The translations under genes were made by a program, and so were the position numbers. Of a DNA stretch of 64,000 nt, positions 1-64,000 are shown one piece after another. Numbering within the stretch: the first letter of the stretch is position 1; every line of letters starts with the position of its first letter. The notes beneath the pieces are model-generated. The model ran no database searches. It saw only the letters and a list, made by a program, of their open reading frames with translations, and was not told where the DNA came from. The stretch is from Collimonas sp. PA-H2 (GTDB lineage Bacteria; Pseudomonadota; Gammaproteobacteria; Burkholderiales; Burkholderiaceae_D), in assembly GCF_002564105.1 (NCBI RefSeq), contig NZ_PDBX01000001.1:4650001-4714000 (forward strand), given 5' to 3'.

Positions 1-447
1 TTTGGCAGTATCTGCCGCAGCCTTGACTTGGTCGTAGGCTGAAGCCGATATCGCGCCGGTTCCGCGCAGGTCGCGGTAGCGGGCTTCATCGTCCGCCGTT
101 TGCTGGGCCCGTGCCCGGGCTGCGGCGACCGCTTCCTGCTGAGCATGCGCGGCAAGCTTCAGATCGACAGGGTCGATGCGCATGAGCGGTTGCCCACGCT
201 TAACGGTTTGCCCCGCGTCCACAAGTCGCTCCAACACCTTGCCAGAGACCCGGAAACCAAGATCGCTTTGTACCCGAGCAGCTACGGTTCCGGTGAATGT
301 ACGTGATGCAGCGACTGCCCCCTGAATCGTAGCCGCACGTACTAACGGCGCTTCGGTACGTGGATCGGCTTGCGGTTTTTCGCCACAAGCGACCAGCGCA
401 AACGGCAATATAGATATGGCAGCAGAGAAAACGAGGCGGCGGAGCAT
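1..447 (-). CDS. RND efflux periplasmic adaptor (membrane fusion protein), N-terminal part
   Basis: Open reading frame entering from the left edge; 149 codons from the ATG at 447 with no stop before base 1, so only the N-terminus is present. The first ~24 residues form a lipoprotein signal (MLRRLVFSAA, hydrophobic core, then LVACGEK with the lipobox cysteine). The mature part carries the biotinyl-lipoyl-like half typical of RND adaptors (FTGTVAARVQSDLGFRVSGK, then LVDAGQTVKRGQPLMRIDP) followed by the start of the alpha-helical hairpin (QQEAVAAARARAQQTADDEA). Family knowledge: such adaptors link an inner-membrane RND pump to an outer-membrane channel. The pump gene is presumably just outside the window; the channel is probably the divergent gene at 1249. 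A 24-bp palindrome lies 45 bp upstream of the start. Confidence 0.9.
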   Translation of the reverse strand, partial: MLRRLVFSAAISILPFALVACGEKPQADPRTEAPLVRAATIQGAVAASRTFTGTVAARVQSDLGFRVSGKVLERLVDAGQTVKRGQPLMRIDPVDLKLAAHAQQEAVAAARARAQQTADDEARYRDLRGTGAISASAYDQVKAAADTAK

Positions 448-491
448 AGAAATCCCATAAAGAGCTAAACAGGATTTCTATTTTGAGACTA

Positions 492-515
492 GTGACCAAT
501 TAAGTCAATGGTCAC
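492..515. promoter_or_regulatory. 24-bp palindromic operator upstream of the efflux adaptor
   Basis: GTGACCAAT-TAAGTC-AATGGTCAC: an inverted repeat with seven perfectly matched outer bases per arm. It sits between the end of the tetR gene (531) and the adaptor start (447). It has the same length and the same GTGAC ends as the palindrome at 1188-1211, so both are probably bound by the TetR-family protein encoded between them. Confidence 0.7.
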
Positions 516-530
516 ATCAATATTCAGCAC

Positions 531-1148
531 TTATGGCGATAAGCTACGCAACACCAGATTAGATAGTTGCGCCGGCGCATCATCCGCAGAATCGAAGCTT
601 TGCTGCAAAAGCAGCGGATTGAGATAGGGTCGAATGACCAAGTAAATCGCCGTCGCCGTCTCATCGAGCGGCGTCTTGCGCTCAAACTCCTCTGTCTCGC
701 GTCCCTGACGCAGGATGTCCTGCAGCATTGCCTTGATGCGCTCCTCAAAGGCGCGTACTGCCTCCCAATGTTCCGTGGCAGCTGAGGCTGCAATGTCATA
801 GAGCTTGCGATCTTCAAAAAACAGGCGAAGGCATGACTCGACGCCTGTTTTGAACATGCGCCGTAGTTTCTCTGGCGGACGGTCGACTCCGTCAACGGCT
901 GCTCTGACATCCGTTTCGATCTCGTGCAGGCAATTTGCGCAAATCAGTTCGCCAATGGCCTGCTTGGACTCAAAGAACTTGTAAATATAGGCTTTAGAAA
1001 AGCCAATAGCCTTGGCAAGATCAGAGACGGTGGTCTTTTCGTAGCCGTACAGGCGGAAGTGCTCGGTAGCCGCGACAACGATTTGATCTCGCACCTCGTG
1101 ATCGACTGGGCCTCGGGCTGAGCCCGGAGAAGTGGTTGTTTTGCTCAT
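531..1148 (-). CDS. TetR/AcrR-family transcriptional repressor of the flanking efflux genes
   Basis: 205-residue TetR-family protein. The N-terminal helix-turn-helix is clear at about residues 20-65: IVVAATEHFRLYGYEKTTVS, DLAKAIGFSKAYIYKFFESK, followed by a helical ligand-binding domain. The frame could start 12 codons earlier (1184), but the ATG at 1148 is preferred because AGAGG lies upstream and because an 1184 start would run into the operator region. It is transcribed away from the outer-membrane channel gene (1249) and toward the adaptor (447). The C-terminal part resembles that of repressors of RND pumps in beta- and gammaproteobacteria. Inferred role: dual repression of the adaptor/pump operon and of the channel gene through the two 24-bp palindromes. 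Confidence 0.88.
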   Translation of the reverse strand: MSKTTTSPGSARGPVDHEVRDQIVVAATEHFRLYGYEKTTVSDLAKAIGFSKAYIYKFFESKQAIGELICANCLHEIETDVRAAVDGVDRPPEKLRRMFKTGVESCLRLFFEDRKLYDIAASAATEHWEAVRAFEERIKAMLQDILRQGRETEEFERKTPLDETATAIYLVIRPYLNPLLLQQSFDSADDAPAQLSNLVLRSLSP

Positions 1149-1186
1149 ATTAGACAGCTTACCTCTTCTACTCGATTTGCACAACG

Positions 1187-1212
1187 AGTGACTATTTCAT
1201 GATATAGTCACT
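1187..1212. promoter_or_regulatory. Palindromic operator between tetR and the divergent channel gene
   Basis: AGTGACTAT-TTCATGAT-ATAGTCACT is a perfect 9-bp inverted repeat. Trimmed by one base on each side it is 24 bp long, starts with GTGAC and ends with GTCAC, exactly like the site at 492-515. It lies 39 bp upstream of the tetR start and 36 bp upstream of the channel start, a usual position for autoregulation plus divergent control. Confidence 0.78.
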
Positions 1213-1248
1213 TCATGATTTTTCCCTTTCACGTCGCGGAAGATACCC

Positions 1249-2709
1249 ATGTTACTTAAACGCACTCTCTTCATGTTAGTCGTCGCCAGTCTTTCAGCGG
1301 GTTGCGCTGTCGGGCCAGATTACATTCGGCCCGACACGCCCATGCCAGATCGCTACCTAGGTCAAACGGCAGTTGAGCAACGACATGCCAAAGCCACTGC
1401 CGATTTCACTGTGTGGTGGGGAAGCTTTGGCGATCCACAATTGACCCACTTCGTAACGCTTGCGCTGGAGCAGAATTTGGATCTTGCGCAAGCATCCGCT
1501 CGCGTCGCTCAGGCGCGCGCAGGACTCGGAGCCGCGAATGCCGCGCTGCTGCCTTCCGGCAACATCAATGCCCAGGGGGCACGAGCCTACCAGTCGGTTG
1601 AAACGCCATTAGGGCAAGTCTTGAATTCAAGACCCAATTTCGATCGTTACGGCAACGCCTATGAGGCCAACCTCGGCGCAAGCTGGGAGCTGGACGTATT
1701 CGGTGGCGTGCGTCGCGGACGGGAGGCAGCACTGGCCGAGTATCAGGCTTCGGAGGCTGGCGCGGCGGCGACACGATTGGCGGTGGCGGCGCAGACCGCT
1801 GACATCTACATCAGTATACGTGGACTGCAAACTCGCCTTGACGTTGCCCGCAGGCAGGTACAGACGCAAAAGGAACTACTTTCAACCATCAATCTGCTTT
1901 ATGGCAAGGGATTGGCAGCCGAACTTCAAGTGCGGCAGGTCGAGGGTGCGCTCGCCCAGGTGCGGGCATCGGTACCGGTCCTCGAAACAGGGCTGGATAC
2001 AGCCATGAATGCGCTGGACGTGATGCTGGGCACACCGCCCGGTACACACAGGAAGGAGCTGGCGAATACTAGCGTTATTCCGGTCGCTCCACAGATCGCA
2101 TCAACCGGATCGCCAGGTGATTTGCTCAGACGTCGACCCGATCTGATCGTGGCCGAACGCCGTCTGGCTGCGTCGAACGCGCGTATCGGCATGGCAATCG
2201 CCGAGTATTACCCCAAGCTCTCCTTTAGCGGACTGATCGGCAGCGCGACATCTTTATCTAGCGGCAACCTGTTCACCAGCGGCGCAAGTCAAGCCACCGG
2301 CGTGCTGGGCCTTCGCTGGCGTCTGTTCGACTTCGGCCGCATCAACGCGCAGATTGACCTTGCCAAAGGCCAGGAAGCCGAGGCGCTAGCCGGTTATCGC
2401 CTCGCGGTGCTGCGTGCTACCGAAGACGTGGAAAACGCGTTCTCGGCCCTGGTAAAACGCGAGGATCAGGCCGACATACTCGGTCAGGGTGTGGATTCGC
2501 TCAGTCGGGCGAGAGGGGCCTCGCTTGCGGCATACCAGAAAGGGGTCGTCAGCCTTATCGAAGTCTTGCAAGCAGATGAGAACCTGCTACGTGCCTCCGA
2601 TATGCGAGCGCAAGCGCAAACTGAATCCGCCCGCGCGGCGGTCGCGGCATTCAAGGCGCTTGGTGGAGGTTGGCAACCTCAGGAATCCGAAGCGGTAGCA
2701 ATTAGATAG
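1249..2709 (+). CDS. Outer-membrane efflux channel lipoprotein, NodT/OprM family
   Basis: 486 residues, the usual length for this family. The N-terminus is a lipoprotein signal ending in the lipobox LSAGC (cysteine at residue 19), then the VGPDYIRP motif typical of NodT-type channels. Two outer-membrane-efflux repeats follow; recognisable family motifs are NLDLAQASARVAQARAGLG, WELDVFGGVRRGREAALAEY and, in the second half, LLRRRPDLIVAERRLAASNA and VSLIEVLQADENLLRA. It would form the trimeric outer-membrane duct of the tripartite pump whose adaptor starts at 447. The separate, divergent placement of the channel with shared operators suggests coordinated induction. A hairpin terminator follows. 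Confidence 0.93.
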   Translation: MLLKRTLFMLVVASLSAGCAVGPDYIRPDTPMPDRYLGQTAVEQRHAKATADFTVWWGSFGDPQLTHFVTLALEQNLDLAQASARVAQARAGLGAANAALLPSGNINAQGARAYQSVETPLGQVLNSRPNFDRYGNAYEANLGASWELDVFGGVRRGREAALAEYQASEAGAAATRLAVAAQTADIYISIRGLQTRLDVARRQVQTQKELLSTINLLYGKGLAAELQVRQVEGALAQVRASVPVLETGLDTAMNALDVMLGTPPGTHRKELANTSVIPVAPQIASTGSPGDLLRRRPDLIVAERRLAASNARIGMAIAEYYPKLSFSGLIGSATSLSSGNLFTSGASQATGVLGLRWRLFDFGRINAQIDLAKGQEAEALAGYRLAVLRATEDVENAFSALVKREDQADILGQGVDSLSRARGASLAAYQKGVVSLIEVLQADENLLRASDMRAQAQTESARAAVAAFKALGGGWQPQESEAVAIR

Positions 2710-2761
2710 CGCAGGTGGAGAAGTTCCACGAGACAGCCTCTATATGCGAGCATCAACTTAG

Positions 2762-2789
2762 GCTCGCTCATATTTGAGTGGGCTTTTTT
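2762..2789 (+). terminator. Rho-independent terminator of the channel gene
   Basis: GCTCGCTCA pairs with TGAGTGGGC (nine pairs, two of them G-U) around a short AT loop and is followed directly by six T residues. It is 53 bp past the channel stop codon and faces the opposite-strand exoribonuclease gene. Confidence 0.72.
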
Positions 2790-2853
2790 AGCATCTCCGA
2801 CAGCCGAAATGAAGCGCTTGAAGGCAGAGTCGCAGCCCGTTTCGCCGTTGACA

Positions 2854-3327
2854 TTAGTTGGAGGAAGGGTTCTCTTTGAATGCATATTTATTTGCCCATG
2901 CGTCATAGAGCGCATGATGCTCAGGCGAATCATTTTCCCTGTGGAAATCGGAGCGGCGCAGCTCGTCGATTTCATTTCCAATGAACGTCTGCCGGCACCA
3001 CTTCGGCACCTGGTATTCCAAGGCGCTGATCAGTAGATCCCAGTCCGTCTGAGAATCAACACAGATTTCAATATGGTCCCGCTGAGCCCTAACAAGCTCT
3101 AACCAGATTCGTAATCTGACGGGCAAATTTTCCTTGGAACATATTGCGTCTGGAAAACGCCCGAGTAGCGGGATAACCGTTTCCCGCACAAAATCGCTGC
3201 ACTCGCTGTCTGGATACGGAATTTCCGCATAAAACTCTTCCCCGAAATCTGCGACCATCCCGATGCTGATCAAATGTGGGCGAATGAAATCTGTGAATTC
3301 CGTGTCGAGAAATATTTTTAGAGTCAT
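2854..3327 (-). CDS. DEDDh-type 3'-5' exoribonuclease-like protein
   Basis: 157 residues. It opens with KIFLDTEFTDF, the first catalytic DxE motif of the DEDD nuclease superfamily, continues with SQTDWDLLISAL (second aspartate) and ends with the DEDDh motif HHALYDAWANKYAF. The size and motif spacing fit the small bacterial group related to mycobacterial Rv2179c, a single-domain 3'-5' exoribonuclease. Predicted to act in the cytoplasm on RNA 3' ends, with two metal ions; the substrate is unknown. The start is supported by GAGG six to nine bases upstream, which lies within the last codons of the small upstream ORF. Confidence 0.82.
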   Translation of the reverse strand: MTLKIFLDTEFTDFIRPHLISIGMVADFGEEFYAEIPYPDSECSDFVRETVIPLLGRFPDAICSKENLPVRLRIWLELVRAQRDHIEICVDSQTDWDLLISALEYQVPKWCRQTFIGNEIDELRRSDFHRENDSPEHHALYDAWANKYAFKENPSSN

Positions 3328-3329
3328 CT

Positions 3330-3551
3330 TTAGACCTCAATCACCAGCGCTGGATCAAACGCTTCGTTTTCCCATTCAAGTTGATCGACATGAGGCGCCG
3401 TTTTCACATTGACTGGGTATCGGCTAAGTACGAAATGCGTAGTGCGATTCGTGGCAATGATGTGGTGATTACTTATATTCCCTTGTGATTGATCGACAGC
3501 TGTACTGAAGCAAATCTCCGAGTAATGCAAACCAACATCACTCTGTGTCAA
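3330..3551 (-). CDS. Small hypothetical protein translationally coupled to the exoribonuclease
   Basis: 73-codon ORF whose stop codon lies two bases before the exoribonuclease ATG and whose last codons contain the GAGG ribosome-binding site of that gene, so translation of the two could be coupled. The predicted protein is soluble, without a signal peptide or membrane segment (central part VLSRYPVNVKTAPHVDQLEW, end AFDPALVIEV). I recognise no family. The base composition is lower in GC than the neighbours. It may be a genuine short gene or a fragment of a degraded longer gene. Confidence 0.45.
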   Translation of the reverse strand: MTQSDVGLHYSEICFSTAVDQSQGNISNHHIIATNRTTHFVLSRYPVNVKTAPHVDQLEWENEAFDPALVIEV

Positions 3552-4062
3552 TTTCTTGTCAAAACTTTCCCAGGTTACATCGCAGTGCCAGAGGAGTCTA
3601 AGCTGCGCTGGCTAAATTTGCCGGTCCTTAAGAGAGATTGGCAAGACGCAAAAATTGACGGCGGGCGACCCTTGCCGGCGCGCTGCACATTGAATTTGAT
3701 GTTGCCTTGTCAATGATTTTATGACAGCATTGGCCCGGCATTTTTTTGTCGCCGCCGAACCCAGCGTTCGGTATATTTCATTAATTCTTGTCAGCAACCT
3801 AGCCAGGCATTCCTGCCTGCCCTCCGACGCGGTCCAGCGCTGAAATAATCTGCGGTGTAAGCAATGCAAACGGCAATGCGTTATTCTCGATAATTGCCAA
3901 GGGGAAATTGTGTGCTGAATTCAAAGAGATCTTTCTCCCATGCCGAGAGAGCGCAAGCATGACTGCAGATGCTGCCTGTCTTGCATCCTGCTCCGGAGCG
4001 AAACCGTTCCCGGTAAGCGACGCTGCCGGTATCGACACATGTTTAGAAACGAAAGGAAATAG
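3552..4062. other. 511-bp intergenic region upstream of gltS
   Basis: AT-richer than the flanking genes. It holds a perfect hairpin CAGGCA-TTCC-TGCCTG at 3804-3819 without a T-tract and the presumed gltS promoter, which I cannot place with certainty. Short antisense frames here have neutral codon usage and no ribosome-binding sites, so I do not call them. Confidence 0.5.
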
Positions 4063-5268
4063 ATGATTAACTTGGACACCCTGGAAACATTAGTCGCCGC
4101 ATCGCTGGTATTGCTGCTGGGACGCAAGCTGGTGTCTTCTTCCTCGCTGCTGAGAACCTACAGCATTCCCGAGCCGGTGGTGGGCGGCTTGCTGGTGGCT
4201 TTGCTGCTGTTCGGCTTGCGCAGTTTTTCCAATGTCCAGGTGCAGTTCGATAACACCCTGCAAGGGCCGCTGATGCTGGCTTTCTTCGCCACCATCGGCT
4301 TGAATGCCAATCTCGCCAGCCTCAAAGCCGGCGGCAGGACCCTGGCTTTGTTCCTGGGCGTGGTGGTGGGTTTGCTGATCTTGCAGGACACCATCGGCAT
4401 CGGCATGGCGAAGATGATGGGACTCGATCCTTTGATCGGCTTGCTGGGCGCGTCGATTTCCTTGTCGGGCGGGCATGGCACCGGCGCCGCCTGGGGCCGG
4501 GTGTTTTCCGAGCGCCACGGCCTGGCGGCGGCCACTGAAATTGCGATCGCTTGCGCTACCTTCGGCCTGATCCTGGGCGGCCTGATCGGCGGCCCGGTGG
4601 CCGGCTTCCTGGTCAAGCGCGTCAAATTGCCGGGCGCCCAGGCAGCGCCGGCTGACCACCCGCCGTTGAGTTTCGAGCAGCCCAAGGCGGAGCAGCTGAT
4701 TACGCCACAAGCCTTCATCGAAGCGCTGGCCCTGATCGCTGTCAGCCTGTCGGTCGGCACCCTGATCGCCAACCAGTTGAACGGCACGGCGTTTGAATTG
4801 CCGACCTTTGTCTGCGTCCTGTTTGTCGGTGTGGTGCTGAGCAATGGCTTGTCGCTGCTGGTCGGCTACAAGATTTTCGAGCGCGCCATCCTGCTGCTGG
4901 GCAATGTGAGCCTGTCGCTGTTCCTGGCGATGGCGCTGATGAGCTTGCGTCTGTGGGACCTGGCGTCGCTGGCCTTGCCGGTGCTGCTGATCCTGGCGGT
5001 GCAGGCGGCGGCGATGGCAGCTTATGCGGTATTCGTGACGTTCCGCGTGATGGGCAAGAACTACGACGCCGCGGTGCTGGCGGCAGGCCATTGCGGTTTC
5101 GGCCTAGGGGCGACGCCGACCGCGATCGCCAACATGCAGGCGGTGACCGACCGCTTCGGGCCGTCGCCGCTGGCGTTCCTGGTGGTGCCGATGGTGAGCG
5201 CGTTCTTCATCGACATCGCCAATGCGATCGTGATCAAGCTGTTCCTGGCAATGCCGATCTATAACTAA
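4063..5268 (+). CDS. gltS: Sodium/glutamate symporter GltS
   Basis: 401 residues, the standard length of GltS, with about ten hydrophobic segments. Both family signature loops are present: SLSGGHGTGAAWG around residue 136 in the first half and AGHCGFGLGATPTAIANM around residue 345 in the second half, the pair of re-entrant pore loops of the inverted-repeat fold. Predicted to import L-glutamate with Na+ across the inner membrane. The ATG follows AAAGGAAATAG, a good ribosome-binding site. The gene stands alone with a long upstream region; no regulator is next to it. Confidence 0.95.
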   Translation: MINLDTLETLVAASLVLLLGRKLVSSSSLLRTYSIPEPVVGGLLVALLLFGLRSFSNVQVQFDNTLQGPLMLAFFATIGLNANLASLKAGGRTLALFLGVVVGLLILQDTIGIGMAKMMGLDPLIGLLGASISLSGGHGTGAAWGRVFSERHGLAAATEIAIACATFGLILGGLIGGPVAGFLVKRVKLPGAQAAPADHPPLSFEQPKAEQLITPQAFIEALALIAVSLSVGTLIANQLNGTAFELPTFVCVLFVGVVLSNGLSLLVGYKIFERAILLLGNVSLSLFLAMALMSLRLWDLASLALPVLLILAVQAAAMAAYAVFVTFRVMGKNYDAAVLAAGHCGFGLGATPTAIANMQAVTDRFGPSPLAFLVVPMVSAFFIDIANAIVIKLFLAMPIYN

Positions 5269-5574
5269 CTCTCCTCGCTGCGGGGCGGTAGGCATGGCCT
5301 GCCGTCCTGCTGTGCTGCCATCGGCGCTGTCTTTGGCGCTATCGGCAACGCCGTTTCAAGTATATTGACGAATCCGCAATCGATTCTTTGACCGGACGCG
5401 CAATGCTTTCACTGCTTTCACTGTTAGCCGGTCATCACATCCAGCTCCGCCTCATATAAACCTGTGCGCTCGCGTTGTTGCTATTGAAATCAATTAATAT
5501 GTATTCGTTCAGTGTCTGGCATCGTCGGATGCTGGTTTGTTGTCGATTCTGTATTTTTAATTGAGGGATGTGCG
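5269..5574. other. 306-bp intergenic region after gltS
   Basis: Contains an imperfect hairpin (CGGTAGGC / GCCTGCCG) just after gltS at about 5286-5304 that could end transcription but lacks a T-tract, and AT-rich sequence before the next gene. An in-frame upstream ATG at 5512 has no ribosome-binding site. Confidence 0.4.
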
Positions 5575-6453
5575 ATGGATTTAGGTGTGCTGGTGTATGT
5601 CGACAACAGGGAAGAAACGATAGAGGAATTTCATTGGCTCTACAAAAGCATGATTTATTCCAATCTGTTTGCCCGCGCAGAGATTATCGCTGTGTGCCAT
5701 CCGGACGCCGTAAGCGCGCTGCCGGCAGATGCGCGAATCAAGCTGCTGCCAAGCGCACCCTATGCGGACAGCCATAGCGAATGGGCCGGGTATGGTTACA
5801 TCAATTCGGTTGCAAATTTGTGCCAGCCGGAAGTCCTCGATCTGTGCAGAAAATATCAATACATACTGAAGACCGACTGCGACACCTTCGTTACCCGCGC
5901 AATGGCTGATTTCCGTCCGAGCGGCTTGTGTTTTGGATTTGGCGCTTACGCCTATACCGAAGAAGTCCGCAAGAAATTGGTTGAATGCAGCCAGCGCTGG
6001 GGTTTCCCGCATTCCGGTTTGCATAACGTCGGCGCTTCGCTGCTTGGGCCAAGCGAATTCGTGTGCAATTTCGTTGTCGCCCAGATGGACTATTGCCAGA
6101 AACTTCTGGACGAGGAATTCCGCGACTTCGAGGGCACGTGGCCCGGCTGGTGCAAGAACGTCCTGACCATGTACGCCGGAGAGCTGGCGCTGCGCCGTAC
6201 TTATCCTCAGCGCTGTTCGCAGGGCTTTCTCGATCACTTCCCGCATGCGGGCCGTGCATTGGGCAGCGATGTCTTGCATATCCATGCATGGCATACCGAA
6301 GAGTATTGGTCCAAGCGCGATTTCCGTGCCGGCAAATATGACCATATTCCGCTTGGCGAAATCGACCGCAATACGCTCGCCGGCTACTGCCACTGGCTGG
6401 CGGCAGCCGATGTCGAGCAGGTGCAGGCTAGTGTTTCCTCAGTCTTGCGCTGA
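5575..6453 (+). CDS. Glycosyltransferase-like protein of unknown function
   Basis: 292 residues from the ATG at 5575, chosen because GAGGGATG precedes it at good spacing; the frame remains open to 5512 but without a ribosome-binding site. No signal peptide or membrane segments. The stretch YQYILKTDCDTFVT (about residues 96-109) has a hydrophobic strand followed by DCD, the kind of DxD motif that holds the metal and nucleotide-sugar in GT-A glycosyltransferases. Other conserved-looking parts are FGFGAYAYTEEVRKK, HSGLHNVGASLLGP and HIHAWHTEEYWSK. I do not recognise a characterised family. It is followed closely by a SAM-dependent methyltransferase, so the pair may modify a glycan or small molecule. 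Confidence 0.7.
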   Translation: MDLGVLVYVDNREETIEEFHWLYKSMIYSNLFARAEIIAVCHPDAVSALPADARIKLLPSAPYADSHSEWAGYGYINSVANLCQPEVLDLCRKYQYILKTDCDTFVTRAMADFRPSGLCFGFGAYAYTEEVRKKLVECSQRWGFPHSGLHNVGASLLGPSEFVCNFVVAQMDYCQKLLDEEFRDFEGTWPGWCKNVLTMYAGELALRRTYPQRCSQGFLDHFPHAGRALGSDVLHIHAWHTEEYWSKRDFRAGKYDHIPLGEIDRNTLAGYCHWLAAADVEQVQASVSSVLR

Positions 6454-6524
6454 GCTGCCGCAATGTATTTGCGGCGCAATGTTACGCATTCCGATAATTA
6501 ATTTTTTTAGTCAGGATATTGATC

Positions 6525-7196
6525 ATGCCGTTTTCCGCGAGTTCTTTTGACGAAGTTACCGGTGCACTGCTTGGCGCGCTTGCGCCGGAGCGCATCCTGG
6601 ATATCGGTTGCGGCGAGGGTAAATACGGCCGCCTGGCGAAACAGGTTTTGCCGCAAGCGATAGTGGAAGGCGTGGAAATAGAGCGCAGCTACGTAGAGAG
6701 ATTCGGCTTGCAGGATATTTACTCGCCGCTGCATGTGATGAGCGCGGTCGACATTCCTTCTACGATGACCGATGAAATGTTCGATTTGACCATTATCGGC
6801 GACTGCATCGAGCATTTGCCGAAATCGGCTGGCCTGGATTTGCTGAATTTCCTTACCTATCACTCTGCTTACACGGTAGTGGTCTTGCCTGAGGCGGCGA
6901 TTCAGAATTCGGTCGAGAATGTTCGTTCCGAGGCGCACGTATCGGTATGGTCGGAACGTGATTTTGCCTGGCACGACAACTGGGCCTGGGCCCAGGTGTG
7001 GCAAATGCAGTGCTACATTTTACGCGGCTATGCGCCGGCGAAAATCAGCCTTGCCGATTTGATCGCCACCTTGCATGCCCGCCAGTTCATGCTGCATTAC
7101 GATACCGTCCAGGTTCCGCTGGCGTTCAACCATGTGAATCACACCAAGCTGTATCCGGGCGCCGACGGCGGCAGTGTTTATTGGCGCCAGCAATAG
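6525..7196 (+). CDS. Class I SAM-dependent methyltransferase
   Basis: 223 residues. Motif I is clear near the N-terminus (RILDIGCGEGKYGRLA), with the acidic residue of motif II in VEGVEIERSY, and a motif IV-like segment FDLTIIGDCIEHLPKSAG that is usual in methyltransferases of family 11/25. The ATG at 6525 is preferred over a TTG two codons earlier because CAGGA lies eight bases upstream. It starts about 70 bp after the glycosyltransferase-like gene in the same direction, so they are probably co-transcribed. The substrate is unknown; the C-terminal half (HVNHTKLYPGADGG) gives no further hint. Confidence 0.85.
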   Translation: MPFSASSFDEVTGALLGALAPERILDIGCGEGKYGRLAKQVLPQAIVEGVEIERSYVERFGLQDIYSPLHVMSAVDIPSTMTDEMFDLTIIGDCIEHLPKSAGLDLLNFLTYHSAYTVVVLPEAAIQNSVENVRSEAHVSVWSERDFAWHDNWAWAQVWQMQCYILRGYAPAKISLADLIATLHARQFMLHYDTVQVPLAFNHVNHTKLYPGADGGSVYWRQQ

Positions 7197-7229
7197 CAGG
7201 GCGCGCGCCGGCGACGTCGCCGACCTGCT

Positions 7230-8024
7230 TTACCGGTGCGATGAAGACAGAGAGTCCAGGCCGCTATCCCGTATCGCGTCCTGAGCTGTCGGAGAAGCCA
7301 GGTAGCGAATCAGCTTTCTGCCGGCCTCGGGATGCAGGGCGTTGCTGGGAATGCCGGCGGCAAAGGTGGTGACGCTTTGCGCCTGCTCCGGAATCTTGCC
7401 GGCAAAATCGACGCCGCTCACCGGCAGCAATTCGCTGACCTGCTGGAATCCCAGCTCATATTCTCCCTTGGCCACCAGGCTGGCGACCGGGGTTTTTTGA
7501 ATCATGTGTCCCTTACCCTTGACCTGGTCTTCGATGCCGAGCAGCTTGAACAGCTTGCTTTCTATGTAGACGCCGCTGGCGCTGTCCGAATAGGCGATCG
7601 ATTTTGCGTTCAGCAAGGCCTGGCGCAAGCCGTCCATGGTGCTGATGTCCGGCTTTGCGGCGCCGCTCTTGACCACCATCCCGATCCGTGAATCCGCCAG
7701 GTCCTGGCGGCTGTCGGCGTTTACTTTTCCTTGTCGGATCAGGTCATCCAGGGCATAGCCGACCATGATCACCACGTCGGCCGCTTCGCCGCGCTGCAGG
7801 CGGTTGGGAATCGCCTCGGGCGCGGCGCCCATGGACGGGCCCCAAGCCGTGTTCAGGCTGTCGCCGCTGGCTTGTTCGAAGCCGGGTGCGAGCACCTTAT
7901 AGGCGGCGCTGAAGCCGCCGGAATTCATGACGTTGATCTGTTCTGCCGAGGCATTGCCGGCGAGCAGAGCGATGCCGAGGATCACTCCGGACAAACAGCG
8001 AGAGAAAAGCATTTTACGTTGCAT
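7230..8024 (-). CDS. ModA-like periplasmic substrate-binding protein
   Basis: 264 residues with a Sec signal peptide (about residues 1-27, cleaved after NASA). The mature protein opens INVMNSGGFSAAYKVLAPGF and has the type II binding-protein pattern of the molybdate-binding ModA/extracellular family 11 group, including RGEAADVVIM and SIAYSDSASGVYIESKLFKL. No modB or modC genes are adjacent, so it either serves a transporter encoded elsewhere or is one of the orphan ModA-like proteins common in Burkholderiales. The ligand is an oxyanion by analogy only. Confidence 0.83.
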   Translation of the reverse strand: MQRKMLFSRCLSGVILGIALLAGNASAEQINVMNSGGFSAAYKVLAPGFEQASGDSLNTAWGPSMGAAPEAIPNRLQRGEAADVVIMVGYALDDLIRQGKVNADSRQDLADSRIGMVVKSGAAKPDISTMDGLRQALLNAKSIAYSDSASGVYIESKLFKLLGIEDQVKGKGHMIQKTPVASLVAKGEYELGFQQVSELLPVSGVDFAGKIPEQAQSVTTFAAGIPSNALHPEAGRKLIRYLASPTAQDAIRDSGLDSLSSSHR

Positions 8025-8162
8025 GGCGAGTCCTTGTTTGTCATTTCTGACGAGGAAAATATTTTCAAGAATTGCTGTAAAGATATATCATTCGGGGGCC
8101 GCCCAGACACACTACAGTGTCCCGCAATAAATTTCCAGACTATCCAGATCCAAGGAGAATTC

Positions 8163-8642
8163 ATGTCCACGCATATCGCCACCGTCGCATGGGAACGCGG
8201 CGCCGCAGCCTTTGTCGACAACCGCTACAGCCGCGCCCATCAGTGGCGCTTCGACGGCGGCGCGGTGGTGCCGGCCTCCAGTTCGCCGCACGTTGTCAGG
8301 GTGCCTTTGTCGGATCCGGCCAATGTCGATCCTGAAGAAGCGTATGTCGCCGCACTCTCCAGCTGTCATATGCTGTGGTTCCTGGATATCGCCAGGAGCG
8401 CCGGCTACCTGGTCGAGCGTTATGTCGACAATGCCCAGGGCCATATGCGGCGCGGCGCCGACGGCAAGAGCTGGGTGGCGCTGGTGGAGCTGCTGCCGGC
8501 CGTGACTTTCGGCGGCGCCAAAGTGCCGGGCGACGCGGTGCTGGAACATCTGCACCACAAGGCGCATGAAGAATGTTTCCTGGCCAGGTCTGTCAAGAGC
8601 GAGATCACGATCCAGGGCAGCTGGAGCCATCAAGCCGGGTGA
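8163..8642 (+). CDS. OsmC-family peroxiredoxin-like protein
   Basis: 159 residues from the ATG at 8163, preceded by AAGGAGAATTC; the frame is open much further upstream but that part is antisense to the ModA-like gene. OsmC signatures: the cysteine in LSSCHMLWFLDIARSAGY (about residue 66) and the second cysteine in HEECFLARSV (about residue 138), the catalytic pair that reduces organic hydroperoxides. Predicted to be a cytoplasmic homodimer. It is divergent from the ModA-like gene and followed closely by the DUF1272 gene. Confidence 0.88.
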   Translation: MSTHIATVAWERGAAAFVDNRYSRAHQWRFDGGAVVPASSSPHVVRVPLSDPANVDPEEAYVAALSSCHMLWFLDIARSAGYLVERYVDNAQGHMRRGADGKSWVALVELLPAVTFGGAKVPGDAVLEHLHHKAHEECFLARSVKSEITIQGSWSHQAG

Positions 8643-8671
8643 AATTCAAGCATTCAAGAAAGGGGATGGCC

Positions 8672-8920
8672 ATGCTGTTGTTGAAACCGAATTGCGAATG
8701 CTGCGACCGCGACCTGCCGCCGGACTCGGCGGACGCGCGCATCTGCAGCTTTGAATGCACGTTCTGCGTGGATTGCGCCGGCCAGGTGTTCAAGGGCGTA
8801 TGCCCGAATTGCGGCGGTAATTTCGTCGCCCGTCCGATCCGGCCGCCGGCCATGCTGGCGCGCCGTCCTGCCTCGACCGAGCGATATTTGCGTGAGCAGC
8901 CCTGCCGAAGTCCATCCTGA
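8672..8920 (+). CDS. DUF1272 zinc-ribbon-like small protein
   Basis: 82 residues. The N-terminus LLLKPNCECCDRDLPPDS, then ICSFECTFCVDCAG and VCPNCGGNF, gives the conserved series of cysteines of the DUF1272 family, presumably binding zinc. The start at 8672 is decided by AAGGGG six bases upstream; the ATG two codons earlier is too close to that site. It begins 29 bp after the OsmC stop, so an operon is likely. Function unknown; the C-terminal ~30 residues are Arg/Pro-rich and less typical. Confidence 0.85.
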   Translation: MLLLKPNCECCDRDLPPDSADARICSFECTFCVDCAGQVFKGVCPNCGGNFVARPIRPPAMLARRPASTERYLREQPCRSPS

Positions 8921-8925
8921 AGCAT

Positions 8926-9087
8926 TAGTGGACTGTAACCGCCGAATCAAGAGTGCCTGTCACATATCCGACACGCATGGCGGCGTTGCACATGCTCGCA
9001 ATAGCCCCACTATTGCTCCGCTGTGCGCCTTGCCCTGCGTGCCGGATACGCGCCTTTCACTCTCGATTCGGCGATTACAGTCCACTA
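8926..9087. repeat. 162-bp palindromic repeat element, copy 1
   Basis: Long imperfect palindrome. Its ends are TAGTGGACTGTAA and TTACAGTCCACTA, then GCCGAATC paired with GATTCGGC, and inward AAGAGTG with CACTCT and GCAATAG with CTATTGC at the apex. A second copy lies at 36300-36459; the inner ~110 bp are almost identical while the outer arms differ but remain self-complementary in each copy. No coding potential. It fills the gap between the DUF1272 gene and the next small gene. Confidence 0.85.
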
Positions 9088-9196
9088 GCCCGGAGGCGAG
9101 TAAAATACCGGCGGCAGAGAACTTGCCGCCGGCGCCTGGTCGCGGGCGGGTTTGTTGTCAGACTGCTACAACATGATGGTTTTGACTGGAAAAATA

Positions 9197-9400
9197 ATGG
9201 CAAAGAAGAATGAAGAGCTGGATCCGGAAACGTTGGCTCTGATCAACTGGTGCATCGAAGTAGAAGGCTTCCTGGTCGCCGGCGGCGCTACGCTGGAGCA
9301 GGCGCAGGAGCATATCGAAGAGCAGGTGGAGTGGTTCACCGACCAGTTTTATGACGGCTTGACGCCGGAACAAGCTGCCAAAGAAGCGTTGGCCGATTGA
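9197..9400 (+). CDS. Small acidic conserved hypothetical protein
   Basis: 67 residues from ATG 9197 (MAKKNEELDPETLAL). In-frame upstream ATGs exist, but GGA six bases before 9197 and the charged N-terminus favour this one. Strongly acidic and probably all-helical (EVEGFLVAGGATLEQAQEHI, EQVEWFTDQFYDGLTPEQAA). No signal peptide or cysteine. I do not recognise the family. Followed after 37 bp by the RarD-like transporter gene. Confidence 0.65.
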   Translation: MAKKNEELDPETLALINWCIEVEGFLVAGGATLEQAQEHIEEQVEWFTDQFYDGLTPEQAAKEALAD

Positions 9401-9437
9401 ACGCAGCGGCCAACCCGGCCGTGTTGGGCCGGACGCC

Positions 9438-10346
9438 ATGAGCCAGCATGAAATAGGGCGCGGCATCAGCCTCTCGGTTGGCGCCTCGATGCTGTTCGCC
9501 CTGCTGTCCGGCTATACCAAGCTGCTGGCGCCGCTCGACGGCCTGGATATCTTTGCCTGGCGCGTGGTGTGGACGCTGCCCGGCGCGCTGGCGCTGCTGT
9601 TCCTGCGGCGGCGCTGGCCGCAGGCGCGCGAGCTGCTGCAGCGCCTGCGGCGCGAACCGCTGACTTGCCTGATGCTGCTGGTGGTGGCGTCCCTGCTCGG
9701 GGTGCAACTCTGGATTTTCCTGTGGGCGCCGCTGCACGGGCGCGCACTGGAAGTGTCGCTCGGCTATTTCCTGCTGCCCTTGACCATGGTGCTGGTCGGC
9801 CGCTTCTATTATCACGAACGGCTGGATATCTTCCAATGGCTGGCGGTCGCCTGCGCCTTGGTCGGCGTGCTGCATGAGCTGTGGATGACGCGCAGCTTTG
9901 CCTGGCCGACGCTGGTGGTGGCGCTCGGCTATCCCCCTTACTTTATCCTGCGGCGCAAGATCAATGCCGATCCGGTAGTGGCGTTCGCGCTGGAGATCGC
10001 CTTGCTGTTGCCGTTTGCGGCAGCCATGCTGTATGCGCGCGATTCCTTGCCAGTGATTGCGCAGCGGCCCGACATGTGGCTGTTGCTGCTGCCCGGCCTG
10101 GGTTTGCTCAGCACGGTAGCGCTGGGCGCCTACCTGGGCGCCAGCCGGCTGCTGCCGATGGCCTTGTTCGGCATCCTCGGCTATGTCGAACCGGTGCTGC
10201 TGGTCGCTGTTGCGCTGCTGTTCCTGGGCGAAGCTTTGGCGCCGGGCCAGTTGCTGACTTATATTCCGATCTGGTGCGCGGTGGCGCTGACCGCGGTGCA
10301 TAGCGTGCGCCTGTTGCAGAAAGAACGGGCGCTGCGGAGCTCCTGA
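9438..10346 (+). CDS. rarD: EamA/RarD-family inner-membrane transporter
   Basis: 302 residues with about ten transmembrane segments in two EamA-type halves. The N-terminus (RGISLSVGASMLFALLSGYT), FAWRVVWTLPG, and YFLLPLTMVLVGRFYYHERL in the first half and LGAYLGASRLLPMALFGILG, YVEPVLLVAVALLFLGEAL in the second match the RarD branch of the drug/metabolite transporter superfamily. The substrate is unknown; RarD proteins were named for chloramphenicol sensitivity but are generally presumed metabolite exporters. Confidence 0.88.
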   Translation: MSQHEIGRGISLSVGASMLFALLSGYTKLLAPLDGLDIFAWRVVWTLPGALALLFLRRRWPQARELLQRLRREPLTCLMLLVVASLLGVQLWIFLWAPLHGRALEVSLGYFLLPLTMVLVGRFYYHERLDIFQWLAVACALVGVLHELWMTRSFAWPTLVVALGYPPYFILRRKINADPVVAFALEIALLLPFAAAMLYARDSLPVIAQRPDMWLLLLPGLGLLSTVALGAYLGASRLLPMALFGILGYVEPVLLVAVALLFLGEALAPGQLLTYIPIWCAVALTAVHSVRLLQKERALRSS

Positions 10347-10368
10347 CGCGGCTCGCTATCCGCTTGTG

Positions 10369-10791
10369 CTAGCCCGCGCCGTTGCCGCCATGGCGCTGCG
10401 CCAGTGCGCTCAATGCCGCCACGGCCTCGCTGGTGCGCGCGGCCGGCACGAAGATGTGATCGTGAAAAAAGGCAGCCAGCACATTGGCGCTGATGCCAGC
10501 CTTGGTCAGTTCAGCCGCCACCGCAGCGGTGAGCCCAACCGCCGCCAGGCTGGAATGGACGCTCAGCGTAATCATGGCGAACACTCCTTCGTAGGCCAGT
10601 CCGGCGCGGTCGGCGGCTGGCTGCGGCAGGATCAGTGTCAAACCTTCCTTCTCCTGGAACGAGGCGAGCGGCGCCAGGTCCGCATGCACGCCGTAGCGGC
10701 CGTCGGCAATGCAGCAAAAGACGAACCGGCCGTCGCTGGCGATCGGGCTCATGGAGCCGAGCAGGGTGTCGAGATCGGTGATGGCGCTCAT
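10369..10791 (-). CDS. ACT-domain protein
   Basis: 140 residues, cytoplasmic. The layout resembles the CASTOR/ACT family of small amino-acid-binding proteins: FVFCCIADGRY, then EGVFAMITLSVHSSLAAVGL and AGISANVLAAFFHDHIFVPA, which is the beta-alpha-beta core with a ligand loop. Such proteins are thought to bind an amino acid and may regulate another enzyme; no partner is adjacent. Convergent with the RarD-like gene, with only 22 bp between the stops. Confidence 0.8.
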   Translation of the reverse strand: MSAITDLDTLLGSMSPIASDGRFVFCCIADGRYGVHADLAPLASFQEKEGLTLILPQPAADRAGLAYEGVFAMITLSVHSSLAAVGLTAAVAAELTKAGISANVLAAFFHDHIFVPAARTSEAVAALSALAQRHGGNGAG

Positions 10792-10918
10792 GGTCGGAGA
10801 TGGCTGGATTGGTGAGCCGCTATCATACCTGACAGGTGGGCGGCCGAAGTCATCGTCCTGTCATACGACTGCTATATGTTGACGTCAAGAACTGCTGCCT
10901 CCCCCTGACGGATAGACA

Positions 10919-11632
10919 ATGTACAAAAACAGCAAGCGATTAATCATTCTCGATGCAGACGGCACCACCATCGACGCCTACAGCGCCATCGACAAGACCT
11001 TTTCCCGCCACGGCATGGAGATCGGCGATGAAGAAAGATTCCAGAAGCGGCGCCGCCTGTTCAAATACCTGGGCGGCTTGAAAGAATTTCCGGCCAATCT
11101 GAAAAAGCAGATCGGCAAGCAGAACCGCAAGCAGCTGATCGCTACCCTGACCGAGGTCTACCGGGAAGAAGCCCGGCTCTATCCCGGCATCGCCGAACTG
11201 GTGCAAAGCCTGATCAACGCGCCCGACATCGCAGTCGGCCTGGTGACGCGGAATATGACCAACGACCCGGAGCACACGCTGCGGCTGCTGTTCCGGCGTC
11301 ACGATATCGATATCGACAGCTTCGATTTTTTTGCCCACGTGCCGCTGCACCTGGAAAAAATGCAGGAATTCCGTTCGATCCGGGAACGCATGGATATCAA
11401 CCCGGCGCGCGGCTACATCTGCGGCGACGAGCACAAGGATTACCTGGCGGCGATCGGCTCCGGCATGCACCCTTTCATGGTGTCCTACGGTTTTGAGAGC
11501 CACAAGCGGCTGATCAAGAAATTCAGCGTGCCGGAAGAAATCATTTCCCGTTCGCCGGAGGAGTTTTGCGGGCGGGTGCGGCATGCGCTGGGCCTGGAGG
11601 TTCCGCGGCCGGCTGCAATCCCGGCGACATGA
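10919..11632 (+). CDS. HAD-superfamily hydrolase
   Basis: 237 residues. HAD motif I is LIILDADGTTID (nucleophile Asp near residue 12, acid/base Asp two positions on), motif II is in VGLVTRNMTND, and motif III/IV is in RGYICGDEHKDYLAAIGSGM. The alpha-helical cap between motif I and II is basic (RRRLFKYLGGLKEFPANLKK). Predicted phosphatase or phosphoglycolate-phosphatase-like enzyme in the cytoplasm; substrate not deducible. The GST gene follows after 54 bp in the same direction. Confidence 0.85.
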   Translation: MYKNSKRLIILDADGTTIDAYSAIDKTFSRHGMEIGDEERFQKRRRLFKYLGGLKEFPANLKKQIGKQNRKQLIATLTEVYREEARLYPGIAELVQSLINAPDIAVGLVTRNMTNDPEHTLRLLFRRHDIDIDSFDFFAHVPLHLEKMQEFRSIRERMDINPARGYICGDEHKDYLAAIGSGMHPFMVSYGFESHKRLIKKFSVPEEIISRSPEEFCGRVRHALGLEVPRPAAIPAT

Positions 11633-11686
11633 CGGCTTCACTCCCTGTTAGAATTTATCTTCCAAAAGATAGAACGGCGGGGTCGC

Positions 11687-12322
11687 ATGTACACACTCTA
11701 TGGCTTCAAGGGCTGCGGCTCTGCCGTGGTGGAAATCGCGCTGGTGTTGGCCGGGCAGAGCTACCGGCTGGTTGACGCGGCCTCTTGGGAACCGGGTTCG
11801 GCAGTCGACGAGCTGCGGCAATGCAACCCCCTCAGGCAAATCCCCACTTTGCAACTGCCGGATGGCAGCGTGCTCACCGAAAGCGCCGCGATCCTGCTGC
11901 ATCTCGGATTAACCCAACCCTCCGCCCGATTGTTACCTGACAACGAAATGCAGCGTGCCCAGGCCATCCGCGGCCTGGTGTTCATCGCGGCTAACTGCTA
12001 TGCCGCCATCGGCGTGATCGATTATCCGGAGCGCTGGTGCATCAACGCCGACGAGGCGATCAAGGAGCAGATCCGGCAAGGCGCGCGCGAGCGCCTGTAC
12101 CGCTATTGGGAAATTTTTGCCGATACTTATACTTATGCAGCAAGCCCATTCCTGAACGGCGCCGAGCCCGGCGCGCTCGACCTGCTGGCGGCTGTGGTGA
12201 GCAAATGGTCGGGCGCACGGGGATACCTGGGAAAAGCCCGGCCGGATTTCCTGGCGCTGCTCGAAAATATAGAAACCCATCCCAAGGTGGCGCCCATATG
12301 GCAGCGTCACTGGCCTGGCTGA
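11687..12322 (+). CDS. Glutathione S-transferase-like protein
   Basis: 211 residues. The N-terminal thioredoxin-like domain begins MYTLYGFKGCGSAVVEIAL and contains the glutathione-binding NPLRQIPTLQLPDGSVLTES motif (cis-proline in QIPTL and Glu-Ser of the gamma-glutamyl site). The C-terminal half is the helical GST domain (RERLYRYWEIFADTYTYA). Predicted conjugating or reducing cytosolic enzyme; substrate unknown. The stop lies 75 bp before the MFS gene. Confidence 0.88.
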   Translation: MYTLYGFKGCGSAVVEIALVLAGQSYRLVDAASWEPGSAVDELRQCNPLRQIPTLQLPDGSVLTESAAILLHLGLTQPSARLLPDNEMQRAQAIRGLVFIAANCYAAIGVIDYPERWCINADEAIKEQIRQGARERLYRYWEIFADTYTYAASPFLNGAEPGALDLLAAVVSKWSGARGYLGKARPDFLALLENIETHPKVAPIWQRHWPG

Positions 12323-12397
12323 TTTCGCAGCAGATTTTTGCAGCACCTCATCCGTCGCCACAGACGACGGATTCCCACAAAAAAACGGAGACCCATC

Positions 12398-13804
12398 GTG
12401 CAGTCAAATACCGAACTGTCTGAAGACCAGTTGATGAAGAAAGTAGCTTGGCGCCTGATGCCATTGCTGATCGTGATGTTCCTGGTGTCCTTCATCGACC
12501 GCCAGAACGTCGGCTTCGCCAAGCTGGACATGGTGCATGCCTTGCACATGAGCGAGGCCGCCTACGGCCTGGGCGCCTCCCTGTTTTTCATCGGCTACCT
12601 GCTGTTTGAAATCCCCAGCACGCTGGCTTTGCACAAATACGGCGCCCGGGTCTGGCTGGCGCGCATCATGTTCACCTGGGGCGCGGTGACGATCTTGCTC
12701 GGCTTCACCACTTCGCTGCCGATGTTCTACGTGCTGCGCTTCATGCTGGGCGTGGCCGAAGCCGGCTTCTATCCTGGCGTGATCTATTACCTCACGCTCT
12801 GGTTTCCACAGGTATACCGGACCCGGGTGCTGGGCGTGTTTACGCTCGGCAGCGCGCTGGCCAACATGCTGGGGGCGCTGGTTGGCGGCTTGCTGCTGAA
12901 CCTGAACGGCACGCTTGGGCTGGCGGGCTGGCAATGGGTATTCATCGCCACCGGCGCGCCGGCGGTGCTGCTGACGCTGGTGGTGATGGGCTACCTGCCG
13001 GGTTCCATCGATGAAGCCAAGTTCCTGTCGGCGGCGCAGAAAATCAAGCTGAACGACATGATGCGGCGCGACACGCCGGCCAACGTCACCCGCGGCAATC
13101 CGCTGGCGGCCTTGTGGGATCTGCGCGTGCTGATGTTTGCCGCCACCTACATGCTGATGTCGACTTCGCTGTACGGCGTCACTTACTGGCTGCCGACGCT
13201 GGTCAAGGGCTTCGGCGTCAGTTCCACCATCAACGGTTTGCTCAACATGATGCCGTGGGGTCTGGCGGTCTTGCTGCTGCTGTGGCTGCCGGGGAAATTG
13301 CGGCATGACCGCGTGGTGTACCAGGCGATCGCGGTGATTGGCTTACTGGGTCTGGTGTGCTTCGCCTCCAGCGCGCTGCTGGATTCCAATGTGCTGCGCT
13401 TCGGCGCGCTGGTGGTCGGTGGCGCCTGCATCACCTTGCTATATCCCTGCTTCTGGTCCTTGCCGCCCAAGTTCTTCCAGGGCGCGCGCGCGGCAGCCAG
13501 CATCGCCGCCATCAATTCGATCGGCAACCTGGGCGGTTTCTTCGGCCAGAACCTGATGCCCTATGTAGGCAAGCTGACCAACAGCAATGTGACGCCGATG
13601 CTGGTGCCGGCGGCCTGCCTGGCGGTGCTGGGCGTGGGCGGGCTGGTGGCGGTCAACTGGCAGCGCAAGCGCGACCTGGCGCATGAGGAAGGCTTGCAGC
13701 GCGCGGTAGCAGTGCAGGAAGACGGCAGCGAAGATCCCGGCGCCGGCATCGACCTGATGCTTGATGCGCATCCCGACCATATGCACATGCCGCAGCAAAA
13801 ATAG
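12398..13804 (+). CDS. MFS transporter, anion:cation symporter (ACS) family
   Basis: 468 residues, twelve predicted membrane segments. Start chosen at GTG 12398 (VQSNTELSEDQL) because GGAG lies seven bases upstream; an ATG at 12434 is possible. Family motifs: MPLLIVMFLVSFIDRQNVGF in the first segment, GIGY-like FFIGYLLFEIPSTLALHKYG, and AGFYPGVIYYLTLWFPQVYR in segments 4-5, all typical of carriers for organic acids such as tartrate, phthalate or 4-hydroxyphenylacetate. The C-terminus is acidic then histidine/methionine-rich (DAHPDHMHMPQQK). Substrate unknown; no catabolic genes adjoin. Confidence 0.88.
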   Translation: MQSNTELSEDQLMKKVAWRLMPLLIVMFLVSFIDRQNVGFAKLDMVHALHMSEAAYGLGASLFFIGYLLFEIPSTLALHKYGARVWLARIMFTWGAVTILLGFTTSLPMFYVLRFMLGVAEAGFYPGVIYYLTLWFPQVYRTRVLGVFTLGSALANMLGALVGGLLLNLNGTLGLAGWQWVFIATGAPAVLLTLVVMGYLPGSIDEAKFLSAAQKIKLNDMMRRDTPANVTRGNPLAALWDLRVLMFAATYMLMSTSLYGVTYWLPTLVKGFGVSSTINGLLNMMPWGLAVLLLLWLPGKLRHDRVVYQAIAVIGLLGLVCFASSALLDSNVLRFGALVVGGACITLLYPCFWSLPPKFFQGARAAASIAAINSIGNLGGFFGQNLMPYVGKLTNSNVTPMLVPAACLAVLGVGGLVAVNWQRKRDLAHEEGLQRAVAVQEDGSEDPGAGIDLMLDAHPDHMHMPQQK

Positions 13805-13816
13805 GATGCTTTCGCT

Positions 13817-16999
<3,183 letters not shown>

Positions 17000-17015
17000 G
17001 GCTTATTCCTTGCTG

Positions 17016-18506
17016 TCAGGCGAACAAGCCATGCAGGAACCAGTGGATTTCATCGCTGCTGCGCTGCCGGTAGATCCAGTAGCAGGCGGCGTCTTCGCCT
17101 TCCGCGATGAAATAATCGCGCACCGCCGCCACGCCGTCCCACCAGCTGCATTCGATGCGTTCAGGGCCGGCCAGCAGCCGCAAGGGCGAGCTGTAGAAGG
17201 GGCGGTGATTGCGTATCGTCAAGGCCAGCGGCGCCTGCAACAGCCAGAACGGGCGCGGCGGCTGGACTTCGCGCTTGCTCTCGTCAGGCGGCTGGCGGCC
17301 AGCGGCGGTAGCGGCTTGCCAGTTATTTGCGATTTCCGGCCGGTGATCGGCGCGCGCCGCCGGCTGCAGCACATTCTCGTTGCCCAGCCGCGCGCTTAAC
17401 AGTTCCAGCAAGCGGGCATAGGCGCCCGGCGTGCCGCCCGGTTCGGGAAACAGCGAGGCGGTCGGCGGCAACATCGGCGCCACCTGGGTGGCTTGCAGGC
17501 GCAAGGCAATCACCGGCGCCTCAAGCTGCAATCGGCCCAGCCGTTCTTTCAGCAGGCGCAGCAGGTGTTCTTCATGCCAGGCGGCTTCGGCCAGCGAAAT
17601 TTCCAGCGGCGTCGGCGTAATCGCCTGGCGGCCGCGTTCATGTTCCAGCGACAGCAGGAAACAGGAGACCGCCAGCTGCTGCGCCACCAGCCAGCCAGTC
17701 ATCTGCAGGATCAGGCGGCGCGCGGCAAACAGCACCGCCTCGGCATGCTCGATGCGGTCCGGCAGTTCCAGCCAGGCGGAAAAAGTCGGCGGCGGCTGCA
17801 CCCAGTCGAAGATTTCCGGCGCCGTGCCGTAGGCGCGGTCCATGCTTGCCAACAGCTGCTGGTCGCTGCGCCGCTGCAGGCCGGCGCGCGGCAGCTTGCG
17901 CAGATCGGCCAAGGTCTGGCAGCCGATGCCAGTCAGCCATTCCTGGTAAGGGCGCGCCGCAGGCAGGATCACGAACGGCAGCGCGTCCAGCCGGCGCTGC
18001 ATGCTGGCCATGCCTAGGCTACGCCGTTGCCGCGGCAAGGGAGGGTTGCGATGGCGCCGTCGAAAGCGCGCCAGCAGCCATGCCCCTTGGGCGGTCGGCG
18101 CCATGCTGAGCTGGAGGCTGAAGCCGAGTGCCTGGACGCTGTCGCGGATGCGGCGGCACAGCGCCAAGCGGCCGCCGAAAGCGCTCAGGCTGGCGCTGAC
18201 ATCGAGCAGCAGCGAATCTTCTTCGGCATGCGTGACCTCCGGCGTGTACTGCAACAGGGTCAGCGCGATATCGTCGCGCGCCCCTTGTTCGCGCGTTGTT
18301 TCGCGTTCGCACAGCAGCGTTTCCGGCGCCAGCGCCAGCACGCCGCCGCGGCGCATGCCCGGCCGCACGCTGGCGGCTGCCGCGCTGGCGCTCATGGCCA
18401 GCACCTGCTCATGTTCCAGGACCGCGAACATGCAGGGCTTAGACCAGCGCGGGCGCAAGGTTTCCAGCGCCAACAGCGGGAGATGTATGCCTATCCAGAG
18501 TGCCAT
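17016..18506 (-). CDS. imuB: ImuB, Y-family polymerase-like mutagenesis protein
   Basis: 496 residues beginning with the family hallmark MALWIGIHLPLLALETLRPR. Y-family polymerase fold: palm/fingers in residues ~20-250 (LLCERETTREQGARDDIAL, LLLDVSASLSAFGG), helix-hairpin-helix EWLTGIGCQTLADLRKLPRA and a C-terminal little-finger and tail. The usual catalytic acidic pattern of active Y polymerases is not evident, as known for ImuB, which acts as the clamp-binding hub that recruits ImuA and DnaE2. The ATG lies inside the imuA gene, 68 bp before the imuA stop, so translation is coupled. Confidence 0.94.
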   Translation of the reverse strand: MALWIGIHLPLLALETLRPRWSKPCMFAVLEHEQVLAMSASAAAASVRPGMRRGGVLALAPETLLCERETTREQGARDDIALTLLQYTPEVTHAEEDSLLLDVSASLSAFGGRLALCRRIRDSVQALGFSLQLSMAPTAQGAWLLARFRRRHRNPPLPRQRRSLGMASMQRRLDALPFVILPAARPYQEWLTGIGCQTLADLRKLPRAGLQRRSDQQLLASMDRAYGTAPEIFDWVQPPPTFSAWLELPDRIEHAEAVLFAARRLILQMTGWLVAQQLAVSCFLLSLEHERGRQAITPTPLEISLAEAAWHEEHLLRLLKERLGRLQLEAPVIALRLQATQVAPMLPPTASLFPEPGGTPGAYARLLELLSARLGNENVLQPAARADHRPEIANNWQAATAAGRQPPDESKREVQPPRPFWLLQAPLALTIRNHRPFYSSPLRLLAGPERIECSWWDGVAAVRDYFIAEGEDAACYWIYRQRSSDEIHWFLHGLFA

Positions 18507-19236
18507 GGTGGGGTGTTGCCGCAGGGTTTAATAAAGTGAAGGGAGGCGCGACCAGATCGGTCTCAGTCTCAGTCTCGGGAACGGTGGCCGGCAGCGGCAG
18601 GTAGAAAGCATGTTCATGTTGCGGCCCTTTGCGCTTGAGCAGTTGGATCTCGACGCCATTGCGGGCCGGCTGCAAGGACAGGCGCAAGGGCGAGGGCGAC
18701 GATTCGTGGGCGGCGCTGAGCGGACGGATCATCCACAACATGGTATCGCTGGCCTGTGCCGCCAGATGCAGGCGGCGCAAGGCTTCGCCGCGGATATGCG
18801 GCTGCCACATCAGCAGCGCGCCGCAGCTGCCGTTGCGCAAAACCTGTTCCGCCGACCACAGCGCATCGGTGCTGCGCCCGGTCTTAATCCAAAGCAATTT
18901 CTCGCTAGCCAGCCCGGCGGCTTCCCAGGCTGCCAGCTGCGGCAGGTGCGGCGGCTGCAGCAGCACGATCCGCCGCTGCTGCGCAATCTGCAGCAGGGCT
19001 GGCTGCAGCAGCCGCATCTCGCCGCAGCCGCTCTGATGCAGCAGCAGTTCAATCAACGCCGAATGCGGCCAGCCGCCGTTCGGCAACTCCCTATCCAGCG
19101 CCGGATAACCGGAAGCCGTGACCGCCCCCTGGTAACTCCCCATCTGGTCCGCCCGCCACAAGGCATGCGGCAAGGTCGAAACAACCGACTGAACCGCAGC
19201 GGTGAGGCTGGATGAGGCGCTGGCAGAGAGAGACAT
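18439..19236 (-). CDS. imuA: ImuA, SOS mutagenesis accessory protein (RecA/SulA-like)
   Basis: 265 residues from ATG 19236; a TTG seven codons upstream is also possible, and neither has a strong ribosome-binding site. Family features: HALWRADQMG near the N-terminus, ALDRELPNGGWPHSALIELL (the degenerate RecA-like ATP-binding start), then the hydrophobic strands of the RecA fold. The C-terminal region overlaps imuB by 68 bp in another frame. First gene of the imuA-imuB-dnaE2 operon. The LexA box at 19279-19298 sits between its -35 and -10 elements, so the operon should be induced by DNA damage. Confidence 0.93.
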   Translation of the reverse strand: MSLSASASSSLTAAVQSVVSTLPHALWRADQMGSYQGAVTASGYPALDRELPNGGWPHSALIELLLHQSGCGEMRLLQPALLQIAQQRRIVLLQPPHLPQLAAWEAAGLASEKLLWIKTGRSTDALWSAEQVLRNGSCGALLMWQPHIRGEALRRLHLAAQASDTMLWMIRPLSAAHESSPSPLRLSLQPARNGVEIQLLKRKGPQHEHAFYLPLPATVPETETETDLVAPPFTLLNPAATPHHGTLDRHTSPAVGAGNLAPALV

Positions 19237-19274
19237 GACGAAATGGAAATAGGGCAAAACTTAAGAGAGAATAT

Positions 19275-19302
19275 ATTATACTGTATGTATGTACAGTATA
19301 AA
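19275..19302 (-). promoter_or_regulatory. imuA promoter with embedded LexA (SOS) box
   Basis: TACTGTATGTATGTACAGTA at 19279-19298 matches the E. coli LexA consensus at 18 of 20 bases, including CTG-N10-CAG. On the minus strand TTTATA (-35, 19297-19302) and TATAAT (-10, 19275-19280) are separated by exactly the 16-bp CTG...CAG core, so LexA binding would occlude RNA polymerase. It is about 45 bp upstream of the imuA ATG. Confidence 0.93.
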
Positions 19303-19461
19303 TTCAATCTGAGTTTAGTCAATTCGGTCAATGTTTCATTCTGTTTGCGGGTGATGGTGTTGTCTGTCCTTGCGTTTTGTTGCCGGGGAGGCAACTCCAG
19401 TGCTCGCCTAGCTTAGCCAAGGCTGTGGTGTTGGTTTTGCTGTTGCTTTTGAAGTTGCAGT
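19303..19461. other. Intergenic stretch between imuA promoter and repeat block
   Basis: AT-rich close to imuA, then a short tract rich in TTG/GTTGC (19430-19465) that corresponds to the place where the second copy of the repeat (55 kb) carries an expanded hexanucleotide array. No gene seen. Confidence 0.4.
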
Positions 19462-19836
19462 TGACGTGTTCCGCATTGAGACGTTGCCAAATCCGGCGCG
19501 TGTCAGCCGGGAATTGTGAGGGGCATGTTTGAGCCGAAGGCGAGTTTTGCCCCTCACCCGGCTGGCGCGCGCCGGATTTGGGGGCCCGACCGAAGGGAGG
19601 GCAACGGCTTTGCGGTCGCCTTTTCTTTGCTTACTTTCTTTTGGCCGGGCCGCGCAGGCAAGCAAAAGAAAGTGAGCGGCTGCCGGGCCGCCCCCGGCTT
19701 GCTTCTACGGAGTAGTAACCGTTTTAGCAATGCACAGAACGTTCTTAGCATGCCAAGACATATACTCCGTAGCCCGTTAATTAGGGTCAGAGTAATTTTC
19801 GCAAAAGGCTGCGAAAAAAACTCTGACCCTAATTAA
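19462..19836 (+). repeat. Composite dispersed repeat, copy 1 (~375 bp)
   Basis: Chain of nested inverted repeats: AAATCCGGCGCG...CGCGCCGGATTT (19489-19580), a conserved GACCGAAGGGAGGGCAACGG stretch, a CTTTCTTTTGG / CAAAAGAAAG hairpin, GCCGGGC / GCCCCCGGC, CTACGGAGTAG and TACTCCGTAG boxes, and finally a REP hairpin. The same series in the same order lies in reverse orientation at 55273-55635. Reading frames through it are shared by both copies but look incidental. Confidence 0.85.
19777..19836. repeat. REP-type hairpin (GGGTCAGAGT family)
   Basis: Perfect 17-bp arms TTAATTAGGGTCAGAGT / ACTCTGACCCTAATTAA with an inner stem TTTTCGC / GCGAAAA. Same family as the hairpins at 29392-29850 and 55273-55334. 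Confidence 0.88.
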
Positions 19837-19944
19837 CTAAGCGAAGAGGAAATAAAACGAAAATCACGCAAGGGCCGTAGATCGCGGCGGCAAATAATCG
19901 TGGTGAAAATATCGGACTGAATACTGGCCAGGCCACAGTCACAA

Positions 19945-20664
19945 TCAGATAGCGGCAGCCTGAGTTATCTGGCTATCCCGCGCCGGGCGGAAATAGCCAG
20001 CCACCAAATGCGCAAACCACCCCAACCCCGAACACAGCAGAAAATAAATCAAGCCGATAAACATGAATATCTCCGCCGGATAAATCATCACCCGGCTGTT
20101 GACCTGCGCCGCCACGAACGACAACTCGCCCACCCCGACGATATACGCCAGAGAGCTATCCTTGATCAAGGTCACCCATTGGTTAACGAAAGACGGCAGC
20201 ATCATCTGCAAAGCCTGCGGCAGCACGATATGCCGCAGCACCGCCACCCGCGTCATCCCCAGCGACAACCCCGCATCCCACTGACCGCCGCCGACGCCGC
20301 TGATCCCCGCATGCACCGAATGCGCCAGATAAGCGCCGCCGACCAGCGCCAAGGCGCACATCACCGACAACACCCCCGGCACGTCGACGTGAAATACAAC
20401 CGGCAACAGGAAATAAGTCCAGAAAATCAGCATCAGCACCGGAATCGCCCGGAAGAAGCCGATCACCGCCGCCAGCAGAAAATTAAGAAAGCCGCGCGAC
20501 ATCGACAAGCCGATGCCCAGCAACAACCCCAGCACTGCCGACGCCAGCGCCGAGCCCAGGCTTAGCAATACGGTCAAGGCAGCGCCGCCCAGCGGCCCGT
20601 CGGGATAAGCGCCCCACAGCAGGTAAGGCAGGTTGTCCGTCAATACGCTGAATTGCATGCTCAT
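19945..20664 (-). CDS. Polar amino-acid ABC transporter permease (GltK-like)
   Basis: 239 residues from ATG 20664 (MSMQFSVLTDNLPYLLWGAY). Five or six membrane segments and the binding-protein-dependent permease motif VLRHIVLPQALQMMLPSFVN (EAA loop). The frame is open further upstream, but the ATG overlaps the stop of the preceding permease gene in an ATGA arrangement, which fixes the start. HisM/GlnP family: the two permeases form a heterodimeric channel for an amino acid. No ATP-binding subunit lies in this cluster. Confidence 0.9.
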   Translation of the reverse strand: MSMQFSVLTDNLPYLLWGAYPDGPLGGAALTVLLSLGSALASAVLGLLLGIGLSMSRGFLNFLLAAVIGFFRAIPVLMLIFWTYFLLPVVFHVDVPGVLSVMCALALVGGAYLAHSVHAGISGVGGGQWDAGLSLGMTRVAVLRHIVLPQALQMMLPSFVNQWVTLIKDSSLAYIVGVGELSFVAAQVNSRVMIYPAEIFMFIGLIYFLLCSGLGWFAHLVAGYFRPARDSQITQAAAI

Positions 20665-21419
20665 CGCCGCGCGCTTCCAGTCACGGCCAGGCGCCGGCGC
20701 CGCTGCAGCAATTGCCCGGCCATTTCCAGCGCAGCGATCACCGCGATATAAAACAAGGTCGCGACACCGAAAGCCTGGAAAGTCTTGAAGGTTTGCGCCT
20801 CCACCTGGCGCGAGGTATAGGACAGCTCGGCCAGGCCGATCGCCATGGTCAGCGAGGTGTTCTTGATGATATTCATGTACTGTCCCAGCAACGGCGGCAG
20901 GGCAATCCACACTGCTTGCGGCAGGATCACATAGCGCAGCACCTGCCAGCGCGTCAGGCCGAGCGCGGCGCCGGCCAGTTGCTGGGCCGCGGCGACGCCA
21001 CGCATGCCGGCGCGGATTTCTTCGCTTATATAGGCGGCGGAATACAGGCTCAGGCCAATCACGGCGCACAGCAGTTCGAAGGATGGCCAGTTCAGCGCCA
21101 GATAGCTGCCGAGCGCCAGGCTATGCACGGTATTGAGCCACTCTACCGAACTCTCCGGTAGCAGGCTGGAGACGCCGAAGTACCAGAAAAACAATTGCAC
21201 CAGCAGCGGCGTATTGCGGAACAAGGCAAGAAAAGCGGCAGCAGGCAGCGCCAGCCAGCGGCGGTGGTTTGAACGCGCAGCGGCGATCACGATGCCGAGC
21301 AAGGTGGAGAGCAGGGCGATCACGGCAGAAATATGCAGCGTCATCCACAAGCCATCCATCAGCCAGCCCAGGTATTTGGGGGGCAGCGCCTGCCCCAGCA
21401 ACGATTGAAACTCGGTCAT
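20661..21419 (-). CDS. Polar amino-acid ABC transporter permease (GltJ-like)
   Basis: 252 residues with the HisM/GlnP permease pattern: FLALFRNTPLLVQLFFWYFG (FRGTPLLVQ-type motif), AAYISEEIRAGMRGVAAAQQ and LRYVILPQAVWIALPPLLGQ (EAA loop). Overlaps the next permease by four bases (ATGA), indicating coupled translation. Preceded by the binding-protein gene with a 113-bp gap. Predicted inner-membrane channel half of an amino-acid importer. Confidence 0.91.
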   Translation of the reverse strand: MTEFQSLLGQALPPKYLGWLMDGLWMTLHISAVIALLSTLLGIVIAAARSNHRRWLALPAAAFLALFRNTPLLVQLFFWYFGVSSLLPESSVEWLNTVHSLALGSYLALNWPSFELLCAVIGLSLYSAAYISEEIRAGMRGVAAAQQLAGAALGLTRWQVLRYVILPQAVWIALPPLLGQYMNIIKNTSLTMAIGLAELSYTSRQVEAQTFKTFQAFGVATLFYIAVIAALEMAGQLLQRRRRLAVTGSARR

Positions 21420-21532
21420 TTTTACTTTGCAACCAACTACCGGCCCTTAACGGCCAGGAATAAAAAAACACTGGCAATCGGCAAAGACGGCCAGTGCAAG
21501 ACAGACATCAGGAGAAAATTGCAGAAGAAAGA

Positions 21533-22348
21533 TCAGTTCTGGCTCAGCTTGGTATCGCCGATCTTGAACAGGCGCGGTAGCGGGGATTTGCTGTTGGGGC
21601 CGAACCATTTGTCGTAGATCTTGAGGGCGGTGCCATCCTTTTCAAATTCACGCAGGGTGTCGTTGAGCGTATTCACCAGCCGGGTTTCGCCCTTGGGCAC
21701 GCCGACGCCTTCGTATTCCTCGGAAATGGCGAAAGCCGGGATTTCATATTTTTCCTTGTCCGGAATATTGGCCAGTAGCGCAATCAGCTTGGAGCCATCC
21801 TGGGTGATCGCCTGCACATTGCCATTGCGCAGGGCGGCCAGGGCGAACGGCGTATCGTCGTACAGCACGACCTTGGCGGCCGGATATTTTTCGCGCAAGG
21901 TGGTTTCCATGGTGGTGCCTTTGTCGGTGCCTATACGCAGCTCAGGGATCTGGGAAGCCGTTTTCAGCACGCCTTTCCTGGTCAGGAACTGCTGGCCGGA
22001 AGCGAAGTAGGGGATGCTGAAATCGATCACCTGGGCGCGCTCGGGATTGATGGTGAAATTGGCGAACACCAGGTCGACTTTGCCCGATGTCAGCAAGGGA
22101 ATCCGGTTGGCCGGATTGGTCGGCACCAGTGCGACCTTGACGCCGAGTTTCCTGGCGACGGCATTGGCGTAATCGACATCCAGGCCGATGATCTTGTTGG
22201 TCTTCTGGTCGACAAAGCCGAACGGCGGATTGCCGTCGAAGGTGGCCACGCGCAGCACGCCGGCTTTCTTGATGTCGTCCAGTTTGTCGGCATGGGCCAG
22301 GCCGGACAGCAGCGTCAGGCCGGCGAATAAGATGGCAGTTGATTTCAT
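21533..22348 (-). CDS. Amino-acid ABC transporter periplasmic binding protein
   Basis: 271 residues; Sec signal peptide (about 1-20, cleaved after AHA). Family 3 solute-binding protein: LRVATFDGNPPFGFVDQKTN, IIGLDVDYANAVARKLGVKV, FANFTINPERAQVIDFSIPY, and IGTDKGTTMETTLREKYPAA all match glutamate/glutamine/cystine-type binding proteins. First gene of the three-gene minus-strand cluster with two permeases. The ligand could be an acidic or polar amino acid; not resolved. Confidence 0.91.
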   Translation of the reverse strand: MKSTAILFAGLTLLSGLAHADKLDDIKKAGVLRVATFDGNPPFGFVDQKTNKIIGLDVDYANAVARKLGVKVALVPTNPANRIPLLTSGKVDLVFANFTINPERAQVIDFSIPYFASGQQFLTRKGVLKTASQIPELRIGTDKGTTMETTLREKYPAAKVVLYDDTPFALAALRNGNVQAITQDGSKLIALLANIPDKEKYEIPAFAISEEYEGVGVPKGETRLVNTLNDTLREFEKDGTALKIYDKWFGPNSKSPLPRLFKIGDTKLSQN

Positions 22349-22567
22349 ATTGTTTTGGTCCCTGGTAGATGTTCCCGTTTGTTTCCATTGTTCAGGCCGT
22401 TCGAAAAATCGAGCGCCATGCAGGGCAGATTAACAAAACAAAATCACTGAGTGAACGACCAAAGTCGCATTTGATTATTACAAGTTTGCAAGCGATGCCG
22501 GGGTGAGCGACAGGCTTGAGGCGAAACATCGTTAGAATAAGGAAAATAACCACCCAGGAGCATGGAA

Positions 22568-23326
22568 ATGGCAGTCAGCAAGAAAGTCGCATTAGTCACC
22601 GGCGCCGGTTCCGGCATCGGCAAGCACATCGCCCTGGCGCTGCTGCGCAACGATTACACCGTGGTGCTGGCGGGACGCCGCAGCGCCGCCCTGGAAGAAA
22701 CCATGGCGGCCGCCGGCATGCTGGCGGCGCATGCCTTGGCGGTGCCGGCCGATGTCAGCGACCCGGCGTCTGTGAAGATGCTGTTTGCCAAGGTCAGCGA
22801 ACAGTTCGGCCGCCTGGATCTGCTGTTCAACAATGCCGGCATCTTCACTAAATCGGCGTCATTGGAGGAGGTTGATTTCGCCCAGTGGAAGGCATCGGTC
22901 GACGTCAACCTGACTGGCGCCTTCCTGTGCACGCAGGAAGCGTTCAAGATCATGAAGGCGCAAACGCCGGGCGGCGGCCGCATCATCAACAATGGCTCGA
23001 TCGCCGCGCATGTGCCGCGGCCGAATTCGGTGGCCTATACCGCCACCAAGCACGCGATTACGGGCCTGACCAAGTCGACTTCGCTGGATGGCCGCAAATA
23101 CAATATAGCCTGCGGCCAGATCGATATCGGCAATGCCGCCACCGACATGACGGAACGGATGGAGCAGGGCATCCTGCAAGCCAATGGCCAGGTGGCGGTG
23201 GAGCCGACCATGGCGGTGGAAAATGTCGCCAATGCGGTGCTCTACATGGCCAGCCTGCCGCTGGATGCGAACGTTCAGTTCATGACAGTGATGGCGACCA
23301 ATATGCCGTTCATCGGCCGCGGCTAA
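22568..23326 (+). CDS. Short-chain dehydrogenase/reductase (SDR)
   Basis: 252 residues. The start at ATG 22568 is preferred over 22562 because AGGAG is seven bases upstream of it and only one base from the other. Classical SDR: dinucleotide-binding [15 protein letters not shown], the NNAG motif in [14 protein letters not shown], catalytic NGSIAAHVP (Ser) and [10 protein letters not shown] (Tyr-x3-Lys). Predicted NAD(P)-dependent oxidoreductase in the cytoplasm; substrate unknown. Single gene, convergent with the flavin reductase. Confidence 0.9.
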
Positions 23327-23359
23327 GCGCCGGCAGGTTTGTTGTGAACTGAGTCCTCG

Positions 23360-23929
23360 CTACGACTTCAGCTGCACATTGAACGCTTCGCCGGTGGCGA
23401 AGAAGGCGCCGCCGGACAGGTAATGCACGGAATGCTGGTCTGCGCTGGGGAAGTGCCAGCGGCCTTCAGAGAACGCCGCGGCATCGGCCCAGGCGGCCAC
23501 CACCTCGGCGATGAACAGGTCGTAGCGCTGCTGATTATGCGGCTCCGGGATGATCTTGCATTCCAGCCATGCCAGGCAGCCGGACATCAGCGGTGCGCCG
23601 ATTTTCTGCGATGGAAATGTGGCGATATCCAGCGCCGCGAACTTGTCGCCGTCGCGCCCGGAGCTGGAGCCTACCGCCAATGTCTGTTCGGCCTGCGCGC
23701 GGGTAGGAATGTTCAGCGCAAACTCGCCCGAGGCTTCCACCAGTTCACGCGTCAGCGTACTTTTGTCGATCACCACCAGCACTTTGGGCGGATCGAAATC
23801 CAGCGCCATGGCCCACGCCGCCGCCATTACATTGCTGGCTCCGGCATGGGCGCTGGTGACGATGGTGGTAGGGCCGTGGTTCAGCAGGCGATAGGCTTTG
23901 GCCAGTTCTACAGCTTGGATGTTTTGCAT
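23360..23929 (-). CDS. Flavin reductase-like (FMN-binding split-barrel) protein
   Basis: 189 residues from ATG 23929 (MQNIQAVELAKAYRLLNHGP); the frame opens ten codons earlier, but this start fits the family better. Flavin_Reduct domain features: TTIVTSAHAGASNVMAAAWA, PKVLVVIDKSTLTRELVEAS, EFALNIPTRAQAEQ and GCLAWLECKII. Probably binds FMN and reduces it or acts as a related flavin oxidoreductase. No partner monooxygenase adjoins. The ribosome-binding site is weak. Confidence 0.84.
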   Translation of the reverse strand: MQNIQAVELAKAYRLLNHGPTTIVTSAHAGASNVMAAAWAMALDFDPPKVLVVIDKSTLTRELVEASGEFALNIPTRAQAEQTLAVGSSSGRDGDKFAALDIATFPSQKIGAPLMSGCLAWLECKIIPEPHNQQRYDLFIAEVVAAWADAAAFSEGRWHFPSADQHSVHYLSGGAFFATGEAFNVQLKS

Positions 23930-24405
23930 GATGATTTCGGGAGTAGGGTACAACGGCACAGTTTATCCGACTGCCGGATTTTTCGTGCAATGGGCTGGAT
24001 TGCCACAGCCGGAGCCATGTTTCAGGCAGCGAGCAATTTTGGAAATAGCTGGATTTATGCTTGACATGGCTATTCCTTCATCGATAAACTTCGGGCATTG
24101 CATTATATGGAGGTCCATTGTGGACTCTGGTTCTAATAGTAGAAGTGGATGGGCGATCAGCCCGGCACAGCACGCACAGCAGTAGCAGACCTCCCTCCGC
24201 TACGACTCTGCGTACGCCGAGTTGTAGATGCGATCAGCAAGACCGCACTTTAAATCCCCATCCAGTCATTTAATCCGTTTGTTCCGGTTATTCCGACGTT
24301 TCTGCCGTGCAGTGACGAGATTCTTCGCGCCCCCGCGTTTGCGGCTGTGTCCGCGCTGACTGATCGCGTCCCTGCGTTGCCGGATCCCGGTTCGAGGAGA
24401 TTGGC
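23930..24405 (+). other. Long untranslated leader before the mgtA small-ORF series
   Basis: 476 bp. Contains a good plus-strand promoter (24061-24088) and a stem-loop CTACGACTC / GAGTTGTAG at 24200-24227. No convincing ORF longer than about ten codons on the plus strand before 24406. The leader would be unusually long for a single gene. Confidence 0.55.
24061..24088 (+). promoter_or_regulatory. Sigma-70-type promoter for the mgtA leader transcript
   Basis: TTGACA (24061-24066), 16-bp spacer, GATAAA (24083-24088). The -35 is perfect and the -10 matches four of six. It points toward the small-ORF series and mgtA; nothing else on this strand would use it. Confidence 0.6.
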
Positions 24406-24531
24406 ATGGTTCATTTTTCCAGGCACGCCGTTGCCGCCCTACGCTGCATGAGCGCTGTCGCTCGTCCACTCCGCCCACCAGCTGCCGGCTGCTTTTGCTG
24501 CCGCTCCAGTGCGTTTATAAAGGAATGTTGA
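24406..24531 (+). CDS. Leader small ORF 1 (41 aa, cysteine-rich)
   Basis: ATG at 24406 preceded by GAGGAG with a six-base spacing, one of the strongest ribosome-binding sites in the window. The 41-residue product starts MVHFSRHAVAALRCMSAVAR and is basic with five cysteines (GCFCCRSS near the end). No known family. Its stop codon is one base before the ATG of small ORF 2, and its last codons carry the ribosome-binding site of that ORF, so the two would be translated in a coupled way. Confidence 0.45.
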   Translation: MVHFSRHAVAALRCMSAVARPLRPPAAGCFCCRSSAFIKEC

Positions 24532-24532
24532 C

Positions 24533-24622
24533 ATGGACTGTCCCCCCAGTTGTCCCTTACGTAAAACATCTTTAATACGCAAGCAGGGCGCGCAAAGCTT
24601 CCATTTCCAGCCTGTTGCATAG
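24533..24622 (+). CDS. Leader small ORF 2 (29 aa, MgtL-like N-terminus)
   Basis: ATG at 24533 with AAAGGA eight bases upstream. The 29-residue peptide begins MDCPPSCPLRKTSLIR: an acidic residue at position 2 followed by a proline-rich, then basic stretch. This recalls enterobacterial MgtL (E. coli [17 protein letters not shown], from memory), the leader peptide whose translation senses Mg2+ and proline to control mgtA. Here too the ORF is upstream of a Mg2+-transporting P-type ATPase, but 690 bp away with other ORFs between. Homology is not claimed; the resemblance may be convergent or chance. Confidence 0.45.
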   Translation: MDCPPSCPLRKTSLIRKQGAQSFHFQPVA

Positions 24623-24682
24623 TCAACGGCTCTAGTCCGCCGCCTCTGCCTTCGATCACGGTTTTCCTCAGGGAGAACCGCT

Positions 24683-24901
24683 ATGCAAACACGTCTGTCG
24701 AGGCCAATCATGACTATCAAATCATTCATCAACGCTCAGCAACAGCGCATCGCAGGAACGCCATCCAAGGGCTGGACTTTCGGCTGGACTTCTGCCCAGG
24801 CCGCCAGCCATGCACGCCATAACAGTGATGCGCACTCCCGGCAACACCGCCAACCGGCCCAGAGCTATGGCATGTACGGCACGCTGATAAGCGGCCGCTA
24901 A
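24683..24901 (+). CDS. Leader small ORF 3 (72 aa, hypothetical)
   Basis: ATG at 24683 preceded by AGGGAG at eight bases. The 72-residue product is basic, rich in Gln, Ser, His and Ala (SFINAQQQRIAG, SHARHNSDAHSRQHRQPAQS, ending YGMYGTLISGR), with no signal peptide or membrane segment. An internal ATG at 24710 is possible. Its stop codon TAA overlaps the AAGGGA ribosome-binding site of the next ORF. No family recognised. Probably part of one transcript with ORFs 1, 2, 4, 5 and mgtA. Confidence 0.55.
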   Translation: MQTRLSRPIMTIKSFINAQQQRIAGTPSKGWTFGWTSAQAASHARHNSDAHSRQHRQPAQSYGMYGTLISGR

Positions 24902-24910
24902 GGGATCGGC

Positions 24911-25063
24911 ATGCATCATCAATTTCTGAGCGCAAGAAGCGCCGTGCTGCTGGCGCTGCTTGCAGCGCTGGCCTGGTTGTTCATCCTGCTGAACCTGTTG
25001 TCGCCGCTGGCGGCGCACAGCCGGTCGCATGCCTACGTGGCGCCCATCTTCATGCCGCAGTAA
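24911..25063 (+). CDS. Leader small ORF 4 (50 aa single-span membrane protein)
   Basis: ATG at 24911 with AAGGGA five bases upstream. The 50-residue protein has one clear membrane span (VLLALLAALAWLFILLNLLS, about residues 12-31) with a short basic N-terminus (MHHQFLSARSA) and a tail HSRSHAYVAPIFMPQ. Small single-span proteins next to P-type ATPases are known to modulate them (KdpF for KdpABC; MgtR and MgtS for Mg2+ systems), so a regulatory or stabilising partner of MgtA is a reasonable guess. No sequence homology to those proteins is claimed. Confidence 0.62.
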   Translation: MHHQFLSARSAVLLALLAALAWLFILLNLLSPLAAHSRSHAYVAPIFMPQ

Positions 25064-25069
25064 AAGCCA

Positions 25070-25091
25070 GCTCCCGGCCCGTTACGGGAGC
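25070..25091 (+). promoter_or_regulatory. Stem-loop between small ORFs 4 and 5
   Basis: Perfect 7-bp stem GCTCCCG / CGGGAGC with an 8-base loop, no T-tract afterwards. It starts seven bases past the stop of ORF 4 and ends about 25 bases before the ribosome-binding site of ORF 5. Confidence 0.6.
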
Positions 25092-25125
25092 ATCCAACCA
25101 ACCCCTAGCCATTGCAAGGATACAC

Positions 25126-25269
25126 ATGGAAGACGACAGCGAAGGTGGCGATAGGCCGCCCGCTTGGATAGTCAGCGCGATAACCACAGCGGGCGACCCT
25201 CGTCCCAGTTTTTCTACCAACCGAACACGCTTAGCCGTGGCGCGGCAGGGGATAGTATTGTCTGAATGA
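25126..25269 (+). CDS. Leader small ORF 5 (47 aa, acidic/proline N-terminus, overlaps mgtA frame start)
   Basis: ATG at 25126 with AAGGA five bases upstream. The product begins MEDDSEGGDRPPAW and has a basic C-terminal half. Acidic runs and prolines at the very N-terminus are known to destabilise translating ribosomes at low Mg2+ (intrinsic ribosome destabilisation), the principle behind E. coli mgtL. The stop TGA overlaps an ATG at 25266 (ATGA) that is in frame with mgtA, so mgtA translation may be coupled to this ORF. A regulatory upstream ORF is the most likely role; the peptide itself resembles nothing I know. Confidence 0.55.
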   Translation: MEDDSEGGDRPPAWIVSAITTAGDPRPSFSTNRTRLAVARQGIVLSE

Positions 25270-25313
25270 AGACAGGATTTTCCCGTGCCGTCCATGCAGC
25301 ACAGGAAAATCAC

Positions 25314-28079
25314 ATGAACCAGACACCCAAAACCAAAGCGGGCAAGCCCAAGCAGAAGCAGAAAGGATTCATCTCCGGATCCTCTGCGCCGGAACAGAAA
25401 ATCTCGATGCGCGTCGTCGAAGAGTCCGGCAAGCCTATTCAATCGACTTTCAACCGTACCAAAACCTCGCCTTTCGGCCTGTTCAACCATGACGCCGCCG
25501 AACGCCTGCAGCGCTCCGGCCCTAATGAGGTAGCGCACGACAAGGCGCCGCACGCCCTGGTGCAGCTGGCCCTGTCTTTCAAGAATCCCTTCGTGATCGT
25601 GCTGCTGATACTGGCCACCATCAGCTACATCCTCGATGTCCACCTGGCCGTGCCGGACGAGCGCAGCTGGAAGGGCGTGATCATCCTGGTGACGATGGTG
25701 ACCATCAGCAGCCTGCTGCGCTTCTTCCAGGAATATCGTTCGAACAAGGCTGCCGAGCGGCTGAAATCGATGGTGCGCACCACCGCCACCGTGCTGCGCC
25801 GGACCAATGACGCCGCCAATCCCCAGCGCCAGGAAATTCCGATGCGCGAACTGGTGGTGGGCGATATCGTCAGCCTGCAGGCCGGCGACATGATCCCGGC
25901 CGATATCCGCCTGTTTGCCTCACGCGATCTGTTCATCAGCCAGGCGGTGCTCACCGGTGAAGCGCTGCCGGTGGAGAAATACGACACGCTGGGCGCGGTG
26001 GCGCAGAAATCCGCCGACGCCAATCCTGCGCTAGATAGCAAGGCCGACCTGCTCGACCTGTCCGATATCTGCTTCATGGGGACCAATGTCGTCAGCGGCA
26101 CCGCCACTGCGGTGGTGGTAGCCACCGGCGCTAATACCTATTTCGGCTCGCTGGCCGAGAATGTGGTCAGCCACAAGCGCATCGAAACCAGTTTTGACCG
26201 TGGCGTCAGCAGCGTTTCCTGGCTGCTGATCCGTTTCATGCTGGTGATGGTTCCCATCGTCTTCATGATCAATGGCGTCACCAAGGGCGACTGGATGTCG
26301 GCGCTGACCTTCGCGCTGGCGGTGGCGGTCGGGCTGACGCCGGAAATGCTGCCGATGATCGTCTCGGCCAACCTGGCCAAAGGGGCGATGGCGATGGCGC
26401 GCCGTAAGGTGGTGGTGAAGCGCTTGAATTCGGTGCAGAACTTCGGCGCCATGGATGTGCTGTGCACCGACAAGACCGGCACCCTGACCCAGGACAAGAT
26501 CATCCTGGAGCGCCACCTTGACATCAGCGGCAACAAGGATGAAAGCATCCTGCAGCTGGCGTGGCTGAACAGTTTTCACCAGAGCGGGCAAAAGAACCTG
26601 ATGGATATCGCCATCGTCAGCCATGCCGACGAGCGCGGTCCGGCCGCCAAGCTGCTGCAATACAGCAAGATCGACGAGATGCCCTTCGACTTCGTGCGGC
26701 GCCGTTTGTCGGTGATCGTCGAGGACCAGGCCGGTGCGCAGTTGATGGTGTCCAAGGGCGCCGTCGAAGAAATGCTGGCGGTATGCAGCCACGCGCAAGA
26801 AGGCAGCGAGGTACGCCCGCTGGACGCTAAGGCCCGTACCGCACTGCTGGAACAGGCGCGCGAATACAATGAAGAGGGTTATCGGGTATTGATCGTCGCC
26901 ACGCGCCAGATCGATGCCGCTCACGCCAAGGTGCAGTACAAGACCGAAGATGAAGCCAACCTGGTGGTGCGTGGCTTCCTCACTTTCTTCGATCCGCCCA
27001 AGGATTCAGCGGCGCCGGCCATCCGCGCCCTGCAGGAATACGGTGTGGCAGTCAAGGTGCTGACCGGCGATAACGCCATCGTCACGCTCAAGGTCTGCCG
27101 CGATGTCGGTCTCGATCCCGGCACGCCGCTGGTCGGCCAGGAAATCGAGGCCATGTCCGAGCAGCAGCTGAACGAGGCAGTCAAGTACACCACCGTGTTC
27201 GCCAAACTGACGCCGCTGCAGAAATCGCGCGTGGTCAAGGCGCTGCAGGCCAATGGCCACACCGTCGGCTTCCTCGGCGACGGCATCAACGACGCGCCGG
27301 CCTTGCGCGACGCCGACGTCGGCATTTCGGTCGACAGCGGCGCCGATATCGCCAAGGAAACCGCCGACATCATCTTGCTGGAAAAGAGCCTGATGGTGCT
27401 GGAAGAAGGCGTGGTCAAGGGCCGCGAGACCTTCGGCAATATCCTCAAGTACCTGAACATGACGGCCAGTTCCAACTTCGGCAATGTGTTTTCGGTGCTG
27501 GTGGCTTCCGCCTGGCTGCCGTGGGAACCGATGCTGGCGGTGCACTTGCTGATCCAGAATCTGATCTATGACATCTCGCAGATGATGCTGCCATGGGACA
27601 AGATGGATGAAGACTTCCTCAAGAAGCCGCGCAAATGGGATGCCGGCAATATCCGCCGCTTCATGATCTGGATCGGCCCGACTTCGTCGGTATTCGATAT
27701 CACCACTTATATCCTGATGTGGACCGTGTTCGGCGCCGGCGCGATGTACGCGGCAGATGGCGGCAGTGCCGGCCAGAGCATCATGAATTCCGGCTGGTTC
27801 ATCGAAGGCCTGGTGTCGCAGACGCTGGTGGTGCATATGCTGCGCACCCGTAAGATTCCGTTCATCCAGAGCACGGCGGCATTGCCGGTATTGCTGTCGA
27901 CCGCGATTGCCATCGGCATCGGCTGCTACCTGCCGTTCTCGCCGCTGGCGGCATCTATCGGCTTCGTGGCGCTGGACACATCGTACTTCTACTGGCTGAT
28001 CGCCACCATGGTCGGCTACATGATCCTGGCGCAAACTGTGAAGACCATCTATATCCGCCGTTACGGGCAGTGGTTCTGA
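25314..28079 (+). CDS. mgtA: Magnesium-translocating P-type ATPase MgtA/MgtB type
   Basis: 921 residues from ATG 25314, which has CAGGA seven bases upstream; the frame also has an ATG at 25266 overlapping the stop of small ORF 5. P-type IIIB signatures: LTGEALPVEKYDT, the phosphorylation motif CTDKTGTLTQDK near residue 386, KVLTGDNAIVTLKVC, and the hinge VGFLGDGINDAPALRDADVG. The N-terminus is lysine-rich (KTKAGKPKQKQK). About ten membrane segments. Known role: ATP-driven Mg2+ import into the cytoplasm under Mg2+ limitation. The long small-ORF leader suggests post-initiation control. Confidence 0.95.
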   Translation: MNQTPKTKAGKPKQKQKGFISGSSAPEQKISMRVVEESGKPIQSTFNRTKTSPFGLFNHDAAERLQRSGPNEVAHDKAPHALVQLALSFKNPFVIVLLILATISYILDVHLAVPDERSWKGVIILVTMVTISSLLRFFQEYRSNKAAERLKSMVRTTATVLRRTNDAANPQRQEIPMRELVVGDIVSLQAGDMIPADIRLFASRDLFISQAVLTGEALPVEKYDTLGAVAQKSADANPALDSKADLLDLSDICFMGTNVVSGTATAVVVATGANTYFGSLAENVVSHKRIETSFDRGVSSVSWLLIRFMLVMVPIVFMINGVTKGDWMSALTFALAVAVGLTPEMLPMIVSANLAKGAMAMARRKVVVKRLNSVQNFGAMDVLCTDKTGTLTQDKIILERHLDISGNKDESILQLAWLNSFHQSGQKNLMDIAIVSHADERGPAAKLLQYSKIDEMPFDFVRRRLSVIVEDQAGAQLMVSKGAVEEMLAVCSHAQEGSEVRPLDAKARTALLEQAREYNEEGYRVLIVATRQIDAAHAKVQYKTEDEANLVVRGFLTFFDPPKDSAAPAIRALQEYGVAVKVLTGDNAIVTLKVCRDVGLDPGTPLVGQEIEAMSEQQLNEAVKYTTVFAKLTPLQKSRVVKALQANGHTVGFLGDGINDAPALRDADVGISVDSGADIAKETADIILLEKSLMVLEEGVVKGRETFGNILKYLNMTASSNFGNVFSVLVASAWLPWEPMLAVHLLIQNLIYDISQMMLPWDKMDEDFLKKPRKWDAGNIRRFMIWIGPTSSVFDITTYILMWTVFGAGAMYAADGGSAGQSIMNSGWFIEGLVSQTLVVHMLRTRKIPFIQSTAALPVLLSTAIAIGIGCYLPFSPLAASIGFVALDTSYFYWLIATMVGYMILAQTVKTIYIRRYGQWF

Positions 28080-28104
28080 ACCGGCATTAACACCTAGTCA
28101 AACT

Positions 28105-28146
28105 GCAAGCCGCTGCCGGCAGCAATACGCTCGGCAGCCGGCTTGC
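28105..28146 (+). terminator. Hairpin after mgtA, possible terminator
   Basis: GCAAGCCGCTGCCG pairs with CGGCAGCCGGCTTGC (one bulge) 26 bp past the mgtA stop. It is strong but without a T-tract; it may stop or process the mgtA transcript before the porin gene. Confidence 0.5.
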
Positions 28147-28185
28147 GACATCTGAAAACTGTGGAACAAATTATCGGAATATATT

Positions 28186-29373
28186 ATGAAAGTTTTATTG
28201 AGCATCATAGGCGGCAGCTGCGCATTGGCGTTTTCTCCTGTAGTCCAGGCGCAAACCGAGATTCCTGTCAGCGAAAAGAAAGCCGCTGCACCAAGCTCCG
28301 TAGTGTTTTATGGCGTGCTGGATGCCGGCGTCACCTTCGTCAATAATGAAGGCGGGCACGGCAATACCAAGCTGGACACCGGTGTGATGGAACCGAACCG
28401 CTGGGGTGTCAAGGGCGTGGAAGACCTGGGCGGAGGGCTGAGTGTCGTGTTCCAGTTGGAGAGTAGCTTCAACCTGGACGATGGTTCCTTGTCCTCGCCA
28501 GGCACGATGTTCGACCGGGTGGCGATGGTCGGCCTCGCTAACCGCTACGGGCAAATAACCTTTGGCACCCAGTACGATCTGATCAACGACTATGTCACGC
28601 CTTTCAACATCAGCGCCGGCGCCAGCGGCTACGCCGCGCACCAGGGGAATTTCGACCGCATTGCCGGCAATGCCATCCAGCGCTCGATCAAGCTCGCCAG
28701 CGCCGATTTCAAGGGACTGACCTTTGGCGCGCTGTATTCATTTGCCGACAAGAGCTTGCATCCGGACGAAAATGACAGCGAAGGCGCCGGCAGCGGCACG
28801 GCCTGGAATATCGGCGCCCGCTATGCACGCGGCCCGTTTTCCGCCGGCGCTGCCTACATGCGGCTGAACACGCCGCGCGGCACCCAGGCGATCGGACCTT
28901 ATCCAAGCCTGGGCCTGACGCATTTCCTCGGTCAGCCGACCTTTGTCATCGATGCCGAAAGCGGCGAGCGCGTTCCGTTCAAGAACATGGCTATCGACAG
29001 CCAGAAGATCTTCGCCATCGGCGCCGCCTATGAAATAGGGAACCTGACCGCCATGGCGAATTTTGCGGATATCGAGTTCCGCGGCTATGGCCAGGCATCG
29101 GATCTGCGCCTGCTGGAAATCGGCGGCCGCTACCATCTCAGTGCGGCGCTGGACGGTACGCTGGGCTATCAGCGCATGCATTTCGAAGGCACCAAGGCGA
29201 ACCAGATTTCGCTGGGGCTGGATTACCACTTGTCCAAGCGCAGCGATCTGTATGTGTCAGCGGATTACCGGCGCGCGTCGCGCGGGGTGAATGGCGTCAT
29301 CGGCAATTCGTTTGCACCGTCCAGCAATAGTACGCAGAGCCTGTTACGGGTGGGGATGCGGCACGTGTTTTAA
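28186..29373 (+). CDS. Gram-negative porin (OmpC/Burkholderia type)
   Basis: 395 residues. Signal peptide of about 22 residues (cleaved after VVQAQ). Mature start SVVFYGVLDAGVTFVNNEGG, then MEPNRWGVKGVEDLGGGLSV and ATF-like FDRVAMVGLANRYGQITFGT, the standard beginning of 16-stranded betaproteobacterial porins. Terminal beta-strand ends LLRVGMRHVF with the C-terminal phenylalanine needed for outer-membrane insertion. Forms trimeric diffusion channels. It lies between mgtA and the GlcNAc operon, in the opposite direction to the latter; a role in sugar entry is possible but not shown. Confidence 0.93.
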   Translation: MKVLLSIIGGSCALAFSPVVQAQTEIPVSEKKAAAPSSVVFYGVLDAGVTFVNNEGGHGNTKLDTGVMEPNRWGVKGVEDLGGGLSVVFQLESSFNLDDGSLSSPGTMFDRVAMVGLANRYGQITFGTQYDLINDYVTPFNISAGASGYAAHQGNFDRIAGNAIQRSIKLASADFKGLTFGALYSFADKSLHPDENDSEGAGSGTAWNIGARYARGPFSAGAAYMRLNTPRGTQAIGPYPSLGLTHFLGQPTFVIDAESGERVPFKNMAIDSQKIFAIGAAYEIGNLTAMANFADIEFRGYGQASDLRLLEIGGRYHLSAALDGTLGYQRMHFEGTKANQISLGLDYHLSKRSDLYVSADYRRASRGVNGVIGNSFAPSSNSTQSLLRVGMRHVF

Positions 29374-29391
29374 GTTGCCGCCCCGGGCGTA

Positions 29392-29850
29392 GTCATCTGG
29401 GGTCGGAGTCGACTTTCGCGGCGCTTTATCGCGAAACTCGACTCCGACCCCACATGACGGATTCGGAGAAAGACGGTGCGCATTCGCGATTTTTTCTCTA
29501 ACGATGAGGCATACACTCCATGGCCCGCTAAGTGGGGTCGGAGTGAAGTTTCTGCAAAAAGCGCGCAGAAAGTTCACTCCGACCCCAGTTAGCTACGTGT
29601 ATCAGGTGCGACGAAAACCAGGTGACGGTTTTATCGTGTTTTATGAGTCATCTGGGGTCAGAGTCGACTTTCGCGGTGCTTTATCGCGAAAGTCGACTCT
29701 GACCCCACATGACGGATTCGGAGAAAGATTCGGCGCACTACTTGGTTTTATTTTCCAACACCGAGGTATGTACTCCGTAGCCCGCTAAGTGGGGTCGGAG
29801 TGAAGTTTCTGCAAAAAGCACGCAGAAAGTTCACTCCGACCCCAGTTAGC
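29392..29850. repeat. Array of four REP-type hairpins (two tandem pairs)
   Basis: Four elements at 29392-29458, 29527-29593, 29647-29713 and 29784-29850. All have a TGGGGTCRGAGT / ACTCYGACCCCA stem. Elements 1 and 3 have an inner stem CTTTCGCG / CGCGAAA and GTCAT flanks; elements 2 and 4 have TTTCTGC / GCAGAAA and GCTAA / TTAGC flanks. The pair 1+2 is repeated as 3+4 with a period of about 256 bp. The same family occurs at 19777 and 55273. The array fills the 517-bp gap between the convergent porin and SIS genes, where no gene is seen. Confidence 0.9.
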
Positions 29851-29890
29851 TATATGTCTTAAGCGTGACGAAAACCGAGTACAAGATGCT

Positions 29891-30913
29891 TTACTGCGTT
29901 TTAGTCACTTTACTCAAATGCCGCGGCTGATCCGGATCCATGCCGCGTGCTACCGACAATTGAGCCGCCATCACATAGAAAGCCTGGATCGCCACGATCG
30001 GATCAAGGTCCGGCGTAGCAGCCACAGGCAAAGTCAGGTCGCGCGCCGCCACATCGTCCGGCGCCGCCAGCAGCACCTTGGCGCCGCGGCCGCGCATTTC
30101 CTCGGCCAGCTTGAGCAAGCCGGCCTGGGTCGGTCCGCGGGTGGCGAAGATCAGCAGCGGATAGCCTTCGTCGATCAAGGCCATCGGGCCATGCTTGATT
30201 TCGGCGCCGCTGAAGGCTTCCGCCTGGATCGCCGAGGTTTCCTTGAATTTCAATGCCGATTCCAGCGCCAGCGGCAAGCTGATGCCGCGGCCAACCACCA
30301 TGATGCGGGAGGAGGGCGCCAGCACCTCGATCGCCGGGCTCCAGTCGAGCTCGGTGGCGGCGGTCAAAGCTTGCGGCAGGGCTTCGATGGCGGCCAGGAA
30401 GGCAGCGTCGTCCTGCCAGTGCGCAGTCAGGCGGGCGGCAGCCACCAGGCTGGTGATAAAGCTTTTGGTGGCGGCCACGCTCAGTTCCGCGCCGGCATGC
30501 AAGGGCAGCGCCCATTCGGCAGCGTTAGCTAGCGGTGACGCGACGTCATTCACCAGCGCTACCGTAGTGGCGCCGCTGTCGCGGAAATAGCGAATAGGCT
30601 CGATTACGTCCGGGCTCTGGCCCGATTGCGAAATCGCAATGGCGAGCGCATCGCGGGCGATCAGCGGCGCCTTGTTGAGCGTCACCAGCGAGAGCGGCAG
30701 CGAAGCGACGATGCGGCCGAGGCGTGCCATGATCAGGTAGGCGCAGTAATTGGCGGCATGGTCGGAACTGCCGCGCGCCACGGTCAGGATGCTGGACGGC
30801 GGCGCGGCGCGCAGGCGCTGGCCGAGTTCGGCATAGCGCTCGCGGTCCTGGCTGAGCTGCAAGGCGACATGTTCTGCCGCCGAGCGGGCTTCTTTAAGCA
30901 TCAACGAGGTCAA
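29891..30913 (-). CDS. SIS-domain glucosamine-6-phosphate deaminase-like protein (NagB-II type)
   Basis: 340 residues if started at TTG 30913, which has GGAG six bases upstream; ATG 30901 is four codons later. Two SIS domains: ILTVARGSSDHAANYCAYLI, AIAISQSGQSPDVIEPIRYF, AGAELSVAATKSFITSLVAA and MVVGRGISLPLALESALKFK, EAFSGAEIKHGPMALIDEG. This is the GlmS isomerase-like fold without the glutaminase domain, as in NagB-II/AgaS enzymes. Expected reaction: GlcN-6-P to Fru-6-P plus ammonia, the last step of the pathway. Overlaps the nagA end by 20 bp. Confidence 0.88.
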   Translation of the reverse strand: MTSLMLKEARSAAEHVALQLSQDRERYAELGQRLRAAPPSSILTVARGSSDHAANYCAYLIMARLGRIVASLPLSLVTLNKAPLIARDALAIAISQSGQSPDVIEPIRYFRDSGATTVALVNDVASPLANAAEWALPLHAGAELSVAATKSFITSLVAAARLTAHWQDDAAFLAAIEALPQALTAATELDWSPAIEVLAPSSRIMVVGRGISLPLALESALKFKETSAIQAEAFSGAEIKHGPMALIDEGYPLLIFATRGPTQAGLLKLAEEMRGRGAKVLLAAPDDVAARDLTLPVAATPDLDPIVAIQAFYVMAAQLSVARGMDPDQPRHLSKVTKTQ

Positions 30914-32021
30914 TTCTTTCTCCTTCTACATAGACGGCTTTGAGTTTGAGCTGGCGGTCGAGCACCAGGATATCGGCGAAACAGCCTTCTTTCAGGCGTC
31001 CGCGTTCTTGCATGCCGAGGTAGTCGGCCGGATAGGTGGAGACGCGCAGCGAGGCTTCGGCGATTTCCAGTCCCAGCGACACCAGGTTGCGCAGCGCCTG
31101 GTCCATGGTCAGCGTGCTGCCGGCCAGGGTGCCGTTGTCCAGCCGCACACCGCCCAGGCATTTGTGCACCACCTGGCGGCCCAGCATGTAGTCGCCGTCC
31201 GGCATGCCGGAGGCGGCGGTCGAATCGGTGACGCAAAACAGGCGTGGGATCGCCCGTAGCGCGGTCTTGATGGCGCCCGGATGGACGTGCAGCAGGTCCG
31301 GGATCAGCTCGGCATATTCGGCATGCGCCAGGGCGGCGCCCGCCATGCCCGGTTGCCGGTGATGGAAGGAGCTCATCGCATTGAACAGATGGGTGAAGCC
31401 GGCGGCGCCGTTTTTGAGGGCGGCGACGCCGTCTTCATAAGTACCCAGGGTATGGCCGATCTGCACCCGCATGCCCAGTTTCGAGAGCGTCTTGACCAGC
31501 GCCATGTGGCCGTTGATTTCCGGTGCGATGGTGATCAGCTTCAAGGGCGCGAAGCTGCGCAGCCAGTCGATCTGCTCGACCGTTGCGGCAATCGCGAAGT
31601 CAGGCTGGGCGCCGAGCTTGCCCGGATTGATGTAGGGGCCTTCCAGATGCGCCCCCAGCACCCGCGCGCTGCCGGCGCGGCGGCCGCGGCAAGCCTTGCC
31701 GATCGCGCCCAGCGCTGCTTCCAGCTCTTCCAGCGGCGCCGTCATGGTGGTGGCCAGCATGCTGGTGGTGCCATGCTGGGCATGCAGGCGCGAGACCACA
31801 TGGACGGCGTCGCCGGCTTCCATGATGTCCTTGCCGCCGCCGCCATGCACGTGCAGGTCGATAAATCCGGGCAGGATATAGTCGCCTTGCTCTGGCGGCT
31901 GTTCCAGCGCCTCGCCGCTGATCTCGGCGATCATGTCGCTGAAACCGATGCTGCCGGCGACCCAGCCCTCGGTGGTCAGGACATTGCCATGCAGTTGCGT
32001 CAGGTTGCTACTGGTATTCAT
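30894..32021 (-). CDS. nagA: N-acetylglucosamine-6-phosphate deacetylase NagA
   Basis: 375 residues from ATG 32021, with GGAG upstream; the start overlaps the kinase stop (ATGA). Amidohydrolase fold: LPGFIDLHVHGGGGKDIMEA near residue 57, HLEGPYINPGKLGAQ (metal-binding Glu near 130), IGHTLGTYEDG, THLFNAMSSFHHRQPG and the catalytic-Asp segment CVTDSTAASGMPDGDY. Known reaction: GlcNAc-6-P to GlcN-6-P plus acetate. Middle gene of the catabolic trio kinase-nagA-deaminase. Confidence 0.95.
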   Translation of the reverse strand: MNTSSNLTQLHGNVLTTEGWVAGSIGFSDMIAEISGEALEQPPEQGDYILPGFIDLHVHGGGGKDIMEAGDAVHVVSRLHAQHGTTSMLATTMTAPLEELEAALGAIGKACRGRRAGSARVLGAHLEGPYINPGKLGAQPDFAIAATVEQIDWLRSFAPLKLITIAPEINGHMALVKTLSKLGMRVQIGHTLGTYEDGVAALKNGAAGFTHLFNAMSSFHHRQPGMAGAALAHAEYAELIPDLLHVHPGAIKTALRAIPRLFCVTDSTAASGMPDGDYMLGRQVVHKCLGGVRLDNGTLAGSTLTMDQALRNLVSLGLEIAEASLRVSTYPADYLGMQERGRLKEGCFADILVLDRQLKLKAVYVEGERIDLVDA

Positions 32022-32980
32022 GCTTGTTCTCCTGCGGGTTCGGCGGCGACGGTTGCGAGTTGGCGGCGCAGCAGCAGCAGTGAGCCGGCTGCGGCGCCGG
32101 CGCGCGGCGTGATCGCGCGCGATTTCAATGGTTCCGGCAGATAGGCCTGGAGCGGAGCGGCCAGGCCGCCGCACAGCGCGATCGGCAGCTGCTGCGACGG
32201 GTCCAGCGCCAGCGCGATCTGGTCGATTTCGACGCCGGCCTTGCGCAAGATGGTCTGCGCCGCCTGGTCCTCGCCGGCATGGGCCACCACCAGCGGCGCC
32301 AGCTGCGCGAAGATGCTCTGGTTGGCGCTGTTGACCCAGGCAATCACCCGTTCCCGGTTCTGGCTGTTGCTGAAGTCGTCGGCGCCGCCGCAGAAGCGGA
32401 CGATAGCTCGCGCTAACGGGCCGGCGATGGCGCGGCCGTCCAGCGCCCGTTCGACATGGTTGGCGGCGCGCAGGCCGATCCAGCCGCCGCTGGCTTCGTC
32501 GCCGGTCTGGAAGCCCCAGCCGCCGACTTCAAGGCGGCTGCCGTCGGCCAGCAAGACTTCGCCGACGCTGCCGGTGCCGATCGCCACCACCACGCCGGGC
32601 TGGCCCAGGTGGGCGCCGAGCAGGGTGGTGAAGGCGTCGGTGCCGATGGCCAGCGCACCGAAGCCCGGATTCTGCTCGGTGAACTGTTGCGCCCACTGCG
32701 GATTATTAACCCCGGACAAGCCGCAGCCGGCGGCGATCGCCGCATACGGCGGCCGCGCGATGCCGGCCGCCAGGAAGGCGTTGTCCAGTGCCGTGACGAT
32801 GGCGCACCAGGACTTGCTGGTGCCATGCATCAGAGCCGATGGCCCGCTGCTGCCATCGGCGACATGGCTGCCGTCCGGGCGTTCCACCCGGACCACGGTC
32901 TTGGTGCCGCCGCCATCGACCCCGATCAGATATTCGAATGCTGTTTTCAACTCAACTCCCACGCCTTTTTGCAGGCGCAT
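32018..32980 (-). CDS. BadF/BcrA-type sugar kinase, probable N-acetylglucosamine kinase
   Basis: 320 residues if started at ATG 32980; a TTG at 32950 with GGGAG five bases upstream is an alternative start closer to the domain. ASKHA fold: phosphate-1 motif YLIGVDGGGTKTVVRVE, AIAAGCGLSGVNNPQWA, phosphate-2 region VVAIGTGSVGEVLLADGS, GWGFQTGDEASGGWIGLRAA and adenosine motif ALCGGLAAPLQAYLPE. Family members phosphorylate GlcNAc or GlcN. Context (ABC importer upstream, nagA directly downstream with a 4-bp overlap) supports GlcNAc as substrate. Confidence 0.88.
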   Translation of the reverse strand: MRLQKGVGVELKTAFEYLIGVDGGGTKTVVRVERPDGSHVADGSSGPSALMHGTSKSWCAIVTALDNAFLAAGIARPPYAAIAAGCGLSGVNNPQWAQQFTEQNPGFGALAIGTDAFTTLLGAHLGQPGVVVAIGTGSVGEVLLADGSRLEVGGWGFQTGDEASGGWIGLRAANHVERALDGRAIAGPLARAIVRFCGGADDFSNSQNRERVIAWVNSANQSIFAQLAPLVVAHAGEDQAAQTILRKAGVEIDQIALALDPSQQLPIALCGGLAAPLQAYLPEPLKSRAITPRAGAAAGSLLLLRRQLATVAAEPAGEQA

Positions 32981-33013
32981 AGTGTATCTATTTCGCAGGT
33001 TCAGGTCTTGGAG

Positions 33014-33167
33014 CCTGTTCACGATCTTACTGCGCCCCCGTGATCTGGCACTAAACGGTGCTCAAAATCCTCGTGTACTTGCAGTACACTCCGGTTTTTC
33101 CGCGCCGTTTAGCACCAGCTGACGGCGATGTCAGCGTAGTTTGCTGAGGCTACAGATCGTGAACAGG
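33014..33167. repeat. 154-bp nested palindromic element within the GlcNAc operon
   Basis: Outer arms CCTGTTCACGATCT / AGATCGTGAACAGG (14 bp, perfect), a middle pair CTAAACGGTGCT / GCGCCGTTTAGCACC and an apex hairpin GTGTACT-TGC-AGTACAC. It occupies the gap between the ABC ATPase stop (33170) and the kinase gene. It is a different family from the elements at 8926 and 36300. It would form a strong RNA structure in the operon message. Confidence 0.85.
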
Positions 33168-33169
33168 TT

Positions 33170-34291
33170 TTATTGCTTGGAAGAAATCATGTTTCCAGGT
33201 TTCAATCTTTCCAGAGCCAGGCCTTGGGCATCGAACACGTGAAACGCGCTGCTCGGCGCCGACAGGGTGACGCTGTCGCCGATATGCACCGGATTGTTGC
33301 CGTCGCCGCGCACCAGCAGGTCCTGGCCGTCCTGCAGGGTGACATAGATGAAGTTGGCTTCGCCCAGGTGCTCGACGATGCTGACCTTGCCGCTGAATAC
33401 TTCACCACTATGCGCGTTTTCCAGGATATGTTCAGGGCGCAGGCCAACTGTGACCGCATCGCCGGCTTTGGCGGCGCCGGCGGCGACGTCCGCGCGGACT
33501 TCCTGGCCGTTGCCGAGCTTGATGCGCAGGCAGTCGGCTTCCACCGCGCTGACCACGCCAGTGAACAGGTTCATCTTCGGCGAGCCGATAAAGGTCGCGA
33601 CAAACAGGTTTTTCGGACGCTGGTACAGCTCCAGCGGCGAGCCGGCCTGCTGGATGAAGCCGTCGTTCATCACCACGATCTTGTCGCCCAGGGTCATGGC
33701 TTCCACCTGGTCGTGGGTGACGTAGACGATGGTGGCTTCCAGCTGCTTGTGCAGCTTGGCGATTTCCAGCCGGGTCTGCACCCGCAAGGCGGCGTCCAGG
33801 TTAGACAGCGGTTCATCGAACAGGAACAGTTTCGGCTTGCGCACGATGGCGCGGCCGATGGCGACCCGCTGGCGCTGGCCGCCTGAAAGCTCGCGCGGCA
33901 GGCGCTCCAGCAGATGGTCGATTTTCAGGATGCCGGCGGCATGGCGGATGCGCTGGTCGATGGCGGCCTTGTCGGCGCCGGCGATCTTCAGGCCGAAAGC
34001 CATGTTCTTGTACACCGTCATATGCGGATACAAGGCGTAGCTCTGGAACACCATGGCGATGCCGCGTTCGGCCGGCGGCAGGTGGTTGACCACGCGGTCG
34101 CCGATAGACAGCTCGCCGCTGGTGATCGATTCCAGGCCGCACAGCATGCGCAGCAGGGTCGATTTGCCGCAACCGGAAGGGCCGACCAGCACGACGAATT
34201 CGCCGTCCTTGATTTCTAGGTTGAGATCGGCCAGCACGTTCTGCTTGCCGTCGTAGGATTTGGTGAGTTGCTTGACGCTTACATTTGCCAT
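33170..34291 (-). CDS. Sugar ABC transporter ATP-binding protein (UgpC/MsiK type)
   Basis: 373 residues. Walker A VGPSGCGKSTLLRMLCGLES, Q-loop FQSYALYPHMTVYKNMAFGL, signature LSGGQRQRVAIGRAIVRKPK, Walker B LFLFDEPLSNLDAALR and H-loop YVTHDQVEAMTLGDK. The extra C-terminal OB-fold regulatory domain (about residues 240-360, with TVGLRPEHI) is typical of carbohydrate importers with two separate permeases. It energises the transporter encoded by the next genes upstream. Starts 26 bp after the second permease. Confidence 0.95.
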   Translation of the reverse strand: MANVSVKQLTKSYDGKQNVLADLNLEIKDGEFVVLVGPSGCGKSTLLRMLCGLESITSGELSIGDRVVNHLPPAERGIAMVFQSYALYPHMTVYKNMAFGLKIAGADKAAIDQRIRHAAGILKIDHLLERLPRELSGGQRQRVAIGRAIVRKPKLFLFDEPLSNLDAALRVQTRLEIAKLHKQLEATIVYVTHDQVEAMTLGDKIVVMNDGFIQQAGSPLELYQRPKNLFVATFIGSPKMNLFTGVVSAVEADCLRIKLGNGQEVRADVAAGAAKAGDAVTVGLRPEHILENAHSGEVFSGKVSIVEHLGEANFIYVTLQDGQDLLVRGDGNNPVHIGDSVTLSAPSSAFHVFDAQGLALERLKPGNMISSKQ

Positions 34292-34317
34292 TGGAGGTCT
34301 CGTTTCTGCTTTGTCTA

Positions 34318-35211
34318 TTACTTGACCGCGCCGGAAGTCAGGCCGCGTATCAGTTGCCGGGAGAATATGACGTACATGATCAGGATCGGGATCACCGCCA
34401 GCGAGAGCGCCGCCAGCACCGAATTCCAGTCAGTCACATACTGGCCGATGAACTGCTGCACGCCGAGCGTGACGGTCTTGGTTTCATCCGAAGGCGCCAG
34501 GATCAGGGGGAACCAGAGATCGTTCCAGGCCGGGATCATGGTGAACACCGCCACCGTCGCGATGGCCGGCCGGATCAGCGGCAGGATGATCTGGAAGAAG
34601 ATCTTGAATTCGCCGACGCCGTCGCAGCGCGCCGCATCCTTCAGTTCCTTGGGGATCTGGCGGATGAATTCGGACAGGATCATCACCGCCAGCGGCAGTC
34701 CCTGCGCGGTGTAGACCAGGATCAGCGCGGTCCGGGTGTTGATCAGGTCGAGGCTGACCACCAGCTGCAGGATGGAGACGGTGCCGAGCCGGATCGGGAT
34801 CATGATGCCGAGCGCCAGGTACAGCGCCATCAGGCGGTTGCCGCGGAATTTGTATTCCGACAGCGCCCAGCCGGCCATGGCGCCGAACAGCACGATGAGG
34901 ACCAGGGAGCCGAGCGTGACCACCAGGCTGTTGCCGAAGTAGAGCATGAAGTTGGTGTTATGCAGCACCTTTTCAAAGCCGATCAGCGAGAACGAATCCG
35001 GCGTCGGAAACGCCAGCGGGTTGTCGAAGATGGCGTCGCGCGACTTCACTGAATTGATCAGGATCAGGGCAATCGGGAACAGCGCGATCACGGCATAGGC
35101 GCACAGCACCACGTGGACCCAGATGCGGCCCAGGTTAGCAAAGCGGCTGCGCGCGACCACAGGCGCCGGGGCCGAGGCCGCGGTGGAAAAGAGCGAGGAG
35201 ATGGATGTCAT
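34318..35211 (-). CDS. Sugar ABC transporter permease (MalG-like)
   Basis: 297 residues, six membrane segments. Motifs of the MalG/CUT1 family: VVLCAYAVIALFPIALILIN, MSLRL-type NSLVVTLGSLVLIVLFGAMA, and the EAA loop DAARCDGVGEFKIFFQIILP. Ends FSRQLIRGLTSGAVK, the characteristic terminus of MalG-type permeases. Pairs with the MalF-like permease encoded 12 bp upstream. Confidence 0.94.
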   Translation of the reverse strand: MTSISSLFSTAASAPAPVVARSRFANLGRIWVHVVLCAYAVIALFPIALILINSVKSRDAIFDNPLAFPTPDSFSLIGFEKVLHNTNFMLYFGNSLVVTLGSLVLIVLFGAMAGWALSEYKFRGNRLMALYLALGIMIPIRLGTVSILQLVVSLDLINTRTALILVYTAQGLPLAVMILSEFIRQIPKELKDAARCDGVGEFKIFFQIILPLIRPAIATVAVFTMIPAWNDLWFPLILAPSDETKTVTLGVQQFIGQYVTDWNSVLAALSLAVIPILIMYVIFSRQLIRGLTSGAVK

Positions 35212-35223
35212 GATAAGTCCTCG

Positions 35224-36147
35224 TTACAGTTCGTAGCGTGTCAGCTTGCGCTGCACGAAGTAGAAATAGCTGGCGACGCCGAGCAAGATCACCAGGAACA
35301 TCAGGGTGGCGACCGCCGCCCCCATGGTCGGGCTGCCGATCTGCGCCTGGTAGCCGAAGAAGGTACGGTAGAAGAAAGTACCCAGGATATCGGTGGTGTA
35401 GTTCGGTCCGGCCAGCGCGCCCTTGACCGAATAGATCAGGTCGAAGGCATTGAAATTGGCGACGAAGGTCAGGATGGTGACCAGGCCCAGTGTCGGCAGG
35501 ATCAGCGGCAGCTTGATTTGCCAGAAGATGCGGAACGAGCTAGCCCCTTCCGCATAGGCGGCTTCCAGCACTTCTTCCGGCACCGCCAGCAGCGCCGCAT
35601 AGATCAGCATCATCGGGATGCCGACGTATTGCCAGACCGAGATCAGGCCGAGCGTCAGCAAGGCGGTGCTTTCCTGGCCCAGCCATGGTGCAAAATAGTC
35701 GCCCAGACCGATGTGCTGCATCAAGCCTTCGCCGACGCCCCACAAGGGCGACAGGATCAGCTGCCAGATAAAGCCGATGATCACCACCGACAGCAGCGTA
35801 GGCAGGAAAATCAGGGTACGGTAGGTGCGCGCGCCACGCAGCCCCTTGAGGCTGAACAGGGTGGCTAGCAGCAAGCCGATCGGATTCTGCAGCAGCATGT
35901 GGATGGCGAAGAATTTCAGGTTGTTCAGCATGGCGTTCCAGAACGCCTTGGACCAGTCCGAATCGAACAGGATAGTATGGTAATTGGCGAGGCCGACGAA
36001 GCTGTGGACGCCGGCATCGTTGCTGGTATAGAAGCCGAGGCGCAGAGTGTCCAGCAAAGGCAGGGCGCTGAACATGGAATAGATGATGACCGCAGGCGCC
36101 AGGAACACCACGATGTGCCAGGGGAAGGTCTTTTTTTGAAGATTCAT
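35224..36147 (-). CDS. Sugar ABC transporter permease (MalF-like)
   Basis: 307 residues from ATG 36147 (MNLQKKTFPWHIVVFLAPAV); the frame is open about 47 codons further upstream without support. Six membrane segments and the EAA loop LEAAYAEGASSFRIFWQIKL. The C-terminus FYFVQRKLTRYEL is typical of CUT1 MalF-type permeases without the large periplasmic insertion. The binding-protein gene lies upstream, separated by a 452-bp gap that contains a palindromic repeat. Confidence 0.92.
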   Translation of the reverse strand: MNLQKKTFPWHIVVFLAPAVIIYSMFSALPLLDTLRLGFYTSNDAGVHSFVGLANYHTILFDSDWSKAFWNAMLNNLKFFAIHMLLQNPIGLLLATLFSLKGLRGARTYRTLIFLPTLLSVVIIGFIWQLILSPLWGVGEGLMQHIGLGDYFAPWLGQESTALLTLGLISVWQYVGIPMMLIYAALLAVPEEVLEAAYAEGASSFRIFWQIKLPLILPTLGLVTILTFVANFNAFDLIYSVKGALAGPNYTTDILGTFFYRTFFGYQAQIGSPTMGAAVATLMFLVILLGVASYFYFVQRKLTRYEL

Positions 36148-36599
36148 TCTGGTTTTCTTTGAATGCAAGTTCACTCGCAGGCGCAGCAATCTCACGGGGG
36201 AGATCGTGAAGACGACTCCGGCCCGCTGAGCGAACTCTGAAATACGGACGTGATGGCGGCTTATTATCGAGCGGATGCCGTTCTTCACGGGCTGGCCCTA
36301 GCGGGCTGTAACAGCTGAATCAAGAGCGCCTGTCACGTATCCGACACGCATGGCGGCGTTGCACATGCTCGCAATAGTCTCGCTATTGCTCCGCTGTGCG
36401 CCTTGCCCTGCGCGTTGGATACGCGCCCTTCGCTCTCGATTCAGCTGTTACAGCCCGCTGCTGGCAAGCCTTGGATGCTAGTGTAGTACTTCTGGAGTAG
36501 TGTTTCTGGCGAAGCGCTACGCTAGCTGGCTTGTCGGCACAGGATGGGGCAATCTTAATCCCACCCTTCGCCAGACGATAGCATTAATGCAATAAAAGC
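36148..36599. other. 452-bp gap inside the GlcNAc transport cluster
   Basis: Between the binding-protein stop and the first permease. Holds the palindromic repeat at 36300-36459; the rest shows no gene. The binding protein and permeases could be separate transcripts or differ in message level because of the structure. Confidence 0.55.
36300..36459. repeat. 160-bp palindromic repeat element, copy 2
   Basis: Outer arms AGCGGGCTGTAACAGCTGAA(TC) and their exact reverse complement (22 bp perfect). The inner part is nearly identical to the element at 8926-9087 (GCGTTGCACATGCTCGCAAT, then CTATTGCTCCGCTGTGCGCC). Differences from copy 1 in the arms are matched on both sides. Confidence 0.87.
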
Positions 36600-37859
36600 T
36601 TATTGCTGCGGCTTGTACCATTTGGCGAAACCGGTCTGTATCTGCGCTGCAGCTTCCTTAGGCGCCAGTTTGCCGTTCAACACTTGCGCATTGACGTTCC
36701 ACAGCTGGTTTTCCATGCTCGGTTCGCCGCGGTTCAGAATCTGCGCATTCAGGCGGATGGTCGAGGAGCAGGATTTGCGCCAGTCGATCATCTGCTTGGC
36801 GACCGGATCCTTGACCGAGATCAGGTGATCCGATAGCGAGAAGAAGCCGGTGACCTTGTTGGTGTAGATGTCGGCAAACTCTTGCGAACCGAGCCAGGCC
36901 AGGAACTTGTATGCATCTTCCTTGTTCTTGGACTTCTTGTTGACGCCCATGCCGATATCGTTGTGATCCGAGATGTAGCACTTGTCGCCGGCCTTAGGCA
37001 CTGGCGGCGGGAAGGCGCCCATCGAGATCTTGGAGTTGTCGTTGAAATAGGCGATATCCCAGGAACCGGCAGGATAGATCGCTGCCTTGCCCAGGGCGAA
37101 CTGGTTCTGGCTGTCGCCGTAGGTTTGCGAGCTGGCGCCCTTGTTCAGGTACTTGCCCAGCCTGGCTTCGTATTCAAAAGCGTTGACGAAGTTAGGATCG
37201 GTGAATTTTTCCTTGCCGGCGATCAGCGCCTTGCGGCCTTCTTCGCCCTTCCAGTAGTTAGGACCCAGGCCGGTAAAGATGATCTGGCTGGATTCCCACT
37301 GATCATTGGTGCCAAGCGCCAGCGGTGCGTACTTGCCGTTGCTCTTGATGGTGTCGAGCACCTTGAAGAATTCAGCTTCGGTCTTCGGCGGTTGCAGGTT
37401 CAGGTCTTTGAAAATCTTCTGGTTGTACAGGAAGCCGTGGATCACGGAAGCGATTGGCATGCAGAAGGAGTCTTTGCCGTCATCGCTCTGCCAGGCGGTC
37501 TTGGCGGAAGCAGGGAAGTGTTCCATGCCTGGCTTGCCGTCCAGCTTTTCTAGATTGCCCTTCTTGTACAGGGACAGCGAGACGTCGAACGGACGGCAGG
37601 CGATCAGGTCGCCGGCAGTGCCGCCGGCCAGCCGCGCGGACAGGCTGGAGTCGTATTCGGTCGGAGCGGTAGGGGCAAACTTGACTTCGATGCCAGGATT
37701 CTTTTTCTGGAAAGCCGGGATCAGCACGGTTTCCCACAGGGTCTTGTCGTCGACGCGCCAGCTTTCGATGGTCAGCGTACCGGCTTGCGCCGTGCCGCAG
37801 GCCGCCAGGGCGATCAGTACGGCGTTGCGGATAGTGCGAATTCGGTTGACCGTTTGCAT
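36600..37859 (-). CDS. Sugar ABC transporter periplasmic binding protein of the GlcNAc cluster
   Basis: 419 residues; Sec signal peptide about 1-26 (AACGTAQAG). Family 1 extracellular solute-binding protein: LTIESWRVDDKTLWETVLIP, AFQKKNPGIEVKFAP, AGGTAGDLIACRPFDVSLSL, IHGFLYNQKIFKDLNLQPPK, and KAAIYPAGSWDIAYFNDN. Similar proteins bind GlcNAc, chitobiose or other oligosaccharides. First gene of the minus-strand operon with permeases and ATPase. The start follows AGGAGACTTAG. Ligand assignment rests on gene context. Confidence 0.92.
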   Translation of the reverse strand: MQTVNRIRTIRNAVLIALAACGTAQAGTLTIESWRVDDKTLWETVLIPAFQKKNPGIEVKFAPTAPTEYDSSLSARLAGGTAGDLIACRPFDVSLSLYKKGNLEKLDGKPGMEHFPASAKTAWQSDDGKDSFCMPIASVIHGFLYNQKIFKDLNLQPPKTEAEFFKVLDTIKSNGKYAPLALGTNDQWESSQIIFTGLGPNYWKGEEGRKALIAGKEKFTDPNFVNAFEYEARLGKYLNKGASSQTYGDSQNQFALGKAAIYPAGSWDIAYFNDNSKISMGAFPPPVPKAGDKCYISDHNDIGMGVNKKSKNKEDAYKFLAWLGSQEFADIYTNKVTGFFSLSDHLISVKDPVAKQMIDWRKSCSSTIRLNAQILNRGEPSMENQLWNVNAQVLNGKLAPKEAAAQIQTGFAKWYKPQQ

Positions 37860-38275
37860 CTAAGTCTCCTCTTGGATTTTTATCGGATTGGATTTTGCGG
37901 CCCTCTATGCAGAGCAAACCGCCGCGAACAGACATTAGCACCATAAAATTTGTGCCGCCATCTTTCGCATTAATCGGCCACATTATTTTCATAAGCTATT
38001 GATTTTATTGATGAAAGGCGAAGTTGGCAGGTTTTGGCGATTACATATCTTTACAGTATGGCCAATGAAATTTTATGCTCTCATACGGCAATTATCCAGA
38101 ATACTTGCGTTAAGGCGATATTGTTTAAAAAGATAACTTTACGAAAATTTACGTTTCTTTACAAAACGAGAAGAGCGCTAACGTTGCGTGCGGGACTTGC
38201 GCTATAGTCACACGCGTTGTGGGGAGACCAGGCTAGTGTTTGTATGAGTTCATAAAAAATATCAACAAGGCATAC
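37860..38275. other. 416-bp divergent regulatory region between two binding-protein genes
   Basis: AT-rich. Separates the GlcNAc binding protein (minus) from the binding protein/two-component operon (plus). Contains three direct repeats at 38138-38167 and a TATAGT -10-like element at 38203. No gene seen. Confidence 0.6.
38138..38167 (+). promoter_or_regulatory. Three 10-bp direct repeats, candidate response-regulator site
   Basis: TTTACGAAAA, TTTACGTTTC and TTTACAAAAC begin at 38138, 38148 and 38158, an exact 10-bp period. OmpR-family regulators typically bind tandem direct repeats spaced about one helical turn; the gene for such a regulator lies in the operon that follows. Another TTTACAG occurs at 38050. 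Confidence 0.6.
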
Positions 38276-39649
38276 ATGATTGATAAGCGACTCCCGGAAC
38301 GGCTCTCGGGGCGATGCAAGGACGACAGGGGAAGGTGGCTGGCAGCATATCGCAACCGGATGGCGCTGCTGGTGTTTGGCTTTCTGCTTAACTGCGCGAT
38401 CGGCGCGGCAGGCGCAGCCAGCCTGGCGCCCGTCGTCAATGCCAATCAGCCGCCGGCGTCCTTGCAGGTGCTGCACTGGTGGACCTCGGCCGGCGAGCGT
38501 AAGGCGGTCGATGTCCTCGCCGGCAAGCTGGCGGAAGAAAACATCCAGTGGCGTGACGCCGCTATTCCCGGCGGCGCCGGCCTCGGCGCCAGCAAGGTGC
38601 TGAAGAGCATGGTGTTGGCCGGTAAAGCGCCGGAAGCGACCCAGCTCAACGGCATCGTGTTCGGCGAGTGGGCCGATCTCGGCTTGCTGCTCGAGCTGGA
38701 CGATGTCGCTACGCCCGGCAACTGGCAAAAGCTGCTGTTCCCTACCGTCTGGTCGCTGGTGCTCAACCGCGGCCATGTGGTGGCCGCGCCGCTGGGAATT
38801 CACCGCATCAACAACCTGTTCTATAACAAGAAGATCTTCGACCGCCTGAATTTAACGCCACCGAAGACCTGGGCCGACTTCGGCCGCGTCGCCGACAAGC
38901 TCAGGCAAGCCGGCATTACGCCGCTGGCGCAGAGCAGCGAAGCCTGGCAGGTGGCTACCTTGTTTGAGACGCTGGTGCTGGCGGAAAGCGGCCCGGCTTA
39001 TTACCGCTCCTTGTTCGTCGATCTCAATCCGCTGGCCTTTGGCGACCAGCGCATGACCCACGCGCTGAAACGCTTGCGCGCGCTCAAGGAATGGATGCCG
39101 GCGCCGCTCAGGGAACGGCCCTGGCCCGAGATGACGCGCCAGCTGGCCAACGGCGAGGCCGCCATGTTCGTGATGGGCGACTGGGCCAAGGGCGAGCTGC
39201 TGGCCTGGGGCCTGAACACCGACCAGGACTTTGCCTGCGGCACAGTGCCGGGCACCGCCGACTACCACCTGTATAGTGTCGATACCCTGGCCATGTTCGC
39301 CGGCGACTATTCGCACCAGCCGGCGCAGGAAAAGCTGGCGCAGATCATCATGTCGCCGCCGGTGCAAACCGCATACAATCAGGTCAAGGGCGCGATCCCG
39401 GTGTGGCGTGCGCCGGATCTGTCGAAGATGGACAGCTGCGCGCGTGCCTCATGGGCCGTGTTCAGCAAAGGCAGCGCCTACCAGGCGCCGAGCCTGGTGC
39501 ACCGCATGGCCGCCGACGAAACCGCGAAGGACGCCATCGTCGCCGAAGTGCATCGTTACTTCATCGACGACAAGATGTCCGAGAGCGATGTCCAGCGCAA
39601 GCTCGCCAGCATTGCGCGGACCGTGACGAAAACAGGAAAGTTGGAATAA
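38276..39649 (+). CDS. Sugar-binding protein encoded with a two-component system
   Basis: 457 residues from ATG 38276 (AAGG five bases upstream). The signal anchor is unusually long: a basic region (MIDKRLPERLSGRCKDDRGR) before the hydrophobic core MALLVFGFLLNCAIGA; a start at the internal ATG 38360 would give a normal signal peptide. Mature family 1 solute-binding protein: LQVLHWWTSAGERKAVDVLA, APLGIHRINNLFYNKKIFDR, PPKTWADFGRVADKLRQAGI, and GEAAMFVMGDWAKGELLAWG. Resembles glucose/mannose binding proteins of the GtsA type. No permease genes accompany it; the stop overlaps the response-regulator start (TAATG), so it may be a sensor accessory. Confidence 0.87.
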   Translation: MIDKRLPERLSGRCKDDRGRWLAAYRNRMALLVFGFLLNCAIGAAGAASLAPVVNANQPPASLQVLHWWTSAGERKAVDVLAGKLAEENIQWRDAAIPGGAGLGASKVLKSMVLAGKAPEATQLNGIVFGEWADLGLLLELDDVATPGNWQKLLFPTVWSLVLNRGHVVAAPLGIHRINNLFYNKKIFDRLNLTPPKTWADFGRVADKLRQAGITPLAQSSEAWQVATLFETLVLAESGPAYYRSLFVDLNPLAFGDQRMTHALKRLRALKEWMPAPLRERPWPEMTRQLANGEAAMFVMGDWAKGELLAWGLNTDQDFACGTVPGTADYHLYSVDTLAMFAGDYSHQPAQEKLAQIIMSPPVQTAYNQVKGAIPVWRAPDLSKMDSCARASWAVFSKGSAYQAPSLVHRMAADETAKDAIVAEVHRYFIDDKMSESDVQRKLASIARTVTKTGKLE

Positions 39650-40359
39650 TGCGCAAGATACTCATAGTCGACGATGACCAGAAAACCCGGACGCTGCTGA
39701 AAGCCTACCTGGAAAAGAACCAGTACGAAGTGCGCCTGGCGCACAACGGCGAAGCTTTCCTGGCCGAGTTCCAGCGCTACTCGGAAGAACTGTCGCTGGT
39801 GATCCTGGACGTGATGCTGCCGGATACAGACGGCTTCGCCCTGTGCAAGACGGTGCGGCGCAAGTCGAATGTGCCGATCATCATGCTCACTGCCAGTTCC
39901 GACGAGACCGACCGCGTGGTCGGCCTGGAGCTGGGCGCCGACGACTATATCGCTAAGCCCTACAGTCCGCGCGAGCTGCTGGCGCGCATCAAGGCCATCC
40001 ACCGCCGCAGCGGCATCGACAGCGCGGTGGCGCCGCGCTACTACCGTTTCGTCGGCTTTACCCTAGATACGGTGGAACGCACCCTGAGCGACCCGGACGG
40101 CCAGCTGGTGGCGCTGACCGGCCTCGATTACCAGTTGCTGAAGTATTTTGTCGAGCATCCGGGCGACGTGCTCGACCGCGGTGTCTTGTGCGAGGAAACC
40201 CGCGGCCGCGATGTCGGCCCGCTGGATCGTTCGCTGGATGTGCAGATCAGCAAGCTGCGCCTGCGCCTCAACGACGGCGGCAAGGATCCGCATCTGATCA
40301 AGACCGTGCGCGGCGTCGGCTATGTGTTCTCGGCCGACGTGGCGGCCGCGCATAGCTGA
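39649..40359 (+). CDS. OmpR-family response regulator
   Basis: 236 residues. Receiver domain with acidic pocket ILIVDDDQKTRTLL, phosphoacceptor Asp54 in VILDVMLPDTDGF, LTASSDET and Lys103 in DDYIAKPYSPRELLARI. C-terminal winged helix (about residues 140-230) with LTGLDYQLLKYFVEHPGDVL and SLDVQISKLRLRL, ending KTVRGVGYVFSAD. Shares one base with the binding-protein stop. Partner of the kinase that follows five bases later. Similar regulators next to sugar-binding proteins in Pseudomonas (GltR) control glucose uptake genes. Confidence 0.93.
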   Translation: MRKILIVDDDQKTRTLLKAYLEKNQYEVRLAHNGEAFLAEFQRYSEELSLVILDVMLPDTDGFALCKTVRRKSNVPIIMLTASSDETDRVVGLELGADDYIAKPYSPRELLARIKAIHRRSGIDSAVAPRYYRFVGFTLDTVERTLSDPDGQLVALTGLDYQLLKYFVEHPGDVLDRGVLCEETRGRDVGPLDRSLDVQISKLRLRLNDGGKDPHLIKTVRGVGYVFSADVAAAHS

Positions 40360-40363
40360 CGTC

Positions 40364-41851
40364 ATGACCAGAGCGAGCTGGTCGGCCGGCTACAACCGGC
40401 TGCTGTCCTGGCTGCTGCCGCACACGCTGCTGGGCCGGCTGTCGGTGGTGATGGTGTTCGGCGTGCTGGTGACGCAGCTGGCCGGCGGCTTGATCTGGTC
40501 GGCGCAGCTGCGCAGCAAGGCTGAAGTCGAGACCAGGACCGCGTCCCAGCATCTGGCCCACAGCGCCGCCAGCGCCATCCGCTTCTTCATGAGCCTGCCG
40601 GCCAACTACCGGCCTATCCTGATCCAGCAGCTGCGCGAAATGGGCGGCACGCGCTTTTTCGTCAACACCAACGACGGTCCGGTCACCATCCACAAGATCG
40701 CCGACAATTCGCTCGCCAACATGGCGCTGGGCGAGATCGGCGCCACCCTGAAAACCGATCTGCCCTTCCTGCCCGGCTTCCGCCTGGCGTTTGCCTGGCC
40801 CGACGACCTGACGGTATCGACCGACGGCCTGAAAGTGGCGGACTTGCCGGACAGCTGGGTCCAGCATACCTTGCTGATCAAGCCCAATCCGGCGCCGGTG
40901 CTGGTGATCCAGACCGAGCTGGAACCCGGCAACTGGCTGTATCTGGCGGCCCTGATGCCGAATCCGTATTTCCTCGACAGCGATAACCCGCTGTCGGCCG
41001 AACGCCTGCTGCTGCAGGGCGTGTCGCTGGCGACCGTGCTGCTGCTGTCGATCCTGGTGGTGCGCTGGACTACGCGGCCGCTGGCGGCGCTGTCGGATGC
41101 CGCCGACGCCTTTGGTAAGGGCGAAGCGCCGCCGGAACTGCCGGAAACCGGCAGCCGCGAATTCATCAAGACGGCGCGCGCCTTCCGCGCCATGCGCGAG
41201 CGCATCAAGCGCTACCTGGATGACCGCGAGCGGCTGTTCGTCTCGATTTCGCATGATCTGCGGACGCCGATCACGCGCTTGAAACTGCGCACCGAACTGC
41301 TGGACGACGAAGAGTTGCGCGGCGAGTTCCACGAGGACCTGGACGAGCTCGACATGATGGTCAAGGGCGCCTTGCAGTCAGTCAAGGATAGCGATATCCA
41401 TGAAAACCGCACCGAGGTGCGGCTCGATGCGCTGATACTGCGCATGATCCGCGACGCCCGCATGGCCGGGCACGAGGTGGCGTTCAGTGAAACCGGGCTG
41501 ACAGTGATGGCCAAGCCGCTGGCGCTCAAGCGCGCCATCGGCAACCTGTTCGATAATGCCTTGCATTACGGCCATAAGGTGGAAGTCTCGGTGGCCAGCC
41601 TGATCAATGAGTCCGGCGCCAATATCCAGATCCAGATCCGCGACCATGGCCCCGGCGTGCCGGAAGAAGCCTTGCTCAGCCTGTTCGATCCCTACACGCG
41701 GCTGGAGCACGGGCGCGACCAGAATGCCAGCGGCATGGGGCTGGGGCTGGGGATTGCACGCAATATCGTGCAGGCGCATGGCGGCGAACTGTTATTGCGC
41801 AATCACCCGGACGGCGGCCTGGTCGCGACCATTGTCTTGCCTCAGACCTGA
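40364..41851 (+). CDS. Sensor histidine kinase partner of the response regulator
   Basis: 495 residues. Two membrane segments (about residues 22-45 and 215-235) enclose a periplasmic domain of about 170 residues, then a HAMP linker (TTRPLAALSDAADAFGKGEA). The dimerisation/phosphoacceptor box is FVSISHDLRTPITRLKLRTE with His near residue 296; N-box NLFDNALHYG; G boxes IRDHGPGVPEEALL and GMGLGLGIARNIVQAHGG. Predicted to sense a periplasmic signal, perhaps the sugar-loaded binding protein encoded two genes upstream, and phosphorylate the regulator. Confidence 0.93.
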   Translation: MTRASWSAGYNRLLSWLLPHTLLGRLSVVMVFGVLVTQLAGGLIWSAQLRSKAEVETRTASQHLAHSAASAIRFFMSLPANYRPILIQQLREMGGTRFFVNTNDGPVTIHKIADNSLANMALGEIGATLKTDLPFLPGFRLAFAWPDDLTVSTDGLKVADLPDSWVQHTLLIKPNPAPVLVIQTELEPGNWLYLAALMPNPYFLDSDNPLSAERLLLQGVSLATVLLLSILVVRWTTRPLAALSDAADAFGKGEAPPELPETGSREFIKTARAFRAMRERIKRYLDDRERLFVSISHDLRTPITRLKLRTELLDDEELRGEFHEDLDELDMMVKGALQSVKDSDIHENRTEVRLDALILRMIRDARMAGHEVAFSETGLTVMAKPLALKRAIGNLFDNALHYGHKVEVSVASLINESGANIQIQIRDHGPGVPEEALLSLFDPYTRLEHGRDQNASGMGLGLGIARNIVQAHGGELLLRNHPDGGLVATIVLPQT

Positions 41852-41878
41852 TCGGGATTGCCGTTGCCGGCTTGGATG

Positions 41879-42514
41879 TTAGCCGCCCTTGGGGGCGAGC
41901 CTGCCGATGACCTGCGCATGCTCTGGATTGTTGCGCTGGAACGCGCTTAAGTCTTCCTGGTCGGCGATCTTGAATTTGGCGAATTCAAACGGTCCTCTGC
42001 ATTCGCAGGTGACCAGCCCATATTCTCCGCTCGGATAAGCGCCGAACCAGTCGCCAAAGCCGCTGTCATTTTTCTCTATGACGACATCATTGTCGTAAGT
42101 CACCGCTTCCGCCGATTTCCAGATGCCGTCGCCGCTGATTTTGGGAATGATCAGCGAGTCGCCCGAAATCAGCTTGAATTTCTCTTTGGTGTCTTGCAGG
42201 CTGTGCCAGCTGGAAATCGCCTGTTTCGGCAATAAATAAAAAATCACCGTATATGCCTGGTTGCGGATGAACTCGCGATAGAAGCCGCCTTCCGGATGGG
42301 CTTCCAGCGCCAGGCCATGCTGGATATGGCTGGCGGCCAGGTGGTGATGCTCGGGCAGCGCGCTTAGCGTTCCCAGGTAATTTTTTATGTTGAGCGCTTC
42401 GGCATGCGGGCCGCTTTTTTCAGCGGCAGTACTTTGATCGCCTGCTGCAATGAGCTGCTCCAGTTCTGCAAGATAAGCGCTTAAATGCCGGATCAGTCTG
42501 GCAGGCGTGTACAT
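41879..42514 (-). CDS. Cupin (DUF985-type) protein
   Basis: 211 residues from ATG 42514 (MYTPARLIRHLSAYLAELEQ). The long core resembles the cupin_5/DUF985 family: HGLALEAHPEGGFYREFIRN, TVIFYLLPKQAISSWHSLQD, EKFKLISGDSLIIPKI, and GDWFGAYPSGEYGLVTCECR. The N-terminal ~70 residues are an extra helical part. Function unknown; may bind a sugar or metal. Follows the LysR gene by 13 bp on the same strand, so probably co-transcribed. Confidence 0.82.
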   Translation of the reverse strand: MYTPARLIRHLSAYLAELEQLIAAGDQSTAAEKSGPHAEALNIKNYLGTLSALPEHHHLAASHIQHGLALEAHPEGGFYREFIRNQAYTVIFYLLPKQAISSWHSLQDTKEKFKLISGDSLIIPKISGDGIWKSAEAVTYDNDVVIEKNDSGFGDWFGAYPSGEYGLVTCECRGPFEFAKFKIADQEDLSAFQRNNPEHAQVIGRLAPKGG

Positions 42515-42527
42515 GCGGTTTCCTTTT

Positions 42528-43430
42528 TTACAGGCCGAAGGAATAGTTTTTCGCCACGTGCAGCGCGGCTTCGCGCAGATCGTGGGCAAGCTCCGAGCGG
42601 ATGCCGCCGCTCGGGTAGGCCAGCACATACTTGTAGTTGATGTCGGCCTTGAACGGCCGCGTGACGACGCCGTGCGGGCGCCAGATCTTGGCTGCGAACG
42701 GTTCCACGATGGCGACGCCGAAACCGTTGGCCACCATCGCATAGCGGGTGTGCGAGGTGTGCGTCTGGATCGTGTAGTTGGGGCGGATCGCCGCCGAATT
42801 CAGGGTCGACAGTTCGCGGTCGTAGGATTGCGCGCTGTTGGGCATCCAGCCGATGACGTTTTCGCCGTCCAGGTCTTCCGGCAGGATGATGTCCTTTTGC
42901 GCCAGGGGATGGGTGGCCAGCATCGCGCACAGCACGGTGGCTTCCATGATCGGTTCGACCTCGATGCCGGCGAACGGCGGGAACGCCAGGCTGAGCGCCA
43001 TGTCGACCTTGAGATCCTGCAGGCTGACCAGGATTTCCGGTACGGTGCAGCTGTCGATCTTGACCGAGACATCCGGATGCTGCTTGAAGAAGCGTTGCAG
43101 CACTTCCGGCAGCAGGGTGGTGGACAGTACCGGCAGGCAGGCGATGGTCAAGCCTTCCGGCGCTTCATGGCGGATGTTGCCGGCCACTTGCATCAGCCGC
43201 TCCAGGCCCAGGAAGTTTTCCTCCACCGCCTTGTAGAAGCGCACCCCGGCGTTGGTCGGCTCGAGCCGGCCCTTGGCGCGGTTGAACAGGCGGAAGCCGA
43301 GATCGGCTTCGAGGTCGGCGATCAGGCGGCTGATGGCGGGCTGGGTGACGTGCATGCGGCGGGCGGCGGAGACGCTGGTGCCGGAGATCATCAGTGAACG
43401 GAAAGCTTCGATTTGGCGGAAACGAATCAT
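42528..43430 (-). CDS. LysR-family transcriptional regulator
   Basis: 300 residues. N-terminal winged HTH (residues 1-60): FRQIEAFRSLMISGTSVSAA, RRMHVTQPAISRLIADLEAD, LGFRLFNRAKGRLEPTNAG. The rest is the periplasmic-binding-like effector domain (EGLTIACLPVLSTTLLPEVL). The sequence type (IRFRQIEAFRSLM, HVTQPAISRLI) is close to regulators of amino-acid or opine catabolism. The first gene of a two-gene unit with the cupin. Target unknown; it may autoregulate from the 521-bp upstream region. Confidence 0.9.
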   Translation of the reverse strand: MIRFRQIEAFRSLMISGTSVSAARRMHVTQPAISRLIADLEADLGFRLFNRAKGRLEPTNAGVRFYKAVEENFLGLERLMQVAGNIRHEAPEGLTIACLPVLSTTLLPEVLQRFFKQHPDVSVKIDSCTVPEILVSLQDLKVDMALSLAFPPFAGIEVEPIMEATVLCAMLATHPLAQKDIILPEDLDGENVIGWMPNSAQSYDRELSTLNSAAIRPNYTIQTHTSHTRYAMVANGFGVAIVEPFAAKIWRPHGVVTRPFKADINYKYVLAYPSGGIRSELAHDLREAALHVAKNYSFGL

Positions 43431-43951
43431 GATGTAGTTTCAATGCAAGAGTGCGGTCTCGTGAGTGCATGGAGCTGCTAAGGCCCCGTTAGGCAATAAG
43501 CGCCGCAACAAAAACCGTTGGAAACAGCGGCAGCGACCGCTATAACAAACAGCTATGGCACATACGAATTTGTGAGTGGACATGATATTCCATTCTTGTA
43601 ACACTGTGTGCACTGAAAATGTTGTTGTGCACCACAGCAATCAACGTTTGTCATATGGATTTTTTGATTGAACCACGGTTCAATGATTGCTCCGGCCGAT
43701 GTGCCAGTTTTGCCGCCGGCGGAGTTGAAGATTTCTGGTTATGTCCAGATTTGCTCACAAGGCGCCCTGTTTTTAGAGATTTCGAGGCCCTCACAAGGTG
43801 GCTTTCGGATCCTGGGGTTAGGTTAATCCCCAGTCCGCACCTCCATTGTTACCTGCGCTGCGCGCCGCGTCTTGCCTGTACTCCGGCTTATATCCTTGCT
43901 TTTATACTCCTTTTTCCACTCTCTGTTTTTCGCCTGCGTTTGCTCTTGCCA
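43431..43951. other. 521-bp intergenic region upstream of the LysR gene
   Basis: Separates the LysR start from the DUF4019 stop. Composition is lower in GC than the genes. Reading frames in it have no ribosome-binding sites or biased codon use. I see no clear repeat or terminator. Confidence 0.45.
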
Positions 43952-44374
43952 TCAGCGGATGAAATAGCCTGAGACTTTCCAGCTGCCATCTTTTTCACGC
44001 ATGGGCGTGATCGTTTCGAGCGCGGACTTTTTGTTTTCGAACTGGGTCTCGTACTGGATCACCACGTATTCACCGTCAGGCGCGCCGGGCAGGGTCGTCG
44101 CATATTCCGTGCTTTTGAGTTCGCGCGCCTTGACGCTGCCAAGCGGCGCCCGCAATGAACGCACGCCGGTTTCCCAAGTGCTCTTGGAAATGCCCGTCTT
44201 GAAAAACGTGCCGGCGCGTTCCCAGCTCTCGCCGTACTTGCCGGCATCGGTCAGCGCGATCCATGCCTTGGCTGCGGTTTCGGCTTGCTTGATGATTTCT
44301 GCTTGCGGCTCGGCGGCGAAAGTAGGGGCTGCGTTCATCAGCAGCACTGCGGCTAGCGCCAATATGGTTTTCAT
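43952..44374 (-). CDS. DUF4019 secreted protein
   Basis: 140 residues. Signal peptide about 1-20 (cleaved after TFA). The mature part fits the DUF4019 family: AETAAKAWIALTDAGKYGES, WERAGTFFKTGISKSTWETG, VRSLRAPLGSVKARELKSTE and a terminal MREKDGSWKVSGYFIR, an NTF2-like fold predicted to be periplasmic. Function unknown. Stands alone, divergent from the TonB receptor gene. Confidence 0.85.
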   Translation of the reverse strand: MKTILALAAVLLMNAAPTFAAEPQAEIIKQAETAAKAWIALTDAGKYGESWERAGTFFKTGISKSTWETGVRSLRAPLGSVKARELKSTEYATTLPGAPDGEYVVIQYETQFENKKSALETITPMREKDGSWKVSGYFIR

Positions 44375-44549
44375 TTTCCGTTTCCCCCTGGATTAAATTT
44401 CCTTAGGTCGCGCAGATGGATGCATGCCGTTCCGATACGTTCAGATCATAGGGGTTGCGGCGGCTATTTGCAATGCAGCCGTACTGCCGATGCCGTTCGG
44501 TAACGAGCGGCATCGGCGAAACTGAAAAACAACATTTTCCGGGTTTGCA

Positions 44550-44578
44550 TTGACACATATAATGAGAATCATTATTGT
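44550..44578 (+). promoter_or_regulatory. Promoter with overlapping Fur box for the TonB receptor
   Basis: TTGACA (44550-44555), 17-bp spacer, TATTGT (44573-44578). A Fur box TATAATGAGAATCATTATT at 44558-44576 matches the 19-bp consensus at 16 positions and covers the spacer and -10, so Fe-Fur should repress. Sits 110 bp upstream of the preferred start in a 312-bp intergenic region that holds nothing else. Confidence 0.9.
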
Positions 44579-44686
44579 TTCGACTTTTGCAAATCCACCG
44601 CCAGCCAGTATCTCCCGTTCCCGACCACGTCGCGTAGCAATAGAGCAGCCAGTGCGAATATGACGCGTATCAGGAGAATAAACCGC

Positions 44687-46807
44687 ATGGCCGCCCTCGA
44701 ACTTCCTCAGATTCTGAACACCCCGCGCTTGAAGTGCTCCGCTGCCGTCACCCTGGCGCTGGCAGTGCTGACCTTGCCGGCGACGTTGCATGCACAGCAG
44801 GCTGACTCTAGCGCTGCTGCTGAAGAACATGCGCTGGAATCGATCCAGGTCAGCGGCGACTGGCTCGGCAGCGGCCTGCAAAACAGCGTCAAGCGCTATC
44901 CCGGCGCGCGCACGGTGGTCAAGAAAGAGGATATCGAAAATTCTGGCGCCGCCAGCATCGGCGACGTCATGCGCCGCATTCCCGGCGTGCAGGTGAGCGA
45001 CAACTCCAGTTCCGCCGGCAGCTCGGTGTCGCTGAATATTGGCGTGCGCGGCCTGGCCGGGCGCTTCTCGCCGCGCTCCACCGTGCTGCTCGACGGCATC
45101 CCGCTGGCGGTCGCGCCGTACGGCCAGCCGCAACTGTCGTTTGCGCCGGTCAGCCTCAACAACATCGAAGCTATAGACGTCGTGCGCGGCGCCGGTTCGG
45201 TCCGCTTCGGCCCGCAGAACGTCGGCGGCATCATCAATTTCAAGACCCGCTCGATTCCGGCCGAGCCGGGCTTCAACGGCGACGCCAGCGTGCGCACCAA
45301 TAACTACACTGAGGCCGGCGGCGCCAACCGCCAGTACAGCGCCTTTGTCGGCAGCCAGCTCGATAACGGCCTCGGCCTGGCGCTGCTGTATTCTGGCGTC
45401 GACGGCTCCGGCTGGCGCGCCGACAGCGGCGAGACGGTCAATGATTTTGCCTTGAAATACCGCTACCAGATGACCCCGAGTTCGGAGATCTACGGCAAGC
45501 TGTCGTACTACGATGTGCGCTCGCAGACGCCGGGCGGCCTGACTGCGGCGCAGTATGCCGCCAATCCGTTCCAGAACACCCGGCCCACCGATTTCTGGAG
45601 CGGCACGCGCAAGGGCGCCGACATCGGCTACCTGAATACGATTTCCGACACCCAGGAATTCGAGATCCGCACCTACTACAACGAGAGTTTCCGCCAGAGC
45701 ACGCTGATCAGCGGCAAAGTCCTCGGCCATCAGCCGCGCACTTACCAGACGCTGGGAATCGAGCCGCGCTATACGCAGCGCTTCAACATTGGCGGCAGCA
45801 TCAACGATGTCACGGTCGGCTATCGCTATATCCGCGAAACCGGCAATGACCTGGTGTACAACACATCGGTAGCAACTGGCATGGCGACGCCGCCATCCAG
45901 CTCTTTCGACAATTTCACCGGCGCCCATGCGGTCTACATCGACGACAAGATTGCGCTAGGAGACTGGCGCATTACGCCTGGCATCCGCTACGAGCATATC
46001 CGTTCGACCCGCACCGACGTTCTCAACGGTCCGGTATTCCCGGTAGCTAACAACAAGGCCTTGCCATCGCTCAGCGTGGCTTATCTGCTGAACCCAAACC
46101 TGACGCTGTTCAGCAATTACAGCACTTCGTTCGGCCCGGTCCAGAATACCCAGCTGAATGCGGCGATCGCCGGCAACCCGCTGGTGCCGGAAGTGGCCAA
46201 GACTGCCGAAATCGGCGCGCGCTGGAAGAGCCGTCAGCTGTCGGCTGAGATCACCGCTTTCGACATCCGTTTCGACAACCAGATCCAGCAGGTGGCAGGC
46301 AGCTCGCCGGCGGTGTTCCAGAATATCGGCGCCACCCGCCATGACGGCATCGAGACGGCGATCGACTATGCCTTCGACAAGGCCGGCGTGCTGGCGGGCC
46401 TGAACGTCTACGCCAACTACACCTACACCCGTGCGTTGCAGAAATCCGGCCCGACCGCCGGCCTCGACGTGCCGTTCTACTCGCGCAATACCGACACCAT
46501 CGGCGCCCGCTACGCCGTAGGCGCCTGGGGCTTCGATCTGTCGACTACGCATCAAAGCCGGCAGTTCGCCGACAATGCCAACACCATCGCCGAAAGCGCG
46601 AATGGCGGCAACGGCGAGATCCCCGGTTTCCGCACCTGGAATGCGCAAGCCAGCTGGAAGGTGCCGGGCCTGAAGGGAACCGAGCTGCTGGCCGGCGTCA
46701 ACAACCTGAGCGACAAGCGCTATTTCACCCGCACCACCGATTCGAATATCGGCAAGCTGGTGGGCGCGCCGCGCATGGTGTACGTGCAGGGACGCATCGC
46801 TTTCTGA
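44687..46807 (+). CDS. TonB-dependent ferric siderophore receptor (FecA-like)
   Basis: 706 residues from ATG 44687, which has AGGAG ten bases upstream; ATG 44660 lacks one. Signal peptide ends near ATLHAQQ. TonB box region ALESIQVSGDW, plug domain with IENSGAASIGDVMRRIPGVQ, VSLNIGVRGLAGRFSPRSTV, LLDGIPLAVAPYGQPQ, VRGAGSVRFGPQNVGGIINF, then a 22-strand barrel ending MVYVQGRIAF with C-terminal Phe. No N-terminal signalling extension and no adjacent sigma/anti-sigma genes, so control is by the Fur box only. Substrate probably a ferric citrate- or hydroxamate-type chelate. Confidence 0.92.
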   Translation: MAALELPQILNTPRLKCSAAVTLALAVLTLPATLHAQQADSSAAAEEHALESIQVSGDWLGSGLQNSVKRYPGARTVVKKEDIENSGAASIGDVMRRIPGVQVSDNSSSAGSSVSLNIGVRGLAGRFSPRSTVLLDGIPLAVAPYGQPQLSFAPVSLNNIEAIDVVRGAGSVRFGPQNVGGIINFKTRSIPAEPGFNGDASVRTNNYTEAGGANRQYSAFVGSQLDNGLGLALLYSGVDGSGWRADSGETVNDFALKYRYQMTPSSEIYGKLSYYDVRSQTPGGLTAAQYAANPFQNTRPTDFWSGTRKGADIGYLNTISDTQEFEIRTYYNESFRQSTLISGKVLGHQPRTYQTLGIEPRYTQRFNIGGSINDVTVGYRYIRETGNDLVYNTSVATGMATPPSSSFDNFTGAHAVYIDDKIALGDWRITPGIRYEHIRSTRTDVLNGPVFPVANNKALPSLSVAYLLNPNLTLFSNYSTSFGPVQNTQLNAAIAGNPLVPEVAKTAEIGARWKSRQLSAEITAFDIRFDNQIQQVAGSSPAVFQNIGATRHDGIETAIDYAFDKAGVLAGLNVYANYTYTRALQKSGPTAGLDVPFYSRNTDTIGARYAVGAWGFDLSTTHQSRQFADNANTIAESANGGNGEIPGFRTWNAQASWKVPGLKGTELLAGVNNLSDKRYFTRTTDSNIGKLVGAPRMVYVQGRIAF

Positions 46808-46835
46808 GCGCAAGGAAGTATCGCGCAGGATAAAG

Positions 46836-46869
46836 AATGGAAGCCAGTTGCCAATGGCTTCCATTTTTT
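46836..46869 (+). terminator. Rho-independent terminator of the TonB receptor gene
   Basis: Perfect 11-bp stem AATGGAAGCCA / TGGCTTCCATT with an 8-base loop followed by a T-run. Lies between the convergent receptor and autotransporter genes. Confidence 0.9.
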
Positions 46870-46876
46870 ATTGCAG

Positions 46877-48619
46877 CTACCAGGAGAAGCTGCCGCTGCC
46901 CTGGATCGCCACCTGACCGCCGTTGGCGGCGCTGGCGCCAAAAGCCAGCTGGGTATGCTGGGAAATGCTGGAAGCGAAAGCGATGCCGAGCGCGCCGTAG
47001 CCGCCGTAGCTGGCCGTGCCCAACGCCACGCCGCTGCTGTCGCCGCGCGCGATATACACGTGCGGAATCGCCATCGCCTGGGCGGTGGCGCGGGCTGCGT
47101 AGCTCTTGCTCTGGTTCAGCGTATCCTGTGCCGACGCCTGCATCTGGTTCAGGTTGACGGCATCGGTGCCAGCCGTGCCGGGAGCGACATTGGCGATCTG
47201 CCGTTCGCCGCCGGTATAACCGACCGATACGGTATTGGCGCGCGTCGCCACCGAACCTTGTCCCAGCGCCACCGAATTGGAGGCCGAGGCCACCGCATTG
47301 GCGCCCACGGCTACCGAGTTATTGCCGCTGGCGATCGCATTGTTGCCGATGGCCGTGGCCGGGTCGGCAACCGCTTGCGCACCGGCGCCTATCGCCACCG
47401 ATCCGTTGAAGCTTGCCGTTGCGCCCGCGCCCAATGCCACCGTGTTGTCGCCATTGGCGCTGGCGTTGGTGCCCTGGGCGATGGCGTTCGCGCCCTTGGC
47501 CGAGACGCCGTTGCCGCAAGCCACGCTGCCGCTGGCGCCGATCTTGCAGGCGCCGCTGTTGAACAGCGAGACCAGGGCTTTTTGCATCTCCGTCAGCTGC
47601 CCCACATTGGCGGCATCGGTAGCAGCAATGCCGGCCGCCACATTGTTGATGACGGTGCCGGCGCCGTTGTTGGCGTTCAGCACCAGCGCCTTGCCGCCAT
47701 TGCCGTACTGGGCCGAGTTGCTGGCGCTGGCGGTCGTCGTGGTCGTGCTGGTTCCAGCGGTCTGTTCCAGCTTGGCGGCGCGGGCGTCGATGCCGACCAC
47801 GCGCGTATCCAGGCTGGTGAGCGAGGAACGCATGCCGGTCATCCAGATATCCACGGCTGAGAATGCATCGCCGACCTTGGCAGAGCTGACGCCCTGGATC
47901 ACATAGGACGGCGCCACCAGCGCGCCGGCTGCGTTGACCGAGGCATTGCCGCCCAGCGCCGTCGCCAGGTTGCGGTATTGGGCAAGGTTGGTGACGTCGT
48001 TGTCCTGCGTACCGGCGGCGACATTGATGATCTGGCGCTGGAATGGCGTCGTGACATTGCCGTCGCTGTCGGTCACGCTTTGCACGCTGCCGACGGATAC
48101 GCTGTTGGCGCGGTCAGCCACCGAGTTGGCGCCTAGCGCCACGCTGTTGTCGGTGGTGGCGCGGCTCAGCCGCCCCAGCGCGGTGCTGTTCTTGCCGTTG
48201 ACCAGCGCCGATTCGCCCACTACCGTAGCGTTGACGCTGAACGCATTGGCATTCGCGCCGACTGCGGTGCTGCCGGCCTCGCCGGCAAAGCTGTTGGCGC
48301 CGACGGCCGAGGCATTGGCCTTGGCGGCTGCGGCATAGGCGCCTACCGCAGTGGTGTTCTGGTCAATGGCCAGAGTGCCGCTGCCCAAGGCCGTGGCTTG
48401 CGCGCCTGAAGCCACGCTGGCGTTGCCGGCCGCTACGGCATCGACGCCGGTGGCCTTGGCATTATCGGTGCCGTCCTTCAAGCCGCTGGCGTCAAAGTAG
48501 GACGGTACGGCTTGCGCGCCGGCTCCCGCCGGCAGCCAGCCAAGTGCCGCGATGCACAGGCTCATTTGCAACACAGAAAGGGGGAGTACGCCAACTCTAG
48601 TGCGGTTATTCTTCATCAA
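46877..48619 (-). CDS. YadA-like trimeric autotransporter adhesin
   Basis: 580 residues. Long signal peptide (about 1-35, ending AGAGAQA). The passenger consists of YadA-head heptad/14-residue repeats with the pattern S-x-A-x-G-x-x-A (TAVGAYAAAAKANASAVGAN, NSVALGANSVADRANSVSVG, NTVALGAGATASFNGSVAIG), two neck motifs (RQIINVAAGTQDNDVTNLAQ and RQIANVAPGTAGTDAVNLNQ), a short Thr/Ser-rich stalk (TSTTTTTASAS) and a C-terminal YadA anchor (HTQLAFGASAANGGQVAIQG). Forms a trimeric surface fibre; likely adhesion. A cysteine pair (ACKIGASGSVACG) in the middle is unusual. Confidence 0.9.
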   Translation of the reverse strand: MMKNNRTRVGVLPLSVLQMSLCIAALGWLPAGAGAQAVPSYFDASGLKDGTDNAKATGVDAVAAGNASVASGAQATALGSGTLAIDQNTTAVGAYAAAAKANASAVGANSFAGEAGSTAVGANANAFSVNATVVGESALVNGKNSTALGRLSRATTDNSVALGANSVADRANSVSVGSVQSVTDSDGNVTTPFQRQIINVAAGTQDNDVTNLAQYRNLATALGGNASVNAAGALVAPSYVIQGVSSAKVGDAFSAVDIWMTGMRSSLTSLDTRVVGIDARAAKLEQTAGTSTTTTTASASNSAQYGNGGKALVLNANNGAGTVINNVAAGIAATDAANVGQLTEMQKALVSLFNSGACKIGASGSVACGNGVSAKGANAIAQGTNASANGDNTVALGAGATASFNGSVAIGAGAQAVADPATAIGNNAIASGNNSVAVGANAVASASNSVALGQGSVATRANTVSVGYTGGERQIANVAPGTAGTDAVNLNQMQASAQDTLNQSKSYAARATAQAMAIPHVYIARGDSSGVALGTASYGGYGALGIAFASSISQHTQLAFGASAANGGQVAIQGSGSFSW

Positions 48620-48653
48620 GATTCCCTAAGCTAAGGTGAAGGATTAGAACGGT

Positions 48654-50327
48654 TTAGTGCCAGGCCGCATACTGTGCATCAGCCTTGCTGCCGACCAGGC
48701 ACATCTTCAGGCTCTGTGCCTGCGCCGGCTTGAACAGCTTGGCTTCCAACCGCGACTGTATGTAGCGGCCGGTGCAGTCGCGGTAATCGCCGACGGTAGC
48801 TGAGGTCTTGGCGCACAGTTTGAGATTGGTCACCGCGTTGGCGCCGGGGATCAGGCCGCCCGGAGAGGAGACCGGTACGCTGGTATTGCAGTCCAGCAGG
48901 CTCAGGTTGCCGCGGTTGACGCCCCAGCCGATATCCATGAACAGTGCGGGCGTCAGGTCGAGGTCGGCTTGGGCGATCACGGTGGAACTGGCGCTCGGCG
49001 CCATCAACGGCGTCGGCAAGAGATTCTGATCGAAATGCGAGAAGGTCGATCCCGGCAGGAATCCTGGCGGCGCATTGATCTTGGCGCGCCGGATCGCCGC
49101 GCCGGCAGGATCCACGCCGTCCGCAAGTACGCCGGCCAGATGGCGGTCCGCATAAGGGCCGATGCCGCTGGCCGCCAAGCCTTGCAGGTTGGCGCGGAGC
49201 TGCTTGCCGAACGCCTGCGGCACCAGTATCGAAGGGATGGTGACCTGGTCCGAGCCATTGCCGGTGCCCATCAGGCCGACAGTCGAGCCGCCGTTGTCGG
49301 CGATGATCGCCGCCACTGCGCCGGCTTGCTGGGCATACAGGGCTTTTTGCGAAAAATTGCATGAGCCGCGATCAATCAGCGCTATCCGCTGCGTCAGCGC
49401 GGCGGCGTTGGTGAAGGGCTGGCAGCCGTCGGTATGCACTACATTGCCGGCGTCCGTGTAGACAGCCTGCACCACAGCGCCAGTGAAGGCGGCGGCGGTT
49501 GCCGGCGAACCGAAATCGGCGATGACGAATGCGCTATAGCCGGCCGCCGCTGCCGGCGCCGTTATCTGAAAGGCCGGTTCGGGTTTCAGCTTGATCGGCA
49601 CCTCGGCGGTAACCTGAGGGCCGGTCCACACCAGATGGTCGCCAATCCGGGCTGCGGCCCGTTCGGCGTTGCTCATCGCAATCCAGTCGGCGCCGCCAGC
49701 GCTGCGGACAAAGCGATTGTAGATGTTGCTGGGGTCGGCGGCTGCGCGGTCGGTCGCGCTGTTGCCTGCAAAACCCAGGCCGTGCCCGATTTCGTGGGTG
49801 ACGACGTCGAGGAAATTGGTTTGGCCTTTTGGCGTGCGCCCATCCAGTCCGTAGTACCAGCCCTTGGCCGCGCCGCCGACATCGATGTCGGTGGTGAATT
49901 CGGAATGGATGTCGTCCGATTGCGGATCGTTGTCCACGCCACGCAGTGAATTGGCCAGCGCCTTGCTGTACCAGGTGTTGGCGAGCGGGGCGTTGGCGAA
50001 ATCGCGAAAGGTATAGATCGCGTAGGCCTGGCCCAGGATATCATTGCCGGCCGAGTTTTTGCCCAGCGATTTGAAGGATGCCTGGACTCTGATCGGCACC
50101 GCGCTGTTCAGCAGCGCACCATACATATTGAGTGCGAACTGATAGACCAGGCGGCGCTGCTCGCCCAGGGTTGCGCCTGGATTACCGCCCACCGGCGCGG
50201 CAGCGGTGAGGTCATTCAGGCCTGCTCCGGCGGGATCCTGGTTGACCAGGACCAGTTCGGCGGATTGTGCTGCCTGTATGCCGCACAGCAGGGCCAGTAT
50301 GCCGGCGCAATGAACGATGCGTTTCAT
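48654..50327 (-). CDS. Secreted zinc metalloprotease-like protein with PA domain
   Basis: 557 residues; signal peptide about 1-22. Zinc site HEIGHGLGF at residues 178-186 followed by the third-ligand type region, and FMDIGWGVNRG near residue 478 that resembles the Met-turn downstream. Between them lies a PA (protease-associated) domain, about residues 285-395 (GCQPFTNAAALTQRIALIDR, GSCNFSQKALYAQQAGAVAA, VPQAFGKQLRANLQGL). Cysteine pairs near the C-terminus could form disulfides. Probably an extracellular peptidase. The start overlaps the stop of the small secreted protein upstream (TGATG). Confidence 0.85.
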   Translation of the reverse strand: MKRIVHCAGILALLCGIQAAQSAELVLVNQDPAGAGLNDLTAAAPVGGNPGATLGEQRRLVYQFALNMYGALLNSAVPIRVQASFKSLGKNSAGNDILGQAYAIYTFRDFANAPLANTWYSKALANSLRGVDNDPQSDDIHSEFTTDIDVGGAAKGWYYGLDGRTPKGQTNFLDVVTHEIGHGLGFAGNSATDRAAADPSNIYNRFVRSAGGADWIAMSNAERAAARIGDHLVWTGPQVTAEVPIKLKPEPAFQITAPAAAAGYSAFVIADFGSPATAAAFTGAVVQAVYTDAGNVVHTDGCQPFTNAAALTQRIALIDRGSCNFSQKALYAQQAGAVAAIIADNGGSTVGLMGTGNGSDQVTIPSILVPQAFGKQLRANLQGLAASGIGPYADRHLAGVLADGVDPAGAAIRRAKINAPPGFLPGSTFSHFDQNLLPTPLMAPSASSTVIAQADLDLTPALFMDIGWGVNRGNLSLLDCNTSVPVSSPGGLIPGANAVTNLKLCAKTSATVGDYRDCTGRYIQSRLEAKLFKPAQAQSLKMCLVGSKADAQYAAWH

Positions 50328-50620
50328 CAGCGCACCTCTGCTTTCTTCTGAGGCGCCGAGATCTCGGCCGAGTGCTGCACCACAATAGTACCGTCCGCAG
50401 CCTTTACCGCGACCAGCGGCGGCATGGCCTCAGCTTTCATCGCCACACCGTCGCCCGGGCGCGTGCCCTGGCGGGCAGCGCTATCGCTGGCAGTGGGCTG
50501 GGGAGTTTTGTTTGGCGGAGGAGACGGTTCGACTGCAGAGGCGGCCATCGGCGCTGCTACGCCAAGGGCCAGCGACAAGGCGCGCACGCCCTTGCGCAAA
50601 TTCCTGATATGGTTGTTCAC
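50327..50620 (-). CDS. Small secreted proline-rich protein coupled to the metalloprotease
   Basis: 97 residues with a signal peptide (about 1-29; ends AASA). The mature part is Pro/Ala/Lys-rich and probably disordered at first (VEPSPPPNKTPQPTASDSAA), then VAVKAADGTIVVQHSAEISA. Its stop shares one base with the protease ATG, so the two are made together. I do not recognise the family; an export partner, inhibitor or propeptide-like helper of the protease is possible. Confidence 0.72.
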   Translation of the reverse strand: MNNHIRNLRKGVRALSLALGVAAPMAASAVEPSPPPNKTPQPTASDSAARQGTRPGDGVAMKAEAMPPLVAVKAADGTIVVQHSAEISAPQKKAEVR

Positions 50621-50931
50621 GGTTTAAGCTCCTCTGTGACACACTGCCGGTTGCAGCGGATCGTTATTGGTATGGGATTGAACGGACGGATTTCATACTG
50701 GACAGCAGCTACAGCGACACGACCCTCATGCATGGAGTCTTATCTGTTATGCCCGGCGAGATGGAAAAAGGGGACACGAAGCGGGCAATTATTTATACAA
50801 ATTTTTGCCGTTGATGGAAGAAAGGGAGAAGTTGGCGACAGATTGAGATTGGCGATGCTGCAAAAATTGCCGCGATTACTGCTGCCGGTGCAGCCGTTAT
50901 AGAATTACGGCAACATCCTCAGGAAGCTTGC
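50621..50931. other. 311-bp divergent region upstream of mntH
   Basis: Carries the promoters of the small secreted protein and mntH. No clear metal-regulator palindrome or hairpin stood out. Confidence 0.4.
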
Positions 50932-52254
50932 ATGTATCGTCTGCCGACCACCGCCACCGCACCATTCTGCCCATCCGAGGTGGCCGGCACCGTCGCCGTC
51001 CCAAGCAGTGGCCCGTTCTGGAAAAAGATACTGCGCTTCGTCGGCCCGGGCTTGCTGATCTCGGTCGGCTACATGGATCCCGGCAACTGGGCGACCTCGA
51101 TACAGGCCGGTTCCCAATTCGGTTATCAGCTGCTGTTCGTGGTGCTGTTGTCCAGCCTGGCCGCTATCGTCCTGCAATGCCTGAGCATGCGGCTGGGCAT
51201 CGCCACCGGCAAGGATCTGGCGGTGCATTCGCGTGAGCGCTACAGCCCGGCTGCCGGAAAATGCATGTGGTTTTTCGCGGAAATCTCGATCATCGCCTGC
51301 GACCTGGCCGAAGTGCTGGGCTGTGCGCTGGCGTTCAAACTGCTGCTCGGAGTCTCGCTGCCGGTCGGCGTCCTCCTGACCGCCTTCGATACGCTGCTGG
51401 TGCTGGATTTGAAGGGTAAGGGCTTCCGTCAGATCGAGGCCATCATCCTGGGGCTGGTGACGACCATAGCGGCTTGCCTGTTCGTCGAGTTGGTGTTTTT
51501 AAAGCCGGACTGGCAGGCGGTGGCGGCCGGCATGCTGCCGTCGCTGGGCGCGCTGGCCGGCCGCGAGCCCTTGTATCTGGCAATCGGCATCCTGGGGGCG
51601 ACGGTGATGCCGCACAATCTCTACCTGCATTCGTCGATCGTGCAGACACGGGTGGTGGCCGACAACGACCGCAGCCGGCAGCAGGCGATACAGCTGTCGC
51701 GGCTGGATACCATCGTGTCCTTGCTGCTGGCGCTGCTGATCAACGCCGCGATCCTGGTGCTGGCGGCGAGCGCGTTCAATGCCACCGGCAATAGCGCAGT
51801 GATCGAGATCGATCAGGCCTACCATCTGCTCGATCCGATTACCGGCACTGCCGCCGCCGGCATCCTGTTCGGCGTGGCGCTGTTGGCTTCCGGCCAGAGT
51901 TCGACGTTTACCGGCACGATTGCCGGCCAGGTCATCATGGAAGGTTTTCTCAAGCTGAAAATCCCGTGCTGGCAGCGCCGCCTGCTGACCCGCCGCTTGG
52001 CGCTGGCGCCGGCCCTGATCGGCGTGCTGACCTGGGGCGAGCACTCGGTCGGCCGTTTGCTGGTGCTGAGCCAGGTGGTGCTCAGCCTGCAGCTGCCGTT
52101 CGCCATGTATCCGCTGATCCGTCTCACCAGCCGCCGCGACGTCATGGGCGTGTTTGCCAATTCGCAGCTGACGGCGGGCATATCGTGGATATTGTTCGCG
52201 CTGATTTCAGCGGCGAATATCTGGCTGGTGCTGCAGGCGTTCGGCGTCGGCTAA
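50932..52254 (+). CDS. mntH: NRAMP divalent metal transporter MntH
   Basis: 440 residues, eleven predicted membrane segments. NRAMP motifs: GPGLLISVGYMDPGNWATSI (DPGN of the metal site) in segment 1 and GATVMPHNLYLHSSIVQTR (MPH motif in segment 6 with the consensus transport loop). Family role: proton-coupled import of Mn2+ (and Fe2+). AGGAAG lies upstream of the ATG. No mntR is adjacent. Stop is 12 bp from the convergent gcdH stop. Confidence 0.95.
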   Translation: MYRLPTTATAPFCPSEVAGTVAVPSSGPFWKKILRFVGPGLLISVGYMDPGNWATSIQAGSQFGYQLLFVVLLSSLAAIVLQCLSMRLGIATGKDLAVHSRERYSPAAGKCMWFFAEISIIACDLAEVLGCALAFKLLLGVSLPVGVLLTAFDTLLVLDLKGKGFRQIEAIILGLVTTIAACLFVELVFLKPDWQAVAAGMLPSLGALAGREPLYLAIGILGATVMPHNLYLHSSIVQTRVVADNDRSRQQAIQLSRLDTIVSLLLALLINAAILVLAASAFNATGNSAVIEIDQAYHLLDPITGTAAAGILFGVALLASGQSSTFTGTIAGQVIMEGFLKLKIPCWQRRLLTRRLALAPALIGVLTWGEHSVGRLLVLSQVVLSLQLPFAMYPLIRLTSRRDVMGVFANSQLTAGISWILFALISAANIWLVLQAFGVG

Positions 52255-52266
52255 GACGTTTTCTTC

Positions 52267-53454
52267 CTAGTTGGCGAAGGCCGCGATCCCGGTCTGGGCC
52301 CGGCCCAGGATCAAGGCATGCACATCATGCGTACCCTCATAGGTATTCACCACTTCCAGGTTCACCAGGTGACGGATCACACCGAACTCGTCGGAAATGC
52401 CGTTGCCGCCCAACATGTCGCGCGCCATGCGGGAAATATCAAGCGCCTTGCCGCAGGAATTGCGCTTCATGATGGAGGTGATTTCCACCGAGGCGCTGCC
52501 TTCTTCCTTCATGCGGCCCAGCCGCAGACAGCCTTGCAGCGCCATGGTGATCTCGGTCTGCATGTTGACCAGCTTGAGCTGCACCAGCTGGTTGGCGGCC
52601 AGCGGCCGGCCGAACTGCTTGCGCTCCATGGTGTAGCGGCGCGCCGCATGCCAGCAGAATTCGGCGGCGCCGAGCGCGCCCCAGGCAATCCCGAAACGCG
52701 CCGAATTGAGACAGGTGAACGGACCCTTCAAACCACGGACGTCGGGGAAGGCGTTTTCTTCCGGGCAGAACACCTGGTCCATGACGATCTCGCCGGTGAT
52801 CGAGGTGCGCAGGCCGACCTTCCCGTGGATCGCCGGCGTCGACAGGCCTGGCCAGCCTTTCTCCAGCACGAAGCCGCGGATCGCGCCCTCGTCGTCCTTG
52901 GCCCAGACCACGAAGACGTCGGCGATCGGACTGTTGGTGATCCACATCTTGCTGCCGCTCAGCGCGTAGCCGCCGTCGACCTTGCGCGCGCGCGTGACCA
53001 TGCTGCCAGGGTCGGAGCCGTGGTCAGGCTCGGTCAGGCCGAAACAGCCGATGAATTCGCCGCTGGCCAACTTGGGCAGGTATTTCTGCTTGGTGGCCAG
53101 GTTGCCGAATTCGAAGATCGGCAACATCACCAGCGAGCTTTGCACGCTCATCATGGAGCGGTAGCCGGAGTCGATGCGCTCGATTTCGCGCGCGATCAGG
53201 CCGTAGCTGACGTAGTTGAGGCCGGCGCCGCCGTACTCTTCGGGAATAGTCGCGCCGAGCAGGCCGAGCGCGCCCATCTCGCGGAAGATTTCGACGTCTG
53301 TGCGTTCATTGCGGAAGGACAGCAGCACCCGCGGCGCCAGTTTGTCTTGCGCGTAGGCGGCGGCGCTGTCGCGCACCATGCGCTCTTCGCTGCTGAGCTG
53401 CTGCTCCAGCAGCAGCGGGTCGTCCCAGTGGAAGCTGGCGTGTGATGAGGACAT
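52267..53454 (-). CDS. gcdH: Glutaryl-CoA dehydrogenase
   Basis: 395 residues, typical length. Acyl-CoA dehydrogenase fold; the GcdH type is indicated by [20 protein letters not shown] at the N-terminus, AELG-like [20 protein letters not shown] (FAD-binding), [20 protein letters not shown], and the catalytic-Glu region [20 protein letters not shown] with [12 protein letters not shown] at the end. Reaction: oxidative decarboxylation of glutaryl-CoA to crotonyl-CoA in lysine/tryptophan and aromatic degradation. No CoA transferase or LysR partner is adjacent here. Confidence 0.95.
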
Positions 53455-53660
53455 GCGTTTTCTCCAGAAATCAGTTGTTTGCGATCTACCTGTCCGGCAG
53501 GTAGATATTAGCTTTGCAATTCGCTTTACCGCTTGCCATTATCGTACTAAAGTTCCGCTCATGTTAACCGATGACGCTTACCGGGCGAGCGGTCGCTCGT
53601 TATTGCGGCAGAAGACCGGCTCGGACTATTACAACAATATTGACATGGCAGGAGGCCAGC

Positions 53661-54887
53661 ATGGAATTCAATCAAGGCGGCAACGCACGCCGCAGGTTTT
53701 TGCAACAGGCCGGATTCGCCGCCACCTCGCTGGCGCTGGCGCCCATGCAGGGCTTTGCGGCAGCCACTACCAGCATTCCGGTAGACAATGGCGAACGCGA
53801 GCTGATCGCGTATCCGCAAAAGCGGCCGCTGATGCGCATCACCACGCGTCCGCCGCACCTGGAAACGCCGTTCAGCGTTTTCAATGAAGGGCCGATTACC
53901 GCCAACGATGCGTTTTTCGTGCGTTATCACCTGGCGAATATACCGACCTCCATCGACGCCGACAGCTACCGGCTGAAGATCGGCGGTCGCGTGACGCGCG
54001 AGCTTTCCTTGTCGCTGGCTGAACTGAAGGCGCTGGCGCCGGCGGTGGAGGTGGTGGCGGTCAACCAGTGTTCCGGCAACAGCCGGGCGTTTTCGACGCC
54101 GCGGGTGTTTGGCGCGCAGCTGGGCAATGGCTCCATGGGCAATGCGCGCTGGACCGGCGTGCCCTTGAAGGCGGTGCTGGAGCATGCGGGCGTGCTGGGC
54201 GATGCGCGCCAGGTCAGCTTCAACGGCCTCGACGAGCCGGTGTTGCCGACCACGCCGGATTTCATCAAGGCGCTGGATATCGACCATGCGTTGAGCGGCG
54301 AACCGATCATCGCCTGGTCTATGAATGGAACGGATATTCCTTTCCTGAACGGTTATCCGCTCAAACTGATTGTGCCGGGCTATTTCGGCACCTACTGGGT
54401 CAAGCACCTGAACCAGATCGAGGTGCTGGACCATGTCTTCGACGGTTTTTTCATGGCGACGGCGTACCGGGTGCCGGATAACGATTGCATGTGCGTGGAG
54501 CCGGGGACGACGGCGGCCAAGACGCGACCGATTGCGCGTTTGAAGACGCGTTCGTTCATCACCAGCTTGCATGACGGTTCGGTGGTGCATGCGGGGCGGC
54601 GGCTGGAGCTGAAGGGGATTGCCTTTGATGGCGGCAGCGGCATCAGGACGGTGGATATTTCGGCGGATGGCGGGCAGAGCTGGAAGAGTGCTGTGCTGGG
54701 CAAGGATCTCGGCAAGTATTCTTTCCGCGAGTGGCGCTTTGGCATGACGCCGTTGCGCAAGGGGGAGTTGCCGTTGATGGTGAGGGCGACCTCTAATGGT
54801 GGCGAGGTGCAGCCTTTGGAGGCCACCTGGAATCCGGCGGGCTATGCGCGGAATGTGATTGAAACCACCAAGATCAGTGTCGCTTAG
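53661..54887 (+). CDS. sorA: Sulfite dehydrogenase-like molybdopterin oxidoreductase (SorA type)
   Basis: 408 residues from ATG 53661 with GGAGG seven bases upstream. Tat signal peptide with twin arginine: NARRRFLQQAGFAATSLALA. Sulfite-oxidase Moco domain (about residues 70-290) with the molybdenum-ligand cysteine near residue 136 in NQCSGNSRAF, RWTGVPLKAVLEHAGV and GYPLKLIVPGYFGTYWVKHL; C-terminal dimerisation domain ELKGIAFDGGSGIRTVDISA. Coupled to a cytochrome c gene nine bases downstream, as in SorAB. Expected: periplasmic oxidation of sulfite (or a related S compound). Confidence 0.9.
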   Translation: MEFNQGGNARRRFLQQAGFAATSLALAPMQGFAAATTSIPVDNGERELIAYPQKRPLMRITTRPPHLETPFSVFNEGPITANDAFFVRYHLANIPTSIDADSYRLKIGGRVTRELSLSLAELKALAPAVEVVAVNQCSGNSRAFSTPRVFGAQLGNGSMGNARWTGVPLKAVLEHAGVLGDARQVSFNGLDEPVLPTTPDFIKALDIDHALSGEPIIAWSMNGTDIPFLNGYPLKLIVPGYFGTYWVKHLNQIEVLDHVFDGFFMATAYRVPDNDCMCVEPGTTAAKTRPIARLKTRSFITSLHDGSVVHAGRRLELKGIAFDGGSGIRTVDISADGGQSWKSAVLGKDLGKYSFREWRFGMTPLRKGELPLMVRATSNGGEVQPLEATWNPAGYARNVIETTKISVA

Positions 54888-54896
54888 GGGATGGCC

Positions 54897-55229
54897 ATGA
54901 AATATCTGAATTCGATGGTGGGCGGGGTTTTGCTTGGTGTTGTGCTTGGGGCGTCGGCGGCGCCGGTGACGATTGCTTTGCCGCAGGAGACGGCGCAGTT
55001 GCGGCCTTCTACGCATCCGGGTTACGTGATTGCTACGCAGATGTGCGCGATCTGCCATTCTGCTGACTATATCAATCAGCAGCCTGGCAAGATGACCTTG
55101 ACGCAGTGGACGGCGGAGGTGACGAAGATGCAGCATGCGTATGGCGCGCCGTTGAGCGATGATCAGGTGAAGCAAATAGGCGAGTACCTGGCAATCACGT
55201 ATGGCAGCGAAAAGCCGGCGCCTCAATAG
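54897..55229 (+). CDS. sorB: Cytochrome c subunit of the sulfite dehydrogenase (SorB type)
   Basis: 110 residues from ATG 54897; AGGGG six bases upstream decides this start over the ATG at 54891. Signal peptide about 1-22. One haem c site CAICH near residue 50 (YVIATQMCAICHSADYINQQ) and an axial methionine candidate in KMTLTQWTAEVTKMQHAYG. Accepts electrons from the Moco subunit and passes them to the respiratory chain, by analogy with SorB. Confidence 0.9.
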   Translation: MKYLNSMVGGVLLGVVLGASAAPVTIALPQETAQLRPSTHPGYVIATQMCAICHSADYINQQPGKMTLTQWTAEVTKMQHAYGAPLSDDQVKQIGEYLAITYGSEKPAPQ

Positions 55230-55272
55230 CCAATTCGGGCGCAGGGTTTGCTGTCCAAATTTAGGTCGCGCA

Positions 55273-55334
55273 GTCAAATGGGGTCAGAGTTTTTTTTCGC
55301 GATTTTTGCGAAAATTACTCTGACCCCATTTGAC
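55273..55334. repeat. REP-type hairpin (GGGGTCAGAGT family)
   Basis: Perfect 18-bp arms GTCAAATGGGGTCAGAGT / ACTCTGACCCCATTTGAC with an inner CGC-rich stem. Same core as 19777 and the 29.4-29.85 kb array, but with different matched flanks. Confidence 0.88.
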
Positions 55335-55635
55335 GTTCTACGGAGTACTGTCGGTGGCATGCTGTGAGCGGTTAGTGCGTAATTAAAACGGTTGCTACTC
55401 CGTGGACGCTAGCCGGGGGTAGCCCGGCAGCTAGTCACTTTTTCTTGCTTCGCCAAGAAAAAGTAACCAAAAAGAAGGCGACCGCAAAGCCGTTGCCCTC
55501 CCTTCGGTCGGGTCCCCAAATCCGGCGCGTGTCAGCCGGGTGGGGGACAAAACTCGCCTTCGGCTCAAACATGTCCCCCACAATTCCCGGCTGACACGCG
55601 CCGGATTTGGCAACGTCTCAATGCGGGGCACGTCA
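55273..55635 (-). repeat. Composite dispersed repeat, copy 2 (~363 bp, reverse orientation)
   Basis: Reverse complement of the chain at 19462-19836: REP hairpin (55273-55334), CTACGGAGTA boxes, GCCGGGGGTAGCCCGGC, CACTTTTTCTTGCTTCGCC / AAGAAAAAGT hairpin, CGTTGCCCTCCCTTCGGTCG, and the CCAAATCCGGCGCGTGTCAG / CTGACACGCGCCGGATTTGG pair (55515-55610). The order of all modules is conserved; loop sequences diverge more than stems. With the adjacent microsatellite it fills the 633-bp gap between sorB and the OYE gene. Confidence 0.85.
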
Positions 55636-55638
55636 AAA

Positions 55639-55721
<83 letters not shown>

Positions 55722-55862
55722 CCCAACTTCAAAAACAACGTCAAAGTCAAAACCCTCGGCTCGCATTTTTCCCGCTAGCTTCACGAATCTCCAGGCGAAA
55801 AAAATCCCGCTCGCCGTAAAGTGGTGGTGCGCAAGCGGGATTGGAGAAGACTTTGCTTTGGC

Positions 55863-56978
55863 TTATGCTTCGGTCAGTGCCGGGTAGTCGGTGTAGCCGT
55901 GCTCACCTACGCCGCCGTACAGCGGGGCGTCGCTGAAGGGGACGTTGAGGGGTAGGTTGTGTTGCAGGCGCTGCACCAGGTCTGGGTTGGTGATGAAAGC
56001 GCGGCCGAAGGCTACCAGGTCGCCGTGACCGCTGGCGATGGCTTCGCGCGCCATCATGCGGTCGTAGCCGTTGTTGACCAGCCAGGCGCCGTCGAAACGC
56101 TGGTGCAGCGCTTCGTAGTCGAACGGGGCGTTGTCGCGCGGGCCGCCGGTGTGGCCTTCTACTACGTGCAGGTAGGCCAGGCTGAATTTGTTCAGCTGTT
56201 CCACCACATAGTTGAACAGCGGCTGCGGTGCGCTTTCGCTGGAATCGTTGACCGGCGATACCGGCGACAGCCGCACGCCTACGCGGCCGCCGCCGATTTC
56301 GGCGGTGGTGGCGGCGACTACTTCCAGCAGCAGGCGGGCGCGGTTTTCTATGCTGCCGCCGTAGTTGTCGGTGCGGTGATTGGAGCCGTCGCGCAGGAAG
56401 CTGTCCAGCAGATAGCCGTGGGCGCCGTGGATTTCAATGCCGTCGAAACCGGCTTCCAGGGCGCGTCTTGCAGTCTGGCGGAAGTCGTTCACCACACCCG
56501 GGATTTCGGCCAAGGTCAATTCGCGCGGCACCGAGGTGTCGACGAAGCCTTCGCCGACGACGAAGGTCTTGGCGTCGGCACGGATGGCCGATGGCGCTAC
56601 CGGCGCCTTGCCGTCCGGCTGGAACGAAACGTGCGACATGCGCCCGGTGTGCCAGATCTGCACCACGATGCGGCCGCCTTTTTCATGCACGGCGTCGGTG
56701 ATTTTCTTCCAGGCTGCGACTTGTTCCGGCGTATGCAGGCCGGGCGTGTTGGCATAGCCTTGCGCCTGCGCCGACACCTGGGTCGCTTCGGTCACGATCA
56801 GGCCGGCCGAGGCGCGCTGGGCGTAATACTTCAGGTTCAGTTCGTTCGGTACATTGCCCTCGCCAGCGCGGTTGCGGGTCAGCGGCGCCATGACAATCCG
56901 GTTGGCCAGCTCGATGTCGCCGATGCGGGCGGGCTGGAACAGGCTGTCTTCGGTACGGGCTTCTTTGGTGTGGCTCAT
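55863..56978 (-). CDS. Old Yellow Enzyme-family alkene reductase (NemA-like)
   Basis: 371 residues, TIM-barrel flavoenzyme. OYE motifs: LFQPARIGDIELANRIVMAP, LTRNRAGEGNVPNELNLKYY, IVVQIWHTGRMSH, and the catalytic/FMN segment GFDGIEIHGAHGYLLDSFLR, DGSNHRTDNYGGSIENRARL; C-terminal FMN phosphate-binding GDLVAFGRAFITNPDLVQRL. Reduces activated C=C bonds, quinones and nitro compounds with NAD(P)H. Preceded by a TetR gene; the shared operator motif in front of both genes indicates induction by electrophiles as in NemR-NemA. Confidence 0.93.
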   Translation of the reverse strand: MSHTKEARTEDSLFQPARIGDIELANRIVMAPLTRNRAGEGNVPNELNLKYYAQRASAGLIVTEATQVSAQAQGYANTPGLHTPEQVAAWKKITDAVHEKGGRIVVQIWHTGRMSHVSFQPDGKAPVAPSAIRADAKTFVVGEGFVDTSVPRELTLAEIPGVVNDFRQTARRALEAGFDGIEIHGAHGYLLDSFLRDGSNHRTDNYGGSIENRARLLLEVVAATTAEIGGGRVGVRLSPVSPVNDSSESAPQPLFNYVVEQLNKFSLAYLHVVEGHTGGPRDNAPFDYEALHQRFDGAWLVNNGYDRMMAREAIASGHGDLVAFGRAFITNPDLVQRLQHNLPLNVPFSDAPLYGGVGEHGYTDYPALTEA

Positions 56979-57059
56979 GTTGCTTCCTTCTTCAGTAAAT
57001 AGCGCTGAGGCGCTGGATGGTTTGGGTTACAGCAGGCAATACAATTCAATATGCTTTAA

Positions 57060-57077
57060 ATGACCGGTCGTCTCAAA
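57060..57077. promoter_or_regulatory. TetR operator in front of the OYE gene
   Basis: ATGACCGGTCGTCTCAAA; differs at one position from the 18-bp motif at 57755-57772. It sits about 80 bp upstream of the OYE ATG and past the tetR stop, so the OYE has its own operator. Confidence 0.75.
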
Positions 57078-57143
57078 TTTGCTTTAAAAAATTCCATTCA
57101 AATTCCCCCGCATTCTTCATGACGCTGGAAGCAGGGGCCGTAA

Positions 57144-57743
57144 TTATTGCGGCAAGAAAAAATGATCGAACATCAAGTTGACGCAGGCCCTCACCGGCGC
57201 TGTCGAGCGCTCGATCTTCATGCGCAGCAAAGCGCCTTCCCAGGCATTCCAGAAAAAATCGGCGAGCTGCTCGGCGCTGAGGTCGGTGCGCACCGTGCCA
57301 TCCGCCTGGGCTTTGCGCAGATAGCTGACGAAGCGCTTGCGCCAGCCGCACACGACTTCTTGCAGGGTGATCCGGCACACTTCGCTGGATTCCGCCATTT
57401 CCGCGGCAAAATTGCCCAGCAGGCAGCCGGCTTTCACTTCGCACTGCTCGTGATAACTGATGAGGCGTTCGTAGGTGTAGCGCAAGGCGGCCAGCGGCTG
57501 CTCCGGTCCTTCGGCGAAGTACTTCGACCAGGTTGTAGCGAAGCCGTCGGCGTAGTGCGAAATGACTTCGCCGCCGAAATCTTCCTTGCTCTTGAAGTAG
57601 TTGTAGAACGAACCCTTGGGCACGCCGGCGGCATCGACGATTTCCTTGATGCCGGTGCCGTTGTAGCCTTGCTCGGCAAACAGCTTGAGCCCGGTTTCCA
57701 GCAGCGTCGCGCGGGTGTCGTTGAGGGTGTGAACTTTATCCAT
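57144..57743 (-). CDS. TetR-family repressor of the OYE gene (NemR-like)
   Basis: 199 residues. HTH at about residues 10-55: ATLLETGLKLFAEQGYNGTG, IKEIVDAAGVPKGSFYNYFK, SKEDFGGEVISHYADG. The ligand domain carries cysteines (EQCEVKAGCLLGNFAAEMAE) in positions like the redox-sensing cysteine of NemR (GCL-GN motif). Expected to sense electrophiles or reactive chlorine and derepress the OYE downstream. Its own promoter carries the same 18-bp motif at 57755. Confidence 0.9.
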   Translation of the reverse strand: MDKVHTLNDTRATLLETGLKLFAEQGYNGTGIKEIVDAAGVPKGSFYNYFKSKEDFGGEVISHYADGFATTWSKYFAEGPEQPLAALRYTYERLISYHEQCEVKAGCLLGNFAAEMAESSEVCRITLQEVVCGWRKRFVSYLRKAQADGTVRTDLSAEQLADFFWNAWEGALLRMKIERSTAPVRACVNLMFDHFFLPQ

Positions 57744-57754
57744 GCCTCCATTAT

Positions 57755-57772
57755 ATGACCAGTCGTCTCAAA
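57755..57772. promoter_or_regulatory. TetR operator in front of its own gene
   Basis: ATGACCAGTCGTCTCAAA, 12 bp upstream of the tetR ATG, one mismatch to the site at 57060-57077. On the other strand the core reads AGACGACTGGTCA, the AGAC-N-GTC layout of TetR sites. Confidence 0.75.
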
Positions 57773-58053
57773 ATGCTTGAAGTCTTTGATTGATTAAATC
57801 AATGGCAACAATAGCATTGTGGCGCCACGCTGAAAAATCGGGCTTTGGGCGGGGGCTGGACGGGTGTCTCATTCAAGACAAAATCCGTCTATTTATTTAT
57901 GGAAATACGCAAAAGCGGCAGGCAAAACGGGTATCATTTGAATAAGCTTTCTACCCAGAGCTGCCCACGCTGCACTCGCTCATTTCGCTCACTTACCCAG
58001 TTTGCCGCCTTCAAAGAGTTGCCATCATTTTTAATGCCTTCCGTCTATTTTTC
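57773..58053. other. Rest of the divergent region between tetR and the MFS gene
   Basis: About 280 bp, AT-richer than the genes. Promoters of both flanking genes must lie here; I see no repeat or short gene I can support. Confidence 0.4.
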
Positions 58054-59298
58054 ATGCGCAAGCTATCGGCCGATCCGATGCTGCGCCACCACGATTTCCG
58101 CCGTTTCTGGCTGACCACCACCATCGCCAGCTTCGGCGAACAGATCAGCAGCCTGGCCATCCCGCTGACGGCGGTGCTGCTGCTGCACGCGACGCCGGCC
58201 CAGATGGGCACCCTGATCGCCCTGCAGACCTTGCCGTTCGCTTTGTTTTCGCTGCCGGCCGGGGTCTGGCTGGACCGCCGCAGCAAGTATCCGGTGCTGC
58301 TGTGGTCAGAATTCCTGTTCGGCTGCGTGCTGGTGATGATCCCTATCAGTTACTGGCTGGGCCTGCTTTCCATGCATGTGCTCTATACAGTGGGCTTCCT
58401 GATGGGCGTCGGCTTCGTGGTCGGCGGCAGCGCGGCCCAGGTATTCCTGGCGCAGCTGGTGGGCCGCGAACACCTGCTCGACGCGCAAAGCAAGTTCGCC
58501 GCTACCGATTCCATGGCGCGCCTGATCGGTCCAGGCATCGCCGGCATGCTGGTGCAGGTGTTGACGGCGCCAGTGGCGGTGCTGGTCAACGCCCTCAGCT
58601 TTCTGTCGTCATGGTGGAACCTGCGTTATCTGCGTAAGCGCGATCCTTATCCGGCGCCGTCCAACCGCCATCCCTTCCGCGAAATGGTGGACGGCATCAA
58701 AATGGTCAGGAATCACGAAGTGCTGTGGGCGCTGGCCTGGGGCACCGCGCTGTGGCAGATACTGTTCAACGGTTATCTGGCGCTGCAGATCCTGTTCGCC
58801 ACGCGGCAGCTGGGCATGTCGCCTGGCGTGCTGGGCGCCGCGCAAACGCTGGGCGGCTTCGGCGTGCTGGTCAGCTCGATGCTGCTCAAGCCGTTGTCGC
58901 GGCGCTTCGGCAGCGGCCGCACGATCCTGATCGGCCTCGGCGGCACCGCGGCCGCGTGGCTGTTGCTGGCAGCGATTCCGCCCACCATCTTCGGCTCGTC
59001 CCTGCTGAGCGCGCTGGCTTACGGGATAGTGGTGTTTGTATTCGATTGCAGCGCCATGCTGTATTTCATGCCCTACCTGGCCTTGCGCCTGAAACTGACG
59101 CCGGATGCGTTTCACGGCCGCATGGTGTCGACCATGCGCTTCATGACGGTGGCGGCGGCGCCGCTGGGCGCCTTGTCGGCCGGCTGGATTGCCGAACATC
59201 TGAGCGTACGCAGCGGCCTGATCGCCATCGCGGCGGGCGGCAGCCTGCTCACTTTCGGGCTGATAAAAGCGTCGCCTTTGCGCGATATCCGGGATTGA
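58054..59298 (+). CDS. MFS transporter (EntS/MFS_3-like exporter)
   Basis: 414 residues, twelve membrane segments. Pattern of the MFS_3 drug/enterobactin exporter group: LRHHDFRRFWLTTTIASFGE, QISSLAIPLTAVLLLHATPA, LPFALFSLPAGVWLDRRSKY, LDAQSKFAATDSMARLIGPG and the second-half HGRMVSTMRFMTVAAAPLGA. Start at ATG 58054; an ATG eight codons later is possible since neither has a strong ribosome-binding site. Substrate unknown. Ends 26 bp before the convergent SnoaL-like gene. Confidence 0.87.
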   Translation: MRKLSADPMLRHHDFRRFWLTTTIASFGEQISSLAIPLTAVLLLHATPAQMGTLIALQTLPFALFSLPAGVWLDRRSKYPVLLWSEFLFGCVLVMIPISYWLGLLSMHVLYTVGFLMGVGFVVGGSAAQVFLAQLVGREHLLDAQSKFAATDSMARLIGPGIAGMLVQVLTAPVAVLVNALSFLSSWWNLRYLRKRDPYPAPSNRHPFREMVDGIKMVRNHEVLWALAWGTALWQILFNGYLALQILFATRQLGMSPGVLGAAQTLGGFGVLVSSMLLKPLSRRFGSGRTILIGLGGTAAAWLLLAAIPPTIFGSSLLSALAYGIVVFVFDCSAMLYFMPYLALRLKLTPDAFHGRMVSTMRFMTVAAAPLGALSAGWIAEHLSVRSGLIAIAAGGSLLTFGLIKASPLRDIRD

Positions 59299-59324
59299 TT
59301 TGCAGCCGTTGCAGCGTTCGGTGA

Positions 59325-59789
59325 CTAGCTATGCTTGAGCTGAGCGGGAATGCCGAGATCGTCCCGCTCATCTTCCCAGGCCAGGGAAACCATCTTCCAG
59401 CCATCCTCCATGCGGATCAGCTGCAGGGTCTTGACGCCATAGGCATGAAACGCCTTGCCGTCCAGTACGCCGCTCTTTTCATAGACGCTGTAGCGTTGCG
59501 CAATGCCGCCGAAGATATCGGTGCGCGCCGACACTTCCTGTTCCTGGAAATCCACCAGCTGGCCGCCGGTCAGCAGCTTCAGGCGCGGTGCGATGAATTG
59601 CTGCAGCGTGTAGATCTCGCGCTCGGCGCCGTTGCACCTGATGATCAGGCCCTGGGGAATGAACATGCGATGGATGGCGTCGACATCCGGCCGGGCGCCG
59701 TTCTTGTTGGTAAACACGGAAAAGAAGGCGCGCACCAGCGCGTCGATTTCGGACTGGTCAATACTGGCGGATGGAGCAAGAGTCGGCAT
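59325..59789 (-). CDS. SnoaL/NTF2-like small protein
   Basis: 154 residues from ATG 59789 (MPTLAPSASIDQSEIDALVR). The layout is that of NTF2-like DUF4440/SnoaL proteins: helical start ALVRAFFSVFTNKNGARPDV, DAIHRMFIPQGLIIRCNGAE, then beta strands AYGVKTLQLIRMEDGWKMVS, LAWEDERDD. No signal peptide. Function unknown. The frame is open further upstream, into the terminator of the efflux operon, which argues for the internal start. Confidence 0.82.
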   Translation of the reverse strand: MPTLAPSASIDQSEIDALVRAFFSVFTNKNGARPDVDAIHRMFIPQGLIIRCNGAEREIYTLQQFIAPRLKLLTGGQLVDFQEQEVSARTDIFGGIAQRYSVYEKSGVLDGKAFHAYGVKTLQLIRMEDGWKMVSLAWEDERDDLGIPAQLKHS

Positions 59790-59863
59790 GTTGGCGGCGG
59801 CAGGTGGATAAAGTGAAAAGATTAAGCCGCCTGCAATTGTTGCGCAAGCACTATCTTGATTGA

Positions 59864-59906
59864 CAAAAAAATGGCGATGCCCTGGCATTGCTGCCGGCAT
59901 CGCCAT
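59864..59906 (-). terminator. Rho-independent terminator of the RND efflux operon
   Basis: On the minus strand ATGGCGATGCC pairs perfectly with GGCATCGCCAT (11 bp) and is followed by seven T residues. Lies 16 bp past the outer-membrane channel stop. Confidence 0.93.
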
Positions 59907-59921
59907 TGCTGCCAAAGCTGC

Positions 59922-61418
59922 TTACCTGGCTAGCGCCAGTGCGGCCGGCGTAGCGGCAGAAGCAGTGGCAGGGGTAGCAGCGGCAGGGGTAGCAGCGGCA
60001 GGAGTGCCCCAGCCGCCGCCCAGCGCGCGGATCAGGCCCACCGACGCCACGGCTCGCTGGCCGACGCTCTGGCTCTTGGCGCGTTGCGCGGAGAGGCTGG
60101 AGCGCTGGGCGTCGATCACTTCAAAATAGCTGGTCGAGCCGTTGCGGTAGCGCGAATCGGCCAGGCGCGCGGCCAGCTGCGCCGATTTCACGGCATCTTC
60201 CTGGAAGCGGATCTGGTTATCCAGAGTGCGCATCGCGCTCAGGTTGTCTTCCACATCCTGGAAGCCGACCAGCACCTGCTGCCGGTAATTGGCCACCACC
60301 GATTCATAGTTGGCGTCGGCCTTGGCCAGATTGGCCTTGTTGCGGCCGCCATCCAGCAAAGGCAGGTTCAGCACGCTGCCGACCAGCGGCCCCAGCAGCC
60401 AGCTGCGGCTGGACCACTGGAACAGATTGTGCAGCGCATCCGAGGCGAAGCCGCCGGAAGCGGTCAGCACCAGGCTTGGGAAGAAGCCGGCCTTGGCGAC
60501 GCCGATGCGGGCGCTGGCGGCGGCCAGCTGACGCTGCGCTTGGGCGATATCCGGGCGCCGTTCCAGCAAATCGGATGGCAGGCCGGGCGGCACGCTGACC
60601 GTCACCGGCTGCAGCGGCGCGGTGGCCAGGGTGAACTGGGCTGGCGCCTTGCCCAGCAGGATCGCCAGCGCATGGTCGCGCTGGGCGCGGCTGCGGCTGA
60701 CGCCTTCCTGTTCCGCCTGGGTCACTGACAGCTCGGTCTGGGCTTGCGCCACATCCAGCTCGCTGGTGTCCCCGGCATCGTAGCGATGCTGCACCAGACG
60801 CAGGTTTTCCTGGCGCAGCTTGATGGTTTGCTGCAGCACGTCGAGTTCCGAATCGAGCGAACGGATCGCGAAATACTGCTGGGCGACGTCGGCCTGCAAG
60901 GCCAGTAGCACCGAGCGATAGGCCGCTTCCTGCCCTTCCACATCGAGGCGGGCGGCGCGGCTGCTGTCCGACAGGCGGCCAAACAGGTCGACTTCATAGG
61001 AGGCGCCTAGCTGTGCCTGCCATTGGGTGGAGGTGGCGCTGGCTGTGCCCTGGCGGGTCGGGCCGAAGGCCGCGCCCAGCTGGAAGGCGCGGTCGGCGTC
61101 GGCCAGGCCGGCAGTGGCGCGCGCTTCCTTGACGCGCGCCAAAGCCATTACCAGGGTCGGACTGGACTGGGTGGCGTCCGTTATCAGCTTGCTGAGCTCG
61201 GCGTCGCCAAATACCGACCACCAGGCGCCGCGGTCGGCGGCGTCGGCCGGCTGGGCTACTTTCCAGCTGCCGTCCAGCGCCGCCGCTTCCTTGTATTGAG
61301 CGGGCGTATCGACTGCCACCTGTTCTGGCGGCTTGGTGGTAGAGCAGCCGGCCAGCACTAGCGCCGCCATCATTGCAGTCAGTTTCAACGCAGTTAATTT
61401 CTGCTTAGAGATTTTCAT
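59922..61418 (-). CDS. Outer-membrane efflux channel lipoprotein (OprM/AdeC type)
   Basis: 498 residues. Lipobox LVLAGCSTTKPPEQ with Cys near residue 25. NodT-family motifs: WWSVFGDAELSKLITDATQS, VKEARATAGLADADRAFQLG, YEVDLFGRLSDSSRAARLDV, LLERRPDIAQAQRQLAAASA and SYFEVIDAQRSSLSAQRA. The C-terminal tail is a low-complexity Ala/Thr/Pro run (GTPAAATPAAATPATASAAT) encoded by a short 15-bp tandem repeat, beyond the usual family end. Begins two bases after the RND permease stop. Completes the tripartite pump; no regulator is in view on this side. Confidence 0.93.
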   Translation of the reverse strand: MKISKQKLTALKLTAMMAALVLAGCSTTKPPEQVAVDTPAQYKEAAALDGSWKVAQPADAADRGAWWSVFGDAELSKLITDATQSSPTLVMALARVKEARATAGLADADRAFQLGAAFGPTRQGTASATSTQWQAQLGASYEVDLFGRLSDSSRAARLDVEGQEAAYRSVLLALQADVAQQYFAIRSLDSELDVLQQTIKLRQENLRLVQHRYDAGDTSELDVAQAQTELSVTQAEQEGVSRSRAQRDHALAILLGKAPAQFTLATAPLQPVTVSVPPGLPSDLLERRPDIAQAQRQLAAASARIGVAKAGFFPSLVLTASGGFASDALHNLFQWSSRSWLLGPLVGSVLNLPLLDGGRNKANLAKADANYESVVANYRQQVLVGFQDVEDNLSAMRTLDNQIRFQEDAVKSAQLAARLADSRYRNGSTSYFEVIDAQRSSLSAQRAKSQSVGQRAVASVGLIRALGGGWGTPAAATPAAATPATASAATPAALALAR

Positions 61419-61420
61419 GT

Positions 61421-64000
61421 TCAGATTCCTTCAATTTGCGCGGTGCTTGCAATCGCGGGCGCAACGTTGCCGTGAGGCGCAGGGACCGGGTCGGTGTAAG
61501 CCTCGGATTCATGCTTGCCGGTAGTCCAGCGCGATGCCAGGGTGCGCAACAGTACGTAAAAGATCGGCGTCAGGAACAGGCCGAAAGCCGTCACCCCGAT
61601 CATTCCCGAGAACACCGCCACCCCCATCGCATGGCGCATTTCGGCGCCCGCGCCGGAAGACAGGATGAGTGGCACGACGCCGGCGATAAAGGCGATCGAG
61701 GTCATCAGGATAGGCCGCAGGCGCAGGCGGGCAGCTTCGATCGCCGCAGCGTAGATGGAGCGGCCTTGCAGCTCCAGCTCGTGGGCGAACTCGACAATCA
61801 GGATGGCGTTTTTACACGCCAGCCCGACCAGCACGATCAGACTGATCTGAGTAAACATGTTGTTGTCGCCGCGCGTCAGCCAGACCCCGGCGATCGCTGA
61901 CAGGATCCCCATCGGCACGATCAGCAGCACCGCCAGCGGCAAGGTCAGGCTTTCATACTGCGCAGCCAGCACGAAGAACACCAGCAGGATAGACAGCGGC
62001 AGGATGATGAACAGCGTATTGCCGGCGATCTTGTCCTGATAGGTGATTTCAGTCCACTCGTAGCTAATGCCGCGCGGCAGGGTCTCGGCTGCAATGCGTT
62101 CTACCACGGCCTGGGCCTGGCCGGTGCTGTAGCCCGGCGCCGGGCCGCCGTTGACGTCGGCCGACGGGAAGGCGTTGTAGCGCACTGCCTGGTCAGGGCC
62201 GTAGCTTTGCGTCATCTTCAGCAGCGAGGACAGCGGCACCATCTCGCCCTTGTCGTTGCGCGCCTTCAGCAAGCCGATATCCTCGGCATGGGCGCGGAAC
62301 GGCGCATCCGCCTGGACCCGCACCTGGAAGGTGCGGCCGAACTTGTTGAAGTCGTTCACGTACAAGGAGCCCAGGTAGATCTGCAAGGTGTCGAACACCG
62401 AAGGGATGGACACCCCCAGCTGCTGCGCGCGGACACGGTCGACGTCGGCGTACAGCTGCGGCACGTTGATCTGGAAGCTGGAGAACATGCCAGCCAGTTC
62501 CGGCGCTTGGTGCGCTTTCGCCATGAAGGCTTGCAGGGCGTCGTTCAAGGCCTGGTTGCCCAGCGCGCCGCGGTCTTCGATCTGCAGCTTGAAGCCGCCG
62601 ATGGTGCCCAGCCCTTGTACCGGCGGTGGCGGGAACACGGCGATGAAAGCGCCCTGGATCGCCGAGAATTTCTGGTTCAGCTGTTGTGCAATCGCCACGC
62701 CGCTTTGATCGGCGCCGCGACGCTCGTCGAATGGCTTCAATGTGGTGAATACGATGCCGGAGTTCGGGCTGTTGACGAAGCCGTTGATCGACAGGCCAGG
62801 GAAGGCCACGGCCGATTCCACGCCAGGCTGTTTCAGCGCGATCTCGGACATCTTGCGCATCACGTCCTCGGTGCGGTCGAGCGAGGCGGCATCAGGCAGC
62901 TGGGCGAAGCCGACCAGGTACTGCTTGTCTTGCGCCGGGATGAAGCCGTTCGGCACGGTGTGGAACAGCAGCATGGTGAGGCCGATCAGCACCGCATACA
63001 CGCCGAGTGCGGCAGTCTTGCGTTTCAGGATGCCGGTCACGCCCTCGCCATACGAGGTCGAGCCACGATGGAAGACTCGGTTGAAAATCGAGAAGAAGCC
63101 GCCGAAGACACGGTCGATGGCTCGCTGGAAGCCGTCCTTCTTGGCGCCGTGGCCTTTCAGCAGCAGTGCGGCCAAGGCAGGCGAGAGGGTTAGCGAGTTG
63201 AACGCCGAGATCACGGTCGAGATGGCGATGGTCAGGGCGAACTGCTTGAAGAACTCACCGGTCAGGCCGCTGACGAAAGCCAAAGGCACGAACACCGCGC
63301 ACAGGGTCAGGGCGATCGCCACGATCGGTCCCGATACTTCGCGCATCGCTTTATAGGTAGCTTCCTTGGCGGACAAGCCGTTTTCGATATTGCGCTCGAC
63401 GTTTTCCACCACCACGATAGCGTCATCGACCACGATCCCGATCGCCAGCACCAGCCCGAACAGGCTCAGCGCATTGATCGAAAAGCCCAGGCCCATCATC
63501 ACTGCAAAAGTACCGATCACCGAGACCGGCACCGCCAGCAGCGGGATGATCGAGGCGCGCCAGGTTTGCAGGAAGATGATCACCACGATCACCACCAGCA
63601 GGATCGCTTCCAGCAGGGTATGCACCACGGCTTCGATCGAAGAGCGGACGAACTGGGTCGGATCGTAGACGATCTTGTAGTCGACGCCTTCCGGCATGTC
63701 TTTCTTCAGCTCGGCCATGGTGGCGCGCACGTTGTCGGAGATTTCCAGCGCGTTGGAGCCGGGTGCCTGGAAGATCGGAATTGCTACCGCCTGCTTGTTG
63801 TCCAGCAGCGAGCGCAAGGCGTATTCGCTGGCGCCCAGTTCGATGCGCGCCACGTCTTTCAGGTAGGTCACCACGCCGTCGGACGAGGTGCGGATCACGA
63901 TGTTGCCGAACTCTTCCTCATTGGCCAGGCGGCCGCGGGCGTTCACCGAGATCTGGTAGTTGACGCCAGGGACGGCAGGCGAGGCGCCGATCACGCCGGC
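61421..64000 (-). CDS. RND multidrug efflux permease (HAE-1 family), C-terminal 859 residues
   Basis: The frame runs off the right edge (the first visible codons read AGVIGASPAVPGV), so about the N-terminal 190 residues of a ~1050-residue pump are missing; the GTG at 63994 is internal. Present: LVVIVVIIFLQTWRASIIPL, the central LAIGIVVDDAIVVVENVERN with the proton-relay Asp pair, FFKQFALTIAISTVISAFNS, and in the second half LVGLACKNAILIVEFAHELE and RPILMTSIAFIAGVVPLILS. Inner-membrane proton-driven exporter. The adaptor gene would be outside the window to the right. Confidence 0.95.
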   Translation of the reverse strand, partial: AGVIGASPAVPGVNYQISVNARGRLANEEEFGNIVIRTSSDGVVTYLKDVARIELGASEYALRSLLDNKQAVAIPIFQAPGSNALEISDNVRATMAELKKDMPEGVDYKIVYDPTQFVRSSIEAVVHTLLEAILLVVIVVIIFLQTWRASIIPLLAVPVSVIGTFAVMMGLGFSINALSLFGLVLAIGIVVDDAIVVVENVERNIENGLSAKEATYKAMREVSGPIVAIALTLCAVFVPLAFVSGLTGEFFKQFALTIAISTVISAFNSLTLSPALAALLLKGHGAKKDGFQRAIDRVFGGFFSIFNRVFHRGSTSYGEGVTGILKRKTAALGVYAVLIGLTMLLFHTVPNGFIPAQDKQYLVGFAQLPDAASLDRTEDVMRKMSEIALKQPGVESAVAFPGLSINGFVNSPNSGIVFTTLKPFDERRGADQSGVAIAQQLNQKFSAIQGAFIAVFPPPPVQGLGTIGGFKLQIEDRGALGNQALNDALQAFMAKAHQAPELAGMFSSFQINVPQLYADVDRVRAQQLGVSIPSVFDTLQIYLGSLYVNDFNKFGRTFQVRVQADAPFRAHAEDIGLLKARNDKGEMVPLSSLLKMTQSYGPDQAVRYNAFPSADVNGGPAPGYSTGQAQAVVERIAAETLPRGISYEWTEITYQDKIAGNTLFIILPLSILLVFFVLAAQYESLTLPLAVLLIVPMGILSAIAGVWLTRGDNNMFTQISLIVLVGLACKNAILIVEFAHELELQGRSIYAAAIEAARLRLRPILMTSIAFIAGVVPLILSSGAGAEMRHAMGVAVFSGMIGVTAFGLFLTPIFYVLLRTLASRWTTGKHESEAYTDPVPAPHGNVAPAIASTAQIEGI

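Follow-up and report, generated by a model that had tools for sequence, protein, structure and literature searches.

A probable magnesium-responsive leader in front of mgtA in Collimonas sp. PA-H2, with two candidate regulatory reading frames and small-protein genes

What does a stretch of 1.2 kb, packed with small open reading frames, do in front of a gene for a magnesium pump? The question is raised by a locus in the soil bacterium Collimonas sp. PA-H2, analysed here as part of a 64,000-nucleotide stretch of DNA (the window). The gene at 25314 clearly encodes an MgtA-type Mg2+ ATPase, matching TIGR01524 (ATPase-IIIB_Mg) over its full length with 1298.2 bits against a cut-off of 610.75. Growth of Collimonas pratensis in a medium lacking Mg and Fe is described as inducing a Mg2+-importing P-type ATPase, which may not be the same gene (PMC12542777). 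Judged from its sequence, the region preceding mgtA probably serves as a built-in device for magnesium control. The reading that we prefer, with a probability of roughly 0.6, is that it forms a Mg2+-responsive leader, in which two regulatory upstream ORFs (uORFs) and a protein cargo would make up three layers of a single transcript. The features are as follows.

24061..24090, plus strand: promoter-like site, TTGACA-18-TAAACT (10/12 match); TTGAC recurs 5' of related elements
24092..24232, plus strand: ORF0 leader element (covariance models R1 and R2, 152 and 133 bits, this copy being a training member)
24109..24115, plus strand: ORF0 Shine-Dalgarno sequence (SD) GGAGGTC, complementary to GACCTCC at 24188-24194
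24120..24185, plus strand: ORF0, GTG start, 21 codons, VDSGSNSRSGWAISPAQHAQQ, a DSCSS-type leader peptide by conservation
24200..24227, plus strand: terminal hairpin CTACGACTC...GAGTTGTAG, compensatory change at 9 of 10 pairs in 39 sequences
24406..24531, plus strand: ORF1, a remnant: the beginning of a deleted MgtC C-terminal-domain-like gene (its start and initial codons), followed by a shifted frame
24533..24622, plus strand: ORF2, MDCPPSCPLRKTSLIRKQG..., N-terminus conserved in the leader alignment, tail not
24710..24901, plus strand: ORF3, conserved 63-aa small protein (MTIK...GWTFGWTS..QA...YGMYGTL), in leaders and paralogous loci
24911..25063, plus strand: ORF4, conserved 50-aa protein, one hydrophobic stretch (by eye)
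25126..25269, plus strand: ORF5, acidic-start uORF MEDDSEGGDRPPAW..., 47 aa in 7/7 Collimonas leaders
25139..25203, plus strand: long hairpin over ORF5 codons 5-26, almost invariant in 7 leaders, one compensatory pair
25259..25325, plus strand: hairpin pairing the mgtA SD AGGAAAAT (25303-25310) with GATTTTCC (25276-25283), one compensatory pair
25314..28079, plus strand: mgtA, Mg2+-translocating P-type ATPase, start 25314 favoured over 25266

The initial annotation described five plus-strand ORFs with purine-rich ribosome-binding sites (ORF1 to ORF5), and all five are indeed present, with their start codons and sites confirmed. SD-preceded ATG or GTG ORFs of at least 29 codons number five on the plus strand of 24091-25320 and three on the reverse strand, while 500 dinucleotide shuffles of this interval gave a mean of 1.1 and reached five in 3 cases. 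The five are not the whole set, however, since a sixth, ORF0 (GTG, 24120-24185, site GGAGG), had been missed. Nor are they equivalent links of one chain: when conservation was followed across seven Collimonas mgtA leaders, the window included, ORF1 and ORF2 proved to be disrupted in relatives, whereas the frames of ORF3, ORF4 and ORF5 stay open throughout the seven.

The transcript would begin near the promoter-like site, which had been called a good promoter at 24061-24088. Taken by itself the site is at chance level, with one such site found against 0.7 expected. What speaks for it is its company: all 17 of the related elements compared have a TTGAC no more than 50 nt upstream, a motif present in 4.9% of 5100 stretches of 50 nt drawn at random from the same loci.

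Directly after this site comes the ORF0 element, about 140 nt long. It is defined here by a match to R2, an SD-preceded DSCSS-type peptide and a covarying terminal hairpin; the window copy has all three, and the family rests on independent matches. In a sequence-only alignment of 39 terminal hairpins, 90.6% of cells are paired against 75.8% after shuffling, with 75 double changes against 24.2. The pairing of the ORF0 SD with GACCTCC keeps all 7 pairs in 15 of 17 Collimonas copies, with two breaks and no compensatory change. A hairpin between the SD and the start is at best suggested, 44 of 2000 shuffles being equally good (53 rows, reduced from 56 by removing one of two matches at L273 and identical stretches). 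Clear covariation is confined to one helix. The peptide is conserved in its own right. Among 44 distinct ORF0 starts (L259 and identical 24-nt starts also removed), the start codon is TTG in 22, GTG in 16 and ATG in 6, and residue 5 is serine in 37, encoded by TCN in 29 and by AGY in 8. The core D-S-C-S-S is retained within a length of mostly 11-26 residues. Over codons 2-10, pN is 0.05 against a pS of 0.14 in Burkholderia, and 0.09 against 0.28 in Burkholderia plus Pandoraea; in the Collimonas leaders the synonymous sites of this region are constrained too. In most of the peptides a single acidic residue stands close to the start, and glycine is residue 2 in 10 of 44; destabilisation of the ribosome is therefore not obvious for ORF0. 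The terminator scan listed nothing 3' of the hairpin, so that termination, if any, would have to be Rho-dependent.

A compact element with a strongly covarying hairpin, placed before Mg2+ or other metal transport genes, and with an SD able to pair downstream, might also be a metal-binding riboswitch, an aptamer for Mg2+ or another divalent ion for which ORF0 is merely the first regulated frame. There is a precedent in the Mycobacterium tuberculosis M-box, described with a conserved uORF (PMC12810186). We nevertheless consider this unlikely. No Rfam family, the M-box included, reaches its gathering score anywhere in 15000-36000, and nothing relevant appears at E<=5 in 24000-25350; a known Rfam RNA was rejected on these scans. 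Furthermore, the N-terminal codons are kept at the residue level, which an aptamer alone would not need, and only the one helix covaries clearly.

The distribution of the element suggests a link to magnesium. Within Collimonas, the start of the mgtA leader also matches a non-mgtA site in 13 of 15 genomes. In its own genome R1 finds three places at E<=1, before mgtA, mgtC and a free-standing small-protein operon (all three types are in the model), and R2 adds a fourth, before an mgtA paralogue, also a training member. Beyond it, 20 of the 24 places found by the order-wide search outside the own genome and G003 were inspected, all outside the training set. Behind the element, the nearest gene of appreciable size is MgtA in 7, an OprB porin in 6, Nramp in 4, MgtC in 1 and an ABC permease in 1, and one match is false. 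MgtA follows in three of the six OprB cases (L265-L267, where OprB lies between the element and mgtA), and in the other three no MgtA was seen within the inspected stretch. When R2 was run on 73 of 80 mgtA-type loci, leaving out four from Collimonas and L037, L039 and L040, 42 of the 43 matches with E<=1 (one of the 43, L038, being a training member) lay upstream of mgtA on its strand. These include all 26 Burkholderia loci and 7 of the 8 from Pandoraea, none in training. Under the strict filters used in both searches, the element was found in 26 of 300 genomes of the order search and in 1 of 369, its own, of the class search, and in most genomes it was not found. Its conservation, its covariation and its gene company are observed; on these grounds, ORF0 and its hairpin most likely act as a Mg2+-responsive, translation-dependent attenuator.

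The middle of the leader has a different character. ORF1 was rejected as a conserved gene: clade B leaders have about 325 nt extra at its position, as part of a longer gene, and its frame is split in C. humicola. ORF2 carries a frameshift, a 1-nt deletion, in G005. ORF3 and ORF4, by contrast, have pN/pS mostly of 0.25-0.66, together with high pS between clades, and by this measure they behave as protein genes under protein-level selection. The conserved start of ORF3 is the ATG at 24710, that at 24683 being rejected; the first codon of ORF4 is ATT in OK607. A match to the Rfam shuA thermometer lies at 24661-24685 (E 0.13, below the cut-off). ORF0, ORF3 and ORF4 are also conserved across paralogous loci, and the free-standing operon, itself headed by the ORF0 element, carries ORF3- and ORF4-type genes. 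Outside Collimonas no significant ORF3 or ORF4 homologue was found upstream of mgtA in 80 loci (best E 0.75 and 0.91); one ORF3-like match occurs in another genus (G249).

The longer gene of clade B leaders has a counterpart in the cargo of the free-standing operon. Against these cargo genes MgtC_SapB_C (PF21770) scores 25.4, 24.1 and 22.3 bits against a Pfam cut-off of 27, the best of them just short of it, and their alignment matches PDB 7qa5 'Protein MgtC' with E 1.2e-4. Relatives of the gene adjoin an MgtC-like gene, read as such by resemblance, in 9 of 11 loci examined. The cargo protein resembles the C-terminal domain of MgtC/SapB, but differs from MgtC in standing alone, without the membrane part, and is deleted in the window.

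Protein-level selection on ORF3 and ORF4, and their presence with the same element in an operon behind which no MgtA was found in ten stretches examined, could also mean that a small-protein operon lies upstream of mgtA by chance, with control by the promoter only (through a two-component or other regulator) and the ORFs as cargo. We regard this as quite improbable: synonymous sites, too, are under constraint in the regions of ORF0 and ORF5, and the ORF0 element occurs before other genes that lack such cargo. A search for the cargo genes behind the 20 loci gave one weak match, at L272, which has an MgtC of its own. Acidic uORFs, moreover, recur before mgtA in other genera, as described below. 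That the frames arose by chance in GC-rich non-coding DNA may be so for the tail of ORF1, and some frames such as ORF1 are indeed not conserved, but given the shuffles and the conservation of ORF0, ORF3, ORF4 and ORF5 in seven genomes (the first three in paralogous loci also) it is refuted for ORF0, ORF3, ORF4 and the ORF5 region and is hardly credible for the leader.

ORF5 begins MEDDSEGGD in four and MEGDSEGSD in three of the seven leaders, and is nearly static even at synonymous sites (pS 0.02-0.22). As a predicted uORF of an mgtA leader with early acidic residues it falls within the MgtL type by that criterion. Counting uORFs with at least two D/E in residues 2-7 and at most 1.1 kb upstream, a criterion picked after looking at sequences, we find them at 65 of 79 mgtA loci against 11 of 79 reverse complements, with 3.55 expected from shuffles and a rate of 5.7% in 383 control windows. 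The 79 loci remain from 80 after one with less than 500 nt upstream was dropped; 26 of them are from Burkholderia, and acidic uORFs occur in 13 of 24 genus-level groups. By the same criterion none was found in 11 leaders examined of the other MgtA subfamily.

Behind ORF5, the outer stem TGTCTGA/CAGACA of the SD hairpin spans the mgtA start. In the consensus fold of the seven leaders, AGGAAAAT/AGGAGAAT is paired with the GATTTTCC region; folded singly, the sequences leave part of the mgtA SD accessible (unpaired 0.27-0.66). When the ORF5-mgtA region was folded under constraints, to look for a switch by which ORF5 translation would act on the mgtA SD, no consistent change appeared. The ORF5 stop had been said to overlap an mgtA-frame ATG at 25266. 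This is so in the window and in C. humicola, but the other five leaders have GAATAAA; because the overlap is confined to these two, a start at 25266 was rejected, and the mgtA start is most likely 25314.

In our preferred reading, the 1.2 kb before mgtA would be the 5' portion of one transcript. At its 5' end, the Burkholderiales leader element (SD, usually non-AUG start, D-S-C-S-S peptide, covarying hairpin) would attenuate in response to Mg2+ through translation. The second layer would be small-protein genes in common with the free-standing operon, originally including the MgtC C-terminal-domain-like protein whose loss left ORF1, together with ORF2, ORF3 and ORF4; these proteins are probably made under Mg2+ limitation. 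In the third, ORF5 overlaps its hairpin beside the one holding the mgtA SD, and at low Mg2+ ribosomes may drop off its early acidic codons and so alter mgtA translation, as described for MgtQ (PMC8092293). The earlier idea, a translational Mg2+ sensor accompanied by small partner proteins, agrees with this once the parts are reassigned: the sensor is most likely ORF0 and ORF5, ORF1 is a remnant, and ORF2 is doubtful.

We put at about even odds the wider proposal of a new class, a Mg2+-sensing, translation-dependent leader shared by Burkholderiales that combines a covarying hairpin with a D-S-C-S-S nascent peptide, mostly of non-AUG start. It would coordinate mgtA, mgtC, Nramp genes, OprB porins encoded in an mgtA operon and the small-protein operon (MgtC C-terminal-domain-like), and in Collimonas mgtA be coupled to an MgtQ-like uORF. 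In open PMC full text we found no leader-level description of intracellular Mg2+ sensing in Burkholderiales, which are a large order. The ORF0 element would be a new RNA-and-peptide leader element that recurs before Mg2+-related genes in related bacteria. A single element marking MgtA, MgtC and Nramp genes would define a Mg2+ regulon by sequence and allow a prediction of the Nramp proteins and porins that serve Mg2+; one Mg2+ transporter related to Nramp is already described (PMC4072509). It would connect Mg2+ limitation with small proteins, among them the stand-alone MgtC-domain-like ones, and ORF0 would supply a nascent peptide for testing ribosomal Mg2+ sensing outside enterobacteria.

A chain of uORFs before a Mg2+ transporter had been thought undescribed, but there are precedents in the Salmonella mgtCBR operon, in mgtM and mgtP (PMC3641672) and in mgtQ (PMC8092293). 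By their description, mgtM and mgtP resemble the present case as multiple uORFs of one long Mg2+-operon leader; they differ in responding to ATP and proline (PMC3641672). The M. tuberculosis M-box leader likewise has a conserved small ORF, uORF2 (Rv1805A), with a homologue elsewhere in the genome (PMC12810186), but contains an M-box aptamer, of which the window shows no match. In E. coli and Salmonella, Mg2+-dependent ribosome drop-off on MgtL is described as controlling mgtA (PMC11282234). ORF5 is similarly a uORF with early acidic codons in an mgtA 5' leader, but it has no EPDP motif, extends over 47 codons and overlaps one hairpin while adjoining another that holds the SD; the ORF0 element and protein genes precede it. 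MgtQ, from the Salmonella mgtC-mgtB intergenic region, has 8 aa and lies within an operon after mgtC (PMC8092293), and its alternative 2:3 pairing gave no consistent signal here in constrained folding; what it shares with ORF5 is an acidic uORF start directly before a Mg2+ ATPase gene whose SD lies in a hairpin.

The highest conservation in a full-length alignment of seven Collimonas mgtA leaders is found in the first ~190 nt 3' of the promoter, where the initial annotation named no ORF. The leaders form two clades: clade A (the window, C. humicola, G005 and G007) and clade B (OK607, OK307 and C. antrihumi). Close to the promoter is an element of ~140 nt (24092-24232) holding a 21-codon ORF, here called ORF0:

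24120-24185, plus strand: ORF0, with a GTG start and a GGAGG site, peptide VDSGSNSRSGWAISPAQHAQQ; the clade B version is VDCSSNSRSGWVISPAQxA.

Comparison across genomes establishes the ORF0 element as a unit, with characteristic gene company, a covarying hairpin and a conserved peptide core. Among 44 distinct copies the start codon is TTG in 22, GTG in 16 and ATG in 6. Residue 2 is D in 33 and G in 10, residue 4 is C in 30, and residues 5 and 6 are S in 37 and 30, respectively, the serine at position 5 being encoded by both serine codon families. The hairpin 3' of the frame shows compensatory change in 9 of 10 pairs, in an alignment built without structure, with 90.6% of cells paired, against 75.8% after shuffling and 24-52% when slid. 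Pairing between the ORF0 Shine-Dalgarno (SD) site and GACCTCC hardly varies within Collimonas and gives no proof from covariation; a small hairpin between this site and the start is weakly supported. Because TTGAC is found at most 50 nt upstream in 17/17 elements (4.9% of random stretches), we infer that the element probably begins at the 5' end of the transcript.

A first covariance model, R1, was trained on 17 elements from Collimonas mgtA leaders and small-protein operons and on one mgtC leader. In the genome of the window its matches at E≤1 number three, one each for mgtA, mgtC and the small-protein operon, all three types being in the training set. Independent copies precede mgtC in another genus, an Nramp gene (L231) and an OprB gene (L228); weakly matched copies precede the mgtA paralogue, Chromobacterium and Paraburkholderia mgtA, and an ORF3-like frame accompanied by a NicO gene. 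At this last locus (L199, G249:C118) the element is followed by the ORF3-like frame of 75 aa, another match to the element with a weaker score, and a gene of the NicO family (Pfam E 7e-12).

R2, which is R1 extended by the newly found copies, matched 26 of 300 genomes of the order, which we take from the named relatives to be Burkholderiales. The first sizeable gene 3' of 20 new hits was MgtA (7), OprB (6), Nramp (4), MgtC (1) or an ABC permease (1), and one of 20 inspected hits was false. On 73 mgtA-type loci R2 gave 43 matches at E≤1, of which 42 are upstream of mgtA on the same strand, including Burkholderia 26/26 and Pandoraea 7/8; in all six loci compared (L045, L046, L047, L049, L066, L078) the match spans a previously noted frame, MN[ST]DAS... 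The element looks limited to one order, since a class search under strict filters, in a set of 369 genomes with few members of the order, found the genome of the window alone, and the Aeromonas mgtA-type loci gave no match. Rfam holds no match for it.

OprB-family porins stand immediately 3' of the element at L265, L266, L267, L263, L271, L280 and L228, with mgtA next in three (L265-L267); these are possible Mg2+-linked outer-membrane porins. Nramp-family transporters follow it at L270, L276, L277, L279 and L231, and are candidates for Mg2+-linked Nramp proteins. At L275, a locus headed by ORF0, a full MgtC gene (3652-4365; PF02308 and PF21770) starts where mgtA ends. One further genus of the family has mgtC headed by the element (L192, L193, L194, L195, L229), and in 4/5 of these loci a stand-alone gene similar to the MgtC C-terminal domain was seen 3' of the element.

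The start of the mgtA leader also matches a second, non-mgtA site in 13/15 Collimonas genomes. All ten such loci read in detail have the same gene order: an ORF0-like peptide, a protein of 130-134 aa, and ORF2-like (beginning MDCSSCP or MDCPSCP), ORF3-like and ORF4-like frames; an MgtA relative was sought in these ten stretches and found in none. The 130-134-aa protein resembles the MgtC C-terminal domain (Pfam E 2e-5, slightly below cut-off; MgtC of PDB 7qa5, E 1.2e-4). Its relatives in other genera of the family lie immediately 3' of a gene that is MgtC-like by resemblance in 9/11 loci. In Pandoraea all 8 of the 8 mgtA leaders hold a similar frame, whose median pN/pS is 0.21; those of Chromobacterium hold one too, at scores that are not significant.

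The initial annotation had proposed five SD-preceded ORFs (ORF1-ORF5) before mgtA, as a multi-step translational Mg2+ sensor with small partner proteins. All five are present, against 1.1 by chance (3/500 shuffles reach 5), and fare differently in the seven leaders. ORF3 (from 24710) has pN<pS in every pair (ratio 0.10-0.66), as has ORF4 (0.23-0.79; 0.27-0.49 in 17/21 pairs), and by their substitution patterns both are coding; the first ORF4 codon in OK607 is ATT. ORF3, ORF4 and the MgtC-domain-like protein may be comparable with the small regulators MgtS and MgtR. Clade B has a gene of about 149 codons after ORF0, of which clade A lost about 325 nt. ORF1 does not hold as a conserved frame: its start is borrowed from this shortened gene, its tail is shifted, and it is split in C. 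humicola. The first ~19 codons of ORF2 are kept, but the remainder is not, with a frameshift in G005. ORF5 keeps 47 codons in 7/7 leaders, but pN/pS alone does not establish coding. Its synonymous sites barely vary (pS 0.02-0.22, against 0.48-0.71 for ORF3/ORF4 between clades), so the RNA of the ORF5-mgtA region is constrained. At 24661-24685, just 5' of a non-conserved ATG (24683), the shuA thermometer hairpin is matched below threshold, at 28 of 58 bits.

An acidic uORF, defined post hoc as an SD-preceded short ORF at most 1.1 kb upstream with at least two acidic residues at positions 2-7, was found in 65/79 mgtA-type loci, representing 13/24 genus-level groups (26/79 loci are Burkholderia). 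As controls, reverse complements gave 11/79, shuffles predicted 3.55, and 383 control windows gave 5.7%; the same criterion gave 0/11 leaders in the other MgtA subfamily. Examples of their starts are MNSDDSSR (Burkholderia), MDDGSSR (Pandoraea), MPEEPEP (Chromobacterium), MTEEPKP (Aeromonas) and MEDDGST (Achromobacter). In the Burkholderia frame of 51-52 codons the early residues are better kept (pN 0.06 in codons 2-10, 0.17 elsewhere). Two separate MPEEPEP frames occur in 4/6 Chromobacterium leaders (L036, L038, L039, L106). Four actinobacterial mgtA-type loci (L095, L098, L099, L100) have SD-preceded short ORFs 250-430 nt upstream with acidic starts, among them MSDDHSR, MEDGHSR and, in Leucobacter, MDDDSRS. 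Two hairpins lie in this part of the Collimonas leader: a long one that overlaps ORF5, and a second that, in the consensus fold of the seven leaders, pairs the mgtA SD with GATTTTCC.

With 1298 bits to TIGR01524, mgtA encodes a Mg2+-translocating P-type ATPase. Orthologues of at least 88% identity occur in 7/15 Collimonas genomes, own genome counted; in the other eight the best match is a paralogue of ~55% identity (seven) or there is none (one). The window comes from a Collimonas genome whose nearest named relatives are C. humicola, C. antrihumi and two Collimonas sp. In L004 (G007) a TAG interrupts the frame 5' of the conserved mgtA start, in agreement with a start at 25314. Upstream of the leader is a flavin-reductase-like gene, oriented away, and downstream is a porin gene:

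28186-29373, same strand as mgtA (plus) and 3' of it: Gram-negative porin gene (Porin_4).

The intergenic stretch at ~29400-29830 probably consists of inverted repeats, because ORF translations resemble each other, by eye, across both strands; aligned relatives show a similar inverted repeat.

We consider it likely, at a probability of about 0.75, that the mgtA leader responds to Mg2+. That the response runs via ribosomes on ORF0 and ORF5 is a more tentative proposal, for which the odds are slightly unfavourable. Ribosomes would drop off or progress differently at the first codons of ORF0 or ORF5, and this would shift hairpin formation and so alter read-through or initiation.

Literature searches in open PMC full text found no description of the ORF0 element itself. 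A Mg2+-importing P-type ATPase of Collimonas pratensis, which may or may not be this gene, is ~4x up in Mg- and Fe-free medium (PMC12542777). Control of Mg2+ transporter genes by uORFs is already known. Early acidic residues of E. coli MgtL destabilise ribosomes at low Mg2+ (PMC11282234; PMC9718836), and the same effect in Salmonella MgtQ frees the mgtB SD (PMC8092293). The folding test of the ORF5-mgtA region did not yield a switch; the anatomy of ORF5 is of the same kind as that of MgtL and MgtQ.
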